In this document: positions 1 through 64,000 of the stretch, piece after piece
Position numbering within the stretch: position 1 is the first letter of the stretch
Layout: each line of letters starts with the position of its first letter
From: Halobacteriovorax sp. JY17
GTDB lineage: Bacteria > Bdellovibrionota > Bacteriovoracia > Bacteriovoracales > Bacteriovoracaceae
DNA length: 64,000 bases
Assembly (NCBI RefSeq): GCF_002753895.1
Contig: NZ_NJER01000001.1
Location: 1,488,910-1,552,909 of the forward strand
Reading direction: 5' to 3'
Position numbers and translations under genes: made by a program
Notes under the pieces: generated by a model
Database searches by the model: none
What the model saw: the letters and a program-made list of their open reading frames with translations, nothing else
What the model was told of the DNA's origin: nothing

Positions 1-46
1 ATTAAGTGCCAATGGCCAAAGGCTTGTTTCTCCTGAAGGGCAGTCG

Positions 47-853
47 ATGAAGTATGTTTCTGTACCATCGCTCTTTCTTGGAAAAACTTGTAAGCAGGGG
101 ATCGCAGAGTTCGCTCAAAATATGAGCTCTCAAGTTGCTGTTGAGTTACTTGGTGGCGAAGTGATGTCTCTCAATGTCACAGGTAGTGATGTTAATCCAG
201 ATATAATTATTTACTTAAAACTAAATGACATGGAGCTTGCCGAAAGAATTGACTGGTCTTCTCTAGAGAGTCACTTAAATGGAATCTATGCTTACTTTAG
301 AGATAATGGAAAAGCTGTTATTAAGAGAGAAGCAAGATTTATAACTCCTTGGGAAGCTTTCTCTCTCTTTGATAAGCAAATAAAAATGGCCTCAGTTGGT
401 GATATCAAGAATCAATTTGCTCTCGTTGATATTGACCTCTCTGAATTAATTCAGACGGCAAGAGTAGGAGACTCGGGAGAGTTTTCTTGGAAAGAATTCT
501 TTCAAGACTTCGTTACAAGAGTGACTTCTACATTTAGTTATGAATTAAAATTTATTTCAATGGGTGTTTCAAATATCGGTGTTGTTTGTGATCATGAACA
601 CGTCGATCAAGTGATGAGCCATTTGAAAAATATAAGCGTACGTTTTTCTTACTGGCGCTATTTTGAGAGAGCAGATGCTCTTCTCTCTAAAAACTTAAAG
701 CCTGAAATAAAAATGATTCCAGCCTCAGCAGAGGCCTATCTTCTTCACGTTGAAGATGTTAAATTCTCTGCTCTCGATGAATTAGAGTCTATTGCAATAA
801 AGAAAAAGACTCAGGAAATTGTTTGGGGAAAAGCTCCGGAGAGGACTCTTTAA
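47..853 (+). CDS. Hypothetical protein
   Basis: A 268-residue soluble protein that I do not recognise. It has no signal peptide or membrane segment and no motif I can tie to a family. The ATG at 47 follows GAAGGG at a usable distance, and a different upstream frame ends with TGA at 34-36, so a start here is reasonable. The same frame is however open to the window edge, so the gene could begin further upstream. It ends 3 bases before alr and is probably co-transcribed with it. The reading frame is certain; the function is unknown. Confidence 0.7.
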   Translation: MKYVSVPSLFLGKTCKQGIAEFAQNMSSQVAVELLGGEVMSLNVTGSDVNPDIIIYLKLNDMELAERIDWSSLESHLNGIYAYFRDNGKAVIKREARFITPWEAFSLFDKQIKMASVGDIKNQFALVDIDLSELIQTARVGDSGEFSWKEFFQDFVTRVTSTFSYELKFISMGVSNIGVVCDHEHVDQVMSHLKNISVRFSYWRYFERADALLSKNLKPEIKMIPASAEAYLLHVEDVKFSALDELESIAIKKKTQEIVWGKAPERTL

Positions 854-856
854 AAT

Positions 857-1984
857 ATGAGATTTCGCTCTAGGCACATCATTAGTTTTGAAAAATTAGA
901 AAGTAACTTTAAGAAACTCAAAAGTATTTGTATAAATAATAAAATTATTTTTATGGTTAAGGCCAATGCTTACGGGCATGGCGTAATTCCCATTGTTCGC
1001 CACAGTGTCGAAAAACTTGGGATAACTGAATTTGGATGCGCTAGTCTTGGAGAAGCTCTTTTACTTAGAGAAGAATTATACGATCTAGAATTTGAAATCT
1101 ATGTATTTTCCGACGTTCAAGTTGAGCTTAGAGAGTGTGCTGAGATTTATTTAAATAGAAGAATTGTTCCCGTCATCTCAAATCGAGAAGATCTAGATTT
1201 CATTTTAACAAATCGTGAATTTGAAAACTTCCCACTTTTTATAAAGTTTAATACTGGTATGAATAGACTTGGGCTTGAGATGTCTAGCGTTGATGAAGTG
1301 ATTAAGAGTCTTAAAATTGCAGGAAGAAAATCAGTCTATCATTTAATGACTCACTTATCTTCTTCCTCAATGCCAATAAAAACCAATAAGAGAAACCTCT
1401 TACAATTTGAAAATTTTGAGAAAATTAAGAAATCTTTTAAAGATGCTAATATTGAAGTTGAAGCTAGTTCTATTTCAAATTCTGGGGCCATTGAGCAAGG
1501 TGCAGGTCTTTTAGAAACTCATGTTAGACCAGGACTTATGATGTATGGGCCAAGTTCATTGCTTCCGCAGTACTCGCAGCTTAGTCAGTGGACTGGTGAA
1601 ATTATTTCAAAACTTGAAACTTATGTCATCTCTCTCTTTGATGTAGAGAAGGGACAGCCTGTTGGTTATGGTGCGACACCTTGCCCATCGGCAGGAAGGG
1701 TGGCCATTATTGCTCTTGGATATGGAGACGGTTTTTCAACTCGCTATCTCGGAGCGCATTTATATCATAGAGATATTGCTGGAAAAATTGTCGGTCGAGT
1801 AAATATGGATATGGCACAAGTTTTCTTTTCAAGTGATAACTTGCCAGAGCTAAAAGTGGGGGACACTTTCACAGTCTGGAATCATTCAGTTGAGAGCTTT
1901 AGTGAATTTTGTCAGGATGTCAAAATTATTCCTTACGAAGTATTTATCAATCTGACTCAGAGAGTTCCTAAGATTTATTCTTAA
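857..1984 (+). CDS. alr: Alanine racemase
   Basis: PLP-dependent racemase that converts L-alanine to D-alanine for peptidoglycan precursors in the cytoplasm. The PLP-lysine motif VKANAYGHG is present (Lys35). Further family landmarks are the substrate-binding stretch GRVNMDM, HVRPGLMMYG, and the VGYG segment that carries the catalytic tyrosine in the partner subunit in this family. The length of 375 residues is typical. It starts 3 bases after the upstream gene and has only a distant purine-rich sequence (GGAGAGG near 839), which fits translational coupling. It is convergent with the FHA gene downstream. Confidence 0.95.
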   Translation: MRFRSRHIISFEKLESNFKKLKSICINNKIIFMVKANAYGHGVIPIVRHSVEKLGITEFGCASLGEALLLREELYDLEFEIYVFSDVQVELRECAEIYLNRRIVPVISNREDLDFILTNREFENFPLFIKFNTGMNRLGLEMSSVDEVIKSLKIAGRKSVYHLMTHLSSSSMPIKTNKRNLLQFENFEKIKKSFKDANIEVEASSISNSGAIEQGAGLLETHVRPGLMMYGPSSLLPQYSQLSQWTGEIISKLETYVISLFDVEKGQPVGYGATPCPSAGRVAIIALGYGDGFSTRYLGAHLYHRDIAGKIVGRVNMDMAQVFFSSDNLPELKVGDTFTVWNHSVESFSEFCQDVKIIPYEVFINLTQRVPKIYS

Positions 1985-2003
1985 TTTGAAAGAATTATAG
2001 CCA

Positions 2004-2753
2004 TTATTTTTCGGGGTCGAGATTTCGAATTTTAAACTCGAGTTCCTTCTTTTTATTCTTTAATTCCAAGAGTTGTTCTTGTAGGTTTTGAATCGCAAAA
2101 ACTTCATCTCTTTTCTTTGTATAGTGACTTATTTTTTCAGAATAAAGAGAAATTTTTTCTTGAATCTCTTCTCCAGAAAACTTCTTTGTTTTACAAAGTT
2201 TCTCATTTAGTAATGTCATATTTTCTGATAATTTAATCACTTGTACTTGTAAATCCTCTAACGTGTCGCCGCCTGAATTTACTGGATTAGAGTTAGAAGA
2301 AGAGGGATTATGAATCTTGGGCTTCTTTCTATTTATTTGAGGGCGTGGAGCGTTACTGTCTTTCCAGTGCTTTTCATTCTTTTCAAAGTCTAAGTCAGAA
2401 TCAAAGGTCTCATGTATTTTTACTTTCTCTAGAATAAGAGATTTGTAAGTTAATTCATTCTTTGGCAATTGTGTACTTAAATAGAACTCTATTGAGCCAA
2501 TTTTGATTTTATCTTTGTTTCTTAATTTTACTTTTGAATTTGATTCTATTTGAAGGTTATTAATCTGAACTGGATTTGAAGCATTTAAATCTTCAATAAA
2601 GAGTAGATGCTCTTTTATATGAAACCTACAGTGCCTACCTGAAACGAGATCATCTCTTAGGACTAGATCACAGTTATCCTTTCTTCCTACGCTAAGCTGG
2701 TCCAATACTTCAAAAAAATCAGAAGATTCTAAGTTAATTAGATAAAATTTCAC
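2004..2753 (-). CDS. FHA-domain protein with coiled-coil tail
   Basis: The first 95 or so residues form a forkhead-associated domain: VGRKDNCDLVLRDDLVSGRH gives the GR...S-x-x-H core that reads phosphothreonine. Residues 95-165 are polar and probably unstructured. The C-terminal 80 residues are Lys/Glu/Leu-rich and look like a coiled coil (EEIQEKISLYSEKISHYTKK). No catalytic domain is attached, so it is probably an adaptor for a Ser/Thr kinase; one such kinase lies about 21 kb away, but no link is shown. The start is GTG with AAGG about 9 bases upstream. Divergent from mlaE. Confidence 0.85.
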   Translation of the reverse strand: MKFYLINLESSDFFEVLDQLSVGRKDNCDLVLRDDLVSGRHCRFHIKEHLLFIEDLNASNPVQINNLQIESNSKVKLRNKDKIKIGSIEFYLSTQLPKNELTYKSLILEKVKIHETFDSDLDFEKNEKHWKDSNAPRPQINRKKPKIHNPSSSNSNPVNSGGDTLEDLQVQVIKLSENMTLLNEKLCKTKKFSGEEIQEKISLYSEKISHYTKKRDEVFAIQNLQEQLLELKNKKKELEFKIRNLDPEK

Positions 2754-2872
2754 AACTTCTTACCTTATAAATAGCGCATTTAGATACTCAACGGCATTTT
2801 TACAAATTATTTAAATATTTCTAGTTTTAAATTCGCCTAGAGGTAAATGTTCGTTTACAATTTTATCACATA

Positions 2873-2878
2873 TATAAT
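2873..2878 (+). promoter_or_regulatory. Possible -10 element upstream of mlaE
   Basis: A perfect TATAAT lies about 37 bases before the mlaE start, in the 161-base divergent gap. The hexamer 17 bases upstream (TTCGTT) matches the -35 consensus poorly, so this is only a candidate. Confidence 0.3.
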
Positions 2879-2914
2879 TAATAACTTATTTAATTTGACG
2901 GTTTTATTCAGGTA

Positions 2915-3715
2915 ATGACTCTAGTAACAACACAATTCAAAAAAATTGTAGAAATGATTGGTCAGGCTACAATCGAGAACATTCAAGGTCTCGGTAATAT
3001 ATGTCGCTTCATTTCTAAATTCTTCTACTGGATTTTAAAACCTCCTTTTAGATTTAAACTCTTTGCTGAGCAGTTCTACTTTATTGGGAATAAATCCCTT
3101 TTTATTATCACTTTGGCCGGAAGCTTTACTGGAATGGTAATGGCCTACCAGACTTACTTTGGTTTTAAATTAATAAATGTAGATTCACTTGTTGGTTCGG
3201 TGGTCGCGATCTCCCTCGCAAAAGAGCTTGCTCCAGTTTTAAGTGGACTCATTGTTGCTGGAAGAGCTGGAGCTGCAATGGCCGCTCAAATTGGAACAAT
3301 GAAAGTGACAGAACAAGTGGATGCTTTAGAAGTAATGGGAATTGACAGCTATCAATATCTAGCAGTTCCGAGAATCCTTGCCGCAACTTTTGCTCTTCCA
3401 ATGTTAAGTATAGCATTTCTCTTTGTTGGAAATGTTGGATCATATATTGTTGGAACAGTGGCCCTGATGATTGACGAAACTATGTATTTGTCAAAACTCG
3501 GTGAATTTATGTTCGTTGGTGACATTATTCAAGGAATAATCAAGGCGACAGTTTTTGGTTTTATTATTGCCGTTATAGGAACTTACTTCGGATTTAATGT
3601 AACAAAGGGTGCTGAAGGAGTGGGGAAGGGAACAAATCTTGCTGTTGTTTGGGGAATGATTTCTGTTCTCGTTTTAGACTACTTCTTAACCAGTTTTCTA
3701 ATTCAGGTACTTTGA
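2915..3715 (+). CDS. mlaE: MlaE-type ABC transporter permease
   Basis: Inner-membrane permease of the Mla (MCE) phospholipid transport system, which moves glycerophospholipids between inner and outer membranes. It has 266 residues with about five hydrophobic segments. The MlaE landmarks LAKELAPVLSGLIVAGRAGA and GTMKVTEQVDALEVMGIDS are clear. It is the first gene of mlaE-mlaF-mlaD, with the ATPase start only 3 bases after its stop. The ATG has a weak Shine-Dalgarno (AGG), and no better start is visible. The symbol follows the family; auxiliary Mla genes (mlaB, mlaC, mlaA) are not in this window. Confidence 0.93.
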   Translation: MTLVTTQFKKIVEMIGQATIENIQGLGNICRFISKFFYWILKPPFRFKLFAEQFYFIGNKSLFIITLAGSFTGMVMAYQTYFGFKLINVDSLVGSVVAISLAKELAPVLSGLIVAGRAGAAMAAQIGTMKVTEQVDALEVMGIDSYQYLAVPRILAATFALPMLSIAFLFVGNVGSYIVGTVALMIDETMYLSKLGEFMFVGDIIQGIIKATVFGFIIAVIGTYFGFNVTKGAEGVGKGTNLAVVWGMISVLVLDYFLTSFLIQVL

Positions 3716-3717
3716 TC

Positions 3718-4467
3718 ATGAAGTTTGAAAATCCTGCCATTAGCATTTCTAATTTAACAAAGATATTTGGAAAACATACAGTTTTAAATAATTTAAACTT
3801 TGATATTCCAAGAAATAAAATTACCACGATTTTAGGTTTCTCAGGTGCAGGAAAGTCTACGCTTTTAAAACATATGCTTGGTCTGCACCAGCCCACTAGC
3901 GGAAAAGTTTCGGTTCTTGGGAGTGATCTTTCAACCCTTGATCCAATGAAGCTTAGAGAATTTAGACAAAACTTTGGAATGCTATTTCAATATGCGGCCC
4001 TCTTTGATTCTAAGAGTGCTGTGGAAAATGTTGCTTTTCCAATGAGAGAGTTCACAAAGCTTTCAGAAGAAGAAATTCTTGAAAAGTCTAAAGATCTTTT
4101 ACAATCAGTAGGTATTAAAGAAGTTTCCTATGGAGGCTTACCATCTGAATTGTCTGGTGGAATGAGAAAGAGAGTGGGACTCGCTAGAGGACTTGCTCTT
4201 AATCCACATATTATGCTTTATGATGAACCTACAACAGGACTTGATCCAATTACGACAAAAATGGTCAACGATTTAATTGTAGATACAGCAGAGAGAAATA
4301 GTGACCGAGGAATGACGTCAATTATCATTTCACATGACGTAAAAGCTACCCTTAGGATTTCTGACTTTGTAGCCTTCTTAGACCGTGGTAGTATTGTTGA
4401 GTACTTACCTGTGGAAGAATTTAAAAAATCAACAAACCCTCTTGTGCAGGAATTTATTAATTTATGA
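3718..4467 (+). CDS. mlaF: MlaF-type ABC transporter ATPase
   Basis: ATP-binding subunit that energises the MlaE permease at the cytoplasmic face. It has a Walker A (GFSGAGKST), a signature (LSGGMRKRVGLARGLA), a Walker B (IMLYDEPTTGLDP) and a switch histidine (IISHD). I chose the ATG at 3718 because it follows the mlaE stop directly and gives the normal 249 residues; an upstream in-frame start would lie inside mlaE. The gap to mlaD is 12 bases, which supports one operon. Confidence 0.95.
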   Translation: MKFENPAISISNLTKIFGKHTVLNNLNFDIPRNKITTILGFSGAGKSTLLKHMLGLHQPTSGKVSVLGSDLSTLDPMKLREFRQNFGMLFQYAALFDSKSAVENVAFPMREFTKLSEEEILEKSKDLLQSVGIKEVSYGGLPSELSGGMRKRVGLARGLALNPHIMLYDEPTTGLDPITTKMVNDLIVDTAERNSDRGMTSIIISHDVKATLRISDFVAFLDRGSIVEYLPVEEFKKSTNPLVQEFINL

Positions 4468-4479
4468 GAAGTATAAGCT

Positions 4480-5850
4480 ATGAACGAATTTAAAATTGGA
4501 TTAATGGCCATTGCAACTATGGCGATGGTTGCTTATATGTCTTTAAAGATCACTTCTAACCAATCTGGCTTTGGAGAATATGTAACATACAGAACTATTG
4601 TTACTGATGCTTCGGGGATTTTTCCAAAGACTCCAATTAAAGTTGCGGGTATTAATGCCGGTAGAATTAAGAAAATTGAGCTACAGGGAAATCAAGCCTT
4701 AATTACTTTCGAGGTTCTTGATGAAGTTGTGATAGTGAAAGATTCAAAACTTCAGGTTAAGACTGTTGGTTTTCTAGGTGATAAGTATATTCAAATTCAC
4801 ATGGGTGACTCTCAAGAGCGATTAACTGAAAATGCTTTCATTGTTTCTGATGAAGGAGCAGGTGTTGAGAAACTTGTAAAAGATGCAAGTGACGTTCTTA
4901 AAGATGTAAAAGTTATGATGAAAACTTTAAGAGAGTCAATTGCTCCGGAGGGAGAGGTTTCTCCTGTGAAAAAGATTCTTAATGACTTTACTCAAGTTGC
5001 TGCAAATGCTCGAATTGCTACAGAGTCTCTGAAGAACGTTATTCAAGGCAATGAAGAAAGAATGAATAACTTAATTGCGAACCTTGAAAGATTCACTGAA
5101 CAAATCGCTTTTCAAACTGATGATCAAGAGCAAGATAGTGCTATGAAGGATCTTAGAAAAATTCTTGCTAATGCAGATGCAATGACTGCGGATATGAAGC
5201 AGCTTGTAGCAGACATTAAAGTTGGTAAAGGAACTCTTGGGAAAATTCTTGTTGAAGAAGAAATTGCGGATGAAGTTAAGCAAACACTTTCTAGTGTGAA
5301 TAAAATTGTTGGAAGAGTAAGTGATATTAGAACTGAACTTTCTGGGTTCATGGGAGCTGGAACCGAAGAAGGTAGTACAACAAGTGGAGCCCTTAGAATT
5401 TTTCCTTCGCCGGAGAGGTTTTATATTTTAGGTTTGAGTTCGTCTAATTATGGGCCTGAGTCTGAAAAACAAACAACTAGAATAGTAGGTGGCGTAACAA
5501 CGATTGAAACAGAGAAAGTTAAGAAGAAGGATGTCTTTCGCTTTGATGTTCAAATCGGTAGAAAACTTCATGACTTATATGTAAGAGGTGGAATTATAGA
5601 GTCTACTGGTGGTGCAGGGATAGACTATGATCTCTTTAATGGAGCGACTAGGCTCTCTTTCGATGTCTTTGATTATAGAGATCATGTTGGTCCAAATCTA
5701 AGGCTTTCAACTGAAGTTCAATTATGGAATGTATTTTACGGTAAAGTATCAGGTGTAGATTTAGCAACTAAAGATAGGTCAGCTCTCTTTAGTCTTGGTC
5801 TTCGATTTAATGATGAAGATATTAAAGGTTTACTTGGTTTTTTCTTATAG
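4480..5850 (+). CDS. mlaD: MlaD-family MCE protein with C-terminal extension
   Basis: Substrate-binding MCE protein of the Mla system, anchored in the inner membrane by one N-terminal helix (residues 4-22). The MCE domain runs from about residue 35 to 115, with ASGIFPKTPIKVAGINAGRI and VKTVGFLGDKYIQIHMG. Residues 135-300 look largely helical. The last 140 or so residues are rich in alternating polar and hydrophobic strands (IGRKLHDLYVRGGIIESTG, LFNGATRLSFDVFDYRD) and resemble an outer-membrane barrel or beta sandwich. At 456 residues it is far longer than E. coli MlaD (about 180). It may therefore cross the periplasm by itself; that is inference. Confidence 0.88.
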   Translation: MNEFKIGLMAIATMAMVAYMSLKITSNQSGFGEYVTYRTIVTDASGIFPKTPIKVAGINAGRIKKIELQGNQALITFEVLDEVVIVKDSKLQVKTVGFLGDKYIQIHMGDSQERLTENAFIVSDEGAGVEKLVKDASDVLKDVKVMMKTLRESIAPEGEVSPVKKILNDFTQVAANARIATESLKNVIQGNEERMNNLIANLERFTEQIAFQTDDQEQDSAMKDLRKILANADAMTADMKQLVADIKVGKGTLGKILVEEEIADEVKQTLSSVNKIVGRVSDIRTELSGFMGAGTEEGSTTSGALRIFPSPERFYILGLSSSNYGPESEKQTTRIVGGVTTIETEKVKKKDVFRFDVQIGRKLHDLYVRGGIIESTGGAGIDYDLFNGATRLSFDVFDYRDHVGPNLRLSTEVQLWNVFYGKVSGVDLATKDRSALFSLGLRFNDEDIKGLLGFFL

Positions 5851-5857
5851 GTAAGAA

Positions 5858-6907
5858 ATGGAAAAGTGTTGGTTAATAAGAACTAAAAATAAGCAAATTT
5901 TAGGTCCAGTTACAAAACAAAAGATTATTGAATTTGTTAACAAAGGCTCATTAGCTCCTGACGATGAAGTTACGAGTGGAAATGGATACTGGATTTCTAT
6001 TAAAGAAGAGAATCTTGTTGAAAAGTATATTCATGGAGATATACCACAAGGGTTTAATCCTATTTCAGAAGCTCCAAACGTTCTAACTGCAAATACCCAT
6101 CAGCCAACAGAAAATACGGGTTCTCTTAATCCAAGCACAATGCCTAGCCCGAGTCATGAATTAGACTCTCTCGAAATAGAAGATCGTAGTGACCCTGTCG
6201 TTCCTGTTGAAGATGATCTTGATTACCCTGATATGGGGTCTCCTTCAGAGGAAGTGATAACTCCAAGTAATGAAGATTTAGAATATCCAGATATGGGAAT
6301 TGTTGAAGTTAACCCTGTCGCTGTTTCTAAGCCTGTGGTGGAGCCATCGACAGCTCCGAAGTCAGCTCCTGTTCAGATGAATGCTCATGTGGAAAATCAA
6401 GAGCCAGGTCATGATGAAGAGGGAAAGCTCCCTGATGGTGATGATTTGGAGTATCCAGATATGGGGGATGTGTCAGCCCCTGCGGCAGAGAGTTTTGATC
6501 CTGATGCTACTGACCCTAATTTTGATTTAAGTTCTGCAGATATTACACAAGACGACATCGTATTTTCAGAGCCTCCACAAGTAATGGAAGATGTTACTCC
6601 AGATATTCCTCCTGCAGCAAAAGAAGTATCTACAAAAAAAAAAGCTAAATCATCAGTAAGTAAGAAAAAGACTTCTAAAAAATCTTCTTCTTCAAGCAAG
6701 AAAAAGGTCTCCAAGCCGCAGAGAAATGATCGGTACCTTTTCTATGTCCTCGTTTTTCTTATTCTTGTAATTGCTTCTGGAGCTTATTACTACTTTACTA
6801 ACATCATTAATAGCGAAGTTGTTAGATTTTCAAATCCTTTGATACAAAATGTTCAAGCTCAGTCACTCTATAATGGAGAAGTAAAAAAAAAAACTTTTTT
6901 GAATTAA
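5858..6907 (+). CDS. GYF-domain membrane protein, upstream part of a split frame
   Basis: The N-terminal 55 residues match the GYF_2 type: WLIRTKNKQILGPVTKQKI then a second aromatic cluster (GNGYWISI). A long acidic, proline-rich region follows, holding three copies of [DE]DL[DE]YPDMG at residues 119-127, 139-147 and 195-203. A Lys/Ser-rich stretch (about 260-290) leads into one membrane helix at about 293-313, so the N-terminus should be cytoplasmic. The frame ends 35 residues after the helix, just past an 11-A run, while another frame continues open for 417 codons. I infer that the two parts make one protein of about 761 residues. It lies 7 bases after mlaD, so it belongs to that operon. 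Confidence 0.8.
   Translation: MEKCWLIRTKNKQILGPVTKQKIIEFVNKGSLAPDDEVTSGNGYWISIKEENLVEKYIHGDIPQGFNPISEAPNVLTANTHQPTENTGSLNPSTMPSPSHELDSLEIEDRSDPVVPVEDDLDYPDMGSPSEEVITPSNEDLEYPDMGIVEVNPVAVSKPVVEPSTAPKSAPVQMNAHVENQEPGHDEEGKLPDGDDLEYPDMGDVSAPAAESFDPDATDPNFDLSSADITQDDIVFSEPPQVMEDVTPDIPPAAKEVSTKKKAKSSVSKKKTSKKSSSSSKKKVSKPQRNDRYLFYVLVFLILVIASGAYYYFTNIINSEVVRFSNPLIQNVQAQSLYNGEVKKKTFLN
6875..6905 (+). promoter_or_regulatory. Candidate transcriptional-slippage or -1 frameshift site (A11)
   Basis: Eleven A residues (6883-6893) are followed by C and six T. In the GYF frame this reads gta aaa aaa aaa act ... taa (stop at 6905). Adding one A to the transcript, or a -1 ribosomal slip on the AAA AAA codons, joins the frame to the open frame that runs to 8142. 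GGAG at 6875-6878 sits a few bases upstream, where Shine-Dalgarno-like stimulators of bacterial frameshifting lie. A weak stem can be drawn between 6908-6914 and 6949-6955. A sequencing error or a real mutation would look the same. Confidence 0.55.
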
Positions 6908-8142
6908 CTCCTCTGGTAAGAAACCTCTACAATATTGCATTTCGAATAGGGGGAGATGGCCTAAAAGTTCTTGTTTCAAGTATTCCAGATATTGAAGAAT
7001 GTAATTATAAGAGTGAGTTTGACTTACAGCTCGCGATAGCTTTATCTAAAACGGACTTTCTTCTAAATGAGCAATTTAAAAGTTTTTTTAAGAAATGTAA
7101 CCCGAAGTTCTCTGAAAGAACTCTCGATATTTTGCACTATCCTTATAAAAAGGGAAATAATCTAAAAGAGATTTTAAGCTTTTTACATTCTCGAGGTTTT
7201 TCAAAGAAAGAGCTGGAGAATATTGAAAGTATTTGGAAAGCTAAGTACCCAGGTAAAAATGAATTAGATGAAATATCCTCTATCATGTCCTTGATCAAAA
7301 ATAACAAATCAAAGCTAAATAGATTTAATCTCTATAATAAATTAATCGAAAAGGCCGAGAGCTCGAAGTCTTCCTTTATAAGCAGCCTTCTCTTTAGTGT
7401 TGGTTACGGACAAATAGGAAATAAAGGACTTCTAGCTGAACACTTCAAGAAATTAATATCTATAAATGAAGTAGTGTATATAAATGATCTTTCTCAAGAG
7501 TTTATTTCTGAGAGTAATAAAGAAAAATATTTTAAATTAATTAATGATCTTTTTTCGAATCTAAGAGAATCCTTAGAAGATGAGAAATTAATAAGAATAT
7601 TAGATTCAAATTTTCATTTCTTAGATTTAGAAGGGAAAATTATTAAGTTTGAATCAAATTCATTTGATTGGTCACTGAATGAAATTAGAGAAAATATGCG
7701 TACAACTCTTTACGGTACGTCATTTCCTTCTTTTTGGATGAAGGCTGTTATCAATCGAATATCAAATAAAGATAAAGAGAAGTTTATATCTAAAATAGAA
7801 AAATCTCGAATATTGAAGAGACTTAATATTTTAGATTATTGGATATTTAAAGACAATCTCTCTCCAGATGATAAGACACGTACTCAAATTGTCGACTCTT
7901 TGAGTACGGCCTATGGGAAGAGCTTAACGAGTGATTATGTAATTTTAGACTTATTAGAAGATTCAATCGTTAAAAAAAATCTAAGTTTGAAAGATAGTGA
8001 GTTTAAGAAGCCAATTTTTACTTTAAAAAGAAATTACTTTCATAGAGCTCTTCTTGATGGACGAGAGACATCTTTTCCTATAATGAAGTTGATAGAAATG
8101 GGTGAGGAAAGAGAAGACTTTGTCTGGTGGTTAATACTATGA
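6892..8142 (+). CDS. Downstream part of the split GYF-membrane protein
   Basis: This frame is open from the A11 run to the TGA at 8140-8142. The first usable start I can see is a TTG at 7132, without a Shine-Dalgarno, while coding-like sequence begins right after the run (ELTPLVRNLYNIAFRIGGDG). Independent initiation therefore seems unlikely, and I treat it as the C-terminal 416 residues of the GYF protein. If the helix in the upstream part is used, this part lies in the periplasm. It is Lys/Leu/Ile-rich and looks mainly helical; I recognise no domain. Its stop overlaps the next start (ATGA). Confidence 0.65.
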   Translation, partial: NFFELTPLVRNLYNIAFRIGGDGLKVLVSSIPDIEECNYKSEFDLQLAIALSKTDFLLNEQFKSFFKKCNPKFSERTLDILHYPYKKGNNLKEILSFLHSRGFSKKELENIESIWKAKYPGKNELDEISSIMSLIKNNKSKLNRFNLYNKLIEKAESSKSSFISSLLFSVGYGQIGNKGLLAEHFKKLISINEVVYINDLSQEFISESNKEKYFKLINDLFSNLRESLEDEKLIRILDSNFHFLDLEGKIIKFESNSFDWSLNEIRENMRTTLYGTSFPSFWMKAVINRISNKDKEKFISKIEKSRILKRLNILDYWIFKDNLSPDDKTRTQIVDSLSTAYGKSLTSDYVILDLLEDSIVKKNLSLKDSEFKKPIFTLKRNYFHRALLDGRETSFPIMKLIEMGEEREDFVWWLIL

Positions 8143-8735
8143 AAAAAAAATTATTTGTTTATCCTACAGATACAGTTTGGGGCATTGGCGGAAGTATATT
8201 CTCTAAAGAATGTTATGATAAAATAGCCCTTATAAAAGGTCATGCGAATAAGAAACCTCTCAGTATCGTTTTTCAAAGTTTTGAAATGATTAATGAATAT
8301 ATTAATCTTCCGAAAGAGTTTTCGAGAGAGTGGTTGAATAAATTCTTTGAATTTGAGTCAACAATCGGCGTTCCTAAGCAATGGGCGAAAGTAGATCTTC
8401 CCGTGTGGATTTGCCAAGATAGTGACTATTTAACAATTCGTTGTATGGACACAGATGAGCTTCGACCGATATTTCGGGAAGTTGGAGGGCCAATAACCTC
8501 CACAAGCCTTAATCTTACAAAGCGACCTCCTATTATATCTCTAAGCGATGCAGATGATTTCTTTCATAAATTTATGAGTAATGAATACTTTAGCGGGCAG
8601 ACTGAGACAAAATGCTCTGGGCGATCATCCACTATAGTTCTCTACAGCAATAGTGGTGTTCAAATAGTTCGAGAGGGAAAGTATATTGAAGAAATTAGAG
8701 AACATTTTAAATTACTCTCAACCACATTTTTATAA
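8139..8735 (+). CDS. Sua5/YciO/YrdC-family protein
   Basis: Member of the threonylcarbamoyl-AMP synthase fold, whose best-known members (TsaC/Sua5) make the precursor of the t6A base at position 37 of ANN-decoding tRNAs. It shows YPTDTVWGIGG near the N-terminus, KGHANKKPLSIVF for nucleotide binding, TIRCMD, and GGPITSTSLNLTKRPP. At 198 residues it has the length of TsaC rather than of two-domain Sua5. It could instead be a YciO-type paralogue, so I give no symbol. The ATG at 8139 overlaps the previous stop as ATGA, and nine A follow the start codon. Confidence 0.85.
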   Translation: MKKKLFVYPTDTVWGIGGSIFSKECYDKIALIKGHANKKPLSIVFQSFEMINEYINLPKEFSREWLNKFFEFESTIGVPKQWAKVDLPVWICQDSDYLTIRCMDTDELRPIFREVGGPITSTSLNLTKRPPIISLSDADDFFHKFMSNEYFSGQTETKCSGRSSTIVLYSNSGVQIVREGKYIEEIREHFKLLSTTFL

Positions 8736-9258
8736 ATTTTCACGGGATAGTGTTGAACTTGCAATTTTGGCGACTGAACTAGAAAGTGAAAAGAAATCTT
8801 TAAGTATCCTGGAACTCTTTGCAGGTAGTGGGGTTATTTCAATAGAATTTCAAACTCGGCACAATTCTGTTAAAGATATAACCTTTGTTGAGCTTCAAGA
8901 AGAGTTTAAAAACCACCTTGAAGAAAACTCAAAAATTCTAACGTGTAATTACAGTATTCACATTACAAACTTTAAAGATTTTCTAAACAAGAAGAAGTAT
9001 GATGTTATTCTTGCAAACCCTCCGTACTTTGATCCTTCTCGTTCAAGACTAGGAAGTGATGCTAATCGAAATATATGTCGCTTTACAATGAATTTTAAAT
9101 TTCAAGATCTAATTAAAAAGGTTGAGGACTGCCTTAATCCTGGAGGAGTAGCTTACTTTTCGCATAGAGATAACTTAGAGGAACTAGATTCGAGAATCAC
9201 TAGAATGGGCGACTACGAAGAAGTAGGTCTATTTAGATTTTGTTTGGATGTAGATTGA
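8686..9258 (+). CDS. TrmN6-like N6-adenine methyltransferase
   Basis: Class I SAM-dependent methyltransferase. The SAM loop is LELFAGSGVISIEF and the catalytic motif is NPPYF, typical of N6-adenine enzymes; ahead of it come the N-terminal FSRDSVELAILA and an acidic residue at the end of strand 2 (FVEL). The closest family I can name is tRNA1(Val) A37 N6-methyltransferase (TrmN6/YfiC). At 190 residues it is shorter than E. coli TrmN6 (about 245), so the substrate is uncertain. The best start is TTG at 8686, inside the upstream gene by 50 bases. It overlaps dciA tail to tail by 30 bases. Confidence 0.8.
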   Translation: MKKLENILNYSQPHFYKFSRDSVELAILATELESEKKSLSILELFAGSGVISIEFQTRHNSVKDITFVELQEEFKNHLEENSKILTCNYSIHITNFKDFLNKKKYDVILANPPYFDPSRSRLGSDANRNICRFTMNFKFQDLIKKVEDCLNPGGVAYFSHRDNLEELDSRITRMGDYEEVGLFRFCLDVD

Positions 9259-9783
9259 ACTAAGAACTTCTCTTATTTCTTCATCTTTAATTTCTGAAAG
9301 TAGCTTATCAGCTTCTACTTTTAATTGCTTATATACTGGAGAGTACTTATGAAAGATAATTTGTTCTTTCTCTACATCCTTCGTATCTTTTTTTAGAATT
9401 TTATTAGAGAGAGAGACTTGTCCATTAAAGTGCTCTGTATTGTAATTAAAGTAAATGCGATTAATTTTTCCTTTTAGAGAAGGAAATCTCGCGATAATTT
9501 TCTTCTTTATTTCTTCTTCAAGAAAACCAAGCTGTTGCGAAAAAGCTGAATGATTTGTGAGAACAGTTAAATTCCCATTATGGTTCTTTAGAGGAATTGT
9601 ATATTTCCCAAGTTTTTCTCCAACAATTGTTGGCCAGACCTCAATAAGAGAAAAAAAGTCAAAGGTATCCTGTCCAAAGTACTTGGCCTTTGATGCTCTG
9701 ACGCCACCTGATGCATTCTTTTCAAGCAGACACTTTAAGCTGGTAAATTGACTGGTTTTCTTCACTTCGTAACATTCTATCAA
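9229..9783 (-). CDS. dciA: DciA-like (DUF721) replication protein
   Basis: DUF721/DciA proteins load or assist the replicative helicase DnaB in bacteria that lack DnaC. The typical core is present at about residues 45-115: VWPTIVGEKLGKYTIPLKNH, GNLTVLTNHSAFSQQLGFL, then EEEIKKKIIARFP and a final strand. The C-terminal 65 residues are Lys/Glu-rich and helical. The start is uncertain: TTG at 9783 has no clear Shine-Dalgarno, and a GTG 18 bases further in is an alternative. It is divergent from lptE and convergent with the methyltransferase. Confidence 0.8.
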   Translation of the reverse strand: MIECYEVKKTSQFTSLKCLLEKNASGGVRASKAKYFGQDTFDFFSLIEVWPTIVGEKLGKYTIPLKNHNGNLTVLTNHSAFSQQLGFLEEEIKKKIIARFPSLKGKINRIYFNYNTEHFNGQVSLSNKILKKDTKDVEKEQIIFHKYSPVYKQLKVEADKLLSEIKDEEIREVLSSIYIQTKSK

Positions 9784-9859
9784 ATCAGCAGAATTGGCAA
9801 CCGTGTTAAGAGGTGGTAGATTAATTTAATTAAAAATATAAACAATAGATGACGTATTT

Positions 9860-10504
9860 ATGAAGATTTTATCACTCTTAAGCCTTATTCTTCTTTACTC
9901 TTGTGCGGGGTATCAGTTTCGTTATCAAAATAATCCATTTGCTACTTATGGTGTAAAATCTGTGGCAATTCCTAATTTTTTAAATAAGTCCCTAGTTCCT
10001 AATGCTAGCACCTCCATGACTGAGAATATTAGCTCGGTTTTATCTCAAAATACGACTCTTAAAATCTATAGTGGAAATAGTAATAAAGCAGATGCTACTC
10101 TTATCGGTATCATTACTTCTACAGATAGAAGAAATAGTTTCTACCAAACAACAGGAACAACATTGATTAAAGATCTTCCCGGAAGGAGAGATTTCTATGT
10201 TCCTAATCAAACCACTATCAAATTAGCACTTGTGATTGTCTTAATAAAAAGTCCTACAGCAGTTGATATGAAGCTTTTGAATAAGGACTTTCTTCCCTTT
10301 ATTGAGCAACACCCAAAGGTTATCTTTTCAAGTACGATTGATTTAACTACTAGCTTCTCTCGCTACCTTGATCTCACTCAGGGACCAGATGGAGGAGCCA
10401 TTACTAACTCAACACAAAATAGAGAAATTTTGAATAAAGCAGTAGAGGCCTTAGCCGTTTCTGCTGGAAGTACCTTTAGGGAGACAGTTTTAAATGCCTT
10501 CTAG
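9860..10504 (+). CDS. lptE: LptE-like outer-membrane lipoprotein
   Basis: Lipoprotein partner of the LPS translocon LptD at the outer membrane. A lipobox-bearing signal peptide (LSLILLYSCAGYQFRY) leads into GVKSVAIPNFLNKS, the usual opening strand of LptE, followed by a conserved-looking STSMTENISSVLSQN helix. The length of 214 residues is normal. The stop overlaps the start of a holA-like gene by 11 bases; lptE-holA adjacency is common in proteobacteria and supports both calls. lptD is not in the window. Confidence 0.82.
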   Translation: MKILSLLSLILLYSCAGYQFRYQNNPFATYGVKSVAIPNFLNKSLVPNASTSMTENISSVLSQNTTLKIYSGNSNKADATLIGIITSTDRRNSFYQTTGTTLIKDLPGRRDFYVPNQTTIKLALVIVLIKSPTAVDMKLLNKDFLPFIEQHPKVIFSSTIDLTTSFSRYLDLTQGPDGGAITNSTQNREILNKAVEALAVSAGSTFRETVLNAF

Positions 10505-11450
10505 TAAGTGGTTCCCATGGGATTTTCTTAAATCTAATCAGACGATTATAAATTCTAGTAAACCTGGACTTTATATTTTTCAATTCTGTGATGAGTTCAT
10601 TTCACATATTCTCTTGGCCACAATGCCTAGGGAACTCACTGAGAGCGGGGATTATTTTAAAATTAATGCCTCTGACATAACCATTGATTGGCTAGAAGAG
10701 AAGTTTAAAACTATTTCTCTTTTTGGAAATAATGAAAGCTACCTTGTAATTGAGGCCCAAAATCTTCCAGCAAATACGAAGAAGTGGCTAGAAGAAAATC
10801 CATTAGAAATTTCTAATCAATTCCTAATTTTAAGTTTTTCTAAACCGTCTAAAAACTTTGAGCAACTTTCTAAGAAAATGGAAGCGGAATTTATTCGTAT
10901 CGATGCACCAAGGTTTTGGGAAGGTCTTCAACACTTAGAATTTATCTGTAATTACTTCAAACTATCACTTCCTATGAACGTGAAGAACTATCTTCTAACG
11001 GCCCTTGAAAATACTAGTTATGAGTTTTTCCAAGCGATAAATTTAATTAGTCTATACTTCCCTGGTGGAAATGATATTAAGCTTGAATATATTCAAAAAT
11101 TAATTCGCCCCAGTAAGCTTGACCACTTTCAGTTGGCAAACCTCTTTTGTACTAAGAAGAGGTCACACTTCTTTGGGATGGTTAGCTCTAAAGAAATAGA
11201 TTTTGAACAGTTGAGATCACTTTTTAATTTCATGCAGGGACATCTCTTTAAAATGATGGACACAAGTTACTGTGATGGAAAGAGTCGTCTGAGTAAGTAC
11301 GATAGAGAAATCTTATCTCATGCAAAGGCCTGGACAACAGATGAATTGCAGAGGGAGTCTCATTTATTTGGTGAGCTTGAAATAGATGCTAAGTCTAAAA
11401 GTGCACTACTTAAAAATAAGTTGAGACTTGAGTATCTCTCGTCTTTTTAA
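10494..11450 (+). CDS. holA: DNA polymerase III delta subunit-like protein
   Basis: Probable delta subunit of the clamp loader, which opens the beta sliding clamp. Sequence similarity to well-studied HolA is low, but the layout fits: an N-terminal domain with ITIDWLEEKFKTISLFGNNE (HolA proteins carry an xxSLFG-type clamp contact here), a second domain, and a helical C-terminal collar with LDHFQLANLFCTKK. The length of 318 residues is near the usual 330-340. Position between lptE and rpsT is typical for holA and carries much of the weight. It overlaps lptE by 11 bases. Confidence 0.8.
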   Translation: MPSSKWFPWDFLKSNQTIINSSKPGLYIFQFCDEFISHILLATMPRELTESGDYFKINASDITIDWLEEKFKTISLFGNNESYLVIEAQNLPANTKKWLEENPLEISNQFLILSFSKPSKNFEQLSKKMEAEFIRIDAPRFWEGLQHLEFICNYFKLSLPMNVKNYLLTALENTSYEFFQAINLISLYFPGGNDIKLEYIQKLIRPSKLDHFQLANLFCTKKRSHFFGMVSSKEIDFEQLRSLFNFMQGHLFKMMDTSYCDGKSRLSKYDREILSHAKAWTTDELQRESHLFGELEIDAKSKSALLKNKLRLEYLSSF

Positions 11451-11472
11451 CTTTATTTCATTCTATAGAAAC

Positions 11473-11502
11473 TAAAAAAGGAACCTAAAAAGGCTCCTTT
11501 TC
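11473..11502 (-). terminator. Rho-independent terminator of rpsT, possibly bidirectional
   Basis: AAAAAAGGAACC and GGCTCCTTTT form an A/T-flanked stem with one mismatch around a short A-rich loop. Read on the minus strand it ends in a T run, right for rpsT, and on the plus strand it also ends in four T, so it may stop holA transcription too. Confidence 0.7.
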
Positions 11503-11525
11503 CGATATCTATAATACTTTAAATA

Positions 11526-11786
11526 TTAAAGATTATTAATTTGCGAAGCTAGTCTAGAAGTCTTTCTAGCAGCAGTGTTATGCTTGATAACTCCGTGCTT
11601 AGCAAGTCTTGCTAAAAGCTTTTGAGTCTTAACCAAAAGACCTGATGCTGTTTCCTTATCCTTAGCTTCGATAGCTGTACGGATAGCTTTTACAACATTT
11701 TTAGTCATTGATTTTCTCTCAACGTTTCTTTCTGTTCTTACAATTGTTTGTCTTGCTCTTTTTTTCGCAGATTTGTGGTTTGCCAC
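11526..11786 (-). CDS. rpsT: 30S ribosomal protein S20
   Basis: Binds 16S rRNA in the body of the small subunit. The N-terminus NHKSAKKRARQTIVRTERN is diagnostic, and the protein is basic, helical and 86 residues long, as usual. The start is GTG with AGGAGT six bases upstream; non-ATG starts are common in rpsT. It is convergent with holA, a conserved arrangement, and followed by a hairpin terminator. Confidence 0.97.
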   Translation of the reverse strand: MANHKSAKKRARQTIVRTERNVERKSMTKNVVKAIRTAIEAKDKETASGLLVKTQKLLARLAKHGVIKHNTAARKTSRLASQINNL

Positions 11787-12031
11787 AAGTCACTCCTACG
11801 TTATGTACTTACTTAATGCACTTCATTAATATTTAGTATAGAACATACTTTTTAGATCATATAAGTGTTAATGGCAAGAGCTTATTCCCACTATTTGCAA
11901 GAGTTGAAAGAAATACGATGAATTTCAGTAACTTAAATAGATTTTCAACAGCTTACGTGTTTGTGAAATGGTGGTAAAGGCCGTATGATCGTGTGGAATT
12001 TTCATAGCTTATTTACGACAAAGGATTCTAT

Positions 12032-12883
12032 ATGTCTGAAATCAAATCAATTGGTGTAGTTGGCGCTGGCCAAATGGGGAGAGGGATTGCTCAGGTCGCG
12101 GCAATGTCTGGTTATAATGTGCTCGTTTTTGATATCTCTGAAGAAGGGCTAAAATTTGGTTTAGACTTCATTACTAAACAACTCAAAAGAGGAGTTGAAA
12201 AAGGTAAGTGGGATGATTCTTTTGTTTCAGAGGTTGAGGGAAGGTTGACTGGTATTACTGATATGGCAGCACTTAAAGACTGTGATCTCTTAATTGAAGC
12301 CGCTACTGAAAATAAGAAAATTAAATTTGAAATTTTTAAGCAATTAGATGCAGTCGCAAAAGAGGGAGCGATTTTAGCGACTAATACTTCATCAATTTCT
12401 ATTACAGAAATTGCAGCAGTAACGAAAAGGCCTGAAGCTGTTGCGGGAATGCATTTTATGAATCCTGTTCCTGTTATGAAGTTAGTTGAGACGATCACAG
12501 GACTAGAAACGAGTAAGGCGACTATTGATACAGTTGAAGCAGTTTCTGAAAAAATGGGAAAGACTGTAGTTCGCGCTGATGATGTTGCAGGTTTTGCAGT
12601 AAATAGAATTCTTATGCCAATGATTAACGAAGCTTTCTACACTCTATTTGAAGGTGTAGCGGATGCTCGCGGAATAGACAATGCAATGAAGCTTGGTTGT
12701 AACCAGCCGATGGGTCCATTTGAGCTTGCAGATTTTATTGGTCTGGATACATGTCTTGCAATAATGGAAGTCTTACACGAAGGACTTGGCGATACTAAGT
12801 ATAGACCGTGTCCTCTTCTTAAGAAGTATGTAACGGCAGGAAGATTTGGTCGTAAGGTTGGAAAGGGTGTTTATGAATACTAA
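12032..12883 (+). CDS. hbd: 3-hydroxyacyl-CoA (3-hydroxybutyryl-CoA) dehydrogenase
   Basis: NAD-dependent oxidation of 3-hydroxyacyl-CoA to 3-ketoacyl-CoA in short-chain beta-oxidation. The Rossmann loop is [16 protein letters not shown]; the catalytic His lies in [14 protein letters not shown]; the C-terminal domain has [20 protein letters not shown] and [18 protein letters not shown]. At 283 residues it matches single-function Hbd/PaaH rather than the fused FadB. Its stop overlaps the next start, and the three genes that follow one another (hbd, crotonase, acyl-CoA dehydrogenase) form one operon ended by the hairpin at 14889. Confidence 0.95.
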
Positions 12884-13676
12884 TTATGAAACGATTCTCT
12901 TTGAAGTTGAGAATGAAATAGCAACGATTACTGTGAATAGACCGAAAGCTTTAAATGCTTTAAGTCATCAAGTCCATTCGGAGATAAATGCTCTTCTTAA
13001 AGAATTTATGGAAGCTAATAAAGACTTCACTATTGCGAAAGGAATGATTCTGACTGGAGCCGAAGAGAAGGCCTTTATTGCAGGAGCAGATATTAAAGAG
13101 ATGACATTGATGTCTGCTGATGAGGCAGAGGCCTTTGCTCGATTAGGTCAAGATAATACACTTCTCTTTGAATTATTAAACATCCCAGTTATTGCTTGTG
13201 TGAATGGTTATGCTCTTGGTGGTGGCTGTGAGATGGCAATGAGTTGTGATTTTATTTTTGCAACAAAGACTGCCGTATTCGGTCAACCTGAGGTGAAGCT
13301 TGGCCTAATTCCTGGTTTTGGCGGAACTCAGAGACTATCAAAACTTGTAGGTAGAAATAGAGCTAAAGAAATAACTTACTCAGGTCGCAATGTTGCTATC
13401 GAAGAAGCAAAAGAGATAGGACTTGTTGTTTCTGTTTTTGAATCTAAAGAGGAAATGATAGAAGCAGCTAAGGTATATCTCTCTAAGGCCATGAGAAATT
13501 CTCCTCATGCTATTTATGAAGCGAAGAGAGTAATGAATGAAGGTAATGATTTAACTATTACAGATGGACTAAATGTTGAAGCAAAGGCCTTTGGAGCAAT
13601 CTTTAACTCTGCTGATATGAGAGAGGGGACAGCTGCCTTCGTTGAAAAAAGAAAACCAGTATTTATAGGAAAATAA
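12873..13676 (+). CDS. Enoyl-CoA hydratase (crotonase family)
   Basis: Hydrates trans-2-enoyl-CoA, the step before Hbd. The crotonase core is complete: [11 protein letters not shown] for the oxyanion hole, [16 protein letters not shown] with one catalytic Glu, and [22 protein letters not shown] with the second. The ATG at 12873 lies within the end of hbd (11-base overlap) and gives 267 residues, normal for the family; earlier in-frame starts would lie deeper inside hbd. A 11-base gap separates it from the acyl-CoA dehydrogenase. Confidence 0.94.
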
Positions 13677-13687
13677 AAGGAAGAAGT

Positions 13688-14830
13688 ATGAGTGTAATGA
13701 GTGATTATCAAGAAATTAGAGATCTAGTAGCAAAGTTCACAGATAGTGAAGTTGCTCCAAGAGGTGCAAAAATAGATTCAGAGGGAAAAATTCCTGAAGA
13801 GTTAATTAAGATGTTAGGTGAGAATGGATTCTTAGGAAGCTATATTCCAGAAGAATATGGTGGTGCGGGAATGGATTACACATCTTACTCGATCATCGTT
13901 GAAGAGATATCTAGAGGATGTGCTTCTACTGGTGTTCTCGTTTCTGCACATACTTCACTTGGAACTTATCCAATTCTTGCATATGGTAACGAAGAACAAA
14001 AAAAGAAGTATCTTCCAAAACTTGCCTCAGGTGAGTTGATTGGTTGCTTTTGTTTAAGTGAGCCAAACGCCGGTTCAGATGCTGGATCACTTACAACATT
14101 TGCTGAAGATAAAGGTGATTACTACGAGCTTACTGGGACTAAGAACTTTATCACAAATGGTAAAGAAGCTGGACTTGCTATCGTTTTCGCTAAAACAAGA
14201 AAGACTGAAAACTATAAAGGGATTTCTGCATTTATTGTAGAAACTAACTCTGAAGGTTTTGAAGTTATGAAGTGTGAAGATAAGCTCGGAATTAGAGGGT
14301 CTTCAACAGCTCAAATTTCTTTAGATAAAGTAAAAGTACCAAAAGAAAATTTGATTGGTGTGGAAGAGAAAGGTTTTAGCATTGCGATGGGAACACTTGA
14401 TGGTGGAAGAATTGGAATTGCTTCTCAGGCTCTAGGAATTGCAGAAGCAGCATTTAAATATGCTCTGAAATACTCTAATGAGAGAGTTCAATTTGGTAAG
14501 CCTCTTTCAAGCTTACAGGCCATACAGTTTATGTTGGCAGATATGAGTACGAAAATTGCTGCATCAAGACTTCTTATCTATGAAGCATCGCAACTTAAAG
14601 ATAAGGGAATGAGTTATTCAAAGCAATCTGCTCACGCTAAGCTCTTTGCTTCTGAGTCTGCAATGTGGATAACGACAAAGGCCATTCAAGTTTGTGGAGG
14701 AAACGGGTATACAAAAGAGTACCCTGTTGAGAGATACTTCCGTGATGCCAAAATTACTGAAATCTATGAAGGAACTTCTGAGGTTCAGAGAATTGTGATT
14801 GCAATGAGTGAGCTTAAAGAAATTCAGTAA
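13688..14830 (+). CDS. Short-chain acyl-CoA dehydrogenase
   Basis: FAD enzyme that makes the first double bond in beta-oxidation and passes electrons to ETF. It shows CFCLSEPNAGSDAGSL (substrate and FAD contacts), FITNGKEAGL, VQFGKPLSSLQAIQFMLADM and the C-terminal IYEGTSEVQR with the catalytic Glu of the short/medium-chain types. The length of 380 residues is typical. With hbd and crotonase upstream, a butyryl-CoA-range substrate is likely but not proven. etfAB is not in the window. Confidence 0.94.
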   Translation: MSVMSDYQEIRDLVAKFTDSEVAPRGAKIDSEGKIPEELIKMLGENGFLGSYIPEEYGGAGMDYTSYSIIVEEISRGCASTGVLVSAHTSLGTYPILAYGNEEQKKKYLPKLASGELIGCFCLSEPNAGSDAGSLTTFAEDKGDYYELTGTKNFITNGKEAGLAIVFAKTRKTENYKGISAFIVETNSEGFEVMKCEDKLGIRGSSTAQISLDKVKVPKENLIGVEEKGFSIAMGTLDGGRIGIASQALGIAEAAFKYALKYSNERVQFGKPLSSLQAIQFMLADMSTKIAASRLLIYEASQLKDKGMSYSKQSAHAKLFASESAMWITTKAIQVCGGNGYTKEYPVERYFRDAKITEIYEGTSEVQRIVIAMSELKEIQ

Positions 14831-14888
14831 AGCTTGCTGATTATACTCAATAATGATACGAATAAGTCTTATAGTATTATAAAAATGA

Positions 14889-14920
14889 AGCCCTGTGTAA
14901 AACAGGGCTAATCTTTTTTT
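14889..14920 (+). terminator. Rho-independent terminator after the acyl-CoA oxidation operon
   Basis: Perfect 8-base stem AGCCCTGT/ACAGGGCT with a short A-rich loop, followed by a T-rich tract (TAATCTTTTTTT). Confidence 0.85.
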
Positions 14921-14964
14921 ATAGGAAGTCTACTTTGTTAAAAAAGATCTTGGAGAATATTGGA

Positions 14965-16023
14965 ATGGCTAAGAAGAAAACAGCTAAGAAAACTGTGAAG
15001 AAAGTTACGAAAAAGGCAGCGACGTCTTCTAAGAAGACTGCAAAGAAGAAAGTTGCGAAGAAAACATCAACTTCTACTGCTAAGAAGAAGCCAACTGCAA
15101 AGAAAACTACAGCTAAGAAAGTAGCAAAGAAAGTCGCGAAGAAAGTGGCAAAGAAAACTGAGAAAAAAGTCGCTAAGAAAGTTGCTAAGAAAAAAACAAC
15201 TGCGAAGAAAGTTGCAAAAAAAGTAGCGAAGAAAGTTGCGAAGAAAACAGTAAAGAAAGCTGAAAAAAAGGTCGCAAAGAAAGTTGCGACTAAAAAGAAG
15301 ACAACTGCAAAGAAAGCGGCGACTGCTTCTGCGAAGAAGAAACCTGCTGCGAAGAAAGTAGAGTCTGCTCCTAAGAAAAAAGATACGGTTAAAGCGGCTA
15401 AAGTTTCTGCTGATAAGAAAACACCAGTTTCTAAGAAAAGTAATAAGAAAGAGGCGAAGGCCGCAGTCGATAAGTCGATTAAAGAAGAAAAAATTGAGTT
15501 ATTTGGAGAGGAAGAAGTTGTTGAATCGAAGTCAAAGAAATCTTCTAAAAAAGATTTACTTGAAGCAAGAGATCAACTGACGGAAGAGATTGTTTCTCTG
15601 GCGGATGACTTCTCTCTAAATGAAATATTTGAGGCTATCCAGTCTTTGAGTTTCTTTACTGAAGATACGGATGAGTGTCTTGAGAAAAATTGTGACAACC
15701 CTGTAACAACTCTTGGATACTGTCGTTTTCATTACATTAAGAACTGGAATGAAGTTAAGAGAAGAAATTCAATTCTAGAAGAAGGAAAACTTCAAGAGTT
15801 CATTGAGGAGCTTGTTAATAAGTATCCTCTTAAGCACTTAGAGTCTATCTTAGAGGATTTAACTGATGAGAAGTCTTTCTTTGCTGTATTAAAAGATTTA
15901 GGAATTGATGCTGATGAAGTTGATTTTGACCTAAATGATGACGGTGAAGATGCAGAAGATCAGGACATCGCTTTTGAACAGACAAAGGGAACCTCTTCTA
16001 AGAGTTACCTTAACGACGAATAA
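14965..16023 (+). CDS. Histone H1-like Lys/Ala-rich protein with Cys-rich C-terminal domain
   Basis: Residues 1 to about 190 are built from KKxxAKK, KKVAKK and KKTTAKK units, like eukaryotic H1 tails and bacterial H1-like proteins, and should bind DNA or RNA non-specifically. After a short acidic linker comes a compact domain of about 130 residues with C238, C243, C253 and H256 (CDNPVTTLGYCRFHY), a plausible zinc site. The C-terminus is acidic. I chose the ATG at 14965 because GGAG lies about eight bases upstream; an earlier in-frame TTG has none. It is a single-gene unit between two terminators. Confidence 0.85.
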   Translation: MAKKKTAKKTVKKVTKKAATSSKKTAKKKVAKKTSTSTAKKKPTAKKTTAKKVAKKVAKKVAKKTEKKVAKKVAKKKTTAKKVAKKVAKKVAKKTVKKAEKKVAKKVATKKKTTAKKAATASAKKKPAAKKVESAPKKKDTVKAAKVSADKKTPVSKKSNKKEAKAAVDKSIKEEKIELFGEEEVVESKSKKSSKKDLLEARDQLTEEIVSLADDFSLNEIFEAIQSLSFFTEDTDECLEKNCDNPVTTLGYCRFHYIKNWNEVKRRNSILEEGKLQEFIEELVNKYPLKHLESILEDLTDEKSFFAVLKDLGIDADEVDFDLNDDGEDAEDQDIAFEQTKGTSSKSYLNDE

Positions 16024-16030
16024 GTTTGTG

Positions 16031-16057
16031 GCCTCGGTTTTCCGAGGCTTTTTTTTT
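16031..16057 (+). terminator. Rho-independent terminator of the H1-like gene
   Basis: Perfect GCCTCGG/CCGAGGC stem with a TTTT loop, followed by nine T. Confidence 0.92.
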
Positions 16058-16140
16058 GCCTGAAAAAATAATTCCTAGTAAAAATAAAAAAATTATTCTG
16101 TGTTAAAATTAAATTCAAGGCATTTGAATTAGGAGTAAAT

Positions 16141-16617
16141 GTGATTTTATTAAAGGAAATGACCAAAGATCAATTTAAAGAGTATGGAGAATTCTCTTAT
16201 AAGAATTTCTTGAGAGAAATGTCTCTCGCCACTTCAAAGAAAATTGATGAAATAGAGGTAGAGCTTTCTGAGAATAATGAAATGAATCCTGTCACGACAA
16301 ATGCTAATAAGGACCTTTGGAGAGTTGTTGAATTTGAAGGGGAAGAAGCTGGATATATTTGGGTTCAGCTTAATTATGATGAGAAGTCAGCCTTTGGTTT
16401 TGATATTTACTTAGATCAAAAATATCGAGGAAGAGGTCTTGGGCGTCTTATTATGAATCAGGGGCGCGAGATTCTTAAAGAGAAGGGTATAAAGAAAATT
16501 GAAATATGTGTCTTTCACGCGAATGGAATAGCAAGAACACTCTATGAAAATTTAGGTTTTGTGCAAGAAAAATTCAATGAAGAGACTCAGCAATATCATC
16601 TCTCCATGAGTATTTAA
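16141..16617 (+). CDS. GNAT-family N-acetyltransferase
   Basis: Acetyl-CoA-dependent N-acetyltransferase fold of 158 residues. Motif A for acetyl-CoA binding is FDIYLDQKYRGRGLGRLIMN with the R-G-x-G-R loop, followed by IEICVFHANGIARTLYENLGF, the usual motif B. The N-terminal part (MTKDQFKEYGEFS) is typical of stand-alone GNATs. The substrate cannot be told. The start is GTG, with AGGAG seven bases upstream. It is convergent with the next gene with a single base between stops. Confidence 0.9.
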   Translation: MILLKEMTKDQFKEYGEFSYKNFLREMSLATSKKIDEIEVELSENNEMNPVTTNANKDLWRVVEFEGEEAGYIWVQLNYDEKSAFGFDIYLDQKYRGRGLGRLIMNQGREILKEKGIKKIEICVFHANGIARTLYENLGFVQEKFNEETQQYHLSMSI

Positions 16618-16618
16618 T

Positions 16619-17056
16619 TTATTGATTTAGTAAATTGTCCGCCATTATGTGGAGGGCAATATTCTCTCTTGAAATCTTATAAAAGAATCTATGTCCTTTA
16701 AACTCAGTTTCTAACCATTCGGCTTGATAGTCATCCCAGTCTTTTGTTCCAAAGTAGATGTCGAAAAACGCACCAATTGAGTCAACTAAGTCGTTTAGCA
16801 TCTTTTCAGGATTTGTTTTCTTGTCTAGGTCCGCAGAAATAAAATAGCTCACAGAGGCCACTCTTTCATCGTTTGTATCCACAAGAGTTGAGATGAATAA
16901 GAACTCGTCAGGATAAGTTGAACCGTAGACTTCAATGGTCTTACCTTCGGCTTTACAGTTACTTTCATAGACTTCGTTAAGAAGAGTACAGACTTTCTTA
17001 GTCCACTCTTCAGGTAGCGCGATTGCCTGACTATTTTGTTCTTTTCTCGATAGCAT
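16619..17056 (-). CDS. Hypothetical protein
   Basis: A 145-residue acidic soluble protein, not recognised. It has alternating strands and helices (KTIEVYGSTYPDEFLFIST, RVASVSYFISADLD) ending in FFYKISRENIALHIMADNLL. No signal peptide or catalytic motif is visible. It is divergent from the small gene at 17123, with 66 bases between starts. Confidence 0.7.
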   Translation of the reverse strand: MLSRKEQNSQAIALPEEWTKKVCTLLNEVYESNCKAEGKTIEVYGSTYPDEFLFISTLVDTNDERVASVSYFISADLDKKTNPEKMLNDLVDSIGAFFDIYFGTKDWDDYQAEWLETEFKGHRFFYKISRENIALHIMADNLLNQ

Positions 17057-17122
17057 TTATTACCTCTTTGAAGCTTTTGTATGGGAGATTTACACTATAT
17101 AGAGGCAAGGAGCAAGACGATT

Positions 17123-17461
17123 ATGCGAAGTCTAATCACAAGAAATAAACGAATTAAAGTTATAGTTCACCAGAGGCTTTCAGGAAGAGAGAGTTGGGAT
17201 AAAACTTGTTTGGAATTTGCCGAAATTGATCGCACCGAGCTGATTTTTTCAACGCCTGTATCCCTTGGGATCTTAGAGAAATTAGACTTTGTGGAAATCT
17301 ACTTTAAAATTTCAGGTAAATGGAAGAAGTATAAGATTAGTAACTTAATCCCTATATTTGACTACGCAGATCAAAGTATTATCAATAGAGTTTCTTTTAA
17401 ATTTGATGAAGAAGAGCAGAGTGATTTTGATCAAAGCTTTCGCATTGCAAGATGTTGCTGA
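17123..17461 (+). CDS. Small hypothetical protein, possibly PilZ-like
   Basis: 112 residues, mostly predicted strands. A basic start (RNKRIKVIVHQRL) followed by strands (TELIFSTPVSLGILEKLDFVEIYF) faintly resembles a PilZ barrel, but I cannot find a clear R-x-x-x-R or D-x-S-x-x-G pair, so this is only a hint. The ATG at 17123 has AAGGAG upstream, whereas an earlier in-frame ATG at 17081 has no ribosome site. Confidence 0.6.
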   Translation: MRSLITRNKRIKVIVHQRLSGRESWDKTCLEFAEIDRTELIFSTPVSLGILEKLDFVEIYFKISGKWKKYKISNLIPIFDYADQSIINRVSFKFDEEEQSDFDQSFRIARCC

Positions 17462-17534
17462 GGCGTCCTTGGGCCTTACGAATTAGGTAAGCTATGGTTT
17501 AATACTTCGGACTAACAATGCAAAAGGAGACACT

Positions 17535-18698
17535 ATGTCAGTTTATATACTATCGGGTGCGAGAACACCTAGTGGAAGTTTTTTAGGCGCACTATCAAGT
17601 GTTCCTGCTCCAAGATTAGGGGCCGCGGCAATTCAAGGTGCCATTGTAAAATCAGGTATTGAGACTTCAAAAGTTGATGAAGTTTTTATGGGAAATGTTG
17701 TAACAGCTGGTGTTGGACAAGCTCCTGCGAGACAAGCAGCACTATTTGCTGAACTTCCAGAATCTGTTCCTTGTACAACAGTTAATAAAGTCTGTGGTTC
17801 AGGTCTTAAGACTATAATCATGGGGGCTCAGTCTATTAAATGTGAAGATAACTCAGTTGTTATTGCTGGTGGTATGGAGAATATGTCTCTTGCTCCACAC
17901 TTAATTATGAATTCAAGAGTAGGAGTTGCTAAATTTGGCGGTGCTGAAATGAAGGACTCAATGCAATGGGATGGTCTCTGGGATGTTTATTCTGACAGAC
18001 CTATGGGGAATTGTGCAGAAGAATGTGTGACGAAGTATAAATTTACTCGTGAACAGCAAGATGAATTTTCAATTGAATCTTTTAAGAGAGCGCAAAGCGC
18101 TGCAAGTGAAGGTGTCTTCAAAGATGAAATTGTTCCTGTCACAATTAAAGGTAGAAAGGGCGATACAATTGTTTCTGAAGATGAAGGACCTTTTAAAGCT
18201 AACTTTGAAAAGATTCCAGCTCTTCGTCCAGCTTTTGATAAGAACGGAACTATTACAGCAGCGAACGCATCAACAATAAATGATGGTGCTGCGGCAGTTG
18301 TTCTTGCAGGTGAAGAATACAAAGACCAAGCAAAATTTAAAATACTATCTTGGGCATCTCATGCCCAAAATCCAACTTGGTTTACAACTGCTCCAGTAGA
18401 GGCCATGAAGAAATCTCTAGATAAAGCAGGATTAAAGATTGAAGATATAAATCTCTTTGAAATTAATGAAGCTTTTGCTGTTGTTACAATGGCGGCAATG
18501 GAAGAGTTTAAAATTAGCAGAGATAAGGTAAATGTATTTGGTGGTGGTGTTAGCTTAGGACATCCTATTGGGTGTTCTGGAACAAGAATTGTTGTTACCC
18601 TAATGAATGCTTTAGAAAAGAAAAATGCAAAGTACGGTATGGCCGCTATCTGTATTGGTGGTGGTGAAGCGCTTAGTTTAATTATTGAAAGAATGTAA
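17535..18698 (+). CDS. atoB: Acetyl-CoA C-acetyltransferase (thiolase)
   Basis: Thiolase that splits or forms acetoacetyl-CoA. The acyl-accepting Cys lies in TTVNKVCGSGLKTI, followed by GGMENMS; the C-terminal half has NEAFAVVT, GGGVSLGHPIGCSGTRIVV with the catalytic His, and CIGGGEALS with the second Cys. The length of 387 residues is typical of biosynthetic or degradative thiolase II. AGGAG sits before the ATG. It completes a C4 acyl-CoA pathway with the genes at 12-14.8 kb. The next gene starts 20 bases on and is probably co-transcribed. Confidence 0.94.
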   Translation: MSVYILSGARTPSGSFLGALSSVPAPRLGAAAIQGAIVKSGIETSKVDEVFMGNVVTAGVGQAPARQAALFAELPESVPCTTVNKVCGSGLKTIIMGAQSIKCEDNSVVIAGGMENMSLAPHLIMNSRVGVAKFGGAEMKDSMQWDGLWDVYSDRPMGNCAEECVTKYKFTREQQDEFSIESFKRAQSAASEGVFKDEIVPVTIKGRKGDTIVSEDEGPFKANFEKIPALRPAFDKNGTITAANASTINDGAAAVVLAGEEYKDQAKFKILSWASHAQNPTWFTTAPVEAMKKSLDKAGLKIEDINLFEINEAFAVVTMAAMEEFKISRDKVNVFGGGVSLGHPIGCSGTRIVVTLMNALEKKNAKYGMAAICIGGGEALSLIIERM

Positions 18699-18718
18699 AA
18701 GATAAAAAGAGAGTTTAA

Positions 18719-19780
18719 ATGACAACGACAGCAGGGAAGCAAGTCGCTAAGAAATCAGGAATGAGAACATTTAAGGCGGGAGAGATTATTTTTAATCAAA
18801 ATGATCCCGCTGACTCTCTATATATTATTCAAAAAGGTCAAATAAGACTCTATATACCAAAAGGTAGAGGCTTCGTTGATTTGGCGATTCTAAGATCTGG
18901 TGAAGTTATTGGTGAGATGGGTTACTTCGATGAAAAGGCCAATAGAAGAAGTTGTTCTGCCGCAGCTCTAGTTACGACAGAGGTCATTGAAATTTCTTAC
19001 AATGCCTTTGGAAAAACAATGTCAGGCCTTAATCCATGGTTTAAGACTATTATTAATACTCTCGCAGATAGACTTAGAAAAACAAATACAAAAGTGAAAG
19101 AACTCGAAACAAACTCGGTCGGTAGAAGTACTGATGGAGGGGTGGGGTCGTATGTCTTTTTCCATTCCACAGATATTATAAAGTTTCTCTCGACACTCTA
19201 TCTTACGTTTAAGTCTCATGGAGAGCTTAAAGATAATAAGATGGAAATTCATATGAATAAGTTGAAATTCTATATGTTTGATATCTACGCTTTCTCAGAA
19301 GTTAAGTATGAAGAGTTTATGAGAATTTGTACTGATAGTAACTTTGTTGAACTAGCAAATGATCCCGATGGCCTACCAAAATTAATGAGAGTTTCAAATA
19401 TAGATCAGTTCAGACAAATGTTAGTCTTCTTTAATACTCAGAGAATAACTGAGGATGCTAAGAAAATAAAAATTTCAAAACGCTGTGAAATTCTTCTTGG
19501 TGCAATTCTAAGACAATTAGCTAAAGCAGGATTAGACAAGGAGAAGGGGCAGGCAAATATCTCATCAATTCTAAGCGACTTTAAAGAGCAAAAGGTTCTT
19601 ATTTCTGATGAAGATATTAGGGATGCCGTCACTTGTAAATTATGTGAAGATATTCTTGTCGGAGAAGGAAATCAGCTAACTTCAGTTGTTCACTACTCTA
19701 AACTAAAGAAGCTCTACCCATCTATTCGTATGATGAATGCAGTCAAGAAAGTTAACGATGAAAAATCGGGGAATAACTAG
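18719..19780 (+). CDS. Cyclic-nucleotide-binding-domain protein
   Basis: Residues 15-135 are a cNMP-binding barrel: FKAGEIIFNQNDPADSLYII, then GEVIGEMGYFDEKANRRSCS, where the Glu and the Arg-Ser pair stand at the phosphate-binding cassette positions. After the C-helix (RKTNTKVKELE) there is no Crp-type helix-turn-helix. Instead about 210 residues of mixed helices and strands follow that I do not recognise. It could be a sensor for c-di-GMP, cAMP or another nucleotide. Position right behind the thiolase hints at a link to carbon metabolism, which is inference. Confidence 0.83.
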   Translation: MTTTAGKQVAKKSGMRTFKAGEIIFNQNDPADSLYIIQKGQIRLYIPKGRGFVDLAILRSGEVIGEMGYFDEKANRRSCSAAALVTTEVIEISYNAFGKTMSGLNPWFKTIINTLADRLRKTNTKVKELETNSVGRSTDGGVGSYVFFHSTDIIKFLSTLYLTFKSHGELKDNKMEIHMNKLKFYMFDIYAFSEVKYEEFMRICTDSNFVELANDPDGLPKLMRVSNIDQFRQMLVFFNTQRITEDAKKIKISKRCEILLGAILRQLAKAGLDKEKGQANISSILSDFKEQKVLISDEDIRDAVTCKLCEDILVGEGNQLTSVVHYSKLKKLYPSIRMMNAVKKVNDEKSGNN

Positions 19781-19800
19781 AAGGAATAATCCTTCTAGTT
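19775..19800. terminator. Perfect palindrome between convergent genes, likely shared terminator
   Basis: AACTAGAAGGA/TCCTTCTAGTT is an 11-base perfect stem with the loop ATAA. The left arm contains the stop codon of the cNMP gene, and the right arm overlaps the stop of the opposite gene. There is no strong T run on either side. Confidence 0.6.
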
Positions 19801-21223
19801 AGTTTACCTGTCCTGTTGAGTGGTATGTCACATTACAAGTTTGGCTATTTGTATAAACGGCACTTGGGTCTAGTTTTATAAAGTAACCAGACTTTGTTTC
19901 TGCTGGAGTCTCTGGTGAGAAATCACTAGATGATTTAATTCTTATATTCTTACTTGCAAAATATTTCGGAGAGCTTCCTGTCTTTAGAAGTTCCCACTTG
20001 GAATTACTAATTAAGGTACCATTAATTTTAACTTCAATACTACTCTCTAGTGGTTGAGCCGGAAGATGGCAATAGCCGTAGTAAGCAGCAGGAGCTTTGT
20101 AAGTAACTTTTAAACAATTTGGAAAAACCACTTCGCCTGATCCGATTAACTCAAGCATATGACCTGTGTAAGGTTCTCCTGCTGAAGGATAATATCTTGT
20201 ATTCTTATTTGTCTGTTTTCCAATATAGTTAAATTCTCCAGAATCTAGCTCTGAACCATTATTTCTAAAGACACGTATTGAACCTGAGTCAACTTCTACG
20301 TTTGATCCAGCAACAGGCCAGAAGTTATACTTATGATTAATTACTTGATCAGCAATAACACTATTCACTTGATCAAAAATATTTGAAAAGGAACTTCCAG
20401 AGAGATTTGTAAAGTCTGACTGACTATAGTTTCCACTAACTGCAATATTGCTAGAGATTTTCTTGTAAGCGATATTAGAGCTTGGCGCAATTGTTAGAAA
20501 CCTCATCATTGAAGAATTTAGTTTTGTAACACCACTACAATTTGTAGGGTAAGCAGAGTAGGAGTTTCTATAACTTCCATTATAAGTACCTCCCTTTAAA
20601 CAGAGAAGGTCATGAGTTATACCATCACCAAGTTTTCTTGCTTCAGTTAAGTTTGATCCATAATCATTTTGCACATAACTGTCATCATCTTCATTAGAAA
20701 GAAGAACTATGATTGTATAAGCATTAGGTCTAAAGACCCCATTGTTTATATTATTTCTAATGAGATCTCTTGCTCTTGCGCCACCTGCTTCAGCTGCACC
20801 ATTTTGCAAAGGTAGCGCTTCAATTGCTGAGACAGCACTTGATTTTGAAATAATATTAACACCAGCAGGAGTACTTCCTGCTCTACTAAAGAAGTAAGAG
20901 TTATTATTTCCACTACCAACAAGGGGAGCAATCATAACCTGATAATCAAATCTATCAGAAATATAATTAAGTGTATTATTGAGTGCTGACTTCTTATCTG
21001 GGTGTATATAGTTAGTTGAAGTTGAATTATCCCAAAGAAAGAGGAGATCAACTGGTGGTCTAATTAATGTATAGTCTGAACAAACATCAGTGCTACCTGT
21101 CTCTACTGGAGCTGTTGAAATTGTAGAATTTTGCTTACCCACACCGAACTCTTCTTTGTTACAGGAGAGAAAGAGTAGAGAAGTAATTAATATAAGTATC
21201 CACTTAGTATTATTTTTAATCAT
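19799..21223 (-). CDS. Lipoprotein with von Willebrand A-like domain
   Basis: The signal peptide ends in a lipobox (LLFLSCNKEEF), so the mature protein is lipid-anchored. Residues 55-290 look like a VWA domain: VDLLFLWDNSTSTNY supplies a D-x-S-x-S metal-site motif, and IIVLLSNEDDDSY fits a later strand and loop. The last 180 or so residues contain strand-rich segments with a few Cys that may pair (CLKVTYKAPAAYYGYCH). The protein is Asn/Ser-rich. The role may be surface adhesion or complex assembly. It is a single gene, convergent with the cNMP-binding protein. Confidence 0.8.
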   Translation of the reverse strand: MIKNNTKWILILITSLLFLSCNKEEFGVGKQNSTISTAPVETGSTDVCSDYTLIRPPVDLLFLWDNSTSTNYIHPDKKSALNNTLNYISDRFDYQVMIAPLVGSGNNNSYFFSRAGSTPAGVNIISKSSAVSAIEALPLQNGAAEAGGARARDLIRNNINNGVFRPNAYTIIVLLSNEDDDSYVQNDYGSNLTEARKLGDGITHDLLCLKGGTYNGSYRNSYSAYPTNCSGVTKLNSSMMRFLTIAPSSNIAYKKISSNIAVSGNYSQSDFTNLSGSSFSNIFDQVNSVIADQVINHKYNFWPVAGSNVEVDSGSIRVFRNNGSELDSGEFNYIGKQTNKNTRYYPSAGEPYTGHMLELIGSGEVVFPNCLKVTYKAPAAYYGYCHLPAQPLESSIEVKINGTLISNSKWELLKTGSSPKYFASKNIRIKSSSDFSPETPAETKSGYFIKLDPSAVYTNSQTCNVTYHSTGQVN

Positions 21224-21390
21224 GTTGACCTCAAAATAATTTTTATCTTTAGCTTAATCGGAAGAAAATGTTGAAAACTTGAGCGGATTCATACGACTTA
21301 ATAAGAATTTGGGCAAAAAATCCGCCAATGACACAGGATTTCAGTGAGTTAAAATGAAAGTTAGTAATAATAAATTGTTCGGAGAGTATA

Positions 21391-22158
21391 ATGACTAGTT
21401 GGTATTATGTAGAAGGAAAAGATCGTGTTGGGCCTGTGGAAGAGCCTAAGTTAAGAGAGCTTTTACAGAGTGGTGCCTTAGATTCTGAAAGTTATATTTG
21501 GACTAAAGGATTTGATAATTGGAAGAAGTTCCATGAAGTTGAAGAACTTGGCCACCTGCTTGGCGCAGAAGTATTGGAAGAAGCTCCTTCACAAAGTAGC
21601 TCTTTCAACTGGAAAGGAATTTCTAAGTCAGAAAAAATATTTATGATTAAAATTGGAATAGATAGAGGGACTCAAGAAGTTGAGTATGGGCCTTATGATC
21701 TAGATGAATTAGTGCAGGCTTTTTCTGAAAAGAGAATAAATGAAAAAACTCTTATCTATGTACCAGGGCAGATGAAAGAATGGATATTCTTGGCCGATGT
21801 GCCAATTTATGAAAGTCTCTTTAATACTATGCCTCCAGTTATTGACGAAATTGATAGAAGAAAGAATTTAAGAAAACCATTTGTTGCTAGAATGTTCTTT
21901 CATGATCATGAAGACTTCTTTGAAGGTGTTTGTAGAGATATTTCAATTGGTGGATTACAAATACTCGTCTCTAATTTTCCAGGATCTGTCGGAGAAGAAG
22001 TTTCGATGAATGTTCATCCTGACAATTCTGATTACTGTTTTACAGCAAAGGGTGAGATTGTAAGATTACTAGATGGCGGACAAGGATTTTCATTAAGGTT
22101 TATAGAACTAAATAATGAAGCGAAGAGCTCAATAGAAAGCTATGTTAATAGAGGCTAG
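21391..22158 (+). CDS. Tandem GYF-like and PilZ protein
   Basis: Two GYF_2-like units (residues 3-55, WYYVEGKDRVGPVEEPKL; about 85-140, EVEYGPYDLDELVQAF) precede a PilZ domain (about 155-250). The PilZ part has RRKNLRKPF, where PilZ proteins carry R-x-x-x-R, and DISIGG, matching D-x-S-x-x-G, so c-di-GMP binding is likely. It may couple c-di-GMP to binding of proline-rich partners. The start has GGAGAG upstream. The next gene begins inside its last codons. Confidence 0.87.
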   Translation: MTSWYYVEGKDRVGPVEEPKLRELLQSGALDSESYIWTKGFDNWKKFHEVEELGHLLGAEVLEEAPSQSSSFNWKGISKSEKIFMIKIGIDRGTQEVEYGPYDLDELVQAFSEKRINEKTLIYVPGQMKEWIFLADVPIYESLFNTMPPVIDEIDRRKNLRKPFVARMFFHDHEDFFEGVCRDISIGGLQILVSNFPGSVGEEVSMNVHPDNSDYCFTAKGEIVRLLDGGQGFSLRFIELNNEAKSSIESYVNRG

Positions 22159-23032
22159 GGAAGAGTTTAAGTTCTTAGAGGTAAACTCTTTTAGCATAAA
22201 ATCTCATTCAAAGAGAGAAAGCCTCTACGTAAAAGAGTGGAAGACCAAGAAAACAAGAGTCTTACACCACTTTATAATTCTACACGATATATGCGATCAT
22301 CATGGTCGCTATGAGCTTCTAGCAAAAGATTTATGGAAGAAGTTCGATGAAGAAATTAATATTACATTTTTAGATTTGAAGGGACACGGGCTAAGTTCGG
22401 GAACACGATCTTATGTGGAAAACTTTGATGAGTATATTGAAGACCTTCATCTTATTTTAAATGAAGACGAAACACATGATACCAAGAAAGTTCTTATTGG
22501 ACAGGGTTTAGGTGGATTAGTTGCACTATCCTATATCCAAAAATATGAATTAATCGCTAGAACACAAATAAGCTCTGTTATTCTTAGTAATCCACTTCTT
22601 TATTTGAATATTGAGATTTATAACTTCTATGAAAGTGTTTTAAAAAAAATAAATCAATTTGCAGGTAAGATACGATTCCCTTATAAAATTAAGGGAGGTG
22701 ATTTAACCAGCGATAGAATTCGAATTGAAAGTTATAACTCGGATCCTCTTATCAATCATTACATGTCTATTTCACTGGTTGAAGAAATTGTTAGAAAGAG
22801 CAAGCAATTGCTCGATTACTCTTATTTCTTAGATGTTCCACTGTTGATGCTACTTGGGAAGAATGATTTTCTTGTAAACTGGAGTAAATGCTCACTATTT
22901 ATGAAGGGAATGCCTAAGCAATTAGCAAGTGAGTGTATGTATGCGCATTCTGGTCACGATCTCTTCAATGAAAAAAATAGAGACAAGGTCTTTAATGATA
23001 TTTATAATTGGATAGAAGATATCCATAGGTAA
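22142..23032 (+). CDS. Alpha/beta-hydrolase of monoacylglycerol-lipase type, nucleophile missing
   Basis: Layout of the serine aminopeptidase S33/monoglyceride lipase group: LHDICDHHGRYELLAKDL for the oxyanion region, FLDLKGHGLSSG, and the nucleophile elbow. The elbow reads LIGQGLGGLVAL, so Gly122 stands where Ser is expected in G-x-S-x-G. The other triad members appear intact: Asp242 in GKNDFLV and His272 in SGHDLFNE. It is thus likely a binding protein or a dead enzyme unless another residue substitutes. The start overlaps the PilZ gene by 17 bases; 3 bases separate it from the lipoprotein downstream. Confidence 0.85.
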   Translation: MLIEAREEFKFLEVNSFSIKSHSKRESLYVKEWKTKKTRVLHHFIILHDICDHHGRYELLAKDLWKKFDEEINITFLDLKGHGLSSGTRSYVENFDEYIEDLHLILNEDETHDTKKVLIGQGLGGLVALSYIQKYELIARTQISSVILSNPLLYLNIEIYNFYESVLKKINQFAGKIRFPYKIKGGDLTSDRIRIESYNSDPLINHYMSISLVEEIVRKSKQLLDYSYFLDVPLLMLLGKNDFLVNWSKCSLFMKGMPKQLASECMYAHSGHDLFNEKNRDKVFNDIYNWIEDIHR

Positions 23033-23035
23033 TTT

Positions 23036-23551
23036 ATGAAAAAAATCATTCTCTTGTTAGCTCTCTTACTTACTACATCGTGTTCATTAACTGGAAGAAA
23101 TATTGTCCAAGTTAATGACTTTGAGCTTGCGGGAGGCTCTGTAGGAAATAGTTCTTGGAAAGATGAGTTAAAACTCAAGAGGATTTCCTGGTACCAAGAA
23201 ATGACTATGGTTTTTGATGTTCTTCTTGGAGAAGTTACACCAAATTCTCCCTTCTATGACTGGTTTTCAACTTCGGAAAAAGTTTCTTTAAAGAGCTGTT
23301 CTAAGAGTTACCTTGCCCTATATTATTCAAGTGCAAGCGAAGTAATCTCAAAGAATAACTTCATAAAGCAGGCCAGCTCCCAAGGCTTTGAAAAATATAT
23401 TATGAATGAATTTGCAGGAGCTCTAAGGCTTCATCCCCAATATATTACGAATTCTTTCCAACTCTATGATATTGCAATTTTTTGTTCTAAATCAAACTTG
23501 GGTAATAGTCTCAAGGTTGAATTTCCAAATTTTAAGACAATTTCTTTCTAA
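23036..23551 (+). CDS. Small lipoprotein of unknown function
   Basis: 171 residues with a lipoprotein signal (LLALLLTTSCSLTGRN). The mature part has two or three Cys and a Trp/Tyr-rich middle (RISWYQEMTMVFDVLL). I recognise no family. It is the third gene of a tight trio with the GYF-PilZ protein and the pseudo-hydrolase, which suggests an envelope role tied to c-di-GMP. Confidence 0.78.
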   Translation: MKKIILLLALLLTTSCSLTGRNIVQVNDFELAGGSVGNSSWKDELKLKRISWYQEMTMVFDVLLGEVTPNSPFYDWFSTSEKVSLKSCSKSYLALYYSSASEVISKNNFIKQASSQGFEKYIMNEFAGALRLHPQYITNSFQLYDIAIFCSKSNLGNSLKVEFPNFKTISF

Positions 23552-23659
23552 AGATTTCTACATTTTCAATAAAAAAGTCACTATGTTATTGTGATTTCAG
23601 TTGCTTATGTGGTGTGGCGGCTAGTTTTAAACTGTCTTTTCTCTCAAGAATTTATGACG

Positions 23660-23701
23660 ATAACCGATGAGTAGATGAATAAAATATAATACGTCGGTTA
23701 T
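23660..23701 (+). promoter_or_regulatory. Inverted repeat around a -10-like element upstream of the Ser/Thr kinase
   Basis: ATAACCGA (23660-23667) and TCGGTTAT (23694-23701) are perfect complements, 26 bases apart, and flank TATAAT at 23685-23690. The left arm covers the expected -35 region. This is the layout of a repressor operator, but the regulator is unknown. Confidence 0.45.
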
Positions 23702-23715
23702 TATAAGGTTGTATT

Positions 23716-25761
23716 GTGGATAGAGAAAGATTTGGTCGTTATTTAATTTTAGATCACCTAATAGATGGTGGGATGGCAAAAATTTGTCGTGCTAGATTTC
23801 TAGGTGAGCAAGCGGACAAAGTTGTGGCCATAAAAATGGTTCAACCTCAATTCTCAAAAGATGAAAATTTTAGAATTATGTTCATGGATGAAATTAAAAC
23901 TACTTTTGGTCTCTTACATCCAAATATTGTTCAAACATACGACTATGGAATGCAACAAGATCAACTCTTTGTTGCAATGGAGTATTGTGACGGACGAAAT
24001 CTAAAAGAATATTTAGATAAACTAAAAGAAAGAAAATTTGTTTTTCCTGTCGAAATTTCAGTTTATATCATTACCCAAGTTTGCCAAGGTTTGCATTATG
24101 CTCATACTTTGACAGATAAATTAACAGGGAAAGATTTACAAATTATTCATAGAGATATTTCTCCGCATAATATCATGCTGACTTTTGATGGTGCAATTAA
24201 AGTCATCGACTTTGGTATCGCTAAGACAGAAACAAATTCAGAAGCAACACAGGCTGGAACAATCAAAGGGAAACTCTCTTATCTTGCTCCAGAATACTTA
24301 GAGGGACATGAGCTTGATCCTCGTTACGATGAATTTGCCGTTGGTATTACACTTTGGGAAATGCTTTGTTCTAGAAAGCTGTTTAAAGCTTCTAATGATC
24401 TTGCTGTTTTAAAGAAGATTCAGGAATGTAAAGTTCCAGCACCTTCTAGTATTAACCCTAATGTTCCTAAAGAGCTTGATGAAATAGTTTTAAAGGCGTT
24501 AAGCAAAGATAGAAATAAGAGATTTGAAAACTTAGACCAACTTAACAGAGCTCTTATTAAGTTCCTATATTCTAACTATCCTGATTTTAATTCATCTGAT
24601 TTAGGATTCTTTGCAAAAGAGTTATTTAAAGAAGAGATTAAAAAAGATAGAGAGAAGCTATTTGAGTTTGGAAAAATTGATTTAAAACCTTATCTTGAAG
24701 ATTTAAAGAGGGAACAGATTGGTGGAACTGGAGGAGCTTCTAGTTCTGAAAGAGAGTCTGTAGAGTCTGATGCAAGTCCTGCAGATAGAGGAAAGGAGCA
24801 AGTTCTCGACTTTGGGTTTGAAGAAGAGGAACCACTTACAAAAACAAAGACTAGGGCGAGATCAAGAGCTCAAACTAAGTCTAGTGTTGATATAGATGAG
24901 AAATTTGGTCATCTGGCCGATGGAACTCAAGAATTATCAATAGGAAAAGCTAGGCCAAAGACTGTTGTAAATAAATCAATCGATGGAAGTACACGAAAAG
25001 TTTCAAGACCAGATGCTACTAAAACCAGAAAAACATCTTCTGGTAGAACAACTATTAAGAAAGTAAAAAAGAAAAAAGACAGTGGATTAGTTACGAAAGT
25101 CGCCTCAATTGCAGTTCTTGCTGGAGGATTATTCTTTGGGTATTCAAATATGAATATGGTTAAAGAATTAGTAGGGCTTGAAGTAAAGTCAAATCCAGCC
25201 ACTCAAAACACTACTAAGAGAATTCCTTCGTCTGATACTCAGAGTGAAGCAGGTGTTGATGTCATTAAAGAAGAGGCTGGAGAGGCTACGATCACACTTA
25301 AGGGATTTAATAAGCATAAGCAGAACGTATTTATAGATGGTAACCAAATAAAAGTGGATTTTTTAAACTCATTCAAGGTTGCTTCTGGAAAAGATCACTG
25401 GTTGAGAGTTGAGACTTCTGGACGTAAGCACTTTATTCAAAAAATTTCACCAGCAGAAGGTGATAATGAGAGTATTGAAGTTCAAGAAACTAGCTATCAA
25501 GGATATGGATACTTAAAGATGTCTAGAAGTTGTGCTAGAGGAAGTATTAGCTTTACTATGTTTGGAGAACCCAGAGAGGAAGAGCTTCCATTTAGAGGAA
25601 GAAGAGGGATTCCATTTCCAATCAGTAGTAAGAATACAGAGAAGGGTGTTCCAACTCCTCAAAGTATCTTCTATAAGATTGGAAAGCAAAATATAGAAAG
25701 AAAAATCGACTTTGAATTAATTGAAGATGCAGTTGTCGATTTCTGTGAACTAATTATTTAA
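23716..25761 (+). CDS. Transmembrane Ser/Thr protein kinase (PknB/PrkC type)
   Basis: Hanks-type kinase in residues 5-280: GGMAKICRARF, VAIKMV with the ATP lysine, IHRDISPHNIMLT as catalytic loop, VIDFGIAK as DFG motif and GTIKGKLSYLAPE as activation segment. A long Ser/Thr/Arg-rich juxtamembrane region (about 330-455) could hold autophosphorylation sites for FHA proteins. One membrane helix (VASIAVLAGGLFFGYSNM) precedes a periplasmic part of about 200 residues with a PEGA-like stretch (KHKQNVFIDGNQIKV). The start is GTG. It is convergent with the Nramp-like gene with a 12-base overlap. Confidence 0.92.
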   Translation: MDRERFGRYLILDHLIDGGMAKICRARFLGEQADKVVAIKMVQPQFSKDENFRIMFMDEIKTTFGLLHPNIVQTYDYGMQQDQLFVAMEYCDGRNLKEYLDKLKERKFVFPVEISVYIITQVCQGLHYAHTLTDKLTGKDLQIIHRDISPHNIMLTFDGAIKVIDFGIAKTETNSEATQAGTIKGKLSYLAPEYLEGHELDPRYDEFAVGITLWEMLCSRKLFKASNDLAVLKKIQECKVPAPSSINPNVPKELDEIVLKALSKDRNKRFENLDQLNRALIKFLYSNYPDFNSSDLGFFAKELFKEEIKKDREKLFEFGKIDLKPYLEDLKREQIGGTGGASSSERESVESDASPADRGKEQVLDFGFEEEEPLTKTKTRARSRAQTKSSVDIDEKFGHLADGTQELSIGKARPKTVVNKSIDGSTRKVSRPDATKTRKTSSGRTTIKKVKKKKDSGLVTKVASIAVLAGGLFFGYSNMNMVKELVGLEVKSNPATQNTTKRIPSSDTQSEAGVDVIKEEAGEATITLKGFNKHKQNVFIDGNQIKVDFLNSFKVASGKDHWLRVETSGRKHFIQKISPAEGDNESIEVQETSYQGYGYLKMSRSCARGSISFTMFGEPREEELPFRGRRGIPFPISSKNTEKGVPTPQSIFYKIGKQNIERKIDFELIEDAVVDFCELII

Positions 25762-27027
25762 AAAAAATCTCTGAATTGCCTCGTAATAGATCAAGGCACC
25801 ATTAATCAAGAACATTAATAGAACAATTCCATAGCTTATAAAATTATAGGCTGTGGAGTTCGTGAATTCTCCCATTATGTCGGGGTCATTACAGAGATTG
25901 ATGATAAAGAGAAGAATAACAGGTATAAGAACACCATTAATAACCTGAGTCCAAATTAAGATATTGAAAAGATTTATTCCCGGAATAAGAATCATTGCCG
26001 CCGCAATTAAGATTAATAGTGTGAATATTGTAAAGAAGTTAGGAGCTTCTTTAAAGGTCTTATCCACACCAGATTCCCATCCCATACCTTCACAAACATA
26101 GTAGCTTGTCGCTAGAGGAAGTAGAGCTGCTGAGAATATAGAGGCATTAAATAATCCAACTCCAAAGAGTATGCTTGAATATTTTCCCGCAAGTGGTTCT
26201 AATGCTCTTGCAGCGTCTGCTGCTGTATTGATATTAACTCCTGCGCTATGAATAGTTACTGCGCAGCAGATAATAATAAATATTGTTACAAGAAACATAA
26301 AGAAGCATCCAACTATTACATCAATCTTTGAATGCCAGAGGTGCTTTGTTGATATACCTTTTTCTACTACTGCAGATTGAATATAGAATTGCATCCATGG
26401 AGTAATTGATGTTCCAACAAGGCCCACAATTAAGGGCATATTTTCCGATGTTAAAACATCAAAGTCTGGAATAAATGTTGCCTTAGCAACCTCTCCCCAA
26501 TCTGGTCCAATCATAAAGCCTGATACAATATAAGAGAGATAGATGGCACAACCTGCAATGAAAATTCTTTCGACTGTTTTATAATTACCTTTTGTGATGA
26601 GAAGCCAAACAAATAGAGAACATAAAGGGACTGATACATACTTTGAGATACCAAAAATTTCACCAGCAGAGGCTATCCCTGCAAATTCGGCCATAGTGTT
26701 TCCAAGATCAGCGAAGATAAGTAGAAACAGAGAGTAGAACGTTACTTTGAGGCCAAACTTTTCTCTGATTAGATCGGCAAGTCCTTTTCCTGAAGCAATG
26801 CCCATTCTTGCAGACATTTCCTGAACCATAACAAGTGCAACAGTAATTGGGACAAGTGTCCAAAGTAGTTTAAAACCAGTCCTTGCCCCTACTAGAGAGT
26901 AGGTTGCTATTCCTCCAGCATCGTTGTCTATATTGGCCGTAATAATTCCAGGTCCAACAATAGAGAGAAGAATTAGCAGTTTAGTATAAAGGCTAGGTGA
27001 GCCCTTTTTCTCTGTTTTATCGTTCAT
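25750..27027 (-). CDS. Nramp-family divalent metal transporter, atypical metal site
   Basis: 425 residues with about 11 membrane helices. Helix 1 begins GPGIITANIDNDAGGIATYS; aligned without gaps to the Nramp DPGN motif, Asp36 is kept, Pro becomes Ala and Asn becomes Gly39. In helix 6 the MPHN motif becomes TPWM, so the soft-metal-binding Met is Thr209. This points away from Mn/Fe selectivity and toward the Nramp-related Mg-type carriers. The upstream gene, overlapping by 11 bases, supplies MgtE-type Mg-sensing domains. I avoid the symbol mntH for this reason. Confidence 0.88.
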   Translation of the reverse strand: MNDKTEKKGSPSLYTKLLILLSIVGPGIITANIDNDAGGIATYSLVGARTGFKLLWTLVPITVALVMVQEMSARMGIASGKGLADLIREKFGLKVTFYSLFLLIFADLGNTMAEFAGIASAGEIFGISKYVSVPLCSLFVWLLITKGNYKTVERIFIAGCAIYLSYIVSGFMIGPDWGEVAKATFIPDFDVLTSENMPLIVGLVGTSITPWMQFYIQSAVVEKGISTKHLWHSKIDVIVGCFFMFLVTIFIIICCAVTIHSAGVNINTAADAARALEPLAGKYSSILFGVGLFNASIFSAALLPLATSYYVCEGMGWESGVDKTFKEAPNFFTIFTLLILIAAAMILIPGINLFNILIWTQVINGVLIPVILLFIINLCNDPDIMGEFTNSTAYNFISYGIVLLMFLINGALIYYEAIQRFFLNN

Positions 27028-28354
27028 TTAGTAACCGTGGTAGTAAATCATCAATGGAGATAATTCCGAGTAGCTCATTAGAATCATCAATGATAGGAGT
27101 GTAAATTAAATTATACTTACTCATAAAGCTTGCAACTTCCTTCCAAGGAACATTGGGCTTTAAAGATTTTATATCTTTTGTATTCATAATTTCACAAACT
27201 TCAATATTTTCTTTCTGCGTAATTAGCTGTCTAAGAGAGCAATGACCTATAAGTTTGTGATCAGCATCTACAACATAGATGGCGTAAATTGTTTCGAGGT
27301 CTTCATGTTCTTCTTGGATTTTTTCAAGGATGTCAGACTTCTTATCTTTTTGCTCAACATAGAGATACTCTGTAGACATTAGTCCTCCGGCAGTATTCTC
27401 TTGATAGACTAGTAGTTCTTGGATCTCTTCTAGAATTTCATCATCTTCAATTCTAGAAATAATATCTTCTGCTGTAGCCCCTCCAATTTCATTGAGAATA
27501 TCGGCAGCATCATCAGTGTCCATCTCTTCAATAATGTCGGCAGCTCTTTCAGGGTCTTCATTCTTTAGAAGTGTTGCTTGAAGTTCATCGTCGACTTCTG
27601 AAAGAGTTTCAGCAGCCATTTTAGCATCTAGATTATTAAAAATAATTCCTCGTCCATGACTGTCGAGATCCTCTAGGATATCTGCAAGGTCAGCTGGATG
27701 GAGTTCTTTAATATCTTCATTGGATAAGTTTAATTTTACTGAGGATTGAATACTTTTATTAGGAATTGCATGAACAAATTTCCAGTTGATAAGTATTTCA
27801 CTTGATAGATATTTTGAATTAGGTCTTATGATACTAACAATCTTATCTATAAAGTTTTCATAACCAAGCCTTCTGATCATTGACTTTAAACCAATAGCCG
27901 CGTGAGTGACTCTTAAGTTGCTTCCGGCCTTGATCATTTGAATATCGTTTACACGAACGACTTTCTTTCCAGCAGTATCAACAATCTGCCTATCTAGAAC
28001 AATTTTTCCAAGAGGAGGATATTCGACTGTGTCTCCAGTGAATTGATTCGCTAATATTGGAGTAATAACTCTACTTGTAGTGGCCTTAGGGTAAGTTCTA
28101 CTTCTCCCTTGAAAGCTATTATTCTTTACAATAATTTTCTTATGTGAATATTCAATAATATCATTCCATGAAATATAGAACGATTGCCCTGATCTCTTAT
28201 ACTGGATTGCAAGAACGAGTGGATAAACTTCTTCATAATCAACAAAGAAGTCACAGAGCATACCAAGCTTTATTCCATCTTCATTTATGATTTTAGTACC
28301 AATAGCATTTGAGAAATGAATTTGAATGTCGTAGAAATTTTTAAATATACTCAT
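27017..28354 (-). CDS. PRC-barrel-like, MgtE_N and CBS domain protein without a channel
   Basis: 445 residues, soluble. The N-terminal 150 residues hold two PRC-barrel-like repeats (GTKIINEDGIKLGMLCDFFV and KVVRVNDIQMI). Residues 210-320 match the MgtE N-domain (LHPADLADILEDLD, DDAADILNEIGGATAEDII). Two CBS repeats follow (MSTEYLYVEQKDKKS, IMNTKDIKSLKPNVP, ending IISIDDLLPRLL). In MgtE these parts sense Mg and gate the channel; the MgtE membrane domain is absent here, and an Nramp-like gene follows. The likely job is gating that transporter. Confidence 0.88.
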   Translation of the reverse strand: MSIFKNFYDIQIHFSNAIGTKIINEDGIKLGMLCDFFVDYEEVYPLVLAIQYKRSGQSFYISWNDIIEYSHKKIIVKNNSFQGRSRTYPKATTSRVITPILANQFTGDTVEYPPLGKIVLDRQIVDTAGKKVVRVNDIQMIKAGSNLRVTHAAIGLKSMIRRLGYENFIDKIVSIIRPNSKYLSSEILINWKFVHAIPNKSIQSSVKLNLSNEDIKELHPADLADILEDLDSHGRGIIFNNLDAKMAAETLSEVDDELQATLLKNEDPERAADIIEEMDTDDAADILNEIGGATAEDIISRIEDDEILEEIQELLVYQENTAGGLMSTEYLYVEQKDKKSDILEKIQEEHEDLETIYAIYVVDADHKLIGHCSLRQLITQKENIEVCEIMNTKDIKSLKPNVPWKEVASFMSKYNLIYTPIIDDSNELLGIISIDDLLPRLLNER

Positions 28355-29223
28355 TAGTCTTCACGCTCTTCGTTTCTCTTGCTCTGTTTGAAAATATTAT
28401 TCTTACGCATATTTATAAGTCTCAATACTTCAGAAGCTGTTTCTTCGATTGCTTTGTCTGTTACGTTAAAAACTGGCCATCTCTTATTTTCACTAAATAG
28501 ATCGTTGGCCCATTCAAGTTCTTCGATAACTTTACTTTGTTCTGCGTAATCACCAGTGTGATTTGCAGCTCCTAAGTTTGTTAATCTCTTTCGTCTAATT
28601 TCAAGTAGAGCATCAGGGTTAATAGTAAGAGCAAATATTTTTCTTTGATCTATTTTAAATAGAGAATCAGGGATTTCTGTTCCTTTTATTAGAGGAACAT
28701 TTACGACTTTTACCCCATGCTGGCTTAAATAAACCGAGAGTGGAGTTTTTCCTGTTCTTGAAATTCCAACAAGTACAACATCTGCTAAATTTAAACTTTC
28801 TAGATTTCTTCCATCATCATGGTTTAAAGTAAACTCCATAGCTGCAACACGTTTAAAGTATTCATCATTAACGGCATGGAGTAGACCAGGCTCTGATTTA
28901 GGTTCTTGTTCAAAGTAATTTGAAAAAGCAGTAAGTGCGTGCCCAATTAAATCTAGCGCACGTACGTGACGATTTCTTGCTACAACACCAATATAGTCTC
29001 TTAGTTCACTCGTAACTATTGTATAGATAATTAAATCATGATGAATGGCCGCCTCAGTGAAGATGGCATCAACTTGTTCATTTGTTCTCACATTCTTAAA
29101 GCGAGTGAAGTAAACTTCTCGATCAGGAAATTGAGTCATGATGGCCCTAGAAATAGCGGTTGCTGTCTCTCCTGTTCCATCTGAAATAATGATAATCTTT
29201 AACTTTCTTGGAAGTGATGCCAT
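28354..29223 (-). CDS. ppsR: Pyruvate phosphate dikinase / PEP synthase regulatory protein
   Basis: DUF299 bifunctional kinase and pyrophosphorylase that switches PPDK or PEP synthase off and on by threonine phosphorylation. It shows IIISDGTGETATAISRAI at the N-terminus, and GISRTGKTPLSVYL as P-loop, followed by NVPLIKGTEIP. The length is 289 residues. I chose the ATG at 29223 because AAGGA lies six bases upstream; an earlier in-frame ATG has none. The target enzyme is not in this window. One base is shared with the next gene. Confidence 0.93.
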   Translation of the reverse strand: MASLPRKLKIIIISDGTGETATAISRAIMTQFPDREVYFTRFKNVRTNEQVDAIFTEAAIHHDLIIYTIVTSELRDYIGVVARNRHVRALDLIGHALTAFSNYFEQEPKSEPGLLHAVNDEYFKRVAAMEFTLNHDDGRNLESLNLADVVLVGISRTGKTPLSVYLSQHGVKVVNVPLIKGTEIPDSLFKIDQRKIFALTINPDALLEIRRKRLTNLGAANHTGDYAEQSKVIEELEWANDLFSENKRWPVFNVTDKAIEETASEVLRLINMRKNNIFKQSKRNEERED

Positions 29224-29286
29224 AAAAATTCCTTTTATTAATTTTAACAAATTTAATGGCTTAACAAGAGATTGAGAAAAAAAAGC

Positions 29287-30258
29287 CTAGTCTACTTTTA
29301 ACTTTGAAATGACTAAATTGACTATATTATTCTTGTCTTTGAGAGGGTGAAATATATCTTTAGGGGTCACTTTATTAAAGAAGGTTCTTTGAGACTTCGC
29401 TAGTTGTCTAGTTGATATTGCGATGCGCTCAATATATTCATTTTGGGTTGAGAATTCTCCATTAATAAATTGTATTGTTTCTTTATAGCCGATAGAGGTG
29501 AGGGGTTTTTCTTTACCTGTGAATCCGTTATTAAGAAGATTCCTTACTTCCTCTATAAGTCCACTCTCAATCATTTTAGAAGTTCTATCTTTAATAATAC
29601 TCCAGTGTTCATCTTTTGGAAGATCTAAGTAGATATGAATAATCTCAAAACCTTTTAGTCGGTTAACTGAGAAGTCATAAGGGTTATTTTTTTCGGCCTT
29701 TTCTTTTTCAAGACTAATTGGAGAGCCAGTTGCTCGGAAATGCTCATAGGCCCTAATATTTCGGTAATGATCATTTTCGTGAAGAGCTTCAAAAGATATT
29801 GGATCATTTTCTTTTAGAAACTCCCTAATAAAGGAGATTCCTTTTTGATTATACTCTTTCTCTATTGATAATCTGAGTTCTTCGGAGATAGGGGTTGAAT
29901 CATACATTCCTTTAATAAAGGCCCTTACATAGAAGGCTGATCCACCCACAAATATAGGAATTTTTCCATCATCGATTAAATTGTCTAAGGTCTTGTCAGC
30001 TAATTCTAAGAACTCAGAAGCATTTAGAGGCTCTTTAGCACTTTTGATGTCTACAAGATGGTGTTCATAATTTTGAAGTTCTTCTTGAGTAGGCTTAGCT
30101 GTTCCTATGGAGAGTTCTTTATAAAATAGTAGTGAATCAAAATTTACAATCGCTGGCCTTAATCCTACTCGGATAAGTTGATCATATATATTCATACTCG
30201 TAGATGTTTTACCAGATGCTGTTGGACCAGAAATAATGATGATTTTCTTAGTAGTCAT
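29287..30258 (-). CDS. miaA: tRNA dimethylallyltransferase
   Basis: Adds the isopentenyl group to A37 of tRNAs reading UNN codons. P-loop SGPTASGKTSTS, substrate-binding NFDSLLFYKELSIGTAKP, FVGGSAFYVRAFIKGMYD and TSIGYKETIQFINGE near the end are typical, as is the length of 323 residues. The start overlaps the mutL stop by four bases (ATGA). mutL-miaA adjacency is widely conserved. Confidence 0.96.
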   Translation of the reverse strand: MTTKKIIIISGPTASGKTSTSMNIYDQLIRVGLRPAIVNFDSLLFYKELSIGTAKPTQEELQNYEHHLVDIKSAKEPLNASEFLELADKTLDNLIDDGKIPIFVGGSAFYVRAFIKGMYDSTPISEELRLSIEKEYNQKGISFIREFLKENDPISFEALHENDHYRNIRAYEHFRATGSPISLEKEKAEKNNPYDFSVNRLKGFEIIHIYLDLPKDEHWSIIKDRTSKMIESGLIEEVRNLLNNGFTGKEKPLTSIGYKETIQFINGEFSTQNEYIERIAISTRQLAKSQRTFFNKVTPKDIFHPLKDKNNIVNLVISKLKVD

Positions 30259-31985
30259 TTAAAGAGCTTTTCTAAAACTTTATTATCTAAATTTATAATG
30301 GACTTTGTTTGTAGTGCTTCTATCATTGAATAGTCTTTAAGAATATGAATAATTGAGAAATCGCTTAAAAAGAAATCTCTAATATCTAGGTTATTAATTA
30401 GTTCTTTTAAAACGTCTTCAAAGTTTTCTTTACTGAGTTCTAGGTGATTAATCTCTCTTAGAATATCACTTAAAACTTCTCTAATATTAAATGAGTCAAG
30501 GCAGCTTGGAATAGTTCTTAGTGCAAATGTTTCTTCATCAAGTTTATCTATTTCTAGTCCAAGGCTCTTTAAAAAATCTAAATTACCTAGAATTTTATCA
30601 CCCAATTGAAAAGGTTCACTAATTAAGAGGGGAGTTGTTTGGGACTCAATATAAGGGAAGTTTCTTTTAAAATCATGTAGCCAATAATTGATAAAGAGTG
30701 AAAAAGAGTCAATCATTGACTTAGTAGAAGTTTCATCTTGATAAATTAGGTATCTATCATTGAGTCTATTTAGTTGAATAGGGTTGGAATCTTCATTGAT
30801 CGTGGCAGTTGTAATCTTCGATCGATCAAAATTAAAGCTACTAGGGCGAGTGCCTTGGTTGCTATAAGTTGAAAATGGATTATTAGAAAACATTTGTAGG
30901 CCCTGATCTCTTTGTTCTGATTCTGAAAAGAGCTCTTCTTGTGGTCTAATTAATTCTTCTGTATTTTCATCAATAAATTTTTTAATACTCGCAGAGACTA
31001 GTGAGAAAACAATATTCGCCTTAAAGAATTTAACTTGTGTTTTATTAGGGTGAACATTTACATCAACTTGAGTTGGTGGAACGTCTAGCATTACGCAGTA
31101 GTGTCCAGTCTCTCCAAATGGCCACACTTTCTCTAGAGTTCTAAGTATCGAGGCGTGAATTTGTCTGTCAGTAAAGAGTCTTCCATTTACAAAGAGGTAT
31201 TGACCTTTTCCGGCATTGCCTTTACTTGTTAGTGCAGAAGCAAATCCATGAACGCTATGACCTTCATATTCGCCAGAAAACTCATAGAGTTCTTTATTGC
31301 TAGCATTCTTAGGTAGAATTATTGTCTTTATTCTCTCTTTAAGATTTTCTTTTTCAACAGGTTTAAAAATACTCTTATCTTTATCATCCCATTTCACTGA
31401 GAATTGTGTTTGAGGGTTTGTGAGAATGAAGGCATTGATAATTCTCTTCATGGCATTCTTTTCACTAGTCTTAGATTTAATGAATTTTAATCTAGCGGGT
31501 GTATTGAAGAAGAGATCTTTTATAAAGAGGGAAGTTCCGTGCTTCTTTCCTGGGACGGGTGTGTGAGACATTTCCTTTGCCCCATGAATAACAATTTTTC
31601 CACCATTCTTTGGATTAGATTTAGGGGTAGAAGAGCAAGTTATCCTAGAAATGGCTGCCATAGAAGCGAGGGCCTCTCCTCTAAAGCCAAAGCTGTAGAG
31701 ATTATAAATATCTTCAAATCTTTCAATCTTAGAAGTCGCGTGTCTACAAAATGCATAGGGAAGGTCTTCAAAGAGAATCCCATCACCATTATCTTCAATA
31801 GAGATGAGTTCAAGTCCATTTTCAATAATCGTAATTTTTATATTTGTAGAGCCTGCGTCGAGCGAATTTTCGAGGAGCTCTTTAACGAGTGAGGCCGGTC
31901 TTTCAATTACTTCACCGGCCTTGATCTGATCTATTAAATGCTCCGGAAGGAGATTTATCTTATGCTGTTTTTCTTCTAGGGTCAT
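30255..31985 (-). CDS. mutL: DNA mismatch repair protein MutL
   Basis: GHKL ATPase that links MutS recognition to downstream repair. The N-terminal 330 residues are standard: IKAGEVIERPASLVKELLEN, ISIEDNGDGI, SFGFRGEALASMAAISRIT, GTSLFIKDLFFNTPARLKF and VDVNVHPNKTQVKF. The C-terminal region starts with LNDRYLIYQDETSTKSMID, where most non-enterobacterial MutL proteins carry DQHA-x-x-E of the endonuclease site, and this motif is absent. Nor do I see the Cys motifs. At 576 residues it is slightly short. It lies between the FHA-GGDEF gene and miaA with four-base overlaps on both sides. Confidence 0.95.
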   Translation of the reverse strand: MTLEEKQHKINLLPEHLIDQIKAGEVIERPASLVKELLENSLDAGSTNIKITIIENGLELISIEDNGDGILFEDLPYAFCRHATSKIERFEDIYNLYSFGFRGEALASMAAISRITCSSTPKSNPKNGGKIVIHGAKEMSHTPVPGKKHGTSLFIKDLFFNTPARLKFIKSKTSEKNAMKRIINAFILTNPQTQFSVKWDDKDKSIFKPVEKENLKERIKTIILPKNASNKELYEFSGEYEGHSVHGFASALTSKGNAGKGQYLFVNGRLFTDRQIHASILRTLEKVWPFGETGHYCVMLDVPPTQVDVNVHPNKTQVKFFKANIVFSLVSASIKKFIDENTEELIRPQEELFSESEQRDQGLQMFSNNPFSTYSNQGTRPSSFNFDRSKITTATINEDSNPIQLNRLNDRYLIYQDETSTKSMIDSFSLFINYWLHDFKRNFPYIESQTTPLLISEPFQLGDKILGNLDFLKSLGLEIDKLDEETFALRTIPSCLDSFNIREVLSDILREINHLELSKENFEDVLKELINNLDIRDFFLSDFSIIHILKDYSMIEALQTKSIINLDNKVLEKLFK

Positions 31986-32893
31986 TGCGCTCGATAGAAG
32001 TTTACTTGGTTTCTTCCACCTTCTTTTGACTTATAAACTGATTCATCAGCTCTCTTAAAGAGGTCTGTTCCATTTGTAACTCCTTGGCGATAGTCTGCAA
32101 CACCAATAGAAGCGGTTACTGGAAGAATCTTTCCTTCATAGTTAAAGTCATGATCTTGAACAAGTTTTCTAAGTCTTTCTGCAATTTCAAAAGACTGTTT
32201 TAAATTTGTCTTTGGAAGAAGAATAACAAATTCTTCCCCACCGTATCTAGCGAAGACATCGTTATCTCTAACGCCACCGCCTCTTATTATATGAGCAAGT
32301 TCTTTAAGAACGAAGTCTCCAGCATCGTGACCATAATTATCATTAAGTGATTTAAAGTGATCAAGGTCAAAGAGGATTAGTGAAAGAGGATCACCTGTTA
32401 CTTTTGACTTCTTTACTTCAAGTTCAATTCTATTATTGAAGTATGTTTTATTGTAACAACCTGTGTGTCCATCAGTATTGGCTTCCATACTTAACTTGTC
32501 GTAAGTTAGTCTCTCAGGATCTCCCTTTGGGAGAAACTTAAGGGCCATACTTCCAAGCTTAATCATATCGCCTTTACTTAGAGCAACAGATCCTTCAATT
32601 TTCTTATTATTTAAAAATGTACCATTCTTTGAACCTGTATCTTCAACAGACCAGTTGTCATCACCTTGATCTACAACTTTAAAATGATGTCTTGAAATCC
32701 CATTAAACTCTAGAGGAATTACATTGTCTGCATTTCTTCCACATGTAACTTCTCTTTGATTTAAGTCAAAGATTGTTCCATTTAAATCTCCACCAACAAC
32801 TAAGAGGGCCGCAGACTTTTGTTCAGCTTCTTTTTCTGCTGAAGCCAACGCTGCTTTAATGTCGGTTAGTACAACTGTAGAATCGTCACTCAT
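31982..32893 (-). CDS. FHA-GGDEF diguanylate cyclase, DgcB-like
   Basis: Residues 35-110 form an FHA domain (VTCGRNADNVIPLEFNGISR, then GSKNGTFLNNKKI). Residues 135-300 form an active-type GGDEF domain: LILFDLDHFKSLNDNYGHDA, FARYGGEEFVILLP, and an inhibitory RxxD (RDND) five residues before GGEEF. It should make c-di-GMP from two GTP under control of a phosphothreonine partner. This architecture is that of Bdellovibrio DgcB (Bd0742), needed there for prey invasion; orthology is inferred, not shown. First gene of a six-gene minus-strand run with mutL, miaA, ppsR and the transporter pair. Confidence 0.92.
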   Translation of the reverse strand: MSDDSTVVLTDIKAALASAEKEAEQKSAALLVVGGDLNGTIFDLNQREVTCGRNADNVIPLEFNGISRHHFKVVDQGDDNWSVEDTGSKNGTFLNNKKIEGSVALSKGDMIKLGSMALKFLPKGDPERLTYDKLSMEANTDGHTGCYNKTYFNNRIELEVKKSKVTGDPLSLILFDLDHFKSLNDNYGHDAGDFVLKELAHIIRGGGVRDNDVFARYGGEEFVILLPKTNLKQSFEIAERLRKLVQDHDFNYEGKILPVTASIGVADYRQGVTNGTDLFKRADESVYKSKEGGRNQVNFYRAQ

Positions 32894-33022
32894 TTTTATA
32901 CCTTTCTTCTTATCAATATCTGAAAATATATATGAATTTATTGTTGTTAACTACTCACAATTCTAGCCCCAAGGGCCTCTTAATACAACTGCTTACATTA
33001 CTTCCTAGTCCAATTGAAATAC

Positions 33023-34285
33023 TCAACTATTTGCAAGCTTTTCATAGGCGTAGACTTTTCCAAGTTCGACTCCTGGTTGGTCAAATGGATTCACATCTAG
33101 ATAATGACCCATTAGAGCAGTTAAGCTTTCAAAGAAAATAATAAGCTCTCCCATAGCTTCGGCGTTATTCTCACTAATCTTGAAATGAATATGCGGTATG
33201 CCACTTTCTTTTAAGGCCTTTATCGTACCATAAAGCTCGGCCTTCATGAGGTCAGATAAATTATGCTTAGATAACTTATTGAATGATGGATAATCGAGCT
33301 TTGAGTTAAGAGAGAAGTCACAAGAAAATTTCTCTATTTCCAATAAAAGAAGGCACTTGTCCATCGGACCTTCCATAAATAATTGCATTTGAGAGTGCTG
33401 ATCTGTAGCTCCATATCCAGGAATAGGAGTAAGCCCAGTGAAGACTTCTTCTCCCTTAGTATTTAATTTCTTTCCTAAGCTCTCGGCCCAAAGTTGAACA
33501 AACCAAAAGCAGAAGTCCCTAAGCTTTGATGAGTAAGGCATGAAAACTGTCTGAGTAATGTCGAAGTTTTTTAGATCGAAAAGTTGAGAACATGTATTTA
33601 AAAGCTCATTATTTTTAACATCTTCATTAAGACAATTAGCAGCACCTTTCTTTGCTCCTGCTAAAAGCTGATAAATATCAATATTTGCGTAGAGTGCTGG
33701 AAGAAGTCCAACGGGGGTTAGAACACTGAATCTTCCACCAATATCAGATGGAATATCAAGAGTTGGAATATCTAGGTCATTTGCTAAGTCTAGGAGAATA
33801 CTTTTCTTAGGATCAGTTGCAAAAACAAATTTCTTCTTCCATTCATTTTGAGTTAACCCTTTTTCCTCTAGCCAGTTAATTATAAGGGCCATGGCCGCAG
33901 TCATTTCTGCTGTTCCACCTGATTTGGAAGCGAAGTAGAAGAGGGCGTCGGCGGGGTTAATCCCTGTCAATTGATCTAGAATTCTTTCTGGATCAATATT
34001 ATTGATAAACTCAAAACGTACATCACTCTTTCCAAGAGCAGACACAAGCATCTCAGGACCAAGTGAGCTTCCGCCAATTCCAACGTGAACAAAAGTTTTA
34101 ATGTCTTTATTTTTAGCATAGAAGTCTTCGCAAGATTTTGCGAGCTCTACATTATCTGCTAATTGAAAGAAGCCAATGCTTGGGTCTTTAATAATTTCTT
34201 TAAAGGCGTTGAGTTTTTCAGTTAAAAAACTCTCGCTAAAAAGTGATTGGTCTTTATCAAAGGGACTATTTAGCTCAATATTCAT
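33023..34285 (-). CDS. pgi: Glucose-6-phosphate isomerase
   Basis: Interconverts glucose 6-phosphate and fructose 6-phosphate. It shows VHVGIGGSSLGPEM, FASKSGGTAEMTAAM for phosphate binding, GRFSVLTPVGLLPA, PGYGATDQHSQMQLFMEG and the late KAELYGTIKALKESGIPH. At 420 residues it belongs to the shorter bacterial class rather than the 550-residue form. The start lies directly after the stop of the acyl-CoA dehydrogenase, so the two are co-transcribed. Confidence 0.94.
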   Translation of the reverse strand: MNIELNSPFDKDQSLFSESFLTEKLNAFKEIIKDPSIGFFQLADNVELAKSCEDFYAKNKDIKTFVHVGIGGSSLGPEMLVSALGKSDVRFEFINNIDPERILDQLTGINPADALFYFASKSGGTAEMTAAMALIINWLEEKGLTQNEWKKKFVFATDPKKSILLDLANDLDIPTLDIPSDIGGRFSVLTPVGLLPALYANIDIYQLLAGAKKGAANCLNEDVKNNELLNTCSQLFDLKNFDITQTVFMPYSSKLRDFCFWFVQLWAESLGKKLNTKGEEVFTGLTPIPGYGATDQHSQMQLFMEGPMDKCLLLLEIEKFSCDFSLNSKLDYPSFNKLSKHNLSDLMKAELYGTIKALKESGIPHIHFKISENNAEAMGELIIFFESLTALMGHYLDVNPFDQPGVELGKVYAYEKLANS

Positions 34286-35419
34286 CTATACGTACTCTTG
34301 TTTTAGACATCTTCCGATGACAACTTTTTGAATTTGATTTGTTCCTTCTACAATTTGAAGAACTTTTGCATCTCTCATAAATCTTTCAACAGGATATTCG
34401 CTAGTGTAACCAACTCCGCCAAGGACCTGTACTGCATCTGTCGTTACTTTCATCGCAGTATCAGTTGCTTTAAGTTTTGCCATACAGGCGATTTTTTGAT
34501 TTTTAATACCGCTATCAAAATTTCTTGCGGCTTCTTCGACTAAGAGTCTTGAACACTCAATCTCAGTTGCCATATCAGTCATCATAAATTGTAGACCTTG
34601 AAAGTCGAAGATTGGTTGGTTGAATTGTTTCCTATCAAGAGAATATTTAACAGCTTCATCTAGAGCTCTTTGAGCGAGACCGACGGCAATTGATCCTATT
34701 GTAATACGACCACGGCTTAGAGCACTAAGGGCGATTTTGAATCCCATTCCCTCTGTTTGAAGAAGGTCAGAGTCTGCAACAAAGCAATTTTCAAACACAA
34801 GCTCTCTGGTTGGAGAGATTTTCCAACCCATTTTATTTTCTTTCTTGCCGTATGTGAAACCTTTTGCTCCATCTCTAACAATGAACGCTGAAATTCCCTT
34901 ATGTCCTTCGACACCAGTGCGCGCCATAACGATATAAGTTTTTGCAATTCCCGCTGAGGTAATCCACATTTTTGTACCGTTTAGAATATATCCACCCTCA
35001 ACTTTCTTTGCAGTTGTTTTAAGTGCAGCAGCATCAGATCCTGAGTGAGATTCTGAAAGAGCGAAGGCCGCAATTTCTTCACCACTTGTTAATGCCGGAA
35101 GGTACTTCTTCTTTTGATCTTCATTTCCAAATTCATTTAAAATAGACTGAGACATAACAGAAACTGAAAGAGTGACAGCATAAGAGACTGAAGATTTTGC
35201 AAGCTCACTTAGAACCACACAGAGGTCTTGATAAGTAAGTCCAGCTCCGCCGAACTCTTCTGGAATTGTAACTCCCGCTACGCCTAGCTCTCCAATTTGA
35301 TTATAAATATCCATTCTAAAGTTTTCATTGTGGTCATCTTCTTCCATATGAGGTTCGATTTTATCTAGGCAAAATCTCTTTAGTTGATTAGATAATTCGA
35401 GTTGTAATTCACTTAACAC
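34286..35419 (-). CDS. Acyl-CoA dehydrogenase
   Basis: FAD enzyme of 377 residues. AFALSESHSGSDAAALK, MWITSAGIAKTYIVMART, KQFNQPIFDFQGLQFMMTDM and the C-terminal catalytic segment VEGTNQIQKVVIGR are clear; the Glu in VEGT marks the short/medium-chain type. I chose the GTG at 35419 because GGGGA lies about seven bases upstream; an ATG 60 bases earlier adds an unusual leader. Substrate chain length is not predictable. It is a paralogue of the enzymes at 13.7 and 35.6 kb. Confidence 0.92.
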   Translation of the reverse strand: MLSELQLELSNQLKRFCLDKIEPHMEEDDHNENFRMDIYNQIGELGVAGVTIPEEFGGAGLTYQDLCVVLSELAKSSVSYAVTLSVSVMSQSILNEFGNEDQKKKYLPALTSGEEIAAFALSESHSGSDAAALKTTAKKVEGGYILNGTKMWITSAGIAKTYIVMARTGVEGHKGISAFIVRDGAKGFTYGKKENKMGWKISPTRELVFENCFVADSDLLQTEGMGFKIALSALSRGRITIGSIAVGLAQRALDEAVKYSLDRKQFNQPIFDFQGLQFMMTDMATEIECSRLLVEEAARNFDSGIKNQKIACMAKLKATDTAMKVTTDAVQVLGGVGYTSEYPVERFMRDAKVLQIVEGTNQIQKVVIGRCLKQEYV

Positions 35420-35591
35420 GTAAGTTCCCCTGCTTGATTTTCTTGTTAAATTTAGAGTGGATAGTAGCAAAAAACTCAATGATTTAGCAATATTAGAAGA
35501 GGGAAGAAGAAAAATGAGACCTAGTTCTAATAACTTATAGTATTGGTATCTTTGAATTATGAGGAGGGAGCGTTCTTTGAGAAAAGTATAG

Positions 35592-35613
35592 TGGCCCTAA
35601 TTTCTTAGGGCCA
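35592..35613 (-). terminator. Hairpin after the isovaleryl-CoA dehydrogenase-like gene
   Basis: Perfect 9-base stem TGGCCCTAA/TTAGGGCCA with a four-base loop, six bases beyond the stop codon. The tract that follows on the minus strand (CTATACTTTTCTC) is only partly T-rich. Confidence 0.65.
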
Positions 35614-35618
35614 TGATT

Positions 35619-36767
35619 TTAATTAGCAGTTTTATTAAGGGCAAGTAGCTCTTTTGCAATGATCATAATCATCACTTCATTTGTTCCGGCACCAATTTCA
35701 TTTAGCTTATTATCTCTCATCATTCTTTCAACTGGAAACTCTCTTGAGTATCCGTATCCACCGTGAAGTTGAATAGCATCTAATGCAATTTTTGTCGCCA
35801 TCTTAGGAATTTGAAGTTTTACCTGAGCCGCAACCATCGGTCCTTTCTTACCATCATCGTATTCTTTGGCAACAGTGTATAAGAATCTTCTCATCATCTC
35901 AGTTTCAGTGGCCATTTCTGCAATCATCTTCTGAATCATTTGATAATTACCAAGAGTTTTACCGAATTGTTCTCTCTCTCCCGCATACTTTACACATTGA
36001 TCAACGCAGGCCTGAGCAATTCCTAGGGAGATTCCAGCGATTGTAATTCTCTCAAGTTCTAGATTCTTCATCATATGGTAAATAGAGTCACCTTCATTTC
36101 CAACAAGGGCAGAATGAGGAATTTTACAATTATCAAAGACAAGTTCCCCAGTCGGTGATGCTCTCATCCCCATCTTATGAATTGGTTTTCCAACAGAAAA
36201 TCCTTCGGCACCTTTTTCAATAATGAAGGTCGAAAGGTTCTTTCTCTCTTTTCCAGTTCTTGTATAGACGTAGGCCACATCTGAGTACTCAGCGTTTGTG
36301 ATCCACATCTTTGTTCCGTTAAGAAGGTAGTGATCGTCTTTCTTTTCAGCTTTTGTTTGAATACCGACAGCGTCTGAACCGTATTCTGGTTCACTCATTC
36401 CCATACAACCGATATGCTCACCAGAAATAAGTTTTGGGAGGTATTTTTCTTTCTGCTCTTCTGAAGCATTATTTTGAATATTATTTACACAAAGGATTGA
36501 GTGGGCGAGGTAGCTTAAAGTTGAAGAGGCACAGGCCTTTCCAAACTCTTCCATAACGATCGTTGCAGCAACGGCACCCATTCCTGCTCCACCATACTTT
36601 GGATCGGCGGTAATACCAAGGACTCCGAGCTCTCCCATTTTTCTGAAAGCTTCAATATTAAAAGTTTCATCTGTATCGTGCTTCTCCGCAACTGGAGCAA
36701 GTTCTCTACGTGCAAAGTCTGCGCAGAGTTCCTTAATTTGTTTTTCTTCTTCTGTAAAAAACCACAT
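35619..36767 (-). CDS. Isovaleryl-CoA dehydrogenase-type acyl-CoA dehydrogenase
   Basis: Acyl-CoA dehydrogenase of 382 residues that fits the isovaleryl type (leucine breakdown). In the usual C-terminal position the catalytic Glu is replaced (EIGAGTNEVMIMI), as in IVD enzymes, while a Glu sits in LELERITIAGISLGIAQ, matching the helix-G catalytic Glu of IVD. CMGMSEPEYGSDAVG and MWITNAEYSDVAYVYTRTG are also typical. The start has AAGGA seven bases upstream. A hairpin separates it from the next acyl-CoA dehydrogenase. Methylcrotonyl-CoA carboxylase genes are not in the window. Confidence 0.9.
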   Translation of the reverse strand: MWFFTEEEKQIKELCADFARRELAPVAEKHDTDETFNIEAFRKMGELGVLGITADPKYGGAGMGAVAATIVMEEFGKACASSTLSYLAHSILCVNNIQNNASEEQKEKYLPKLISGEHIGCMGMSEPEYGSDAVGIQTKAEKKDDHYLLNGTKMWITNAEYSDVAYVYTRTGKERKNLSTFIIEKGAEGFSVGKPIHKMGMRASPTGELVFDNCKIPHSALVGNEGDSIYHMMKNLELERITIAGISLGIAQACVDQCVKYAGEREQFGKTLGNYQMIQKMIAEMATETEMMRRFLYTVAKEYDDGKKGPMVAAQVKLQIPKMATKIALDAIQLHGGYGYSREFPVERMMRDNKLNEIGAGTNEVMIMIIAKELLALNKTAN

Positions 36768-36908
36768 TTAATAATCCTTTTGAATTCGCAGGTCTATTTT
36801 ATTGAGTGTCTTCAATGACTTATTGTGAAATTGACGCAATTTTTATATCAAATGGAGGGAAAGTCTGACAAGTCTTAGGGTCTTCGCGAAATTCTATATA
36901 AAAGATGC

Positions 36909-36938
36909 TTTACATCATTTTAAACAAATTGATAGAAT
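36909..36938 (+). promoter_or_regulatory. Sigma-70-like promoter before the glycosidase-like gene
   Basis: TTTACA and TAGAAT are separated by 18 bases and end 22 bases before the ATG. AAGGA for ribosome binding follows. The match is good in an A/T-rich gap, but unproven. Confidence 0.5.
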
Positions 36939-36960
36939 TTTAAGGGTTTAAGGAATAATC

Positions 36961-38721
36961 ATGGAAGATATAAGTGCAGACACGAGGTATTCATTGAGTC
37001 TAACGACACCTGTGACTAGAGATGCAGACGCAGTATTTCCCGGAGAGAATTGGTTTCTTTACTGGAAAACTTCATCATCTCTATGGAAGACTAAATTAGA
37101 AGAATTTAGTAAGGGTGATAAGATATTAGTACCAGTAAATTGGTCTTTTCATTCAGACACGGGTGATAGCTACGATTTTGCTGAAACGAAGCCAGAAACA
37201 GATTTAAAGAAATTATTTGATATTGCTTGTGAGCTAGGAAAAGAGATTACTTTCCTTATGCCACTTACTCCAGTTCCTTTCTTGGTAAATGGTGGAGTTC
37301 CGCATCTTCTTGCAAGATCAATCTCTCTAAATAAAGAAGGCATGGCCTACGGTATAATTGATAACGAAGAGAATATTAATAAACTCTATTCCTTTTACGA
37401 TCCAAGAGTTTTTCAAGCCTATTCGAAATTTTGCTCAAAGTTCGGACAATATCTTTCTGAGAGTGGAATCACTTCTGATGTCTACGGCTATATTTGTGGA
37501 AATTTAGAAAATGATGAGTACGTCAGTTACTTAGATGATTATTCAAAAGTTTTTGAGCAGGCATTTAGTAGATTTCTCAAGGCCCGTGCTCTTAGAGATA
37601 ATTCTGAGTTTCAAGGCATTGAGTCCATCGAGGAAGAGGCCATTGTAAAAAGAGAATTTTCCGAAACAATTACATCACTTTATTTAGAGGCTTTAAGTGC
37701 TGGAGTTGGTGCTAATTGGGAAGGGACATTGAAGTTTTCTTTTCTAGGAGGATCTTTAGAAGACCTTTTAAATAGAATGAGTGCCAATGATTTAAATTCA
37801 AAATACTCCAAAGATATTTCAAAATGTATTGCAAGAGGAGTTATTCCTTCGTCTATTCTATTACCACAGAGAAAGAAGAAGGGAGTTTTGGGAAGACAGC
37901 TTTCTGAGATGGTAGAGGGGACTTTCTTAGCTCAAAAGCTTTCAGAAGACGATGTTTATGAAAATGAAGGTGTTCACTTTAATACTTTAAATATTTTCAA
38001 CCTTGTTCGCTTTGAAGATGGGGCAAAAACTTGGAGTAGCTTAGGGTTAGTAGACGCTTTAAATACTGATTTCTATAGCTGTTTTTCTTATATTGATAAA
38101 GATTCATTTGGATGGAGAGAGGGGAAGAATGTCTTAGATCAGTTCTTCTTCGTGCAAGGTGCAGAATTGATTGAGAGTGACTTTAAAACAATTCTTAAAA
38201 TATTTATGAATGGTGGAAAAGTTATACTAGATAGCTCTGAACTTGAAACTAGATTAGCAAGAAGATTGGAATCGTTCTTTCTAGAAAATAATTTAGAAGT
38301 AGAAAAAGTAAACTTTCTCACTGAAGTTTCTTACGCTCAATTAGGAGAAGGGAAGCTCATTGTCTTTAATGGTGAAAAACTTCTTACCCGTGGAATTATC
38401 GATCGAGTAAACTTTTGGAAGAAGCTCATCGGAACTTTTGAAGTGCAACATATCAGTGTTGAAATTTCCGATAATATTGAAGTCTTCTGGAGAACTAGAG
38501 GCTCTTCTGTTAATGAGCTTAACTACGAAGAAGTAAGAAGACTTAGTATTTACAACCCAACAAGTTATAAGAAGAAAGTGAAATTAAAATTTGCTAAGAA
38601 CTTTGCTCTACTAAAAATAATTGATGAATATAATTGTGATCTTTCAACTCAACAGCATGAAATTCAGGGAGAGCTCTTGCCAGATGGTTCGTTCTCTATT
38701 GATTTCGGTGTTTTTTCATAG
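36961..38721 (+). CDS. Possible glycoside hydrolase-like (beta/alpha)8 protein
   Basis: 586 residues, no signal peptide, so probably cytoplasmic. The N-terminal half resembles the GH42/GH35 type of barrel: ILVPVNWSFHSDTGDSYDF, DLKKLFDIACELGKEITFLM, and VNGGVPHLLARS. The phrase FYDPRVFQAYSKFCSKFGQYL also fits a barrel helix. The C-terminal part has QGAELIESDFKTILKIFMNG, like the class-I-amidotransferase-like domain of GH42 enzymes, then beta strands. I cannot assign the two catalytic acids with certainty. It may be a catalytic enzyme for a storage or wall sugar, or a barrel of other function. Confidence 0.6.
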   Translation: MEDISADTRYSLSLTTPVTRDADAVFPGENWFLYWKTSSSLWKTKLEEFSKGDKILVPVNWSFHSDTGDSYDFAETKPETDLKKLFDIACELGKEITFLMPLTPVPFLVNGGVPHLLARSISLNKEGMAYGIIDNEENINKLYSFYDPRVFQAYSKFCSKFGQYLSESGITSDVYGYICGNLENDEYVSYLDDYSKVFEQAFSRFLKARALRDNSEFQGIESIEEEAIVKREFSETITSLYLEALSAGVGANWEGTLKFSFLGGSLEDLLNRMSANDLNSKYSKDISKCIARGVIPSSILLPQRKKKGVLGRQLSEMVEGTFLAQKLSEDDVYENEGVHFNTLNIFNLVRFEDGAKTWSSLGLVDALNTDFYSCFSYIDKDSFGWREGKNVLDQFFFVQGAELIESDFKTILKIFMNGGKVILDSSELETRLARRLESFFLENNLEVEKVNFLTEVSYAQLGEGKLIVFNGEKLLTRGIIDRVNFWKKLIGTFEVQHISVEISDNIEVFWRTRGSSVNELNYEEVRRLSIYNPTSYKKKVKLKFAKNFALLKIIDEYNCDLSTQQHEIQGELLPDGSFSIDFGVFS

Positions 38722-38729
38722 GTGGATAA

Positions 38730-39137
38730 ATGGATAAGTTAATTGCAATTTATAGGTATAAAAGTCCAATGAATGATTTATCTCACTCTCAAGGCTCTTA
38801 TTACTTACTCCATGTTTTAACTAATGAAGGTGCCATAAAGCCTGAGCAATTAGAAAAGTATTGCTATGAGTTTAATGTTCAAAATCCAGAAAATGAAATT
38901 GGACTTGGACCTTTTATCAGTGTTGATGAAATTACAAAATTCTGTTTTTATATTTGCGATGAAATGAAACTTCCATATATAAGTCTTCACTCAATGGATG
39001 AGTTTAATTCAATTATTGAAGAGTCTTCAAAAGTTAGTGATCTCCTCGATTCATTAAATAACAGAGGGAACTTAATTGAAAATATCTCAGTAACTCAAAG
39101 AAAATCGTTTCTACAAAAGGTTTTTGATAGAACTTGA
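38730..39137 (+). CDS. Hypothetical protein
   Basis: 135 residues, soluble and acidic, not recognised. It begins 8 bases after the glycosidase-like gene, so it is likely in the same transcript. LIAIYRYKSPMNDLSHSQGS opens the protein and it ends in a basic helix. No motif seen. Confidence 0.7.
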   Translation: MDKLIAIYRYKSPMNDLSHSQGSYYLLHVLTNEGAIKPEQLEKYCYEFNVQNPENEIGLGPFISVDEITKFCFYICDEMKLPYISLHSMDEFNSIIEESSKVSDLLDSLNNRGNLIENISVTQRKSFLQKVFDRT

Positions 39138-39267
39138 ATGGAATAGCATTCCTTCTAACTAATTGAAATTACCAGAATTATCAAGAAAAATTGAGGTTTC
39201 TCTACCTTATAATAACTCTAATTTTTGCTAAAATTCCTAAGTAAGAAATATCTACTACAGGGAAGTT

Positions 39268-39966
39268 ATGCAAGCAAAGATTATATATTTTGATGAGAAT
39301 ATTGAAAATCATCTTAAATTAAAAACAGTTCTTTCAAGTAATTTTAAAACATCGTTCTTTAATAATAGAGAAATTTTACTGGATACTCTTGTTAAGAAGA
39401 ATGATATCGACCTCATTCTCTTAGATGATTGCGCTGCCGATGGGAAGTTCTTTGATTTCTTAAACGACTTATTGATGATAGTTGATCGTTTACAAGTTGG
39501 CCTAGTTTTAATTTCGTCTTCTGATATTGTAGAAAATAGAGTGAAAGCGTTTTCTTATGGAATTGATGATTTTGTCACAAGACCAATTTCGATGAACGAG
39601 TTAAACGCAAGACTAATGAATAAAGTGCAGAAGTATAGTCAGTCCACAGCTCTAGAATTGAAAGTGGGAAATTTATTTTTAAATATAAGTGATCAAAGAG
39701 CATTTATTCAATCTGAAGACAGACTACTTACTCCAATCGAGTTTAAGATTCTTTTAACATTGGTTAGAAATCCTGAAAGACTACATACTAAAGAGTCCCT
39801 TGTTCAGTCTCTATGGGTTGATAGCCGTTATGGAAAATCTAAATCAATTGATACACACATTTGTAATTTAAGAAGAAAAATTAATGGCTTTGATTACGCA
39901 ATTAAGGCGAGTAAGGGAAGAGGCATTAGCTTAGTGAAAGATAAGTCTGCTGAAGCTAGTGTTTAA
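39268..39966 (+). CDS. OmpR-type response regulator with atypical receiver
   Basis: Receiver domain (1-120) plus winged-helix DNA-binding domain (about 135-228: LTPIEFKILLTLVRNPERLH, IDTHICNLRRKING). The phospho-acceptor position is Asp53 in LILLDD, with acidic Asp9/Glu10 upstream. The near-invariant Lys of the K-P motif is Arg105 (DFVTRPIS), which often weakens or removes phosphorylation control. No histidine kinase is adjacent. It overlaps the EEP gene tail to tail by 11 bases. Confidence 0.88.
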   Translation: MQAKIIYFDENIENHLKLKTVLSSNFKTSFFNNREILLDTLVKKNDIDLILLDDCAADGKFFDFLNDLLMIVDRLQVGLVLISSSDIVENRVKAFSYGIDDFVTRPISMNELNARLMNKVQKYSQSTALELKVGNLFLNISDQRAFIQSEDRLLTPIEFKILLTLVRNPERLHTKESLVQSLWVDSRYGKSKSIDTHICNLRRKINGFDYAIKASKGRGISLVKDKSAEASV

Positions 39967-40783
39967 TAAATTTTAACTTTACACTAATGGCCTTGTGATC
40001 CGAACCATCAAGGTCAGAGTGAACTTTCGAATCAACGATTTCTAAACCTTTTACAAAGATGAAGTCTAAAATCCATCCGAACATCTTTTTTCTATCATCA
40101 TTCTTAAACGTGACTTCTGTCATCCCAACTTCTTTTGTAATCTTCTTTAGAAAAATCTGTTTTTCCAGAGTCCAAGTGTTGAAGTCTCCGGCAAAAACTG
40201 AAGGACCATTATGTTCTTTGATGATGTCTGCAGCATCCTTGAGTTGGGAGTGAAGTGTAAAAGATGAAACAAAATTGATGGCGTGAATATTCACAATAAG
40301 TAGTTCTTCGCTTGAACCTTTTATAGGGTACTTTGTAAATAAAGTGATTTTTGGAGTTGAGAGAATTGGCTCTCTCTTCTTACTTCTTAAAAACTTCTTC
40401 CATGAAGGAGAATATTTAGCACCTGTTGCAACACCTGTTCTTTGAGAGTTTTTTTTGTAGATAAATGAGGTTGCTGTTGTGAAGTTTGCTTCTTCTGTAT
40501 TGTTGAAAATTTCTTCCACTAGCGGAATTGTAAGCATTTCCTGTAGGAGAAAGAAATCAAACGAAGGAGTTTGAGCAGTGAATTGTTCTTTCCAGTTTTC
40601 TTTATTTGCTTTGTAGATATTCCAGACAAAGACATCTATTGTCTCTTTTTCAATTTCAGTTTTCTTTGAATGACCAAAGGGCTTAATAACATTATCATCT
40701 TCAGGGACTTCTACTCCAAGCCATGCATTGGCACTATTTTGAAAATTTATAAATAAGAGTAATCCAAGAGCTAATATCTTCAT
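39956..40783 (-). CDS. Secreted endonuclease/exonuclease/phosphatase-family protein
   Basis: 275 residues with a signal peptide (ILALGLLLFINFQNSANA), so periplasmic or exported. The EEP fold landmarks are FVWNIYKANKENW with an Asn, FFLLQEM with the metal-binding Glu, VFAGDFNTWT and the final GSDHKAISVKL with the catalytic His. Targets in the family include DNA, RNA, inositol phosphates and sphingomyelin; I cannot choose. For a predator, nucleic acid breakdown in prey is attractive, but this is inference. AAGGATCAT precedes the ATG. Confidence 0.86.
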   Translation of the reverse strand: MKILALGLLLFINFQNSANAWLGVEVPEDDNVIKPFGHSKKTEIEKETIDVFVWNIYKANKENWKEQFTAQTPSFDFFLLQEMLTIPLVEEIFNNTEEANFTTATSFIYKKNSQRTGVATGAKYSPSWKKFLRSKKREPILSTPKITLFTKYPIKGSSEELLIVNIHAINFVSSFTLHSQLKDAADIIKEHNGPSVFAGDFNTWTLEKQIFLKKITKEVGMTEVTFKNDDRKKMFGWILDFIFVKGLEIVDSKVHSDLDGSDHKAISVKLKFIKH

Positions 40784-40889
40784 ATGATCCTTTAAATCCT
40801 TTTCGTCTATAGTTTAACGAAAGTTTAAGGTATTTAAAATAATGATTTTTTAATCTTGCGTAACGTCCTGTTAATTGATGTAATTAGGT

Positions 40890-41567
40890 ATGGAAAAAAA
40901 GAAGATATTTCTGCTCGACGATGAGCAAGACATGCTAGATACCATCTCTGAAATTCTCTCGAAGGAATTTGATGTTGTTGCTGAGAATAACTGTTTAAAA
41001 GCGATAGACATGCTCAAAGTAAATAAATTTGATGCAATTATATTAGATATTAATATGCCGATGATGAATGGACTTGATGTATTTAGAGAAATATCGAGAT
41101 TTATTGACCTGACTAAGACAGCTGTAATGTTCCTTTCAAGTATTACAAAAGTTCAAACAAAAGTTGATGGACTAGAATTAGGTGCTGATGACTATATCTT
41201 AAAGCCAGTGCTTTCCAGAGAATTGCTCGCGCGTGTAAACAATAGAATTAATAGACTATCTAAGGACACGCCGGTAATTTATAGGCATGGGGCAACGAGA
41301 GTTATAACAGATACTCAAAGAGTTGAAATTAACGGGGAAGTTGTTGATTTAACACCTACGGAGTATAAGATTCTCTACGTTCTATGGAAGAATGCGGAGA
41401 GAATTGTCACAAAGGAGCAAGTCTCTGAAAGTGTTTGGGCCACAAATGATGTTGGACACCATACTATTGATACTCACATTTCTAATTTAAGAAAGAAGCT
41501 CACTGATCCAAGTATTGAAATTCGTGTAGTCAAAGCGAGGGGAATTGTACTCAATCTGCGAGTGTAA
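40890..41567 (+). CDS. OmpR-type response regulator
   Basis: Receiver with complete active site: Asp10/Asp11, Asp53 in AIILDINMPMMNG, and Lys in DDYILKPVLS. The winged helix (VDLTPTEYKILYVLWKNAER, IDTHISNLRKKLTD) lies at about 125-222. It resembles the regulator at 39.3 kb in its C-terminal domain, so both probably arose by duplication. No kinase gene is adjacent. Confidence 0.93.
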   Translation: MEKKKIFLLDDEQDMLDTISEILSKEFDVVAENNCLKAIDMLKVNKFDAIILDINMPMMNGLDVFREISRFIDLTKTAVMFLSSITKVQTKVDGLELGADDYILKPVLSRELLARVNNRINRLSKDTPVIYRHGATRVITDTQRVEINGEVVDLTPTEYKILYVLWKNAERIVTKEQVSESVWATNDVGHHTIDTHISNLRKKLTDPSIEIRVVKARGIVLNLRV

Positions 41568-41643
41568 ACTTTCCCTGAACGCTTGTGTAAGCCCTTAATA
41601 AGAGTTATGTATTCCTCTGTAAAATTTATTCTGGGGAATTCAC

Positions 41644-42714
41644 TTGAGTGAAAAGAAAACTTCACTATATTCATTAACGCTTGAAGAGCTAAGAGACCAC
41701 CTAAAAGAAGGTGGCTTTGCCAAATTCGCAGCGGATCAAATCTATAATTGGATCTTTAAAAGATACGAGTTTGATCTAGACAAGTGGTCCAATGTTTCTT
41801 CAAAAATCAAGACACATTTTCAAGAAAACTTTGATCTCTCTATTCCAAAAATTGTTTGGAATGGGGTCAGTACTGATGGAACGAGAAAATTCCTTGTGGG
41901 TATGAGTGACTCAAATACTGTGGAAGCTGTAGCGATTCCAGCAAAGAATAATAGACTCACTCTCTGCGTTTCATCTCAAATTGGGTGCGCTATTGGCTGT
42001 ACTTTCTGCCATACAGGTACGATGGGCTTAACGAGGCACCTTACTAGTGGAGAAATTATCGGTCAGTACGTCGCTGTTACGAAGTGGCTAAAAGAAAATG
42101 TAGATGAGGAATCTAGGCTTACAAATATTGTCTATATGGGACAAGGAGAGCCTCTCCATAATTTTAATAATGTAAAACAAGCAACACGTGTCTTTATGGA
42201 AGAGAAAGGGATTGGGCTTGGGCAGAGAAAGATCACTCTTTCAACTTCTGGTTTAGTTCCTCAGATTGAAAAGCTTCAAGACTTTCCTCCCGTGAATGTG
42301 GCGATCTCTCTTCATGCAGCTCATAATAATATTAGAACAGAACTCATGCCTATCAATAAGGCCTATGACCTCACAAGACTATTCGACGCGATTAAGAAAA
42401 TACCTCTTAAGGCCCATAGATGGATTACTTACGAGTATATTCTTATTGCCGGGTTAAATGATAGAGTAGAGGACTTGGACGGTTTAAGCGATCTTCTAGA
42501 CAAGAAGGTTTCTAAGGTTAATTTAATACCTTTTAATGAGTATCCAGAGTCAAAGTTTAAGAGACCAAGCGATGAGCAAATAAAATGGTTTCAGGATGAA
42601 TTGATTCGTAGGGGATATATTTGTACGACGAGAATTACTAAGGGAACTGATATTCTTGCAGCTTGTGGTCAACTTAAAAGTGAGCACGATAAGCTAAATC
42701 TTTGGGCGGATTAG
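41644..42714 (+). CDS. rlmN: 23S rRNA / tRNA adenine-C2 methyltransferase RlmN
   Basis: Radical-SAM enzyme that methylates C2 of A2503 in 23S rRNA and A37 in some tRNAs. The cluster motif is CAIGCTFCHTG (C-x3-C-x2-C), followed by GEIIGQYVAV and YMGQGEPLHNF. The essential C-terminal Cys is in ILAACGQL. The length of 356 residues is normal. The start is TTG, with GGGGA seven bases upstream. It is convergent with the small secreted protein, overlapping by four bases. Confidence 0.96.
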   Translation: MSEKKTSLYSLTLEELRDHLKEGGFAKFAADQIYNWIFKRYEFDLDKWSNVSSKIKTHFQENFDLSIPKIVWNGVSTDGTRKFLVGMSDSNTVEAVAIPAKNNRLTLCVSSQIGCAIGCTFCHTGTMGLTRHLTSGEIIGQYVAVTKWLKENVDEESRLTNIVYMGQGEPLHNFNNVKQATRVFMEEKGIGLGQRKITLSTSGLVPQIEKLQDFPPVNVAISLHAAHNNIRTELMPINKAYDLTRLFDAIKKIPLKAHRWITYEYILIAGLNDRVEDLDGLSDLLDKKVSKVNLIPFNEYPESKFKRPSDEQIKWFQDELIRRGYICTTRITKGTDILAACGQLKSEHDKLNLWAD

Positions 42715-43016
42715 TCTGCTTCAGAAGGATCAAACGGCCATGGTTCAACCTTTGGCTTCTTTGACTTTGAAGATGGCTTTCTCTCGGAAGATGGAGTTCT
42801 CTTCTTTTTAGGGGTCACTTCAGGCTCCGAAGCAACATCTCTATCTGGAAGGCTTTCTTCTTCTACTTTATACTTTGAATCCCAATCACCTTTCTTTATT
42901 ACCTGACCAGAATGGTCTGGGTGTCTTGAAATTTTGATTTCAGGAGCTTGATAATTCTCTGCAGAAGCACCAAAAGTCACTAATAATAAAATTGTTGCTA
43001 GAATTGCTTGTCTCAT
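42711..43016 (-). CDS. Small secreted Pro/Lys-rich protein
   Basis: 101 residues with an N-terminal signal peptide (QAILATILLLVTFGASA), then a low-complexity part rich in Lys, Ser, Pro and Glu (PKKKRTPSSERKPSSKSKKP). No fold or family recognised. GGAG lies five bases before the ATG. Divergent from sppA. Confidence 0.7.
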   Translation of the reverse strand: MRQAILATILLLVTFGASAENYQAPEIKISRHPDHSGQVIKKGDWDSKYKVEEESLPDRDVASEPEVTPKKKRTPSSERKPSSKSKKPKVEPWPFDPSEAD

Positions 43017-43083
43017 ATTGACTCCATATTCATTTTCTCAACTATTTATCGACATATTACTAAAAAACATTAGGGAATCTTTT

Positions 43084-44097
43084 GTGTTAAGTTTACGGAA
43101 CCTATTGTTTTTGGGAAGATATAGGGAAATAATAATTTTTCCAAGATGGAGAATTCGAGTGCAAACTAAAAACAGGGCAGTTATTGGAATCCTTTTAATG
43201 GTATTCCTTTTCTTTATAATTCTCATGGTCTTTGCGACCTATACTGTAAAAGTCTTTAATGACGAGTCTAAAGTCTTTGATACCCAAAATAAGAAAGGAC
43301 AAATTGCAGTCGTTGAGGTCTCTGGCCCAATAATGTCAGCGAAAAATACGGTTGAACTTCTAGAGCGTGCTGAGAAGGATAAGTCTGTTAAGGCAATTAT
43401 TCTAAGAATTAATTCTCCAGGTGGAGCCGTTGGTCCAACGCAAGAAATCTATGAAGAAATTAGAAGAATAGATAGTGCTTATAATCCTGAAGATAAAGAG
43501 TCTAAAGGGAAGCCAATCTACGCAAGCTTTGATGCAATTGCTGCTAGTGGAGGTTATTACTTAGGCGCTGCCACTAGAAGAATCTATGCTTCAGCGGGAA
43601 CTCTTACTGGTTCAATTGGAGTCATAATGAACTTCACAGACCTTTCAAGGCTCTACGAATTTATTAAAGTAAAGGCCACTCCTGTTAAAGCTGGAAAATA
43701 CAAAGATATTGGTTCACCTCATAGAGGCATGACGACAGAAGAGTCAGACATCATGAATCGTATGATCAAAGTTGTACATAGACAATTTATGGGTGCTATT
43801 GAAGAAACTAGGAAAGATAAGTTAAAGAAAGACATTATTGAACTGGCTCAGGGACAAATCTTTTCAGGAGAAGAAGCGAGGGACTTAGGTCTTGTTGATG
43901 AGCTTGGAGGCCTTTGGACAGCAGGGAGAGCTATTCATAAGGAGCTAAACTTGGAAGGCGAATTTGCTCTTAAATATATAAAGAAGAAAAAGAAGAGTGG
44001 CCTTTGGGATCTTGTTGATAATTTAGATCAAGCGACGAGTAATATTCGTCTAAGTACAATGGTAGATTACATGCCAATGTTAATATTTGGTAAATAG
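43084..44097 (+). CDS. sppA: Signal peptide peptidase SppA (S49)
   Basis: Inner-membrane serine protease that clears cleaved signal peptides. One membrane helix (GILLMVFLFFIILMVFA) is followed by VVEVSGPIMSAKNTVELLE, ILRINSPGGAVGPTQEIYEE and the nucleophile motif IAASGGYYLGAA; the base Lys is in VKAGKYKDIGSP. It is the short single-domain type. I favour the GTG at 43084 because AGGGA lies seven bases upstream; a TTG at 43018 in frame would add 22 residues without a ribosome site. The gap to lapB is 9 bases. Confidence 0.93.
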   Translation: MLSLRNLLFLGRYREIIIFPRWRIRVQTKNRAVIGILLMVFLFFIILMVFATYTVKVFNDESKVFDTQNKKGQIAVVEVSGPIMSAKNTVELLERAEKDKSVKAIILRINSPGGAVGPTQEIYEEIRRIDSAYNPEDKESKGKPIYASFDAIAASGGYYLGAATRRIYASAGTLTGSIGVIMNFTDLSRLYEFIKVKATPVKAGKYKDIGSPHRGMTTEESDIMNRMIKVVHRQFMGAIEETRKDKLKKDIIELAQGQIFSGEEARDLGLVDELGGLWTAGRAIHKELNLEGEFALKYIKKKKKSGLWDLVDNLDQATSNIRLSTMVDYMPMLIFGK

Positions 44098-44106
44098 GAA
44101 TATAAG

Positions 44107-45336
44107 TTGGAATTATATTTAGAATGGATTCAAGAATATCTTTTGGCCATCGTTGCGGTGGTTATAATGACAATTCTCTTCTTTCATTATCTTGTTGAAA
44201 AAGACACGGGAGTGAAGCTCTCAAAGAGATATAGAAATTCTATTTTTGAAGCTCAATCAAAAGTATTCTTAAATGCTACTCAGTATTTAATTTCTGGAAA
44301 TAAAGACCTTGCGATTAAGGAAATACTAAACGCTGTTGATATCAACAGAGAAACAATTGAAACTTACTTCGCTCTCGGAGGGCTATTTAGAAGTAATGGT
44401 GAAATTGAAAAGGCAATTAGTATTCATAGGTCTCTTATTGCGAGAGAAAATATTTCTGAATCTCATCGTTTAAGAGCTTTGAAGGAACTTGCTATTGATT
44501 TTGATAAGGGTGGTTTCATAGATAAGGCGGTTGAGACTTATAAAGATGTTCTAAAAATTAATAGAGATCAATTCGAAGTGATTCAATCTCTATGTAGAAT
44601 TTATGAAGATGTTGAAGACTGGGATCAAGCCTATCACTATAGAATAATGCTTTCAAAAGTGGGGCATAATAATCAAGCGGAGACGATCTCTCATATACTT
44701 GTTCAGAAAGCTAAAATTTTCTTTGAGAAAGGAGAGTTTTCTAAGAGTAGGGAAGACTTAGAGGATGCTTTTAGATTTGCACCTTCTGTATCAGCAAAAA
44801 TCTTAAGACTTAGGGTTCAACTTCACGATGGAAATTTAGAGCAGGCAAAGTTCTCACTGCTAGAACTTTTAAAAGAGCATCCTATGTACGCCTCTTTTAT
44901 TTTTGAATCTCTTGAACAAGGCTTTAAGGGAGCAGAGGAAGAGCAAGAACAATATAGTACAAGACTTAGTATGCTTAGAGATTATTTTTTAGAATTAGAT
45001 GATAGTGAATTCTTAAATTCTCCATCAGTGATTCTCTCTAAAGTGAGACTTCTTAAGTCTAGAAACTTATTAGAAAAAGCCTATGCCATTATGAGTCCTT
45101 GGGTTGCGAGCCATCCTCATACTTCTCAGGCAATTTATAGCGAATACATTAAACTCTTAATAGACTTAGGAAAGAGTGAAGATGTTGTTAAGTATACAAA
45201 AGACTTTTTAAATAGTTTTCACCAATCATTAACGAAGCATTACTGTAATGAGTGTGGATATAATTCTGATGAAATATTCTGGCGTTGTCCCCAGTGTTAT
45301 TCATGGGAAACAATCCAATTCCGTTGGAAGGTATAG
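44107..45336 (+). CDS. lapB: LapB (YciM)-like TPR protein
   Basis: In E. coli LapB is anchored in the inner membrane and controls LPS synthesis by steering FtsH toward LpxC. Here an N-terminal helix (YLLAIVAVVIMTILFFHYLV) is followed by about eight TPR units (FLNATQYLISGNKDLAIKEI, KAVETYKDVLKINRDQF) and a C-terminal rubredoxin-type metal site (CNECGY ... CPQCYSW). Length (409) and layout match. The start is TTG with AGGA upstream. The stop overlaps the next start (TAGTG). Confidence 0.9.
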   Translation: MELYLEWIQEYLLAIVAVVIMTILFFHYLVEKDTGVKLSKRYRNSIFEAQSKVFLNATQYLISGNKDLAIKEILNAVDINRETIETYFALGGLFRSNGEIEKAISIHRSLIARENISESHRLRALKELAIDFDKGGFIDKAVETYKDVLKINRDQFEVIQSLCRIYEDVEDWDQAYHYRIMLSKVGHNNQAETISHILVQKAKIFFEKGEFSKSREDLEDAFRFAPSVSAKILRLRVQLHDGNLEQAKFSLLELLKEHPMYASFIFESLEQGFKGAEEEQEQYSTRLSMLRDYFLELDDSEFLNSPSVILSKVRLLKSRNLLEKAYAIMSPWVASHPHTSQAIYSEYIKLLIDLGKSEDVVKYTKDFLNSFHQSLTKHYCNECGYNSDEIFWRCPQCYSWETIQFRWKV

Positions 45337-45746
45337 TGAAGAAATTTTTAATATTATTCTTATTTTTAAATGTAACAATGGCCCAAGAACAAACGAAAGT
45401 TCTAGATAAGGTCATGTACGTAAATAAAATATTTGCTCAAGTACATAAGAGCCCTTCAAAGCATTCGATCTATTTGACAACGACTGAGTGTGGACATCCC
45501 GTGAAAGTATTTAAAATGATCTCAAAAACTCGTTCAAGAGTTCTCTTTAATAGGACTTGGAAGATTGTAAAAGTGGGATCTTACGATGGATATATGAACG
45601 GAGATTATCTTTCTGCGACAAAAGTAGAATGCTTTCAAGATAAGTACCCAAAGTTCTTTGATTCAATGAATCTAGAGATAAACGATATGTTCTATTGGGG
45701 TAAATTATATGACCAATATGTAACCGGTAAGTCGAGAGCTAATTAA
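45336..45746 (+). CDS. Small secreted protein of unknown function
   Basis: 136 residues with a signal peptide (KFLILFLFLNVTMAQEQ). The mature part (VNKIFAQVHKSPSKHSIYLT, KIVKVGSYDGYMNGDYLSA) has the spacing of a bacterial SH3-like domain with two Cys, but the match is weak. The start is GTG, overlapping the lapB stop, with GGAAGG upstream. Likely translationally coupled to lapB. Confidence 0.75.
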   Translation: MKKFLILFLFLNVTMAQEQTKVLDKVMYVNKIFAQVHKSPSKHSIYLTTTECGHPVKVFKMISKTRSRVLFNRTWKIVKVGSYDGYMNGDYLSATKVECFQDKYPKFFDSMNLEINDMFYWGKLYDQYVTGKSRAN

Positions 45747-45747
45747 T

Positions 45748-46611
45748 ATGAAATCTAAACTAGTAATAACTCTATTGATATTATGCTCTCTTAGCTTTGG
45801 TGCAGAAAAGTCAAAAGAAGAAATGGAAAATGAGCTTATCGATTTTTCTAAAATAAAAGATGTGATTAAAAGTGATGGGTTAGAGGAAGCTGCTCGTAAG
45901 AAATCTCTGATTGCTCTAGATAAGAAGAAGAAGAGATTAGAAAAAGATAAGGCCAGATATGAATTTCCAAGTGAAGATGAGTTCTGGCCATTTATAAGTG
46001 AGTATTGGTTAGTTAAGAATGCTTCTATTTTAAAATGGAATGTTAAGAAACCCGACTACGGACTTGATGAATCATTTGAGCAAGTTTTAAAGAGCGTAGG
46101 TATTTTTGAATTAAAATTTAAAATCCTATTAGTGGATTCTCCAAATGTCTTTCACTTTGCTCTACCTTATAGAAAGAATGAAGTTCTCTTCTTGCTTTCT
46201 ATTCCTTTTATTAGAACAATGGATTTAACAAAATTAGAGATATCGATTCTTCTCTTTGAAAACTATATCCGTATGAAACAAGGCTTTTTCCAAGAGATGG
46301 CAATGACAAAAGAGATGAAGGCCATGCTTGGTTCAAACTTTCAGGGGAAGAAGGTTGATCAAGAACTAATAAAAAATATTTTAAAAAAGTATGACCAGAT
46401 TGTTCTTTCTGAAGGATTTAATTTTAAGCAGCAGTTTACGATAACAAAAGAAATGGAGCAGATTCTAAAGAATAATTTAAAACTTTGGAATGCTTACTTT
46501 TCACTACTTCGAAAAATTGATACTTTGGTCAAGGCGAATACTTTATACGAGCAATACGTGAAGATTTATCCTTCTCCTGAGCTTCAGCTTAATTGGCTAA
46601 CTCCAAAGTAA
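45748..46611 (+). CDS. Exported protein of unknown function
   Basis: 287 residues with a short signal peptide (LVITLLILCSLSFGAEK). The mature protein is Lys-rich and mainly helical (ALDKKKKRLEKDKARYEF) and ends in QLNWLTPK. No family recognised. It starts one base after the preceding stop, within the lapB run. Confidence 0.75.
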   Translation: MKSKLVITLLILCSLSFGAEKSKEEMENELIDFSKIKDVIKSDGLEEAARKKSLIALDKKKKRLEKDKARYEFPSEDEFWPFISEYWLVKNASILKWNVKKPDYGLDESFEQVLKSVGIFELKFKILLVDSPNVFHFALPYRKNEVLFLLSIPFIRTMDLTKLEISILLFENYIRMKQGFFQEMAMTKEMKAMLGSNFQGKKVDQELIKNILKKYDQIVLSEGFNFKQQFTITKEMEQILKNNLKLWNAYFSLLRKIDTLVKANTLYEQYVKIYPSPELQLNWLTPK

Positions 46612-46612
46612 T

Positions 46613-47455
46613 ATGAAAGAGAATAAGGCCGCAGAAGAGAAAAAGAGATTTCTCATTCATCTTTCATTTATACTATTTTATTTCTTTCTTTGTTGGGCAG
46701 TTTATCTCATTGTCTCTTCAGTCATAACATTCTTTCATCTTCAATTAGATCACTCTTTAAATATTGTTGAGAATTGGAATTTTGATCAAGGATGGGAAAT
46801 TGCTTCTTTTGTGAAAATTATAGCTTTCTTTATTATTAGTAAATTTATTTCAATACGATCAACATCTAGAAAGCCTCTTCGTACATTTTTCTTGGATAAT
46901 TACTCTGCTCCAAAAAGAAATCTCTTAACCTTGATCGTCTTTAATCTTGTCTTTGCAATTTTATTTTTAAAACCTATTGTAGCCGAGAGAGTAACATTTG
47001 AATTCTTTAAAATATTCTCCTCATACTTTGGATCTTTAATTTATATTTTTTCGGAAGTCATTTTTCTCTTATTTCTTCAGAATATCTATAAAGTGTCTAA
47101 GACAAAGAGAAATATTGAAACAATTCTCTTTATAACACTAAGTTATATTTTAAATGTTCATGTCTTTACACATTCTAGCTTTGCGCTTGCTTCTCTTCCA
47201 TTCTATCTCATTCTTTGTTTCTCTTCATCTTATTGGAGAGAGGAGAGTTGGAGTTATCCTTTACTCATTTTAGCAATATTTATTTGTCCATTAATTTCTC
47301 TTTTTGGAGTAGATTTTATTTGGGGAAGTGACTTTTCTTATTTAATGCCTATGCAAGCGCCAAATCTCTTGCTCTTTGTCGTTCTTACATTAGTATCTAC
47401 TGGTTACATGATTTATTTAAAGAGGAAGAATTCCGATTTAGAAGATCAAGTATAA
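46613..47455 (+). CDS. Multi-pass membrane protein of unknown function
   Basis: 280 residues with about seven hydrophobic helices, the first at 15-37 and the last near 255-272. Tyr/Phe/Ser-rich loops. I see no transporter or protease motif. It may be a CPBP-like intramembrane protease, but the usual EExxxR is not present, so I make no call. Last gene of the sppA-lapB run. Confidence 0.72.
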   Translation: MKENKAAEEKKRFLIHLSFILFYFFLCWAVYLIVSSVITFFHLQLDHSLNIVENWNFDQGWEIASFVKIIAFFIISKFISIRSTSRKPLRTFFLDNYSAPKRNLLTLIVFNLVFAILFLKPIVAERVTFEFFKIFSSYFGSLIYIFSEVIFLLFLQNIYKVSKTKRNIETILFITLSYILNVHVFTHSSFALASLPFYLILCFSSSYWREESWSYPLLILAIFICPLISLFGVDFIWGSDFSYLMPMQAPNLLLFVVLTLVSTGYMIYLKRKNSDLEDQV

Positions 47456-47466
47456 ACCATTGCCGG

Positions 47467-47494
47467 TTGCAGCTTTTTATTAACCGTATAAAAT
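47467..47494 (+). promoter_or_regulatory. Possible promoter of the tol operon
   Basis: TTGCAG and TAAAAT are separated by 16 bases, about 37 bases before the tolQ start. Moderate consensus match only. Confidence 0.35.
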
Positions 47495-47530
47495 AATAGT
47501 AATACTTTGACTAAATTTAAGGAGTTCATT

Positions 47531-48223
47531 TTGACTACAGGTGAATTAGATATTTTCCACATTATGCTAGATGCAAGTCTCGTTGTTAAGGCAGTTCTTT
47601 TATCGTTAATTATTGCGTCGGTTGTATCATGGGCAATAATTTTAAAAAAGAAGAAGTTAATTAAAGAATTAGAAGAAAATAGTAGAGACTTTTTAGAGGT
47701 TTACAAGAACTCATCTTCTTTAAAAGAAGTAATGGAGAGTTGTCACAATTTATCAATGTCTCCTCATCGCTCTCTTTTTACTCATGGCTATCTAGAGCTC
47801 TCAAAGTTAAAAGATGCCTTAAATGACGATAAGGATCGATTAGAGAAACATTTCTCTCAGTATGGGCTCCAATTTCTTGAAAGGGGAATGAAGAAAGGTG
47901 TTCATGAAATTAACGTAGAACTTGAAAAGTTTCTCTCGACGCTGGCAAGTATTGGTTCAGTAACTCCATTTGTTGGTTTATTTGGAACAGTCTGGGGAAT
48001 TATTGGATCATTTACTGGACTTGCTGGTGGTGGTGCGACTTTAGATGCTGTTGCTCCAGGGATTGCCGAGGCGCTAGTTGCTACTGCAGTAGGACTTGTC
48101 GCAGCTATTCCAGCTGTATGGTTTTATAATAAATTTAATAATGAGAATGCTCACATACAGTCTGAGATGGAAAGTTTTGGACAAGAGTTTCTAAATGTTG
48201 TGGAAAGATCACTAGCAAAATAG
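47531..48223 (+). CDS. tolQ: TolQ/ExbB-type proton channel subunit
   Basis: Inner-membrane motor subunit of the Tol system for outer-membrane constriction and lipid balance. Three helices; the conserved GLFGTVWGIIGSFTGLAGGG and GIAEALVATAVGLVAAIPAV are present. The TTG at 47531 follows AAGGAG at a good distance; an upstream in-frame TTG would place this ribosome site inside the gene. The order tolQ-tolR-tolA-tolB separates it from ExbB. Confidence 0.92.
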   Translation: MTTGELDIFHIMLDASLVVKAVLLSLIIASVVSWAIILKKKKLIKELEENSRDFLEVYKNSSSLKEVMESCHNLSMSPHRSLFTHGYLELSKLKDALNDDKDRLEKHFSQYGLQFLERGMKKGVHEINVELEKFLSTLASIGSVTPFVGLFGTVWGIIGSFTGLAGGGATLDAVAPGIAEALVATAVGLVAAIPAVWFYNKFNNENAHIQSEMESFGQEFLNVVERSLAK

Positions 48224-48232
48224 GAAGAAGTT

Positions 48233-48646
48233 ATGGCCTTTAATGTTGGAAATAAGAAGGGAGCAATATCAGAGATTAATGTAACCCCTCTCGTAGACGT
48301 TATGTTAGTTCTTCTCGTGATCTTTATGATCACAGCTCCTCTGATGCTAAATGGAATTAAGCTTGATCTCCCAAAAACAAAAGAAGTAAATCCAATCAGT
48401 TTAAATACAACACAAGTTGTTCTCTCTTTTACTGCAAGTGGAGATTACTATATTGGTGAAACAAAGGTTTTAAGAGGTGAAATTATTCCCGAAGTGAAAA
48501 GCTTATTTTCAAAGAATAAAACAGATACTCTCTTTCTTAGAGCTGATTTTGGAATGAAGTATGGAGATGTTGCAAAACTTATGTCTTTTCTAAAAAGAGA
48601 AGGGATTCTAAAGGTTGCCTTAGTCACGGAGATTGAGAAAAAGTAA
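48233..48646 (+). CDS. tolR: TolR/ExbD-type protein
   Basis: 137 residues: one membrane helix with the proton-carrying Asp (INVTPLVDVMLVLLVIFMIT), then a periplasmic domain of about 100 residues (FLRADFGMKYGDVAKLMSFL). Ten bases after tolQ and sharing one base with tolA. Confidence 0.94.
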   Translation: MAFNVGNKKGAISEINVTPLVDVMLVLLVIFMITAPLMLNGIKLDLPKTKEVNPISLNTTQVVLSFTASGDYYIGETKVLRGEIIPEVKSLFSKNKTDTLFLRADFGMKYGDVAKLMSFLKREGILKVALVTEIEKK

Positions 48647-49443
48647 TGAGTGTGAATACTGTAAGTAATAAAACATTTAAGTATTACTTTAGTTGGTCAT
48701 TTTTCTTCCATCTGAGTTTTGTTGCGCTCTTCTTTTTATTTGGAAAATTAGTTCACGATAAAATTTCTGAAACGAGAGATTACAATATAAAACTTATTTC
48801 AGCTTCTGTTAAAGTTGATATGGTTTCAATGCCAAAGTTTACATTAAAAGAGTTAAAGACAATGCAAGTTCCTGCTAAGGGAGAAGCTGCAGTAGAAAAA
48901 CCGTCAGAGAAAGCGGCAGAAGTAATTAATAAAGATGACACTGTTTTTGAGAAGAAAGTAGCAAAGCCAAACTTCTTAGACATGATGAAAGGAATGTCAG
49001 CTAAGAAGGTTGAAAAAAAGAAATACAAAGAAGTTGAAAAGAAAGGTTCTGATCAGGGAATCGGAGTTGACTCTAATACTTTAAAGAAATTAGTGGCCGA
49101 AGGAAATAAGATATCTAAAGGCGTCGCTCTTTCTGGAACGGGACGATCTGACCAGGAACTTAGTGAATTTCAAATGTATGCTTCAACGGTTTCAGCAGAA
49201 GTGAAGCAGCACTGGAAACTTCCAGGGTTTCTCTTAGATAAAAATTTAAAGTGTAGAATTAGAATATATTTAAAATCAGATGGCTCTCTTCTTAGATCCG
49301 AAATTTTTGAATCTAGTGGAGAGAAGGAATTTGATAACAGAGCGATCAAGGCAGTCGAGCTTGCTGCACCTTTTTCCAACGTCCCATCGGCGAGTAGGGC
49401 AAATGCCCTTAAGGGTGAGATTGTTCTAGGGTTTCCACTATAG
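48646..49443 (+). CDS. tolA: TolA/TonB-like energy transducer
   Basis: 265 residues with one N-terminal membrane helix (FFFHLSFVALFFLFGKLV), a Lys/Glu-rich linker (about 60-170) and a TonB/TolA C-terminal domain (HWKLPGFLLDKNLKCRIRIY, ESSGEKEFDNRAIKAVELAA). The linker is much shorter than the long helix of E. coli TolA. Position between tolR and tolB decides the name. Confidence 0.87.
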   Translation: MSVNTVSNKTFKYYFSWSFFFHLSFVALFFLFGKLVHDKISETRDYNIKLISASVKVDMVSMPKFTLKELKTMQVPAKGEAAVEKPSEKAAEVINKDDTVFEKKVAKPNFLDMMKGMSAKKVEKKKYKEVEKKGSDQGIGVDSNTLKKLVAEGNKISKGVALSGTGRSDQELSEFQMYASTVSAEVKQHWKLPGFLLDKNLKCRIRIYLKSDGSLLRSEIFESSGEKEFDNRAIKAVELAAPFSNVPSASRANALKGEIVLGFPL

Positions 49444-49451
49444 GAGTAGAG

Positions 49452-50774
49452 ATGAAGAAAATGATTAGTTTAATACTTATGTTATTAACTTATTCCACTA
49501 TGGCACAAATTAATATAGTCGCTGTCGGTGAAGCGGAGTTAGAACTTTCTAAAGTAGAAGTTGCAAAACCAATCCTTCAAAATGGAGTAACTGGAAATAG
49601 TATTTCAAACGCCTCTACTATAATGGATGTTGTGAGAAATGATTTTTCATTTTATATGAAGAAGTTTTCTGTAAAAAAAGATCTCTCTTCAATAGGAGAG
49701 GGGAGTTTGAGCTACTCTTCTTATAAGGCACAGGGAATTAGTTATATTATTAGAGGATTCTTTAAGCAATCTTCTAATGGACTAAAAGTCACACTCTCGG
49801 CCCACGATGTTGGTAAGGGGGAAACTATTTCTGAGGAAGAGTATGACTTTGAAGGAAATAACCCTAGAGAAATTGCTCATAAATTTGCTCACGTGGCCTA
49901 TAAGAAAATCACTGGAGAAGATTCTATCTTTAATTCAAAAATGATTTTCGTTTCAGATCGTCATGGAACAAGAGCAGAGCCGGTTAAAGAATTATATATG
50001 ATGGACTTTGATGGAGGGAATAAGAAGAGAATTACTCGCCACGGAGGAGTCGTTATTTCACCTGCAATCTCACATGATGGAACAAAAGTTCTCTACTCTC
50101 TTATAAAGAATGAAACTTCTAAGCATAGAAATATAAATCTTCGTGTCTATGATTTAAAAACGGGGAGAAACTCTCTTGTATCTAATAGAAGCGGGCTTAA
50201 CTCAGGAGCAGTCTTCATGCCTGGCGGTGAGTCCATTCTCTTGACTCTAAGCCATGTGGGAAATGCTGAGATCTTTATAATGAATTTGAAGACGCAAGCG
50301 CTGACAAGGTTAACTAATAGCTACTCGCCGGACGTAGACCCTTCGATTAATACTGACGGTTCTGTTATGACCTTTCTCTCTGGAAGGGCCGGGAAGCCAA
50401 TGATTTATACAATGGATATGAAAACTAAAGCTGTGAAGAGAATTAGTTATGTTGGAAAGTTTAATGCTACTCCAAGATTTGCTCCAGATGGTAAGACTAT
50501 TGCTTTTAGTTCATGGCTAGACACACGTTTTGATATCTTCAGAATTGACAGTGATGGTAATAATTTAGCTAGGTTAACTAAGGACTTTGGTTCTAACGAA
50601 GACCCTACCTATTCAAATGATGGACAGTTTATAGCCTTTTCTAGTCAAAGAGTCCTCTCTAGGACCAAGGCCGTACAAAATATATACATAATGGACAATG
50701 ATGGAGAAATTATAGGGGCCATCACTGAAAATTTTGGAAATTGTACAACTCCTAGATGGACTAAGTTGCTGTAA
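49452..50774 (+). CDS. tolB: TolB periplasmic beta-propeller protein
   Basis: 440 residues with a signal peptide (ISLILMLLTYSTMAQ), an N-terminal alpha/beta domain, and a six-bladed propeller of WD40-like PD repeats (FVSDRHGTRAEPVKELYMMD, PAISHDGTKVLYS, APDGKTIAFSSWLDTRFDIF). TolB links the Tol motor to Pal. The gene that usually follows, pal, is not next; a sigma-54-activator-like gene is. Confidence 0.94.
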   Translation: MKKMISLILMLLTYSTMAQINIVAVGEAELELSKVEVAKPILQNGVTGNSISNASTIMDVVRNDFSFYMKKFSVKKDLSSIGEGSLSYSSYKAQGISYIIRGFFKQSSNGLKVTLSAHDVGKGETISEEEYDFEGNNPREIAHKFAHVAYKKITGEDSIFNSKMIFVSDRHGTRAEPVKELYMMDFDGGNKKRITRHGGVVISPAISHDGTKVLYSLIKNETSKHRNINLRVYDLKTGRNSLVSNRSGLNSGAVFMPGGESILLTLSHVGNAEIFIMNLKTQALTRLTNSYSPDVDPSINTDGSVMTFLSGRAGKPMIYTMDMKTKAVKRISYVGKFNATPRFAPDGKTIAFSSWLDTRFDIFRIDSDGNNLARLTKDFGSNEDPTYSNDGQFIAFSSQRVLSRTKAVQNIYIMDNDGEIIGAITENFGNCTTPRWTKLL

Positions 50775-50912
50775 TTGGGAAAATACAGTAAAAAAAATGA
50801 ACACCCGAGCATTTTAGTCTTGTAAAAAGTTCAGGCGCATTGTATTATTTTCTTAGTTAACGCTTAGCGTAATTAATTAAATAAATCAATATAACTGACT
50901 AGGAGATGAACA

Positions 50913-52463
50913 ATGACTGAGATGGTGGCTAAAAACTCTACAAGAATTGAAGAATTATCGTCTATCTTATTATCAACTCTAGATGAGCAAGTATTTTTTA
51001 ATGAAATCTCAAAATGCTTAAATGAGATCGTAATAAGCGATAGAGTGAGAATTCTTAGAGTAAGAGAAAATGGGTCAAGCTCACTAGTAAGTGAAAATGG
51101 TCAGTCAGTTGAAAATAGTCAGATTATCGAAAAGGGTGCCGGAATTGCTGGTTACGTTTTAAGAACAAAGAAATCATACTTCTCAAATAATATTTCAAGA
51201 GATCCTTTATTCTCTTCTAATGATAACGGAGACACTGTTGCTGAGCTTTGTTTACCACTAGGTTGTGATGGTTTCATGATCGGAACAATTCATATTCAGT
51301 CGCTTTCAGAAGATAGAGCATTCTCTAGAGAAGACATTACAGATGTTTTAGAGATTCTTGGTGCCATCGAAAAACCAGTAAAGAACATGAAAATTTATCT
51401 ATCAGCTAAGTTCTTAAATGAGTCATTATCAAGACAAATTGAAGCAAAAGAAAAAGAACTAGAGCAGAGTAAATCAAGTGTAAATATTTTAGATTCTTAC
51501 AGAATTGAAGAAAAAGATATTATCGGTAAATCAGACTCTATGAAAGAAATCATTAGAGTTGCAGATAAGGTAGCAGCAGTAGACGTTGCAACGCTAGTTC
51601 TAGGTGAGTCTGGAACAGGTAAGGAAATGATTGCTAGAAGAGTACACTGCAGAAGTGCGAGAAAAGAAGGAGCATTTATCTCTGTCGATTGTTCTTCTCT
51701 AAGTGAAGCACAATTAGAAATTGAACTCTTTGGTGAAGAAGCAAGAGATTTCACAGAAGCACATAACGTAAGATTAGGATTAATTGAACAAGCAAATAAC
51801 GGAACACTTTTTATTAATAATATCGAATCAATGCCTGTAATGATTCAGTCAAAGTTAATCAAATTTATTAACGAAAAAATGGCATTTAGATTAAGAGGTC
51901 AGATTCCTTATAGATCAGATGTTAGAATCATCGCTTCAAGCGCGAGAGATTTCTCTGAGCTAGTAGACAAGGGATTATTTAGAGAAGACCTTTTCTACGC
52001 ACTAAATACAATGTCACTAAGAGCGCCAGCTCTAAGAGATAGAGTTGAAGATATTGAAATGCTTGCATCATTTTTCTTAAACAAAGGTAAGAGCGCTGAT
52101 CTTCAAAAGTCACTAGCTCCTGGAGCGTTGAAGTCACTTCAAGATTATCACTGGCCAGGAAACGTTAGAGAACTTCAATCTGTAATGGAGAGAGCGTTTA
52201 TTCTTTCTGATGGAATGATTGTTGAGAAAGATCACTTGTCAGAAAGTGTTTCTCAAGCTGAAAAAGTTGAAGAAGTAAGTGATTCTAAAGTAATCGAGTT
52301 TAGTGAAATGACTCTTGATGAATTAGAGAGAAAGCATATTTGTCACACTCTAGAGCACCTAGGTGGAAATAAGACTAAAACAGCTAAAACTCTAGGAATT
52401 ACAGTGAAGACTCTTTATAACAAGCTTCACTCATATGGAATGATCGAGCCAAAAGAAGCTTAA
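50913..52463 (+). CDS. Sigma-54 activator-like protein with degenerate AAA+ domain
   Basis: 516 residues. An N-terminal GAF domain (about 20-155; KGAGIAGYVLRTKKSYFSNN) is followed by a coiled linker, an AAA+ domain and a Fis-type helix-turn-helix (MTLDELERKHICHTLEHL, NKTKTAKTLGITVKTLYNKL). Walker A is intact (GESGTGKE, from residue 231) and the arginine-finger region is present (FREDLFYALNTM). However, the sigma-54 contact loop GAFTGA reads RDFTEA (278-283), and Walker B reads GTLFINNI with Asn302-Asn303 in place of Asp-Glu. It probably binds DNA without hydrolysing ATP or engaging sigma-54. Confidence 0.88.
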   Translation: MTEMVAKNSTRIEELSSILLSTLDEQVFFNEISKCLNEIVISDRVRILRVRENGSSSLVSENGQSVENSQIIEKGAGIAGYVLRTKKSYFSNNISRDPLFSSNDNGDTVAELCLPLGCDGFMIGTIHIQSLSEDRAFSREDITDVLEILGAIEKPVKNMKIYLSAKFLNESLSRQIEAKEKELEQSKSSVNILDSYRIEEKDIIGKSDSMKEIIRVADKVAAVDVATLVLGESGTGKEMIARRVHCRSARKEGAFISVDCSSLSEAQLEIELFGEEARDFTEAHNVRLGLIEQANNGTLFINNIESMPVMIQSKLIKFINEKMAFRLRGQIPYRSDVRIIASSARDFSELVDKGLFREDLFYALNTMSLRAPALRDRVEDIEMLASFFLNKGKSADLQKSLAPGALKSLQDYHWPGNVRELQSVMERAFILSDGMIVEKDHLSESVSQAEKVEEVSDSKVIEFSEMTLDELERKHICHTLEHLGGNKTKTAKTLGITVKTLYNKLHSYGMIEPKEA

Positions 52464-52530
52464 TCAGACTAAGAGCACTGTGTAAAAATTAAATTTGAAT
52501 TATTGAAACATACTAAGTATTATTGAAATT

Positions 52531-52564
52531 CGCCTCAAAAGACATTTTGGGGCGATTAAGTTCT
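52531..52564 (+). terminator. Hairpin between the activator-like gene and the Lys-rich gene
   Basis: CGCCTCAAAA/TTTTGGGGCG forms a 10-base stem with one G-T pair and loop GACA. It is followed by ATTAAGTTCTTTT. It could terminate the upstream gene or attenuate the downstream one, whose GGAGG begins shortly after. Confidence 0.5.
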
Positions 52565-52578
52565 TTTAAGGAGGAGCC

Positions 52579-52800
52579 GTGAGTACGACTACAGATACAA
52601 TTGCATTCGAAAATAAAGGTATTAGAAATTTTCGTTCTGCAGCAGATATCGAAAACTTCTATAGATTTGTTCAAGATAATGGACTTAGAAGAGAAGCTCA
52701 ACTTGTTCTTTCAGCCCTAGTCGGAAGTCTAAAGCAAAAAGAAAAGAAAGAAACTAGAAAGAAGAAAGCAAAAGCAAAAAGAAAAGCAAAGTTACAATAA
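52579..52800 (+). CDS. Small Lys-tailed protein
   Basis: 73 residues: about 50 residues of a possible small helical domain (AADIENFYRFVQDNGLRREA) and a Lys/Arg tail of about 20 residues (KKAKAKRKAKLQ) that could bind nucleic acid. Not recognised. The start is GTG with a strong GGAGG, suggesting good translation. It stands alone between two hairpins. Confidence 0.8.
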   Translation: MSTTTDTIAFENKGIRNFRSAADIENFYRFVQDNGLRREAQLVLSALVGSLKQKEKKETRKKKAKAKRKAKLQ

Positions 52801-52808
52801 GTATAAAT

Positions 52809-52835
52809 CCGGCCGGGAAGGCCGGTATTCTTTTT
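52809..52835 (+). terminator. Rho-independent terminator of the Lys-tailed gene
   Basis: CCGGCC/GGCCGG stem with a GGGAA loop, followed by TATTCTTTTTA. Confidence 0.8.
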
Positions 52836-52860
52836 AGATAAAGAATTCCTGAGGTTGAAC

Positions 52861-54288
52861 ATGGACGTCAATAAAAAGGGAAGAGTTGTCTTCGACCCTA
52901 TCTATGGCTTTATAAAGCTCACACCAGTTGAATATGAAATCATTCACTCACCATTCTATCAAAGATTAAGATGGATTAAGCAATTAGGATTCAGCTTCTA
53001 TGTTTTTCCAGGTGCCGAACATTCGCGCTTTGGGCATTCTATTGGAGTAATGTTTAATGCTCATAGAATTTTACAATCGTGTTCAAGAGGTGTTTCTGAT
53101 GAAGAGCTAATGGATGAGAAGTGTCTAACTAAAGAAGCGGTCTATCATAAGACTCTTAGGATTGGCGCTCTTCTTCACGATCTCGGAACATTTGTCTTCT
53201 CTCATACAACTGAATCTGCCTATATTACTTTTGGTGAAACAACTAATTGTAAAGGTGGAAAAGGTCTTCAAGATGACCATGAAAATCTTGGATCATTCAT
53301 TATTAAAAATACCGATTATGAAGGTGGGATTACTCATATTTTAAAGAAGTATGGGCTAGACCCGCAAACAATTTCAGACCTTGTAAAAGGTGTGGACCCA
53401 TCAATTTTAGCGAACCAAATTCTACATTCTGAAATTGATTGTGACAGAATGGACTATCTTCTCCGCGACGCTCACTACACAGGTCTTAAGTACGGTGCTT
53501 ACGATAGAGATTATCTTCTGCATCACTTTGAAGTAAAGAAAGTAAATCAACACGATATCTTAACTATTAGACATAATGCTCTTCACTGTGTTGAAGATTT
53601 CCTCATGTCTAGGTTTGCTTGGTACTCTCAGGTGATACGTTCTCCAAGAGGATCTAAGTATGATGCTATTGCTGAGAGAATAACGTTTCACTTCTTAGAA
53701 AAGGGTTATATCTATAGGTATAGCGATCTTCTAGATATGATTGCCAATGATCCAATGAAGTTCTATGGCTTCAACGATAATTACTTTATAACATTGGTTC
53801 AAAAGCATTACTCCAATGGAGATCTTGATAAGGTCCCACATATAAAAGATATGGCCTTAACACTTCTTTTAGAGAAAGGTGCTAAGACAATTAACTGTGA
53901 AGAGTTTAAGCAAATTCTCTTTGATCAAGATAAAGCAAGTGACAACGAGAGAATCGTTAAACGTGCTCAAGCAAAAGTAAAAGAATTAGAAGACTATATT
54001 GCTAAGAATGGAGATCCTTCAGATTGGATTCTTCCAGATCTTCCTAAGAAAGATATTATCTATGTGAAATCTCCTAAGGCCATTGCTAAGAATGGACAGA
54101 AGTCTAATCTCTTATTAGAGAGAGATCCTGTGAAGATTAGTTACGAGAATGGAGACATTAAGCTGTTAGCCGATGTAGAGAATTCTGTTATCTCAAGTCT
54201 TCATAAGAAAATGAATTATACCCCTAATGTGTTTTGCTCAATGAAAACACACGAGAGGTTAATTAAAGCGGGATTAATTTCGAGTTAA
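52861..54288 (+). CDS. HD-domain phosphohydrolase (dGTPase/SAMHD1-like)
   Basis: 475 residues. The metal site is HSRFGHSIGVMFNAHRI then LLHDLGTFVFSHTTE, with a distal HSEIDCDRMDYLLRDAHYTG, the layout of dNTP triphosphohydrolases and SAMHD1-like proteins. It could trim dNTPs or another nucleotide. I prefer ATG at 52861 with GAGG upstream over a TTG six bases earlier. It is convergent with the next gene, overlapping by four bases. Confidence 0.88.
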   Translation: MDVNKKGRVVFDPIYGFIKLTPVEYEIIHSPFYQRLRWIKQLGFSFYVFPGAEHSRFGHSIGVMFNAHRILQSCSRGVSDEELMDEKCLTKEAVYHKTLRIGALLHDLGTFVFSHTTESAYITFGETTNCKGGKGLQDDHENLGSFIIKNTDYEGGITHILKKYGLDPQTISDLVKGVDPSILANQILHSEIDCDRMDYLLRDAHYTGLKYGAYDRDYLLHHFEVKKVNQHDILTIRHNALHCVEDFLMSRFAWYSQVIRSPRGSKYDAIAERITFHFLEKGYIYRYSDLLDMIANDPMKFYGFNDNYFITLVQKHYSNGDLDKVPHIKDMALTLLLEKGAKTINCEEFKQILFDQDKASDNERIVKRAQAKVKELEDYIAKNGDPSDWILPDLPKKDIIYVKSPKAIAKNGQKSNLLLERDPVKISYENGDIKLLADVENSVISSLHKKMNYTPNVFCSMKTHERLIKAGLISS

Positions 54289-55145
54289 ACTAATGAGTGA
54301 GTATTGTGGTTTCTACTTTGCCAGTTGATAATTGGCATAAAGACAGTATCAATGCTCTCTCCATCGTAGGGAATAGTTTCTAAATCCCCAGTTTTAATTT
54401 TCAAATCACTTGTGACAAAAATAACATCGCTATGATTATCCATCGTTCTATAATTTCTAATGAAAGCAGTTTCTTCCATTGAGTTTTCTAGGTTCACGAT
54501 TACACAGAGAATTGAACTACTTCCTTTTCTAATAGGAACTCTTGAGCTGTAAAAAGATAGTTCTGCGATTCTCTTATTGAGAAGTTCTTCGCGTTCCTCT
54601 AAATCATCAGGAAGATTCTTTGTCGTAAGACAATAGAAGACTAGCTCCATTCCCATTCTCTTTTCATCATCAGGCTTGATGGCAAGAAGGGCCATGGATT
54701 CGTCAGCTGAAGTTAAGATATATTTTGAAGTTAGAGCATCTTTAATAGGAATAATTAATACTTCTTCATGTAGGAGAGTGACTTCTGTACTGTCCTTAAA
54801 TTGAATAGGATTAATTTTAATGAAGCGAATTTCGTTACTATCAGAAAGAGAGAAAGTTAAGTCACCAATCATGAAAGATTTTAAATTAACCGTTTTAGAT
54901 GACAGTGGAATTTCATTTCCAATAATATCTTCAAGTTCTAGTTGAATTTTACTTCTATGAGCGAGCTCTTTTGAAGTGAAAGCACTATAGCTTCTTCCAT
55001 CAGAGTTAATAATCGGACAGTCGTTCTCATCAACTTCTACATAAACTAAGTCATAGTAACCTAGTGCTGTAAAATTATTTGAATAATGCTTAATTCTTGT
55101 AGAAAGAATTAAATCTTTTTCCATTTCCCAAGCTTGAATATTCAT
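54285..55145 (-). CDS. Hypothetical protein
   Basis: 286 residues, soluble, strand-rich, not recognised. It includes FTALGYYDLVYVEVDENDCP, DGRSYSAFTSKELAHRSKIQ and a helical segment DDLEEREELLNKRIAELSFY. No signal peptide. AAGGAG precedes the ATG. It is divergent from the ftsEX operon. Confidence 0.75.
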   Translation of the reverse strand: MNIQAWEMEKDLILSTRIKHYSNNFTALGYYDLVYVEVDENDCPIINSDGRSYSAFTSKELAHRSKIQLELEDIIGNEIPLSSKTVNLKSFMIGDLTFSLSDSNEIRFIKINPIQFKDSTEVTLLHEEVLIIPIKDALTSKYILTSADESMALLAIKPDDEKRMGMELVFYCLTTKNLPDDLEEREELLNKRIAELSFYSSRVPIRKGSSSILCVIVNLENSMEETAFIRNYRTMDNHSDVIFVTSDLKIKTGDLETIPYDGESIDTVFMPIINWQSRNHNTHSLV

Positions 55146-55346
55146 AACGACTCCTTCGAAGTTAGACTAATTTCTATCATGGCAAACTTGAGGGCTCAAG
55201 ATATGTCTGGCCTAAATATGACGAATGCCACGTCGCGCATTGGGGCCAATTTGAAACTGATGTCTTTACTCAGGTAAAGTGAGTATGTGAAATAGAGCAT
55301 TTAGTAGCGAAAAAATTTCAAAAATCGATCTTATCTAATGGATTTC
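55146..55346. other. Divergent intergenic region without visible gene
   Basis: The gap between the hypothetical gene and ftsE is 303 bases. Apart from the promoter at 55347-55375 I see no open frame with a ribosome site, no RNA gene and no clear repeat in it. A slightly GC-richer patch lies around 55200-55260. Confidence 0.5.
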
Positions 55347-55375
55347 TTTACTAAAATCCTGCAATTGGGTAGAAT
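55347..55375 (+). promoter_or_regulatory. Sigma-70-like promoter of the ftsEX-envC-ctp operon
   Basis: TTTACT (55347-55352) and TAGAAT (55370-55375) with exactly 17 bases between them, about 73 bases before the ftsE start. Best promoter-like sequence I found in the window. Confidence 0.55.
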
Positions 55376-55448
55376 AAAAGAGCTGTAGCAGATAATGCAG
55401 CTTCAAATTAGGATGATTTGAATAGTTATTTTCTAAGGATAGGTCAGG

Positions 55449-56153
55449 ATGATCAACACTTCGTTTCATAAAACGCAAAGCTCACAAAATCGCTCAAATT
55501 TCACATCAAAAAATCTCTTCTATCTAGAAGATGTTTCTGTAAATTTTGGAAGTACAATTGGACTTAGTCATGTTCAGTTCTCTGTGGAAAGAGGTGAGGT
55601 TGTTTTTATTACTGGAGCTTCTGGAGCAGGGAAGACAACTCTTCTAAGAGTGCTTGCTGGAGATATAGAGCCTGACAGTGGACGAGTGAAGAGACCAGAC
55701 TCTTCTATTTTTATTTCACAAGTATTTCAGGACTTAAGAGTTTTGGGGAACCTTACTTGTCGAGAGAATCTTAACTTCTGCTTTGATCCAAAATTTTATA
55801 ACTCTAGAAAAGAATTTGATAAAGATATAATGGAACTATCAAGAATCGTCGGAATTACAGATCGTTTAGATATCAAAATGAAGAACGCTAATGGTGGATT
55901 AAAGCAGAAGATTGCAATCATCAGAGCACTTCTTTCAAGACCCGATATTATTGTCTGTGATGAGCCGACAAGTTCTCTGGATGCAGAGAGTGCACGAAAA
56001 ATATTCGATATTTTAAATCTATATAATGTAAAAAGAAAACTTACAGTCATTTGGGCCTCTCACAATAAAGAATTGGTTAAGCAATTCTCGGGGAGAATCG
56101 TTCATCTAGACGGAGGTAAGTTAGTTTATTCGGGGCATGCATGTTTTATTTAA
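55449..56153 (+). CDS. ftsE: Cell-division ATPase FtsE
   Basis: ABC ATPase that with FtsX controls septal wall hydrolysis. Walker A is GASGAGKTTLLRVL, the signature is NGGLKQKIAIIRALLS, and Walker B is DIIVCDEPTSSLDAES. Residues 1-25 form an extra N-terminal stretch rich in Ser, Asn and Gln. It overlaps ftsX by 13 bases. Identity rests on the FtsX and EnvC neighbours. Confidence 0.93.
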   Translation: MINTSFHKTQSSQNRSNFTSKNLFYLEDVSVNFGSTIGLSHVQFSVERGEVVFITGASGAGKTTLLRVLAGDIEPDSGRVKRPDSSIFISQVFQDLRVLGNLTCRENLNFCFDPKFYNSRKEFDKDIMELSRIVGITDRLDIKMKNANGGLKQKIAIIRALLSRPDIIVCDEPTSSLDAESARKIFDILNLYNVKRKLTVIWASHNKELVKQFSGRIVHLDGGKLVYSGHACFI

Positions 56154-56932
56154 GTAGCTTTTTTCAAAATGTTAAGAATAATCCAGTTTGGGGAGGACTC
56201 TTTATTACTACCTCTCTAGTCTTACTTGTAGGATCATTGAATTTTACGAGTCTTGAAAAGAGCGTATTTAATGACACCGGTAATCTGAGTTCTGGACCTT
56301 ACTTTCATGCGTTAATTTCAGGGGCTGAAAATCATGAACGTATTTCGAGAAAACTGACGGAGTTACCTGGGGTAAATAGAGTAGAGATCTTAGGAGAGAA
56401 CGAAATACAGAATCAAGTAACAAAGGTTTTATCTAACTTAGATCTTGGAATGAAGATTGAGGATATGGACCTAGACTATGCAGGTTTAAAGGTCATCTTA
56501 GATAAGAATCTTCAAGAAAGAAGTCAGAACCTGATTAGAGACTATCTCGTTCGTTTGGTTGGATCTTCTAAGCTAACTCTTGGAGCTGTTAATGCAATTT
56601 CAAAAGCTGAACAATTAAAGAATCAATTATTCTCACAATTTAAAGAGTGGGGAATTACTGTTGTAAGTGTTGCGAGTCTTATTATTTGGGGGCTCATTGC
56701 AATAGTATTTTCAACAAAGGTTCAGCAGAGTTCATACTTAATCGAGAAGTTTCAAAGAAGAAGTAAGGTAGGTCTAAAAGTAATGCTTACAGGAATGGCA
56801 ACTCTCTTTGCTCTTTGTTTCTCTTTAACATTTTCATTTGGTGATTTAAGTACAGTCGGAGCGGTTATAGGACTTTGCTTAATTACAGCTCTTTCATCTA
56901 TTCAACTTAGGAATCTACAGTGGCACGAATAG
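56141..56932 (+). CDS. ftsX: Cell-division permease-like protein FtsX
   Basis: 263 residues with four hydrophobic helices: one at about 18-35, then three in the C-terminal half (VASLIIWGLIAIVFS, LTGMATLFALCFSLTF, GAVIGLCLITALS). The periplasmic loop (ELPGVNRVEILGENEIQ) is where FtsX binds EnvC-type activators. Overlaps both neighbours, so the three are coupled. Confidence 0.92.
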   Translation: MFYLSSFFQNVKNNPVWGGLFITTSLVLLVGSLNFTSLEKSVFNDTGNLSSGPYFHALISGAENHERISRKLTELPGVNRVEILGENEIQNQVTKVLSNLDLGMKIEDMDLDYAGLKVILDKNLQERSQNLIRDYLVRLVGSSKLTLGAVNAISKAEQLKNQLFSQFKEWGITVVSVASLIIWGLIAIVFSTKVQQSSYLIEKFQRRSKVGLKVMLTGMATLFALCFSLTFSFGDLSTVGAVIGLCLITALSSIQLRNLQWHE

Positions 56933-57984
56933 CCCCGAAATTATTATTCCTTTTAATCTTGCTCTTTAGCTGTGCTAAAGGGTTTGCAGCAAAGAGTGTT
57001 ACGATCTCAGATCTTAGAAAGAATTTGAGATCACAAGAAAGAACCTTAAAGAAAATAAATGCTAGAATAATTAATTTAGAGAAGAATTTAAGTACAAGAA
57101 ATAAAGATTATATAGAGATTCTTGAATCGAAGAGACAAATTGAAAATCAAATCTATAAGAACTCCGAAAAAATTGAAAAGTACATTGAAGTAGTAAGAGA
57201 AGAGAAAGTAAGAGTGAAGAATCTCTTAGGGTCTGTCGTTGCGAACTCTTTTAATGATGAAGAAACTAGCGCCGATCTATTGACTAAGAAGATGATGGCA
57301 AAAGCACTCTCTCAAAAGATCTTAAAACTTAAGTCAATTGAGCAAATCTTGGAGCTGAAGCAACTCAAGTATAATGAAATTCAGAAATCATTTAAAGGAT
57401 TAGAAGAGAATGAGAGAGAAATTCTTGAAGTTATTACTAATTTAGAAAACCAGAAAAAAGAATACGCTTCTCAGTATGTTTCAATTGAGAAGAAGAAGAG
57501 TGATCTCTCTGTTGAGATATCTTCATTAAAATCAAAAATTACTTATACAAAGAATAAGGAAAAGAGTAGTTCCAAGCCCGTTCTTGTTGGATATAAATTT
57601 TCATCACCAATTGAAGACTATGTCGGTGTTGAGTACGGAAAGAAAGGAATTAACTTTAAGTTTAGATCGAAGCAACCAATAAAGAATACAATTGATGGAA
57701 AAGTCTCTTTCATAGGGTCATTATCAAATTATGGAAATGTTATAATGATTGAACATGGAAATCAGACAAGATCGATTTTCCTAGGACAATTAAAAAGTAA
57801 AGTTAAGAAAGGACAAAGTGTAGCCTCTGGAGAAATTCTTGGATACACTCTGGTAAATAGTAAGTCGAGAGAATTAGGGAAATTATACTTTGAAGTGAGA
57901 AAGAAGAATATCGCTCAGAATACTTCACTCTTGATGGATGATAATTTCTTAGCAAAGAATAATCTAAACAACGTAAAAATATAG
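56920..57984 (+). CDS. envC: EnvC-like activator with degenerate LytM (M23) domain
   Basis: 354 residues: a signal peptide, two long coiled-coil stretches (about 25-215; SITISDLRKNLRSQ type heptads) and a C-terminal M23 fold. The M23 metal ligands are largely missing: where active enzymes have H-x-x-x-D the protein reads KKGINFKF, and the H-x-H motif reads YFEVR. Only the His in MIEHGNQ remains. This is the EnvC state, in which the domain activates amidases rather than cutting wall itself. The start is GTG inside ftsX. Confidence 0.9.
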   Translation: MARIAPKLLFLLILLFSCAKGFAAKSVTISDLRKNLRSQERTLKKINARIINLEKNLSTRNKDYIEILESKRQIENQIYKNSEKIEKYIEVVREEKVRVKNLLGSVVANSFNDEETSADLLTKKMMAKALSQKILKLKSIEQILELKQLKYNEIQKSFKGLEENEREILEVITNLENQKKEYASQYVSIEKKKSDLSVEISSLKSKITYTKNKEKSSSKPVLVGYKFSSPIEDYVGVEYGKKGINFKFRSKQPIKNTIDGKVSFIGSLSNYGNVIMIEHGNQTRSIFLGQLKSKVKKGQSVASGEILGYTLVNSKSRELGKLYFEVRKKNIAQNTSLLMDDNFLAKNNLNNVKI

Positions 57985-57998
57985 TTTAAGGAACAATT

Positions 57999-59411
57999 AT
58001 GAAAAAAAAGGGTGCGCGAAGCTTTAGAGCTATCGCTCTATGTATTTCGCTTTCTGTTGGTGGTTTACTTATGGGCTTTGTGGGTACGCAAAAGGTCCTC
58101 GCTGTTACAAAATCAAGATTTGAAAAATTAGAGCTCTTTAATAAAGTCCTTTTTCTCGTTGAATCTCAATACTATAGAGAAGTAGATACAGATAAGCTTA
58201 TTCAAGGTGCAATAAAAGGAATGATGAATACACTTGATCCTCATTCTGCCTTTTTAAATAAAGAAGTCTTTGCAAAAATGCAAGAAGAGACACAAGGAGA
58301 GTTTGGTGGTCTTGGTCTTGAAGTTACTCAAAAAAGTGGACATCTAATAGTCGTAACTCCTATTGAGGATTCACCGGCTTTTAAGGCCGGAATCCTTCCG
58401 GGTGATAGAATTGTTGAAATCAATCATGAATCTACGATTGGCGTGACGCTTGAAGAAGCAGTAGATAAAATGCGTGGAAAGAATGGAGATAAAATCTCTA
58501 TCGGCGTTGTTCGTGAAAATGAAGATGGTATCAAGAGCTTTGTTCTTACTAGGCAAACAATCAAGATTAAGCCAGTTAAATATGATGTGGTAAGAAAGAA
58601 TTATGCATTTGTAAGACTGAAGCAATTTCAAAAGAGATCGGCGGAAGGGATTATTGATGCACTTAAAGATATTAGAAAGAAAACAAAGAAAGATGGTGGC
58701 CTCAAAGGAATTATTCTAGACCTTAGATCAAATCCAGGGGGACTTTTAGATGAAGCAGTAGATGTATCTTCGATCTTCTTAAAAGATGGAATTGTTGTTA
58801 GTACTGAGGGAAGAGACCCTAAGAATAAAGAAATAAGATACGTAAAAAAATCAGGTTATAAAGAATTAGACCTACCTCTTGTTGTACTTATTAATTCTTC
58901 ATCAGCTTCTGCTAGTGAGATTGTTTCTGGAGCGATCCAAGATATGAAACGTGGAATTATAATGGGGTCTCAATCTTTTGGAAAAGGTTCTGTTCAAACA
59001 GTTGCTAAAATTGATGATGAGAAAGGTGTCAAACTTACTATTGCTCAATATATGACTCCTAAAGGGAGAAAGATTCAAGCTGTAGGAATTGTTCCAGACG
59101 TCTTTGTTGATGAAGTTGAAGCCAATTGGGTGACGGAAAATAAGAAAGAGCAGGGTTATATTAGAGAATCTGATTTAAAGAATCACCTAACTGCAACTAT
59201 TGAGACAAAGGAAGAGAAGAAACTTCGAATTCAGAATGAAAAAGAAGACAGAAAACTTAGAATGGAGAAGCTTGAAAAGCTTAAAAAAGATAAGAAGAAA
59301 GATCATAAGAATAAGTGGATGATTAAGTATAACCCAAGTGATGATTATCAAGTTCTGCAAGCGGTTAATTATATACGTTCATTTGATCTCTTTAAGAAAA
59401 TGAATAAATAA
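57999..59411 (+). CDS. ctpA: C-terminal processing protease (S41)
   Basis: Periplasmic serine protease with an N-terminal membrane or signal helix (ALCISLSVGGLLMGFVG), PDZ domain (about 85-170; PIEDSPAFKAGILPGDRIVE) and S41 catalytic core: SSSASASEIVSGAIQD with the Ser and SQSFGKGSVQ with the Lys. A Lys/Glu-rich tail (about 385-440) follows. Placement behind envC is common in proteobacteria. Substrates may include wall hydrolases. Terminator at 59426. Confidence 0.94.
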   Translation: MKKKGARSFRAIALCISLSVGGLLMGFVGTQKVLAVTKSRFEKLELFNKVLFLVESQYYREVDTDKLIQGAIKGMMNTLDPHSAFLNKEVFAKMQEETQGEFGGLGLEVTQKSGHLIVVTPIEDSPAFKAGILPGDRIVEINHESTIGVTLEEAVDKMRGKNGDKISIGVVRENEDGIKSFVLTRQTIKIKPVKYDVVRKNYAFVRLKQFQKRSAEGIIDALKDIRKKTKKDGGLKGIILDLRSNPGGLLDEAVDVSSIFLKDGIVVSTEGRDPKNKEIRYVKKSGYKELDLPLVVLINSSSASASEIVSGAIQDMKRGIIMGSQSFGKGSVQTVAKIDDEKGVKLTIAQYMTPKGRKIQAVGIVPDVFVDEVEANWVTENKKEQGYIRESDLKNHLTATIETKEEKKLRIQNEKEDRKLRMEKLEKLKKDKKKDHKNKWMIKYNPSDDYQVLQAVNYIRSFDLFKKMNK

Positions 59412-59425
59412 AAGACTAATAACTC

Positions 59426-59459
59426 AGTGCCGATTCTTCTTAATCGGCACTTTTTCTTT
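59426..59459 (+). terminator. Rho-independent terminator of the ftsEX-envC-ctp operon
   Basis: GTGCCGATT/AATCGGCAC, a perfect 9-base stem with a six-base loop, followed by TTTTTCTTTC. Confidence 0.9.
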
Positions 59460-59503
59460 CTCTAAAAATTTGCATATTGTCTCTAAATTGCTAGTATTTT
59501 CCC

Positions 59504-60793
59504 ATGAGTAATATTCGCTATGATTCAGTTTCAACCCTTGTGGGAAAAGTAAAAGGCCTCTTAGAAGGTCAATTTCGTAGTGTCTCTATTGAGGGAGAAG
59601 TCACAAATTTCTCTCTTTCTTCTTCTGGTCATTATTACTTCACTTTATCTGATAGAAATTCTTCTCTTTCGGCCTGCTTATTTAAAATGGATGCTTTAAG
59701 AAATCCTGAAGTAAAGATGCTAAAAGATGGGGATAAAGTTCAGTGTATTGGAAGCATTGGAGTTTATGCAAAGAGAGGATCTTTTCAATTAATTGCAAAG
59801 AGAATAACAAAAGCTGGAGGGGGAGGAGATCTTCTTGCAGAGTTTGAAAAATTAAAGAAAAAGCTAGCGCAGGAAGGGCTCTTTGATCTCGAAGTGAAAA
59901 AGAAAATTCCAACTATGGCAAAGAAGATTGCAGTAATAACTGCTCTAAGAGGAGCGGCGCTACAAGATTTCCTAAACATAATGAAGAGAAGGACTCTTTG
60001 GACAGATATTCTCGTTGTTCCGACCCTCGTTCAGGGTGATGGAGCGGCAGCTTCCATTAGAAAGTCTCTTTTTAATACCATTAAATTTTCTCTAGATAAT
60101 CCAAATAATAAAGTTGATGTTATCGTTCTTACTCGTGGTGGAGGAAGTTTAGAAGATTTATGGGCCTTTAATGATGAGGCCTTAGCATGGGATATTTATA
60201 ATTGCCCTATCCCAATTATTAGCGCTGTAGGACATCAAGTTGATTATTCTATTTCAGACTTTGTAAGTGATATGCGCTGTGAGACTCCTTCCGCTGCTGC
60301 TCAAGTCTTAAGTGAAGGGCAGACTCAAATTCTCTCTCGTATTGAAAATGTGAGAAGACACTTAAATAATAGTGCGAAAAATATAATTTATTCTAGAAGA
60401 GACCGTGTGGGAGCACTTAGACCAGAGGCACTTCTTTCAAGAGTAAATAATCTCTTTCAAGATTATAAATTTAGGCTAGAGAAATGTTCTTTAGAAAAAA
60501 GAGACGTCGAGCTTATCGGTCTCCATGATCATTGGTTTCGCATTGATGATAATATGAAGAGAATGAAGGCCAGTCTAGATAATATACTTAAAGATAGAGA
60601 GCATAGAGTCTCTAAGTCTATTGAGCTATTAAATGCTCTAAGTCCTAACAATGTTCTTGAAAGAGGATATAGTTATGTGACAAGTGAAGATGGTCATGTG
60701 GTGGCAAGTTCAAAAGAGTTCACTGCTCTTCCTAATGGAGCAACCTTAAGTATTCAATTTAGTGATGGTAAGAATAAAGTGAGTAAAGTGTGA
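59504..60793 (+). CDS. xseA: Exodeoxyribonuclease VII large subunit
   Basis: ssDNA-specific exonuclease subunit of 429 residues. The N-terminal OB domain has SISIEGEVTNFSLSSSGHYYF-like sequence (VSIEGEVTNFSLSSSGHYYF), and the catalytic part has VIVLTRGGGSLEDLWAFNDE, IISAVGHQVDYSISDFVSD and RCETPSAAAQ. The coiled-coil part follows, and a final strand region ends LERGYSYV. The small subunit xseB, often next, is not here. The stop overlaps the following start (GTGA). Confidence 0.96.
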   Translation: MSNIRYDSVSTLVGKVKGLLEGQFRSVSIEGEVTNFSLSSSGHYYFTLSDRNSSLSACLFKMDALRNPEVKMLKDGDKVQCIGSIGVYAKRGSFQLIAKRITKAGGGGDLLAEFEKLKKKLAQEGLFDLEVKKKIPTMAKKIAVITALRGAALQDFLNIMKRRTLWTDILVVPTLVQGDGAAASIRKSLFNTIKFSLDNPNNKVDVIVLTRGGGSLEDLWAFNDEALAWDIYNCPIPIISAVGHQVDYSISDFVSDMRCETPSAAAQVLSEGQTQILSRIENVRRHLNNSAKNIIYSRRDRVGALRPEALLSRVNNLFQDYKFRLEKCSLEKRDVELIGLHDHWFRIDDNMKRMKASLDNILKDREHRVSKSIELLNALSPNNVLERGYSYVTSEDGHVVASSKEFTALPNGATLSIQFSDGKNKVSKV

Positions 60794-62313
60794 GCTTTAG
60801 AACTTATTCGTCTACATTAGAGAGTCCTGAAGTTGAAAACTTTTTAAAATCTTCAGGTTGGGTTAGCGGAAGTCACCATAATTTACTTATTAGTGAGTGC
60901 GAAGATCTAGAGTTTAAAGGATGGCAAATTGTGAGAACTCCGTCTCTATGTGGAGATAGAACAATCACTATTCCTAATTTTTCAAGTAAATACCTTGTGA
61001 GCATCCTCTCTCTCATTGAAGAATCTCTTTCTCAAGAGCAGTGGCTCTTTATGAGTGAAAGTGAAAAAGAGCTTTTTAATTCATTTTTTAAGTCAAAACT
61101 ATCGAGCTTTGGTGATTTTCCTTTAAATGATTTTTTGAATTTTCTTTCTTCATGGGGAGATATTTTTGAAATGAATGAGAGAGAAAAGTTGAAAAATTTT
61201 CTCTTTGAATACTTCGATATAAATATTCACATTAACAGTACTGAGGATCTCTTAGAAGATAAGAAGTTCTTGAACTATCAGTCTATAATTAGAACTCATT
61301 CAAAAGAGTCGGGCCTATATTTCTGTTTTTCGAGCGGTGAAGAGATAGATGATGAATGTAAGCTACTTCTTGGGTTACTCATTATCTATCAGGATCAAAA
61401 AAGAGAAAAAGAAGCTCTCGAAAAATATACTAAGAGTGATTGGGAGATTATTTTAAATAGTTTAAACTTCTCTTCTTGCTTGATTTCGTCGAAAGGGGAG
61501 TTGGTCATTCATAATACTCTTTTTTCAGCTCTAGGACTCTATGCAAGTGATTGCCTAAAGCTAGAAAATGGAGAAACAGTAGAGCGCATTGATAAGTTCT
61601 ATAAAGTCTTAAAGACACCTCTTAGGATTAAAGGAAGAGAGTATATTTCCTATATTTTCATCACTGATAAATCTTCAATACGAGAAGGTGGTCTAAGTAT
61701 TACTTCAGAAGAGTTAGGAATTATTTCGGGCTCTATTGCACATGAATTAAATAATCCAATTGCAGGAATATTGGCAGCACTTACTCTCTTAAAACTTGAA
61801 GATGATATTGGTGAAGAATCTGAACATCTTATAAGCGATATGGAAAGAGGAGCGAGGAGATGTCATAAGTTGATTGAAGTTTTTCTAGGCTTTTCTAAGC
61901 TTGATCCTACTCATGCACATATTGATACACTTGAAAGTTCTGTAGATCAATCTCTTCAACTTCTAAGGTCAAGAATGGTTGAGTCTAATCTGAAAATGGT
62001 TTTTGACTATAAACAGAGAACACCATTTTCAAGAAGTTTAAATAATAGTATCTCATCAATGATTTTCTACTTAATTTTAAGTGAGGCATTTACTCTAGGG
62101 CATCATCAGAAACTTTTGTCTGGAGAGTTTGATCAAATTAAAATAGAGGTCTTAGAAGAAGTTAACGAAATTAAACTTCGATTTATTCCTGAGATGAAAG
62201 TCTACGATGTTATTTCAAAATCAAAATTACTTCTTCACCTAATTAGTCTTTTGGAGCTTGAGATATTAGGTGAAGAAAGTGTTATTTTAATAAAGAATCT
62301 TAAAAAGTCTTAA
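60790..62313 (+). CDS. Histidine kinase-like protein with degenerate ATPase domain
   Basis: 507 residues, no membrane helix. Residues 1-300 may contain a PAS-like part (SLNFSSCLISSKGELVIHNT). The dimerisation helix has a full H-box, IISGSIAHELNNPIAG, with His318. The C-terminal 110 residues lie where HATPase_c should be, but I find no N-box Asn-x-x-x-Asn, no D-x-G-x-G and no G2 loop (SMIFYLILSEAFTLGHHQKL). It probably cannot bind ATP and may act as a phosphotransfer protein or phosphatase. The start is GTG, coupled to xseA. Confidence 0.82.
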   Translation: MSFRTYSSTLESPEVENFLKSSGWVSGSHHNLLISECEDLEFKGWQIVRTPSLCGDRTITIPNFSSKYLVSILSLIEESLSQEQWLFMSESEKELFNSFFKSKLSSFGDFPLNDFLNFLSSWGDIFEMNEREKLKNFLFEYFDINIHINSTEDLLEDKKFLNYQSIIRTHSKESGLYFCFSSGEEIDDECKLLLGLLIIYQDQKREKEALEKYTKSDWEIILNSLNFSSCLISSKGELVIHNTLFSALGLYASDCLKLENGETVERIDKFYKVLKTPLRIKGREYISYIFITDKSSIREGGLSITSEELGIISGSIAHELNNPIAGILAALTLLKLEDDIGEESEHLISDMERGARRCHKLIEVFLGFSKLDPTHAHIDTLESSVDQSLQLLRSRMVESNLKMVFDYKQRTPFSRSLNNSISSMIFYLILSEAFTLGHHQKLLSGEFDQIKIEVLEEVNEIKLRFIPEMKVYDVISKSKLLLHLISLLELEILGEESVILIKNLKKS

Positions 62314-63626
62314 ATATAGTATTTTGGATATGAGTGCGGGTTTGGATTTTCTTTTAGAAAAGCTTCCATTTGCTGGAAGAAATTTTCTTGATTTTTAGCG
62401 GGTAGACTCTTTTTAAAGACAAATAGATTCCCAGCTTCTTTCTCATTTAAAATATAGATATCTAAGAATTGCTTAAAGAGTGGGTTAAAGAAAGTTTTCT
62501 TTAACTTATTATTACTAAGCTTATTAGACTTTGAATTTATATATTGAATTAATTTCTTCTTATGACCTGGATACCTAAAGACAAGTTCAGACTTTTGAGA
62601 GAGTGAGTTCACAGGATAAATAATATACTGCTCGGGAACTAAATTATTTATAATAATAAAGTCACCAAAGTTATTCCCAAGTAAGTTGTCACCTCTTATA
62701 TCGTCTTTAAGTGGAGGCTTTTCTGATGGGAGATGTTCTTTCCACAGAAATCGAGTGATCTCGCCTCTGTCACTTGAATCTACTTTATTAAATAGGCTGC
62801 TATAGTTAATTAAGGCCTCTAAAAATGGTCCAACTAATTTAATCGTTAGGTTCTTCCAGTCAAGAGACTCTAGCTTTGAATAAATTAATTCTCTTTCAGC
62901 CGCTGTATTATTGCAAGGAAGAGCGAAGAGGATGACTCCATTCTCTCCCTTAATCGTTACAATGTGCGGAGTTTTAAGAGATTCAAACTTCTCTTTTATA
63001 TCTTCTATTTTATCTTCTGATTTGAAGTTGGCCCTGTCTAGCTCATACCTTCCTCTAGGATAGTAGAGGTGGTTAATCTTAGTGATACCTTTATCAATAT
63101 ATATTCTTAGGTAAATAAGTAACAGATCCGCAGTGGCCAAGGCATCATCAAGGGCCCTATGAGCTTTCTTATGTTGAATTCCAAAAATCTTGCTCATGTA
63201 ATTTAGGTTTGAGTTCATGAGGTTTGGAATTAAGTACTTTGTCATTAGATTCGTACAAAGGCTCTTATTTTTTAAAATCGGCTTTTTTAGTCTTTTTAGA
63301 ACAGAATTAAAGAAAGGAACATCAAAGCTTGTGTTATGTGCAACAAGAATTGAATCTCCCATAAATTCTAAAATCTCATCAATGACATCTTCAATGATAG
63401 GGGAGTCTTTGACGTCATCTTCTTTGATACTAGTCAATTTTTGAATAAATTCAGGGATTCTTATTTCTGGTTTTATTAGATAATTTTTCTGTGCAATGAC
63501 TTCAAAGTTTCTAATCTTTACTAGGCCAATTTCAATGATTTTATCTGACTTATGGTTTCCGCCAGTAGTTTCTAAATCAAAGACGCAAAATTCTAAATTC
63601 TTTATGAGTTCAAATGCTTCTGACAT
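62310..63626 (-). CDS. DEDDh exonuclease with unknown C-terminal domain
   Basis: The first 180 residues are a DnaQ-type 3'-5' exonuclease: FCVFDLETTGG with the DE pair, LVAHNTSFDVPFFNS with the middle Asp, and HRALDDALATADLLL with His and the last Asp. All four acidic residues and the His are present. Residues 200-438 form a strand-rich domain I do not recognise (HIVTIKGENGVILFALPCNN); it is not the GIY-YIG fusion seen in other groups. It overlaps the kinase-like gene by four bases, tail to tail. GAAGG precedes the ATG. Confidence 0.87.
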   Translation of the reverse strand: MSEAFELIKNLEFCVFDLETTGGNHKSDKIIEIGLVKIRNFEVIAQKNYLIKPEIRIPEFIQKLTSIKEDDVKDSPIIEDVIDEILEFMGDSILVAHNTSFDVPFFNSVLKRLKKPILKNKSLCTNLMTKYLIPNLMNSNLNYMSKIFGIQHKKAHRALDDALATADLLLIYLRIYIDKGITKINHLYYPRGRYELDRANFKSEDKIEDIKEKFESLKTPHIVTIKGENGVILFALPCNNTAAERELIYSKLESLDWKNLTIKLVGPFLEALINYSSLFNKVDSSDRGEITRFLWKEHLPSEKPPLKDDIRGDNLLGNNFGDFIIINNLVPEQYIIYPVNSLSQKSELVFRYPGHKKKLIQYINSKSNKLSNNKLKKTFFNPLFKQFLDIYILNEKEAGNLFVFKKSLPAKNQENFFQQMEAFLKENPNPHSYPKYYI

Positions 63627-63705
63627 GGATGACCTTCACCGAACATTCGCTCGTGTGGATTTGGGTTATAGTAGTAATATTCTAATAAAGCCTAGTGAAA
63701 TATTG

Positions 63706-63727
63706 AAGGGGGAATTAACTCCCCCCA
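63706..63727 (-). terminator. Hairpin after the purine nucleoside phosphorylase gene
   Basis: GGGGGA/TCCCCC stem with a six-base loop, eight bases beyond the stop codon on the minus strand, followed by TTCAATATTT. Confidence 0.6.
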
Positions 63728-63734
63728 GAAGTCT

Positions 63735-64000
63735 CTAAGCTCCGATTCTCTTAACTGTTTCTTTTAGAATTTTTGTGAATTTCTCCATGACTCTAAGAGC
63801 TTCATCTTTAATATCTTCATGTTTTAATTCAACATTCTCGATTCCTGAGGCCATATTTGTCACGCAACTTACTCCACAGACTTTCATTCCAATGTGATTG
63901 GCAGCAATACACTCAGGAACTGTACTCATTCCAACAACGTCAGCTCCAAGAATTCTTAGCATTCTAACTTCTGCAGGTGTTTCATAAGTTGGTCCAAGAA
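63735..64000 (-). CDS. punA: Purine nucleoside phosphorylase, cut by the window edge
   Basis: Only the C-terminal 88 or so residues are inside the window. Reading to the edge gives [20 protein letters not shown], then [20 protein letters not shown] and [14 protein letters not shown]. These are signature stretches of trimeric purine nucleoside phosphorylase (NP-I), which splits guanosine or inosine with phosphate. The frame continues beyond 64000. Confidence 0.9.

Follow-up and report, generated by a model that had tools for sequence, protein, structure and literature searches.

A conserved adenine run that breaks a GYF-like gene beside mlaD is a likely programmed slippage site in a family of predatory bacteria

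The window analysed here is a stretch of 64,000 nucleotides from the genome of Halobacteriovorax sp. JY17, in which a cluster of mla genes is followed by a gene for a GYF-like protein that is broken at a run of eleven A residues (Table 1). In most of the family mlaD adjoins the GYF gene, and an MlaD-like match lies on the same strand at 114 of 127 family loci. The GYF frame, an ORF read from the window, ends 12 bases past the A11 run, in the context GTA AAA AAA AAA ACT TTT TTG AAT TAA. The -1 frame is open from 6874 to a stop codon at 8140-8142, giving a 415-residue continuation; its first ATG, GTG or TTG after the run is a TTG at 7132, with no usable start before it. Addition of one A joins the two frames into a 761-residue protein with the junction KKKNFFELTPL. 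The frame break, the lone late TTG and the joining of the frames by one A had all been reported in an earlier note made from the sequence alone, and all three hold. A GGAG motif that it placed just upstream of the run is present (6876-6879), but is incidental and not conserved. To these we add a second conserved run in the same gene, an in-frame A10 upstream of the membrane helix on which the note was silent, and the observation that the long form is the unslipped one in some species.

Table 1. Positions of the GYF-like gene, its parts and its neighbours, counted from the first letter of the window
Feature	Position	Strand	Remarks
mlaE permease gene	2915-3715	+	Pfam MlaE, E=1.6e-72; upstream in gene cluster
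ABC ATPase gene (mlaF position)	3718-4467	+	Pfam ABC_tran, E=2.9e-32
mlaD gene	4480-5850	+	Pfam MlaD, E=7.5e-15; directly upstream of the GYF gene
N frame, 349 aa short form	5858-6907	+	GYF_2-like domain, acidic/Lys-rich linker, membrane helix, short tail; N-terminus conserved family-wide
Run 1, A10 in frame	6634-6643	+	Some 30 residues ahead of the membrane helix; every slip would give a protein of 263-267 aa
Membrane helix, residues ~293-313	6734-6796	+	Sequence; hydropathy scans of homologues
VQAQ, conserved [VA]xAQ signal-peptidase-I-like site	6851-6862	+	Cut expected after the A at 6859
Run 2, A11, putative slippage site breaking the frame	6883-6893	+	Sequence; family comparison
TAA ending the unslipped short form	6905-6907	+	Sequence
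C domain, -1 frame, 415 residues, helical, two invariant Cys	6892-8142	+	Would be reached by +1 A
Sua5/YwlC-like gene	8139-8735	+	Pfam Sua5_yciO_yrdC, E=7.6e-26; overlaps the end of the C frame

The N-terminal domain matches Pfam GYF_2 (PF14237) with E=6e-4 and 19.9 bits, under the gathering cut-off of 25.8; GYF_2 membership is not met and we describe the domain as GYF-like only. The best PDB sequence match to the N-domain profile is the GYF-type domain of the myxobacterial adventurous gliding motility protein X (PDB 7z3c), which at E=0.23 is not significant and is a lead rather than a result. Neither the C domain nor its DNA had a credible match in Pfam, Rfam or PDB, and no PDB match to the domain falls below E=0.09. 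An AF2 model of the C domain (pLDDT 94.7) shows a hairpin followed by a helical array. Residues C36 and C68 are invariant in 81 of 81 sequences in the C-domain alignment, and such a pair would suit an oxidising periplasm.

Long A runs are scarce in this genome. Just 11 distinct runs of A≥10 are present on the two strands of its 3.47 Mb, and two of these are in this one gene; of the other nine, two fall inside long ORFs and are in frame there. Genome-wide, about 30-280 overlapping matches are expected from simple Markov models of the window, as against 13 observed, and such runs are therefore avoided in the genome. Avoidance of A/T runs beginning at length nine has been described for many bacterial genomes by Baranov and colleagues (PMC1088944). 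With 11 distinct A≥10 runs genome-wide, the presence of an A11 and an A10 in a single gene is very unlikely to be due to chance.

Two further genes with long runs in the window's genome are worth noting. A prolyl-oligopeptidase-like gene has an in-frame A10 at codon 259 (G000:C2:480128-480137), which lies mid-domain and shows no sign of function. In a gene for pyruvate kinase that carries a ferredoxin-like 4Fe-4S tail at its C-terminus, an A10 lies between the two parts (G000:C1 1765988-1765997), where slips in all frames would end the protein in 1-5 codons. Runs of A9-A11 are found between these parts in five of about 27 family genomes; the run is A9-A10 and kept in frame in relatives G001, G010 and G015, and in G017 an A11 places the tail in the -1 frame. 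This is a possible second slippage gene, although a sporadic one, and most other genera have no run there.

A sample of 129 genomes of the family (the Halobacteriovorax/Bacteriovorax group) was compared, 121 of which have a GYF-like N-terminus. The loci, 127 in all, were oriented and searched with a C-domain profile, and the C domain was found in 90. Neither the C frame alone, which gave no match as a query in a close-homologue scan of genome contigs, nor a profile of all C domains is suited to such a scan, the former because the domain diverges too fast and the latter because it is too divergent. All four congeners share the split (A10, A10, A11 and A11), with 37-65% protein identity in the C part. 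Across the family, 65 of the 90 loci, from 25 genera, place the C domain in the -1 frame, and the run at their junction is A9-A14 and never shorter: A9 at 10 loci, A10 at 46, A11 at five, A12 at three and A14 at one. The remaining loci comprise 15 with one intact frame, three with breaks at both runs that cancel, two with a +1 offset and an A10 or A11, and five with a separate C gene. The long form would need slippage at 70 of the 90 loci. The species are not independent, and genus g24 contributes many loci.

The place of the run is largely constant: at most of the 65 loci it lies 3-9 codons after a [VA]xAQ motif, which itself follows the membrane helix. Breaks out of place are seen in the linker before the helix in four genomes (G012, G036, G110 and G129) and within the C domain in one (G105). 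This persistence of the run and its position across the family is shown directly by the comparison. The reading frame on either side is more labile. Thirteen of the 15 intact-frame genomes still contain runs of A9-A12, and in ten of these genomes an A9-A10 lies right after the VxAQ-like site, where a slip would end the protein in 1-12 codons; in G096 an A9 occupies a place similar to the VxAQ-adjacent runs. In such species the unslipped form is the long form. The resting frame has changed at least 19 times on a C-domain tree (a quick tree with some long branches); of the two, the run is therefore the more stable. Two intact-frame genomes, both of genus g17, have no run of A≥9 near the junction, so slippage is not indispensable everywhere. 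We note separately that the three genomes with breaks at both A runs would need two slips for a full protein, or that the gene is decaying or misassembled there.

Both the run and the frames that it separates bear the marks of selection. Lys codons inside the run are AAA at all 65 loci, as compared with 64% AAA and 36% AAG elsewhere in these genes (log10 P of about -38 for all loci, and -13.6 with one locus per genus). Between congener pairs the second codon positions change least and the third most, in the N and C parts alike, with synonymous change near or at saturation in most pairs. Purifying selection thus acts on both reading frames, including that of the C domain, and the arrangement of run and frame is very probably maintained by selection in the 25 genera. 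One rival is that the break arose as an error of sequencing or assembly, or that it is a recent mutation and the gene is decaying. In its favour, homopolymers are prone to error and a single added A makes the frame whole again. Against it, the same break in the same direction is seen in 65 assemblies of 25 genera, both frames are under purifying selection, and the C domain has two invariant Cys and a confidently predicted fold; this rival is all but excluded. The conservation rules out error, except in the exact count of A in any single assembly. The earlier note had left error or recent mutation open and proposed that relatives be compared for a run staying at 10-12 A and a persisting break; the four congeners and 65 of the 90 family loci (A9-A14) pass this comparison, and error is not upheld.

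A second rival is that a start within the -1 frame makes the C domain a gene of its own. Five lineages (G014, G030, G075, G108 and G109) do encode it separately. In these the GYF protein is a short soluble ORF, directly followed by the C domain, which starts at an ATG of its own and has a signal peptide that ends in SQ or AQ; the [VA]xAQ-like motif also ends these separate signal peptides, and no long A run is left at the junction. In the lineages that would slip, by contrast, the first start codon has no conserved position and is found 7-325 nt beyond the run, and in the window the TTG at 7132 falls past both invariant Cys (36 and 68) and the N-terminal hairpin, with no signal peptide there. 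Internal initiation is all but excluded for these lineages. No genome of genus g14 yielded a C domain; there the gene stops shortly after the helix, with the Sua5-like gene next, and it encodes only the short form. The fission lineages and g14 thus establish that a C domain can be exported as a unit and that the short form can exist without the long one, and lineages of fission and loss have reached the same products. The VxAQ site, the invariant Cys and the signal peptides of the fission lineages support the earlier proposal that the short form is a cytoplasmic GYF protein whose anchor is bare and that the long form adds a periplasmic part, but the proposal remains an inference without protein data.

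The run upstream of the membrane helix (run 1) shows a related pattern. An in-frame A9-A12 precedes the helix at 39 loci of 12 genera, nearly half of the loci, at a median of 22 residues before it. In the slipped frames a stop follows after a median of one codon (+1 A) or three codons (-1 A), as against five and nine in the background (p of about 2e-8 and 5e-9), and no such near stops are seen in the slipped frames of A5-A7 runs in the same linkers. In the window all slipped frames of run 1 stop within about five codons, giving a protein of 263-267 aa. Taken as genus means, which include frame-broken runs, the stop distances are not significant. We count the near stops of run 1 as good evidence, but secondary because the loci are not phylogenetically independent. 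After run 2, third-frame stops are not significantly nearer than background (p=0.07).

The reading that we think likely is that run 2 is a programmed slippage site kept by selection; slippage itself is inferred, in the absence of RNA or protein data. Transcriptional slippage is favoured by the floor of nine A with a mode of ten, the free codon phase, the lack of a Shine-Dalgarno (SD) element or stem-loop, the cases that need an opposite slip, and the near stops in both slipped frames, although this level too is an inference. The earlier note had also offered a -1 ribosomal slip as the joining mechanism, which is less likely. In this alternative, ribosomes frameshift or slide on AAA AAA AAA to make the long form from an unaltered mRNA; every run contains A_AAA_AAA, the resting offset of -1 at 65 loci is the direction that ribosomes favour, and sliding of ribosomes on AAA runs has been described (PMC4363877), so that the level of the event here is not proven. 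Several observations speak against it and make it unlikely. A heptamer of 7 bases would suffice, yet no junction run is shorter than nine. All three codon phases of the run occur among the 65 loci (34/9/22) and only four of the 65 runs end in AAG, so there is no conserved in-phase heptamer such as the A_AAA_AAG of the Escherichia coli dnaX type. No stimulators are apparent: SD-like words lie upstream of just 5 of 65 homologous runs as against a 12% background, on which ground the GGAG of the window is rejected as a stimulator, and no downstream structure is enriched after the run (mean fold z of -0.3). Two loci (G120 and G148) need the opposite slip, and run 1 has near stops in both slipped frames, as two-way polymerase slippage predicts.

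It could also be supposed that the gene is a phase-variable contingency locus, in which changes of run length in the DNA switch the C domain on and off between cells. The repeated changes of resting frame on the tree fit this, as do the sister genomes G120 (A11) and G121 (A10), which differ in both run length and frame. Between species the offsets are strongly biased, however (65 at -1, 15 intact and two at +1 with a run), where near-equal thirds would be expected from free wandering, and run length is narrow, with 46 of 65 at A10. The -1 state is stable in whole genera (5/5 in g1, 7/7 in g58, 5/5 in g4 and 3/3 in g7), in g1 despite near-saturated synonymous sites, and phase variation does not predict the stops after run 1. 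We regard it as very unlikely.

A plausible scenario under transcriptional slippage is that RNA polymerase would slip on the A11 to give mRNAs with differing counts of A. An unslipped mRNA, or one slipped into the third frame, would end 2-4 codons past the run and give a helix-anchored GYF protein of 347-349 aa, whereas one with an extra A, or two fewer, would be read into the C domain to give 761 aa. The C domain would then cross the inner membrane, and signal peptidase would probably release it by cutting at VQA|Q, a cleavage that is inferred. A slip at the A10 of run 1 would yield a soluble, unanchored GYF form of 263-267 aa. The proportions of the forms are likewise inferred, and would be set by the run length and resting frame of each genome. 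A bolder reading, which on balance we are slightly inclined to doubt, is that two slippery A runs bracket the anchor to give three products (one soluble in the cytoplasm, one anchored in the membrane, and one with a periplasmic domain that is either anchored or cleaved), with the runs and near stops selected while the resting frame drifts. If true, the ratio between compartments would evolve by single-base indels.

The arrangement resembles that of tssM1 in Citrobacter rodentium (PMC4256274), where an A11 is followed soon after by the end of the short form, and one added A extends the inner-membrane protein to a long form by a further C-terminal domain; slippage there is 20-25% and both forms are needed (PMC4256274). 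In the pair formed by tssM1 and Yersinia pseudotuberculosis tssM3 one species slips to the long form and the other to the short, which is similar to the mixed resting frames seen here. The proteins are unrelated, though, and runs in tssM are uncommon (PMC4256274), whereas the site described here is found in 25 genera, is often doubled and lies just after a signal-peptidase-like site. Thermus thermophilus dnaX (PMC1088944) also has a run of the A9 type, with stops close by in the other frames, and makes two functional products from one gene; it differs in gene and in compartment logic, and its unslipped product is the long form, as is true here only of intact-frame species. Corrective slippage in Buchnera and Blochmannia (PMC5009743) similarly involves long A runs at which a broken frame is restored, but as a rescue in reduced, AT-rich genomes, whereas the present genome has few runs of A≥10 and this one is conserved at one place.

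As to function, our best guess, possible but resting only on the position beside mlaEFD and the predicted topology, is that the protein is a bridge or adaptor of envelope lipid-transport machinery, its GYF end binding a partner in the cytoplasm and its C domain another in the periplasm. A role beside the Mla-type transporter is inferred only; within it, slippage would set how many copies carry the periplasmic part.

We found no description of this gene in the open-access literature on slippage or frameshifts in Bdellovibrio and Bacteriovorax, and across most of the family it is probably misread by automatic annotation. Transcriptional slippage is known from few bacterial chromosomal genes, and this one would span a whole family of predatory bacteria. 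It comes with built-in comparisons: the resting frame differs between species, some have divided the gene in two, and one genus lacks the long form. These make it testable why a cell would fix a product ratio by polymerase stutter.

Follow-up and report, generated by a model that had tools for sequence, protein, structure and literature searches.

The closest solved structures by sequence to the protein described here are monoacylglycerol lipases (1.3e-11 for the single protein), which also give the best match when a profile of its clade is compared with solved structures (1.7e-33). Human MGLL (3jw8) and the Mycobacterium tuberculosis enzyme (6eic) resemble it over nearly its whole length and share with it the HG..GRY, GHGxSxG, elbow, and DPL landmarks in the alignment. 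The protein differs from these lipases in carrying Gly122 in place of Ser and Asp49 in place of the oxyanion-loop Gly, and in being linked to a PilZ gene. It is encoded in Halobacteriovorax sp. JY17, within a 64,000-nucleotide stretch of DNA that we call the window. PilZ-linked homologues from outside the family (L139, L143, L199, L201-L215) match the same Hydrolase_4-type profile, but differ from the window protein in having an intact Ser-Asp-His triad and HG motif.

Non-enzymatic members of the alpha/beta-hydrolase fold, with the triad replaced, include the NDRG proteins and neuroligins, some of which act in protein-protein interaction, according to the cited sections of PMC7022630. The cases given there are eukaryotic and not close in sequence to the window protein. 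The Pfam Ndr family gives weak matches to two of the 53 Gly members, the better one at 9.1e-05, and is absent from the window protein's own Pfam matches at 0.001. The best NCBIfam match of the window protein is BipL of Pseudomonas aeruginosa, at 55 bits, far below the 450-bit cut-off. The cited part of the BipL study reports that this protein affects the biofilm matrix and that a Ser-to-Ala exchange phenocopies the deletion (PMC10597414); its active-site Ser is present and needed, unlike in the window protein. The main text of that study does not mention PilZ (PMC10597414). Our literature searches returned nothing on the present pseudo-hydrolase, on a GYF/PilZ-hydrolase pair, or on PilZ in Halobacteriovorax.

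Sequence and active site of the window protein

The open reading frame (22142..23032, + strand) begins with ATG and encodes 296 residues. Its translation, Pfam match, and family alignment identify a pseudo-hydrolase of the Hydrolase_4 / monoacylglycerol-lipase type with Gly at the place of the nucleophilic Ser. An earlier note on this DNA had described just such a replacement in a fold that otherwise looked well preserved, and the observation holds. Pfam PF12146 (Hydrolase_4) is matched full-length, over residues 44-279, with 1.5e-39 and 136.1 bits against a cut-off of 27, and all 53 Gly-type members match it at a threshold of 0.001. The nucleophile elbow reads GQGLGG (residues 120-125; 22499..22516, +); Gly122, encoded by GGT at 22505-22507, occupies the nucleophile place and the elbow contains no Ser. 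The remaining triad residues of a serine hydrolase are in position: Asp242, the former acid, in GKNDFLV (22865..22867, +), and His272, the former base, in HSGHDLF (22955..22957, +). A second, clade-specific substitution puts His48-Asp49 (22283..22288, +) where the lipases have the HG of the oxyanion loop; the motif containing Gly at residue 49 is what we take to be the H-G oxyanion motif. The D78-x-x-G81-H-G83-x-S85-x-G87-x-R89 motif (22373..22408, +) is common to live and dead members.

The nearest named records are from Bacteriovoracaceae bacterium UBA3083 (81% identity) and Halobacteriovorax marinus isolate 36_234_T64 (73%). An AlphaFold2 model built from three sequences had a mean pLDDT of 39.3 and a pTM of 0.38, and was discarded. 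The window genome contains 18 Hydrolase_4-type matches, 16 of them over the cut-off and the window protein included, and GxSxG elbows are found in several of the ten such loci that were fetched. Searching this genome with the window protein returns only itself, and hence no close paralogue.

Residue 122 across the family

A homologue search of 129 family genomes gave a match in 125, and the locus could be read in 119. The other 10 (G005, G016, G046, G079, G088, G113, G128, G130, G134, and G137) yielded a paralogue only, or nothing was fetched. In two of the 119 the locus is cut by contig ends. We aligned 104 distinct proteins first and added more loci afterwards, counting a locus as conserved when a PilZ, lipoprotein-like, or kinase neighbour was visible. 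Of 105 copies readable at the conserved locus, 61 lack the nucleophile (59 Gly, one Ala in L128, and one Asn in the shortened L176) and 44 carry Ser. The former span 25 genera and the latter 11, and no genus contains both states. Among the well-aligned Gly-type rows, 52 of 53 have Gly in column 122 and the other has Ala, and all 37 Ser orthologues have Ser. The Ser-orthologue counts exclude four family Ser paralogues that lack PilZ (L027, L029, L130, and L131) and, from the 104 aligned proteins, 10 "phylum" rows that lie outside the family. L125, found by HMM, carries Ser, and the hydrolase fragment at L200 is unreadable at this position. One genome, G099, has two copies; the second (L059) is possibly contaminating sequence in common with genus g7. 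L059 and L179 (G070) have neighbour genes that do not differ in the tree and identical contig coordinates, in genomes assigned to different genera, so that one of the assemblies probably contains a contig that belongs elsewhere.

The earlier note had proposed that Gly conserved across relatives at residue 122 would mark a pseudo-enzyme lineage, and that orthologues carrying Ser would make it a strain-level mutation. Each of the five genomes from the window's genus has Gly, and the lineage extends over 25 genera of the family, as the first proposal anticipated; the orthologues with Ser (44 loci) all belong to 11 other genera. All four Gly codons are in use for residue 122 (GGG 22, GGA 15, GGT 9, GGC 6), indicating that the codon turned over as the residue stayed and that Gly at this place is no chance. 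A mutation of the strain, or a sequencing error, is refuted by this combination of genus-wide Gly, 25 genera, and four codons; we found nothing in its favour, and its probability is practically nil.

Other conserved positions and selection

Residue 49 is Asp in 50 of the 53 Gly-type rows, Asn in two, and Gly in one, and Gly in 37/37 Ser orthologues. Over 141 aligned rows, including 10 copies fetched a second time, the pair Asp49/Gly122 occurs 52 times, Gly49/Ser122 80 times, and Gly49/Gly122 once. In the first neighbour-gene tree, the lone Gly49/Gly122 row (L023, G022) is basal in the Gly clade of 52 rows; its branch is long, and it gives no more than a hint that the nucleophile changed before residue 49. 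The rest of the triad has fared differently. Of the 53 Gly-type rows, 25 retain Asp242 and 47 retain His272, the other six, from five genera, having Asn, Arg, Leu, or Tyr at residue 272; both residues are present in 21 of the 53 rows without Ser. With Asp242 gone from 28 rows and His272 from six, the triad is not retained as a unit. Eight positions are invariant in all 53 rows: Asp78, Gly81, Gly83, Ser85, Gly87, Arg89, Asn150, and Trp290. Ser85 is the sole invariant Ser of the Gly rows, and is equally kept in the Ser enzymes (36/37).

Values of dN/dS from a counting method are 0.048-0.165 in six of 12 Gly pairs with finite dS and 0.027-0.121 in five of six Ser pairs; these are rough figures, with dS mostly above 1.5 and saturated. 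By them the Gly pairs resemble both the Ser pairs and the neighbour genes, and the low values point to purifying selection. Mean column entropy is 2.40 bits for the Gly rows versus 1.91 for the Ser rows. The Gly rows are thus more variable, indicating weaker constraint.

Gene neighbourhood

The pseudo-hydrolase gene follows a gene (21391..22158, +) for a protein with two GYF_2 domains and a PilZ domain (Pfam 9.3e-23 and 3.1e-12, respectively). The two genes overlap by 17 bases (22142-22158), an overlap common to all five genomes of the window's genus. The GYF/PilZ gene is located directly upstream on the same strand in 52/52 Gly rows and in the Ala row, with short gaps or overlaps throughout these 53. 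The same arrangement, upstream and on the same strand, is found in 36 of 37 Ser orthologues, the remaining one being cut by a contig end. Three bases after the pseudo-hydrolase stop begins a 171-aa gene (23036..23551, +) that has no Pfam match and appears lipoprotein-like by eye; it is present in 50/53 Gly/Ala rows. A serine/threonine protein kinase (23716..25761, +; Pkinase 2e-41) is likewise downstream in 50/53. The conserved cluster is headed by a cyclic-nucleotide-binding-domain protein (18719..19780, +; cNMP_binding 2.3e-19), whose position is conserved wherever the fetched stretch extends that far. Between it and the PilZ gene is a 474-aa gene (19799..21223, -) without a Pfam match, which lies on the opposite strand in 51/53 Gly/Ala rows.

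RxxxR and DxSxxG, which we take to be the PilZ motif, are present in the window's PilZ protein and most of its relatives. In genus g14, three loci (L074, L114, and L046) encode an upstream protein with two GYF_2 domains but no PilZ domain recognizable by Pfam, followed by a retained pseudo-hydrolase. The PilZ domain is unrecognizable in three of four g14 proteins tested, and that of L126, from the same genus, is barely over the cut-off. Since g14 keeps the pseudo-hydrolase without a recognizable PilZ domain, c-di-GMP binding by the upstream protein does not appear to be what retains it. A bond to the GYF part or to another cluster member is more likely than one to c-di-GMP itself.

Outside the family, in loci picked for their GYF/PilZ match, all 18 PilZ-linked homologues readable at residue 122 have Ser-Asp-His. 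Sixteen of these hydrolases are directly downstream of the GYF/PilZ gene on the same strand, and L201 and L212 are on the other strand. The uniform Ser-Asp-His of these homologues makes a live-type enzyme beside PilZ most simply the ancestral state.

Phylogeny and gene loss

The quick trees, of the protein and of the neighbour genes alike, require two changes to explain the Gly rows, and the backbone of the protein tree is unresolved. Constraining these rows to one clade gives a likelihood 18.4 lnL units better than the free search, and this clade is not rejected (p-AU 0.79). In the neighbour-gene tree, 52 of 53 Gly/Ala rows fall in one group with a support of 90, within which 51 rows group at 99; another group, supported at 98, contains 35 of 36 family Ser rows. 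On neighbour genes alone, a single Gly clade is not rejected (p-AU 0.413). Two rows depart from this pattern in the neighbour trees. Ser row L088 lies among or near the Gly rows, and Gly row L039 lies beside L088 or at the root; L088 has only a fragmentary PilZ gene, and each of the two rows sits on a long branch. One or two extra Ser losses are possible from these placements. In the outgroup-rooted neighbour tree, Ser rows L011, L037, and L088 are in a large group with Gly rows, with uneven support.

In the rooted protein tree the backbone of the Gly rows is again unresolved, and the Ser clade arises from within it. We considered a reversal from Gly to Ser, at which this poorly supported topology hints, and rejected it; residues 49 and 122 must both revert, and the scenario conflicts with the neighbour-gene tree.

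In thirteen further genomes, from nine genera, the hydrolase gene is missing from its place after PilZ. At these loci (L177, L181, L183-L187, L189-L191, L193, L194, and L196), GYF/PilZ is followed directly by the lipoprotein-like gene or the kinase. On the rooted neighbour-gene tree, all 13 are on the Gly side and none is in the Ser-row groups. Loss only on the Gly side, with none among 37 Ser loci, has a Fisher p of 0.004, uncorrected for relatedness. Shortened copies are found at L176 (242 aa) and L192 (246 aa). The Gly lineage is probably the product of one ancient Ser loss, or possibly of a few; the gene was then retained over a long time before it disappeared in several descendants.

Function and alternative explanations

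A pseudo-enzyme is defined by a conserved catalytic motif that is missing by sequence, in the cited portion of PMC10211241. Viewed across the whole lineage, the catalytic motif is missing here. Our preferred reading, based on sequence comparison and with a probability of roughly two in three, is that the window protein belongs to a pseudo-hydrolase lineage that arose long ago, probably once, and persists because it serves the PilZ cluster without catalysis, as a partner or by binding a ligand. The dN/dS values and the conserved Asp49 favour such a retained function, and the gene losses argue against a universal one.

A rival reading is that the protein is an enzyme that became useless long ago and is in slow decay, drifting toward loss, with Gly122 persisting only because a strained elbow turn favours Gly. 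The faster evolution of the Gly rows, the shortened L176 and L192, and the 13 gene absences confined to the Gly side are what one would expect from such drift. We nevertheless consider it unlikely, given dN/dS well below 1, a new residue, Asp49, fixed in 50 of 53 rows, Asn150 and Trp290 invariant in all 53, and open reading frames retained across 25 genera; furthermore, the window genome holds no close Ser paralogue that would make the pseudo-hydrolase redundant. The earlier note's argument for selection rather than decay stands for most genera but not for some, in which the protein is eroding or gone. Its suggestion of a binding or structural role, which we likewise infer, gains from dN/dS below 1 and from Asp49.

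Continued catalysis would have to proceed by other means. Plant methylketone synthase 1 provides a model for serine-independent chemistry, and its chains are among the weaker PDB profile matches (6e-05). An enzyme of the lyase or decarboxylase type could use His272, present in 47 of 53 Gly-type rows, together with the new Asp49, present in 50. One conserved reaction should not tolerate replacement of His272 in six rows and of Asp242 in 28 with the cluster intact, and there are no metabolic genes among the neighbours scanned, which makes this rather improbable. The idea of a nucleophile supplied elsewhere, raised by the earlier note, fares worse still. The triad acid and base do remain in the window protein; across the Gly rows, however, no new conserved Ser, Cys, or Thr has appeared save Ser86 (40/53), the only invariant Ser (Ser85) is shared with the Ser enzymes, and Asp242 and His272 are not kept together, the former being lost in 28 rows. 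A substitute from another residue or from a partner protein is accordingly very improbable.

For a retained non-catalytic partner, the course of events may be pictured as follows. A homologous hydrolase stands beside a GYF/PilZ gene in several families of the phylum, with Ser-Asp-His intact outside the window's family. In a large part of that family the nucleophile became Gly and the oxyanion-loop Gly became Asp; the nucleophile was probably lost a single time, in a common ancestor of 25 or more genera. Both changed residues then stayed while Asp242 drifted. The pseudo-hydrolase would no longer perform serine-hydrolase chemistry, and is probably retained because it folds beside the co-translated GYF/PilZ protein, most likely in contact with it. 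It could serve as a structural partner, or its old pocket (His48, Asp49, His272, the D78..R89 loop, and D201-P-L) could bind a ligand and pass the input on to the PilZ / lipoprotein-like / Ser-Thr-kinase module. The role would be dispensable in several genera, where the gene was lost. More tentatively, Asp49 and Gly122 could represent a pocket rebuilt as a receptor, in which a small ligand, perhaps a lipid or acyl product of prey digestion, is bound uncut and signalled to the GYF/PilZ protein. Some plant receptors arose from alpha/beta-hydrolases, and this would be a bacterial counterpart.

Prey invasion by Bdellovibrio begins under the control of c-di-GMP from DgcB, as described in the cited part of PMC6733907. 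The present locus adds a PilZ-linked module in relatives of predatory bacteria, of which we found none in the literature searched. Dead enzymes usually come to notice as isolated cases, but the syntenic gene described here exists within one family in three states, as a live-type enzyme, a conserved pseudo-enzyme, and a gene loss, with the neighbours unchanged. These three states make the non-catalytic function directly testable by comparison of Ser and Gly orthologues.
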